A stretch of DNA of 8,516 nt from an uncultured Slackia sp. (lineage in GTDB: Bacteria; Actinomycetota; Coriobacteriia; Coriobacteriales; Eggerthellaceae). The stretch's first letter is position 1; each line of letters begins with the position of its first letter. The position numbers and the translations under genes were made by a program. The stretch covers positions 1 through 8,516 of the forward strand of contig CAKUEV010000074.1 of the NCBI GenBank assembly GCA_934646845.1. The letters run 5' to 3'. Shown one piece after another: positions 1 to 8,516 of this stretch. The notes beneath the pieces are model-generated. The model saw only the letters and a program-made list of their open reading frames with translations. It searched no databases and was not told the origin of the DNA.

Positions 1-5
1 GAAAA

Positions 6-46
6 GGGCCTGACTCCAGCGAAAGGCTGGGGCCAGGCCCGATTTT
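6..46 (+). terminator. Intrinsic terminator of an upstream gene outside the window
   Basis: A long hairpin is visible. GGGCCTG (6-12) pairs with CAGGCCC (34-40), there is one A/C mismatch, and an inner helix (14-20 with 26-32) closes on a short GAAAG loop. A TTTT run follows at 43-46 and an A-run (2-5) precedes the stem. This is the form of a Rho-independent terminator reading rightwards, probably ending a plus-strand gene left of the window. Confidence 0.6.
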
Positions 47-73
47 GCCTATTGACAATGTCCTGCTCATATT

Positions 74-105
74 AAAAGGCCCGTCATGCGACGGGCCTTT
101 TTCTT
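74..105 (+). terminator. Second, near-perfect intrinsic terminator, possibly bidirectional
   Basis: Bases 74-85 and 90-101 form a perfect 12-bp stem (AAAAGGCCCGTC against GACGGGCCTTTT) with a four-base loop ATGC. A T-rich tail follows on the plus strand. Read on the minus strand it also ends in four Ts, so it can stop transcription coming from the deformylase-like gene at 202-627 as well as rightward transcription that passes the first hairpin. Confidence 0.8.
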
Positions 106-201
106 TTGAGAACGGTGCGTTCCGGTTTCTGCTTGTTTGCGCACGGGAATTACGACAGGCGCTTCAAGCACCGACTCATGTATATTACCCGTTTGGGCCG
201 C

Positions 202-627
202 TTATACGAGCTTGCCCTTGCAGTGATCGACCATATGCTGGATCATTTGTGCTTCCCAACCTGCGAAGTCGCGCTTGCGATGCTTGAGCTCGCCATCGAC
301 GAGCTCATCAAAAGCGAGCTTCATGTGGTCGTAGCGGGTGACTTTGCTCAGCTGGTCTTCGGGGCGCGTGAGGCAGCCTTCTTCGGTCTTGAACGCGGCA
401 AGGCCAAGCATGATTTTGGGATTGTAAATCGCATGGGGCTTGTCGGATTCGTCCAGGTAAACGCACAGCGCTTTGGTCACGCCGATTTGGTTCGCAGCCA
501 GGCAGGCCGCGCCTTCGATAGATGCGAGCGTATCGATGAGATCTTGTGCCACGGAGGCGTCTTCTGCGGTGGCCGCTTCGCAGGGCGTGCTCAGAATGGC
601 ATCGTCAAAAACGAGCTCTTTAATCAT
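202..627 (-). CDS. Peptide-deformylase-like protein with altered catalytic motif
   Basis: A 141-residue protein of the short peptide deformylase family found in clostridia and actinobacteria. True deformylases remove the formyl group from the N-terminal methionine of new proteins using a metal held by one Cys and two His, with a catalytic Glu in HExDH. Motif 1 is seen at residues 39-49 (ending LAANQIG; Gln47 kept, but the usual glycines are replaced, with Cys at 42). Motif 2 is EEGCLT at 82-87 (metal ligand Cys85). Motif 3 reads HMVDH at 131-135, so both His ligands are present but the catalytic Glu is Met132. The codons in the DNA (CAT ATG GTC GAT CAC) confirm this. A GAAAGG ribosome site precedes the ATG. 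Fold assignment is secure; normal deformylase activity is doubtful. It may bind rather than cleave a substrate, or be a decaying paralogue. It lies 108 bases downstream of the bile salt hydrolase on the same strand. Confidence 0.85.
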   Translation of the reverse strand: MIKELVFDDAILSTPCEAATAEDASVAQDLIDTLASIEGAACLAANQIGVTKALCVYLDESDKPHAIYNPKIMLGLAAFKTEEGCLTRPEDQLSKVTRYDHMKLAFDELVDGELKHRKRDFAGWEAQMIQHMVDHCKGKLV

Positions 628-659
628 GATATGCCTTTCGGATTGGTTTCAACCCTTGC

Positions 660-665
660 ATTCTA
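660..665 (-). promoter_or_regulatory. Possible -10 box for the deformylase-like gene
   Basis: On the minus strand TAGAAT lies about 33 bases before the start codon at 627, with a poor -35 match (TCACGA) 17 bases further upstream. It could give the gene its own promoter separate from the bile salt hydrolase. Only the -10 resemblance is convincing. Confidence 0.3.
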
Positions 666-735
666 CCAGGTTGCGATGCGATTCGTGAGTGCGGTTTCCG
701 TGCTGGTTGTGAACACGCCCATCGGGAGTGCGCGT

Positions 736-1704
736 TTACTCGAATCTCTTCAGCTTGCATTCGATAAGCGCATTGTTATCGGCACGCTTGGCATCCTCAA
801 GACTTGCGTAGCGAATGGCAAAATCGTCGTAGGTATTGAAATAGTACCGACCCGTTGCGCCAGAGAAACAACTGGTGTAGACGGTTTTCTCAAATTCGCC
901 GTTCGACATCGCCGATGCCCCCTCGACCATCGAAACGTTACTCAGCGTGTGGAACATTCGCACCACATTGTCGCTCTCGCCCGATTTTGTGGGGTAGTTG
1001 GCGTTGAGGTAGGCGACTTTCACGAAGCGCGAGGGGGAGTATACGTCGCCAGGGATGCCCCTCATTCCGGCGCCTGCGCCGAAGGGTGCAAGTTCGGCGC
1101 GACCCCATGTGGCAGGTACGGGCATATCGGGCGTTGCGGTGATGTATGTGCGAAGGTTGGTAAGGTGCCATTCGAAGTTTGGATGATTCGCCAGCACATC
1201 GACGGGATTGTCGAACACGTGCAGGCCGTCGGCGCGCGACTCAACAACAATTGAGCGCGTGGCGTCGCCAATGATCCAATGAAGATATGAAACGGGGAAG
1301 TACTCGTTAAAGGGCTTTTCGATGATGAGCGAATTTGCGAGCGCAGCTTCGACTTCATCGACGGTTTCGAAATTGGCTGCTACCCAGGTGGGGAATTCGT
1401 ATGCCGCGATGTTGGTTTTGCCCTTGATGGAATTCGGCGCGTATTCAGCGCATCCCGGGTGGTTCAGGCCGGCCACGGCAAGTCCCGCGTCGTTTCCACA
1501 GTCGAAGAACAGGGGGTAGTTCTGGAATTCGACGCACATGCCGATGACGGCATGTTTTGCCGGGGTCGATTCGTCAAACGCCCAAGGAATCATGAATCCT
1601 TTTGGCATAATGCGAACGTTCTCGCCGTATCCGCAGCTCCAATCGAGGTTGCGGCCAAGGAAGACGGATCCTTCTTCATTTGAAAAACGAACTGCTGTGC
1701 ACAT
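736..1704 (-). CDS. bsh: Bile salt hydrolase (choloylglycine hydrolase family)
   Basis: A 322-residue N-terminal-nucleophile hydrolase that cleaves the amide bond of glycine- or taurine-conjugated bile acids, acting in the cytoplasm. It resembles bifidobacterial bile salt hydrolase along its whole length, and 322 residues is typical. The expected active-site residues are present: Cys2 (nucleophile after Met removal), Arg18 and Asp21 in GRNLDW, Asn81 in AGLNHPG, Asn173 in LANHP, and Arg226 in SPSRF. The reading frame stays open upstream to 1893, but the start must be the ATG at 1704. Only this places Cys at position 2, and AAAGGAG (1711-1717) sits six bases before it. The glycine-rich GAGAG at 209-213 lies where the substrate-selectivity loop is expected; a preference for glycine conjugates is only a guess. 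The gene is divergent from the MFS pump at 2232. Confidence 0.96.
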   Translation of the reverse strand: MCTAVRFSNEEGSVFLGRNLDWSCGYGENVRIMPKGFMIPWAFDESTPAKHAVIGMCVEFQNYPLFFDCGNDAGLAVAGLNHPGCAEYAPNSIKGKTNIAAYEFPTWVAANFETVDEVEAALANSLIIEKPFNEYFPVSYLHWIIGDATRSIVVESRADGLHVFDNPVDVLANHPNFEWHLTNLRTYITATPDMPVPATWGRAELAPFGAGAGMRGIPGDVYSPSRFVKVAYLNANYPTKSGESDNVVRMFHTLSNVSMVEGASAMSNGEFEKTVYTSCFSGATGRYYFNTYDDFAIRYASLEDAKRADNNALIECKLKRFE

Positions 1705-1710
1705 GCGAAT

Positions 1711-1717
1711 CTCCTTT
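1711..1717 (-). promoter_or_regulatory. Ribosome binding site deciding the bsh start
   Basis: The minus strand reads AAAGGAG six bases before the ATG at 1704. No comparable site precedes the first in-frame ATG at 1893, so it supports the 322-residue product with N-terminal Met-Cys. Confidence 0.85.
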
Positions 1718-1955
1718 CCCGCTCTTTTCGATGTGTCCATCATGCGACGGCCCTTTTGGCTACACAAGTGCGGTTGGGGTATTGTTCGGCGTCCGTTACG
1801 CGCTCGTTGAATGGCGTTGAGTGCTTGTGATGCTATGCGTGGGATTTCCTTTTGAATTCGGGCCGTCTCTGCCAACATGAAAGTGGCCGACACGCATTAA
1901 GCTGCACGCATTCTGCTTTCTTTTGGGAAGGAAATCGACATTATCCCAGATGAGC

Positions 1956-1972
1956 GAATGAAATTCGTTCAT
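1956..1972. promoter_or_regulatory. Dyad element, candidate repressor operator
   Basis: GAATGAA-A-TTCGTTC (1956-1970) is a 15-base near-palindrome with one mismatch. Overlapping it, ATGAA-N5-TTCAT (1958-1972) is a perfect inverted repeat. Its size and position between divergent genes suit a MarR- or TetR-type operator, but no regulator gene is in the window, so this is inference. Confidence 0.35.
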
Positions 1973-2007
1973 AATCGCATATCTCGCTCCTACGCCAAGA
2001 CGAATGT

Positions 2008-2020
2008 AAATTCACAATTT
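2008..2020. promoter_or_regulatory. Second dyad just upstream of the pump promoter
   Basis: AAATT-CAC-AATTT is a perfect 5+3+5 palindrome that ends seven bases before the proposed -35 box. It may be an operator or activator site, or simply AT-rich promoter DNA. Confidence 0.3.
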
Positions 2021-2026
2021 CAACGC

Positions 2027-2056
2027 TTACGAAACGGCGTGCTTTTCTGCTATAAA
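2027..2056 (+). promoter_or_regulatory. Promoter of the leader and MFS pump
   Basis: TATAAA (2051-2056) is a good -10 box, with TTACGA (2027-2032) as a weaker -35 at a spacing of 18. Transcription would begin near 2063, about 14 bases before the mini-ORF ATG and about 22 bases before the terminator stem. Confidence 0.55.
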
Positions 2057-2076
2057 AGAATCAATTAGTGGTAGTC

Positions 2077-2103
2077 ATGGGCTCAAGAGCCCCGCAAGGA
2101 TGA
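2077..2103 (+). CDS. Possible leader mini-ORF (MGSRAPQG)
   Basis: ATG at 2077 opens an eight-codon frame closed by TGA at 2101-2103. From codon 4 on it lies inside the 5' arm of the terminator hairpin (2085-2100), so a ribosome on it would stop that hairpin from forming. The upstream sequence GTGGTAG is only a poor ribosome site. Translation is therefore unproven, and the call rests on position rather than on composition. Confidence 0.3.
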   Translation: MGSRAPQG

Positions 2104-2134
2104 AAGCTTATCGTCCTTGCGGGGCTCTTTTTTT
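2085..2134 (+). terminator. Strong intrinsic terminator in the pump leader (attenuator)
   Basis: Bases 2085-2100 pair perfectly with 2114-2129 (16 bp, GC-rich core GCCCCGCAAGG) around a 13-base loop, followed by a run of Ts to 2134. Read on the minus strand there is no T-run, so it acts rightwards only. No plus-strand gene ends here, because bsh reads away from it. It stands between a promoter and the MFS coding region and most likely controls read-through into that gene. An independent small RNA of about 70 nt is the alternative. Confidence 0.85.
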
Positions 2135-2231
2135 GTTGCATTGAAAAGGTATGTTACGAGCTTTTCGGGTTTCGTTATCGCCCGACCGCCACGTTTATTG
2201 GCTTCTGTTGAAAGGAATTGGTCGCACATTT

Positions 2232-3719
2232 ATGTCTCATAGTTTTAATGAAGCGCGCGTGAAGGTTGCGCACCCCTATCTCACAATGATGGGTTTGTAT
2301 CTGGGTGGTTTTACCGGCATGTTCAGCGAGACGTGCTTGAATATCGCCTTGCCTCAGCTTGGCGTGGCATTTGGCGTCGATACCGCCATCACACAATGGC
2401 TCGTCATTGGATACATGCTGGTAATCGGCCTTGTCATGCCTTTTGCGAGCATTCTTATGAAGTGGTTTTCCATTCGCAAGCTCACGCTGTTTTCTCTTGG
2501 TATGTTTATCGCAGGTTCGCTCGTGAGCGGCTGTGCCCCTACGTTCGAGGTGCTGTTGTTTGGGCGACTGGTGCAAGGCATCGGCACGGGTCTGGTTCTT
2601 CCCATGATGTTCTCTATGGTGCTCGAGGTGTTTCCTCCTTGCAAAATTGGTGCGGCAATGGGCGTGACGGCACTCATTATTATGTTCGCTCCTGCCATTG
2701 GTCCCACGCTTTCGGGCATTCTTTTGGGTATCTTTTCCTGGCGCGCGATTTTCTTCTCGTTCGTTGGTGTGCTTGCGGTTGGTGTCGCCTTTGCTTCGAA
2801 ATTCCTCGTGAACCCCTATGAATTGACGCGACCGAGCGTCGATGCTCTTTCGTGTGTGCTTTCATGCATCGGCTTCGGCGGACTTGTTCTTGGCGTCGGC
2901 CTCGCGAGCTCGTACGGTTGGGCGAGCGCTCAGGTTCTTGCGCCTCTCGCGTGCGGCATTGTTGCGCTTGTATGGTACGTGCGCCGTCAGCTGATGATCG
3001 ATGTGCCCATTATCAATGTGCGCATCTTTGGCATTCGCGGTTTCGTTTTGGGCGGTGCTGCCATGATGCTCAACTTCGGCATCACGCTTTCGGCGATGTT
3101 CTTGCTGCCGCAGTTCATTCAGAATGCAATGGGTGTCGCTGTTGCCATGACGGGCATTATCATGCTTCCGGGCGGCATCGTGAACGCCATTGTATCAATG
3201 CTTGCTGGTCGCTTGTACGACCGCGTGGGCGCTCGCATTCCCGCGCGTATTGGTTTCGCGCTTTCGATTGCGGGTTCGATTATGTTGCTGCTTGCGATGG
3301 GGTCGAGCACGATCGCATACGTGATTGTTGCGCATATCGTGCTCATGATCGGCGTGCCGCTCGCTATGTCTCCGTGCCAGACGAGTGCCTTAAATTCGTT
3401 GCCCCCGCAGCTTTCCGCCGATGGCTCCACTGCGTTGAATACGATGCAGCAGGTGCTTGGTGCAATCGCGACCGCAGTTGCGACGAGCCTTTTGGGCTTG
3501 GGCCAGGCGAGTTATTACGCTGCTGGCGGCACATCTGCGGCAGAGGCCTTCACGGCCGGATCGCATTGGGGCTTTGCGTTCACGTTTGTTTTGGCTGTGT
3601 GTGGTTTGCTCGTGGCGCTCATGCTGAAGCAACGTGCGGAAAAGACCGACGTTGTTCCAGAGATGGAGCTGCATGAAATGAAAGCGTGCGCGCCTGCGCA
3701 GCCTGCCGGTGAGCGATAG
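2232..3719 (+). CDS. MFS efflux pump, DHA2 (14-helix, EmrB/QacA/LmrB) family
   Basis: A 495-residue inner-membrane protein with many hydrophobic segments, of the length usual for 14-helix drug:proton antiporters. Family signs include NIALPQL after the first helix (37-43), GRLVQG in helix 4 (111-116), the antiporter motif C region APAIGP...G (153-162), and a motif-A-like GRLYDRVGAR in the second half. The C-terminal tail is polar. The frame is open from an ATG at 2151, but the 27 residues this adds look unlike a membrane protein start, and AAAGG there touches the ATG. I chose ATG 2232, although its AAAGGA (2211-2216) is rather far away (15 bases). Such pumps export drugs, dyes or bile acids. 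Divergence from bsh suggests bile acid export, but the substrate cannot be read from the sequence. Expression is probably set by the leader terminator. Confidence 0.9.
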   Translation: MSHSFNEARVKVAHPYLTMMGLYLGGFTGMFSETCLNIALPQLGVAFGVDTAITQWLVIGYMLVIGLVMPFASILMKWFSIRKLTLFSLGMFIAGSLVSGCAPTFEVLLFGRLVQGIGTGLVLPMMFSMVLEVFPPCKIGAAMGVTALIIMFAPAIGPTLSGILLGIFSWRAIFFSFVGVLAVGVAFASKFLVNPYELTRPSVDALSCVLSCIGFGGLVLGVGLASSYGWASAQVLAPLACGIVALVWYVRRQLMIDVPIINVRIFGIRGFVLGGAAMMLNFGITLSAMFLLPQFIQNAMGVAVAMTGIIMLPGGIVNAIVSMLAGRLYDRVGARIPARIGFALSIAGSIMLLLAMGSSTIAYVIVAHIVLMIGVPLAMSPCQTSALNSLPPQLSADGSTALNTMQQVLGAIATAVATSLLGLGQASYYAAGGTSAAEAFTAGSHWGFAFTFVLAVCGLLVALMLKQRAEKTDVVPEMELHEMKACAPAQPAGER

Positions 3720-3722
3720 CGC

Positions 3723-3754
3723 CAACGGTTGGATTCAAAAATGCAGAACCGTTG
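3723..3754. repeat. Inverted repeat after the MFS pump gene
   Basis: CAACGGTT (3723-3730) and AACCGTTG (3747-3754) form a perfect 8-bp stem with a 16-base loop, immediately after the stop codon. No T-run follows, so it may stabilise the mRNA 3' end rather than terminate. Confidence 0.4.
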
Positions 3755-3783
3755 ATGTGACATGTGGCCGCGTCGCGATGCGC

Positions 3784-3821
3784 AAGAAGGGGGCGTCTAA
3801 TTGAAGGGCGCTCCTTCTTTA
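3784..3821 (+). terminator. Imperfect terminator between the convergent transporters
   Basis: AAGAAGG (3784-3790) pairs with CCTTCTT (3813-3819). The helix continues with a G-T wobble and one bulged G through 3792-3797 against 3807-3811, and TTT ends the arm. It would serve the pump gene ending at 3719. For the gene ending at 3850 in the other direction it has only a weak pyrimidine tail (CCCCCTTCTT). Confidence 0.5.
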
Positions 3822-3849
3822 TCTGGGGTGGTATTTCCTGTCGCTTTTG

Positions 3850-5013
3850 CTAGTTGTGGCGTTTCACGATTGCAACCATGACAAGCCCGATCACGGTAAC
3901 GCCCGCGATAATGAGCATTACCAGCGGAAGGCCGTAGGCATCGCCCGCCATTCCTAAAAGCGGCTCCACAATGCCGCCAACACAAATAACGACGCCGTAC
4001 GATATACCCGATGCGGTTCCCAGATGACGGGGCACGTAGCTCATGCCCAAGGCGACGAAAGAAGGGTAGAACAGGTTGGCCGCGCAGGTGAGCAAGCACA
4101 CGAGTACCACGGCCGAGACGAGTGAGCGGTTGAATGCGAACGCGACCAGGCATAAAGCGAGAATTCCGAAACAGAGATAGGCGATTCTGAACACGCCTGC
4201 GCGTTCGGTGATGCGGCCCGATATCGCCGTTGCAACGGCTCCCGCAATAGCGAATACCGAAAGCATGAGCGAGCCGAACGTTTCGCCTTGGCCGAGCACG
4301 CTCACGAAGAACAACGGTATAAATGCCATAAGTCCGTATTCGACGATCGATCGGCATGAAAGCACGCCCATTGCGAGGGCAAAATTTCCCCAGCGCTCGG
4401 GTTTTGCGTCTTTCTGCGTAGTTGAATTCTTGGCGATTCCTAGCGAAAGGAAGCGCTTATTGAATGCGAGCAGGACCATTGCGCAGATGGTCGTGGGGAA
4501 GAGGAAAGCGAGCGTTCCGTGCATGCCAAAGGCGGTAAGGAAGACGGCAGCCATAAGCGGCCCTACGAAAAAGCCGATGTTGCCGCCAACGGCGAAAATA
4601 GACATGCCGTTTGCTTTGCGCGCGCCCGCGGCGAGGTTTGACAGGCGTCCGCCTTCAGGGTGGAACATCGCCACGCCAATGCCCGATACCATGGCTGAGG
4701 CAAGCACCGTCCAATAGGCATCGAAAAAACCGATGCCACACATGCCGAGCCCTGCGAGGAAAACGCCGAGTGCCATGAACCAGGGGCATGCCCTGTGGTC
4801 GCCGATGGCGCCGAAGAGCGGCTGGATAACCGCCGATGCGATATTCGCGGCGAATATGAGCCCGGCGACCGCAGTATAGGAATATCCGTCGTACATCACC
4901 AAAAACGGAAGCGTTGCCGAAAGCGCGCCTTGGTTGATATCGGCGCAAATGTGCCCGGTCATGCAAAGGTAGTTGACGAGTTTGTCTTCTTTTCGAGTCG
5001 CAATCATCGACAT
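3850..5013 (-). CDS. MFS transporter, fosmidomycin-resistance (Fsr) type
   Basis: A 387-residue, mostly hydrophobic protein with about 12 predicted membrane segments. Fsr-like features are GHICADINQGAL in the first helix region (20-31), the MFS motif A GAIGDH after helix 2 (68-73), and the characteristic FHPEGGR (117-123) after helix 4. Relatives include Escherichia coli Fsr, which exports fosmidomycin; most family members have no known substrate. Two in-frame ATGs (5013 and 5007) are possible. GAAAG just before the first fits the second slightly better, a difference of two residues. It follows the radical SAM gene by 54 bases on the same strand, so the two may be co-transcribed. Confidence 0.9.
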   Translation of the reverse strand: MSMIATRKEDKLVNYLCMTGHICADINQGALSATLPFLVMYDGYSYTAVAGLIFAANIASAVIQPLFGAIGDHRACPWFMALGVFLAGLGMCGIGFFDAYWTVLASAMVSGIGVAMFHPEGGRLSNLAAGARKANGMSIFAVGGNIGFFVGPLMAAVFLTAFGMHGTLAFLFPTTICAMVLLAFNKRFLSLGIAKNSTTQKDAKPERWGNFALAMGVLSCRSIVEYGLMAFIPLFFVSVLGQGETFGSLMLSVFAIAGAVATAISGRITERAGVFRIAYLCFGILALCLVAFAFNRSLVSAVVLVCLLTCAANLFYPSFVALGMSYVPRHLGTASGISYGVVICVGGIVEPLLGMAGDAYGLPLVMLIIAGVTVIGLVMVAIVKRHN

Positions 5014-5067
5014 GCTTTCATACTTGATGAATTGGGTTGCGCCGGCCGCGGCATAGCGACGCTCGGG

Positions 5068-5697
5068 CTAATCGACCCAGGCGCGAATGCGGTAACGTAC
5101 GCCGAGTTCATCGCAGATGGCCTGGCATTTCGCTTCGTCCTCGTGCGAAATGGTGGTTTCGACGGTCGTCATGATTACGTTCGGCACGTATTTGCGAACT
5201 TCGCGCGCGAAATCGAGCATGCCTTGGAATGCGGCGTCGCCGAATTTGCTGCGAACGAGTTCGTGGTATTCGTCAGCGTTGGGCGTATTCAGCGAAATGG
5301 AAACCGTGTCGACAATACCTTCGAACTCAGGCGCGATATCCCGCCTGTTGATGAGGCTGCCCTGGCCGTTGGTGTTTACGCGAATGGGCAGGTTGTAGCG
5401 ACGCTTTACTTCGGCTGCGACCTGTTTGAGGATTTCGAACGCGCATGTTGGCTCGCCGAATCCACAGAAAACGACTTCACGGTAGGCGCTCATATCCTGT
5501 TCGTCGAAAGCCGCCATGACTTCCTCGAAGGAAGGCTCATGCTCGAGCCACAGTACGTTGTCGGCCCCTTCGCCGTTTTTGCCGACGCCCGTTGCGGTTT
5601 GGCGTATGCAGAACGTACATGCGCAACTGCAGCGGTTCGTGAGATTGACGTAGAGTCCGTTGTGGACGGGGTAGACGATTGTTTCGGCTTTGAGCAT
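5068..5697 (-). CDS. TatD-associated radical SAM protein
   Basis: A 209-residue radical S-adenosylmethionine enzyme. It starts with GLYVNLTNRC and has the iron-sulfur motif C23-x3-C27-x2-C30 (Cys25 is an extra cysteine), then FCGFGEPT (77-84) as the SAM-binding GGE-like motif, IRVNTNGQG and SISLN strands. This order and wording match the family defined as radical SAM proteins associated with TatD nucleases, whose reaction is unknown. The usual partner tatD is not adjacent here; the neighbours are a pyridoxal kinase (upstream, 191-base gap) and the Fsr-type transporter (downstream, 54-base gap). An AAAGAAG ribosome site precedes the ATG. Family assignment is firm; function is not. Confidence 0.9.
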   Translation of the reverse strand: MLKAETIVYPVHNGLYVNLTNRCSCACTFCIRQTATGVGKNGEGADNVLWLEHEPSFEEVMAAFDEQDMSAYREVVFCGFGEPTCAFEILKQVAAEVKRRYNLPIRVNTNGQGSLINRRDIAPEFEGIVDTVSISLNTPNADEYHELVRSKFGDAAFQGMLDFAREVRKYVPNVIMTTVETTISHEDEAKCQAICDELGVRYRIRAWVD

Positions 5698-5816
5698 TCT
5701 GAACTTCTTTCAACCTAGTGGGGTTTCTATTGGAGCGACCTGATGGAGATGCACGCGAGGTTGCCGTTCGCTTCGCGTGGTATGCAGCCGTTTCGGTTCT
5801 CGTTTTGGAAGAACGT

Positions 5817-5845
5817 GGGGGTTGACCGTTTATCGGGTCGCCCCC
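5817..5845. repeat. GC-rich hairpin after the pyridoxal kinase gene
   Basis: GGGGGT (5817-5822) pairs with GCCCCC (5840-5845) and GACC (5824-5827) with GGTC (5836-5839), with one bulged T and an eight-base loop. It lies 44 bases beyond the kinase stop in the direction of transcription. It has no T-run on either side, so it may be a weak terminator or a 3'-end stabiliser before the radical SAM gene. Confidence 0.45.
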
Positions 5846-5888
5846 AATGGAAACTACTCTACGCTTCCTTGGTCATGTTTGCGTAGCG

Positions 5889-6734
5889 CTATTGGGTGAG
5901 CGTGTGCAGCTTCTCTTCGAACGCGAGGCCATCGGTGCGCGGAATGCCCAAATCGATGCTTGCCTGAACGCAGTCATGGGCAAACCTCGTTGCTTTTTCG
6001 ATTGACTTTCTGAACGGAACTCCGTTTACGGCATCGGCTGCGATGATTGCCGAGAAAACGTCGCCCGTTCCCGAACGCTGCTCGCCGAGCTTCTCGCCTG
6101 TTACGGTGAAAGGCTCCCTCCCTCGTTCAAGGCATGCATTCGACATGGTCGAACCGTGTTCGACACCTGTCACAACGACTTTAGACGGACCCATATCGCA
6201 CAGCTTTTGGGCGAGCGAGAAGGCATCGTCGAAGCTCATATGTGGGTCGTAATCGACGTTTGCGAGGATGCACGCCTCGGTGATGTTGGGCGTGATGATG
6301 TCGGCGTGGGCAACGAGTTCGGCCATGCGCCCGCACATTTCAGGCGTATAGGTGCCGTAGGCCTTTCCCTCGTCACCCATAACTGGATCGACGAGCGTTA
6401 CGCAGTCGTCACCACCAAATTCATCAATGAAATCGCGCACGATTGAAATTTGCTCGGCTGAATCGAGAAATCCGGTGCAAATGCCACGGAATTGCAGGTT
6501 GAGTTTGCGCCACTCATCAATATGCTCGTGCATATGGGGCGTGAAATCTTGGAAACTGTAGCTCGGAAAGCCCGTGTGATTGCTCAGGATTGACGTCGGC
6601 AGCACGCAGCACTGCACGCCCAGCTGGGAAATAATGGGTAATTGCACAGCGACGGAACACCTGCCGAAGCCGGTGATGTCGTTGATGAGGGCAATCTTCT
6701 TTTGGTTATTGTGGTTTGGGGCGATGCTTTGCAC
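5889..6734 (-). CDS. Pyridoxal/pyridoxamine kinase (vitamin B6 salvage)
   Basis: A 281-residue ribokinase-superfamily enzyme that phosphorylates pyridoxal, pyridoxamine or pyridoxine with ATP to make the B6 cofactor forms, in the cytoplasm. Diagnostic parts are INDITGFGRCS near the start (17-27), LSNHTGFPS (50-58), DPVMGDEGK (116-124), TPNITEA (148-154), and GTGD (222-225), whose Asp225 is the expected catalytic base. Length is normal. The start is a GTG at 6734 preceded by AGAAAG; the next in-frame Met would cut off the conserved N-terminus. A consensus -10 box lies 36 bases upstream. The product is close to the PdxY/PdxK-type kinases of Gram-positive bacteria. The exact substrate preference is not visible, so I give no symbol. 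Confidence 0.93.
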   Translation of the reverse strand: MQSIAPNHNNQKKIALINDITGFGRCSVAVQLPIISQLGVQCCVLPTSILSNHTGFPSYSFQDFTPHMHEHIDEWRKLNLQFRGICTGFLDSAEQISIVRDFIDEFGGDDCVTLVDPVMGDEGKAYGTYTPEMCGRMAELVAHADIITPNITEACILANVDYDPHMSFDDAFSLAQKLCDMGPSKVVVTGVEHGSTMSNACLERGREPFTVTGEKLGEQRSGTGDVFSAIIAADAVNGVPFRKSIEKATRFAHDCVQASIDLGIPRTDGLAFEEKLHTLTQ

Positions 6735-6770
6735 GGTAGTCTTTCTGTCGCTATTTCAGAGCGGTTAGCT

Positions 6771-6798
6771 ATTATAGTGGTAGGTTGAATCGCGGAAA
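6771..6798 (-). promoter_or_regulatory. Promoter of the pyridoxal kinase gene
   Basis: The minus strand has a perfect TATAAT at 6776-6771. TTTCCG (6798-6793), 16 bases further upstream, is a poor -35 match. Transcription would start near 6764, about 30 bases before the GTG start codon. Confidence 0.55.
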
Positions 6799-6893
6799 GC
6801 GCTGTGCGTGGTATTGCGTCGGAAATATAGAACGTTTCGCGTGTTATTGAAGATGGTCTATAGGAATTATTGGTCGCATTCGAGGAGGGCGCC

Positions 6894-7196
6894 ATGGGCA
6901 GCAAAAAACGTTCGTCATGGTCGAAGCAGAAAGCGGAGTTTGCTGCCGGACTGGATGATTTTTCCGGCATGGATGATATATTCGCGCGCGAAGAGGCGCA
7001 TCGGGAAAAGGCCAGCGCCGATCATGAGGCGGCGCGTCGTCGCAAGGCATGCGAGTCGAAGAACCGTTATGCTTCGCGTGCGGAGGCCGAAGAAAATCTT
7101 GCGTGGTGTGAGCATAATGGCAAGCGCGGCTTGTCTGTTTATCGGTGTCCCTACTGCGATGGTTGGCATCTCACGTCGCATCCCTGGGATGAATAA
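6894..7196 (+). CDS. Small basic protein with C-terminal Cys/His (zinc-ribbon-like) motif
   Basis: A 100-residue protein of unknown function. The N-terminal half is highly charged and probably helical (KKR near the start, acidic 21-34, then EAARRRK). The C-terminal half resembles small zinc-binding proteins common in actinobacteria: Cys53-x-SKNRYASRAEAE, Cys72-x-His74, then YRCPYCDGWHLTSHP with Cys85, Cys88, His92 and His96 as likely metal ligands. The frame is open from an ATG at 6870, but GGAGG (6884-6888) sits five bases before ATG 6894, so I use the latter. It is divergent from the pyridoxal kinase and convergent with rsmJ. A nucleic-acid role is a guess from charge and fold type only. 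Confidence 0.8.
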   Translation: MGSKKRSSWSKQKAEFAAGLDDFSGMDDIFAREEAHREKASADHEAARRRKACESKNRYASRAEAEENLAWCEHNGKRGLSVYRCPYCDGWHLTSHPWDE

Positions 7197-7230
7197 CGCG
7201 TCCTTTATTGCTTTAGTTCTATATCGTTTG

Positions 7231-7266
7231 AAAAGCGATGCGCGACATAGAGCGCATCGCTTTTTT
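7231..7266 (+). terminator. Bidirectional terminator shared by convergent genes
   Basis: AAAAGCGATGCGC (7231-7243) pairs perfectly with GCGCATCGCTTTT (7252-7264) over an eight-base loop and is followed by six Ts on the plus strand. On the minus strand the same stem ends in TTTT, and the methyltransferase stop codon (7265-7267) abuts it. It therefore ends both the small-protein gene and the rsmJ-like gene. Confidence 0.9.
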
Positions 7267-7942
7267 ATTGGAGCTTCGTGCTTGGCGGAACCAGCACGTC
7301 GTAACGTACCGCCTTGCCCGCAATCGAATAACTTGGCTTTATTCCGGCAAGGTGCCCCCCCTTCACGGGGCGCTTAATAACGACCTTGCGGGGACCGGCT
7401 GCGAACGCAGCGCGGATAAGCGTTTCTTCTTCTGCTTCATCGCAGGGGTTTTCGAGCACATGCAGGAGCTGGAACTTCTTCTTCACCGCAGCGCTTTTTT
7501 GGCGTGCGGGAAACATTGGATCAAGGTAAATCACGTCGGGAGGTACATCGTCCGATTTCACGAGTGCCGCGAGGTGCTGAAGGCTGTCGCCACGTTCAAG
7601 CGACATTCTTTTCGCTATGCCAGATACCACCGGGTTATTACCAGCCCTCGAAAGGCCATCTTCCAGAAGCGCCGCGATGGTTTCGTCGCGCTCGAACATG
7701 CGCACCGTGAAGCCTGCTGCGGCGAGCAAAAAGGAATCTTGGCCAAGGCCGGCAGTGCAGTCGATGGCGGTAGGGGATTGTGCCCCTTTGACTTTCGCCG
7801 CCTTTACAAGCAACTCTTGCTGAAGCCGTCCAGGTTTAATACGGGGAAGCATCTCTTCGAAATCGCAACGCAGTTCCATGTTGTCGCCTACGAGGGTTAG
7901 TCCCGCATCTGTTTCGCGTAGCTCGACCGATTTCGGTGCCAT
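7265..7942 (-). CDS. rsmJ: 16S rRNA guanine-N2 methyltransferase, RsmJ family
   Basis: A 225-residue class I SAM-dependent methyltransferase. RsmJ of E. coli makes m2G1516 in 16S rRNA. The match to that family is strong: GRLQQELLVKAAKVKG (38-53), SAM-binding motif DCTAGLGQD (61-69), FERD (83-86) as the ribose-binding acidic turn, VIYLDPMFPARQKSAAVKK (138-155) with the catalytic-loop DPMFP, and VVIKRP (187-192). Length is slightly below the E. coli enzyme. The frame opens at an ATG at 7960, but GAGGGAG (7948-7954) is correctly placed only for ATG 7942. No gene in the window is co-directional nearby. The family is best known from gamma-proteobacteria; whether this homologue modifies the same base is inferred. 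Confidence 0.9.
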   Translation of the reverse strand: MAPKSVELRETDAGLTLVGDNMELRCDFEEMLPRIKPGRLQQELLVKAAKVKGAQSPTAIDCTAGLGQDSFLLAAAGFTVRMFERDETIAALLEDGLSRAGNNPVVSGIAKRMSLERGDSLQHLAALVKSDDVPPDVIYLDPMFPARQKSAAVKKKFQLLHVLENPCDEAEEETLIRAAFAAGPRKVVIKRPVKGGHLAGIKPSYSIAGKAVRYDVLVPPSTKLQ

Positions 7943-8376
7943 GTCTTCTCCCTCATACATGATTGCCGATTTCTTTCATAGTGACAGCGTACCTGAATCG
8001 GACAATTCCAGGCGGTTCGTTTAGGAAAAGCGCATTTGCTTTGAGTTGTTCCGTTGTGGAAAAGAACAATGCGCAAACAGGGAAGCTTTACAAGGTAAAT
8101 TGATAATGATAAAGCGTAAATATGTCAACAACTTTACGCTGCCGCTAGGCATGATACTGAAACTATTCTTTGTAACACCATTGCGTCGAATGGCGGTTTT
8201 CGCATGTATTCCAAACAGATATGGCCATATGCCCCATGCGCTCCTTCGCCTTTTCATCGATGAAATACACCGTTTGGTATTCCTTGGGGGCATGACTTCT
8301 TTTCTCGCGGTACCATGAATCCAACTGTTTGAAAATCGAGCTGCTGTTGCAGGCGATTGATCAAGGAGGCCTGTGT
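7943..8376. other. Intergenic region upstream of fbp
   Basis: These 434 bases look more AT-rich than the genes around them and hold no gene I can support. A plus-strand frame at 8046-8318 and a minus-strand frame at 8021-8293 lack ribosome sites and family resemblance. Bases 8163-8360 on the minus strand are open without an ATG start and read somewhat protein-like (see findings). Several dyads lie here: TTGTTC/GAACAA (8046-8051, 8064-8069), AGCGTAAA/TTTACGCT (8113-8140), ATATGGCCATAT (8219-8230) and TTTCATCGATGAAA (8252-8265). I see no clear promoter for fbp. Confidence 0.6.
8113..8140. repeat. Perfect inverted repeat upstream of fbp
   Basis: AGCGTAAA (8113-8120) and TTTACGCT (8133-8140) are exact complements separated by 12 bases. 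No T-run follows on either strand, so a protein-binding site or an RNA structure in a long leader is more likely than a terminator. Confidence 0.4.
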
Positions 8377-8516
8377 ATGGATGCTGCTGAAAAGCGCTAT
8401 CTCGAACTTCTTTCTCGCTCGTTTCCTACGGTCGCAAAAGCGTCCGCCGAAGTTATAAATCTGAGCGCGATTCTTAATTTGCCAAAGGGTACGGAGTTCT
8501 TCGCTTCCGATATTCA
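8377..8516 (+). CDS. fbp: Fructose-1,6-bisphosphatase class III, N-terminal fragment
   Basis: The first 46 codons are present; the gene runs off the right edge. The class III enzyme hydrolyses fructose 1,6-bisphosphate to fructose 6-phosphate in gluconeogenesis and is usually about 640-670 residues long. The fragment aligns with Bacillus subtilis Fbp as I remember it: an opening KRYLELLSRSFPTVAKA, then EVINLSAILNLPKGTEFF (25-42) and the start of the phosphoesterase motif SDIH (44-47, the His codon cut by the edge; B. subtilis SDLHGE). A very strong AAGGAGG (8363-8369) sits seven bases before the ATG. The truncation is only the window boundary. Confidence 0.9.
   Translation, partial: MDAAEKRYLELLSRSFPTVAKASAEVINLSAILNLPKGTEFFASDI

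Follow-up and report, generated by a model that had tools for sequence, protein, structure and literature searches.

Why should an intrinsic terminator stand between a promoter and the efflux-pump gene that this promoter would serve? The question is raised by an 8,516-nucleotide stretch of DNA, hereafter the window, which stems from a gut bacterium that is a close relative of Slackia isoflavoniconvertens, i.e., from a coriobacterium and not from a Firmicute. On its plus strand, a promoter-like pair is followed by an eight-codon ATG frame, a terminator hairpin and the gene of a 495-residue MFS transporter. The original prediction had described this structure and had read it as an attenuator in the leader of an efflux pump. 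All the elements it named were found in place on the sequence, and the attenuator reading is supported by the position of the terminator, by a conserved promoter element and by recurrence of the arrangement in orthologues. We propose that the leader, at about 2063–2134, is probably a transcription attenuator for this pump, in which a ligand or factor would trigger read-through. From the sequence we infer both that termination takes place in the cell and that it is regulated.

The pump gene and its surroundings

The gene at 2232–3719 (plus strand) is predicted to encode a DHA2-family MFS efflux transporter of the EmrB/LmrB-like kind, 495 residues long. It matched the DHA2/EmrB subfamily model TIGR00711 with 250 bits, above the curated cut-off of 230.2. 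The top-scoring model was LmrB with 335 bits, below its curated cut-off of 800 bits, and this score does not support an assignment as the Lmr(B) lincomycin transporter proper. Relatives in the PDB are EmrB, an antiseptic resistance protein and EfpA. Translation more likely starts at ATG 2232 than at 2151, because similarity to the relatives begins near 2232 and an AAAGGA motif (2211–2216) lies 15 nt upstream. The nearest record is that of S. isoflavoniconvertens DSM 22006 (L001/L031), whose pump is 98% identical. Orthologues are patchily distributed: at E <= 1e-120, one was present in 14 of the 138 family genomes and in 15 of the 396 class genomes. A mobile element was set aside, since the pump had no match on PLSDB plasmids at E 1e-100 and the leader pattern was not found on viral contigs.

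The nearest family-matched gene upstream, at 736–1704, lies on the minus strand, in keeping with the original remark that no plus-strand gene upstream needs the terminator. This divergent neighbor encodes a choloylglycine (bile-salt) hydrolase (NF038245, 385.7 bits, cut-off 350) and is probably outside the switch. A link to bile, also part of the original prediction, is supported only by this hydrolase beside the pump of the window, and the two genes are neighbors at just one of the 64 other orthologue loci, that of S. isoflavoniconvertens, as counted in flanks of up to 2.5 kb, less where contigs end. Regulation by bile is hence without support from shared gene context. Convergent to the pump is a second MFS gene (3850–5013, minus strand), matched weakly and far below cut-off by RbtT-family and bile-salt MFS models.

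Promoter element and leader terminators

The promoter-like pair consists of the element CTTACGAA at 2026–2033, containing the −35-like TTACGA (2027–2032), and an extended −10 region, TGC-TATAAA, at 2048–2056 with TATAAA at 2051–2056. The predicted TTACGA/TATAAA promoter is thus present with a spacer of 18 nt and with TGC ahead of TATAAA; by eye, the same spacing is found in most coriobacterial orthologues. TTACGA matches TTGACA in three of six bases, and the site was missing from the list given by a consensus promoter scan. Because the element is poor by consensus and unlisted in the scan, our promoter call rests on its conservation. We compared 65 orthologue loci (L031–L092, L111, L118 and the window) with 21 paralogues. 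The word CTTACG occurred within 420 nt upstream of 52 of the 65 orthologues vs. 5 of the 21 paralogues, and in 45 of 65 vs. 1 of 21 it was accompanied by a suitably spaced −10-like element. The exact promoter word is altered in L035 and L041, where the element was assigned by position. In 15 pump-bearing genomes, the extended promoter pattern gave 15 matches, eleven before the pump and four elsewhere; the reversed pattern, used as a control, gave four.

The CTTACG element is common to Coriobacteriia, Alloscardovia and lactobacilli, and many of these loci have no terminator between element and start. Across these groups (L033, L038, L046, L048, L050, L053 and others), CTTACGAA is conserved together with a TGn-10, and at several loci CTTACGAA belongs to a short palindrome resembling GCTTACGAAGC. 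The conserved and partly palindromic promoter element suggests a dedicated DNA-binding regulator of the pump. In many lactobacilli the promoter element is followed, after a short leader, by the pump start. It follows that the coriobacterial terminator lies inside the pump transcript, provided that the promoter works as drawn.

This terminator, at 2085–2134 (plus strand), was identified by a terminator scan, folding and alignment. Its arms, 2085–2103 and 2111–2129, form 19 pairs including one G-U, they enclose a loop of 7 nt, and the U tract at 2128–2134 counts seven U. The window leader therefore has what is expected of an intrinsic terminator, a GC-rich stem-loop with a U tract behind it, and the perfect 16-bp terminator of the original prediction is the uninterrupted Watson-Crick part of this larger hairpin. 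Among 21 terminator-like sites in the window the leader hairpin has the most pairs; shuffled sequences contained on average 12.8 sites of any strength. The segment 2062–2140 folds with −38.4 kcal/mol (z = −6.0), and none of 200 shuffles folded as well. With the Rfam covariance models, the window gave no match at gathering threshold. A laxer scan of the window leader and L001–L008 yielded only matches below gathering, as over the L005 leader with tfoR (26.9 of 70 bits) and Xoo2 (26.8 of 45 bits). A known RNA family was hence rejected.

Terminators recur at the same place in relatives. The scan found one ahead of the pump start in 17 of the 18 coriobacterial orthologues vs. 3 of 21 paralogues, and those of the paralogues were all weaker; in the one orthologue missed, L037, a bulged terminator is visible by eye. 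Folding energies were about −18 to −40 kcal/mol for the orthologues and about −13 kcal/mol for the paralogues. In the terminator scan and in the locus counts, L093–L110 were left out, as they share only 23–28% identity and are not orthologues; the paralogue control does not include L030, which has too little upstream sequence, and genome loci fetched twice were counted once. A terminator between promoter and start, kept together with its gene, is what an attenuator calls for, and it is found here if transcription starts where we place it, presumably near 2063.

Many orthologues of Bifidobacteriaceae and Companilactobacillus have no leader terminator, which counts against an attenuator, and in the Companilactobacillus and Alloscardovia loci scanned there was no terminator between promoter element and start. 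Two Companilactobacillus loci, L053 and L060, have a TTG-started frame of eight codons with its TGA overlapping the pump ATG; this may be chance. In Lacticaseibacillus, the scan placed a terminator shortly before the start in L080, L083, L084 and L088, and the CTTACG word was found in none of these four. Leader terminators were also seen by eye in L067, L073, L076, L081 and L085. The Lacticaseibacillus leader terminators differ in sequence from the coriobacterial ones, and possibly they reflect parallel evolution of attenuation.

Two types of coriobacterial leader

Five leaders are of the type seen in the window (the window, L031, L032, L049 and L111). They share two invariant segments, a box CAATTAGTGGTAGTC of 15 nt at 2062–2076 (plus strand), located at the expected 5′ start of the RNA, and a hairpin-top segment AAGGATGAAAGCTT at 2096–2109 (plus strand), which covers the loop and the upper end of the 5′ arm. 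All 15 positions of the box and all 14 of the hairpin-top segment are identical in the five leaders, whereas the stem arms between have been rewritten yet still pair. The stem of the window reaches further into AAGGATGAAAGCTT, and the segment is nevertheless identical in all five. Automatic folding of the alignment performed poorly, with two-sided changes in 3 of 29 predicted pairs, because rewritten stems align badly. We looked by eye for pairing between loop and box in this type and found none. Among the 138 genomes of the family, the box-plus-loop pattern occurred in four, with one match each that was always before the pump, and nowhere else. In S. isoflavoniconvertens DSM 22006, 72 of 73 leader positions are identical to the window, as are 85 of 99 in the stretch that follows and 1457 of 1488 in the pump gene. 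That the leader is better kept than the next stretch favors an attenuator; that it is hardly better kept than the pump gene in these two nearest genomes, at 98.6% vs. 97.9% identity, counts against it.

A sister type was found in eight leaders from eight genomes (L033, L034, L036, L035, L043, L045, L086 and L118). Invariant here are a GCGCAG-N-GAG box and, at the terminator top, AACGAGC. Stem positions are paired in 94.7% of cells, with six pairs changed on both sides; the covariation score of 0.261 was reached by none of 500 shuffles, and the best slid version of the alignment scored 0.145. We used a covariance model of this type on the 396 genomes of the class and obtained matches with E <= 0.1 in 78 of them, most being weak. 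Eight matches exceeded 50 bits, and the rest scored 33 bits or less. All of them stand before the pump, and all belong to the training set of the model itself. No other genes with a sister leader were hence found among the strong matches in the 396 genomes under stricter filters. Some of the weaker matches represent the same leaders read on the opposite strand. Of 22 weaker matches that were taken as loci, none contained GCGCAGTGAG, and the nine of these inspected appear to be unannotated hairpins at sites other than the pump.

The sister model scored 34 bits for L038, 25 for L032 and 20 for L049, and gave no match up to E = 5 with the window, L031 and L111. From these scores we conclude that window and sister types are related at most distantly. 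Two further ideas on the sister type were dropped. Mimicry of 16S rRNA by CGCAACGAGC in its terminator was rejected, as this part of the stem changes together with its partner in L118, L038 and L040. A conserved leader peptide was likewise set aside: peptides resembling MRRCI...VVATS can be read from a GTG-started frame in L033, L036, L043, L045 and, as a relative, L086, but L034 no longer has the start and L035 is out of frame.

Reading frames, competing folds and the trigger

As its trigger, the original prediction had proposed a ribosome slowed on the eight-codon ATG frame. This mini-ORF (MGSRAPQG*) is present at 2077–2103 (plus strand), and its TGA at 2101–2103 lies inside the 5′ arm of the terminator as described. 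Relatives do not keep its start. In S. isoflavoniconvertens DSM 22006 (L031), ATG 2077 is ACG, the sole change in the 73-nt leader, and in L032, L049 and L111 the ATG is absent. The doubt voiced from the outset about a weak ribosome site was borne out, with an anti-SD duplex of only −2.8 kcal/mol before ATG 2077, i.e., a convincing ribosome-binding site is missing in the window. The frame is probably not functional and its translation probably not the trigger, and with the ATG lost in the nearest genome we dropped it as the sensor in our main reading. In the alignment of relatives that had been suggested as a check, pairing of the stem was kept although its sequence was rewritten; the mini-ORF was not kept.

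Two other starts are conserved. GTG 2068, in the frame of the mini-ORF, and ATG 2100 occur in all five window-type leaders, with frames that differ in length. In the window their anti-SD duplexes are weak as well, −1.1 kcal/mol for GTG 2068 and −2.1 kcal/mol for ATG 2100; at ATG 2100, L032 and L049 reach −8.6 and −6.5 kcal/mol, respectively. In L032, L049 and L111, the frame opened by GTG 2068 meets no stop inside the leader. Seven of the eight sister leaders have a GTG at a similar place, L034 having GGG instead, and L035 is put out of frame by a deletion of 1 nt. In all five leaders of the window type, the ATG at 2100–2102 falls within the invariant segment at the hairpin top (AAGGATGAAAGC), and its frame, MKA..., runs through the 3′ arm of the terminator. 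The analyses of starts and anti-SD duplexes, like those of competing folds, were made without L037, where no promoter element was found.

A candidate antiterminator is the small hairpin GGGCU(CAAG)AGCCC of 5 bp at 2079–2092 (plus strand), as indicated by folding. Both GGGCTCAAGAGCCC at this place and the repeat of GGGCTC at 2122–2127, on which the original prediction had built mutually exclusive hairpins, are present. A leader cut before the 3′ arm folds with −7.7 kcal/mol, compared with −37.7 kcal/mol for the whole leader. As they share bases of the 5′ arm, the small hairpin and the terminator are mutually exclusive but very unequal. Both can form; the competing fold, however, gains no strength over versions in which the upstream sequence was shuffled, since in the window a fraction of 0.63 of the shuffles was at least as stable (0.01–0.90 over 17 leaders), and the mutual exclusion is therefore only suggestive. 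In L032, L049 and L111, competing hairpins made of other bases occupy the same place and take up part of the 5′ arm. In several sister leaders the box GUGAGAC is able to pair with the terminator arm. This antiterminator box helix is paired in 97.4% of cells, with nearly invariant pairs and no two-sided change, and the covariation score of the sister antiterminator structure was reached by 40 of 500 shuffles. We treat an antiterminator in the leaders as no more than plausible.

To our knowledge, known attenuators of resistance genes are mostly ribosome-sensing and come from Firmicutes. In Bacillus subtilis, bmrB is a translated leader gene of 53 codons, and its translation is required for attenuation of bmrCD (PMC4191407). 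Like the window, this system has a terminator between the promoter and a multidrug-transporter gene as well as alternative stem-loops; it differs in that bmrCD is an ABC transporter with a 53-codon leader, whereas the window has an MFS gene and an eight-codon frame whose ribosome site is weak and whose start codon the nearest genome lacks. The Listeria rli80-hflXr leader is likewise short and ends transcription prematurely before a resistance gene, but there a 14-residue ORF with an RLR motif is required, whereas the ORF proposed in the window is not conserved (PMC6310831). The same source corrects lmo0919 to an ABC-F protein, i.e., it is not a pump. The predicted likeness to the resistance attenuators of Firmicutes hence extends to the layout of an attenuator but not to the proposed ATG ORF, and the host is a coriobacterium. 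Membership of the window leader in the family of ribosome-sensing attenuators is not supported by its sequence. Among the literature matches listed, judged by titles and the beginnings of abstracts, there was no report of this leader.

Antitermination leaders such as ANTAR targets, BglG/LicT RAT elements and riboswitches combine a terminator, a competing structure and a conserved loop or box, and they depend on a protein or a ligand. The window leader is like them in layout and differs in having no Rfam match at gathering threshold. In our reading, most transcripts would end at the hairpin with a length of about 72 nt. A factor or ligand would recognize the 5′ box together with the hairpin top, and recognition would favor the small competing hairpin and thereby permit read-through into the pump.

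Read-through might instead be brought about by a ribosome that is slowed by a drug on one of the leader frames (ATG 2077, GTG 2068 or ATG 2100) and that covers the arm and blocks the terminator. The other conserved starts are the reason to keep ribosome sensing in view, and the stop of the ATG 2077 frame inside the 5′ arm, the stronger duplexes at ATG 2100 in L032 and L049, the GTG of most sister leaders with its similar peptide start in five of them, and the precedents bmrCD and hflXr all fit. We nevertheless consider it rather unlikely in view of the ACG in the nearest genome, the weak duplexes in the window, the missing in-leader stops of the GTG 2068 frame in L032, L049 and L111 and the GTG lost or out of frame in sister leaders.

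It is also unlikely, on our estimate, that the terminator is simply leaky and constitutive, setting a low basal expression, with all regulation exerted by a DNA-binding regulator at CTTACGAA. A promoter element conserved over three lineages, the GCTTACGAAGC-like palindrome at several loci and the many orthologues without a leader terminator would agree with this, but it leaves the invariant box and hairpin-top segment unexplained. A hairpin RNA that is short, very stable and conserved could finally be an independent small RNA, about 72 nt long and ended by a terminator of its own, that acts in trans, while the pump is transcribed from another promoter. This we regard as highly improbable: many lactobacilli have this promoter element a short leader ahead of the pump, 2135–2231 is less conserved (85 of 99) and contains no promoter listed by the consensus scan, and the box-loop pattern was found solely before the pump in its four genomes out of 138.

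We therefore retain an attenuator with ligand- or factor-triggered read-through as our reading and regard the leader as a candidate for a conserved attenuator of a new sequence type. More speculatively, and with considerable doubt, the two forms could constitute a new, translation-independent class of leader RNA in gut Coriobacteriia that directly senses a drug- or bile-like compound, or a protein that signals such a compound, via 5′ box and hairpin top and switches a single pump, the Lacticaseibacillus terminators being perhaps a parallel case. As the leader is small and portable, what it senses would be directly testable with reporters. If true, a conserved attenuator of gut Actinomycetota that works without the leader peptide first proposed would offer a different route to multidrug-pump induction.
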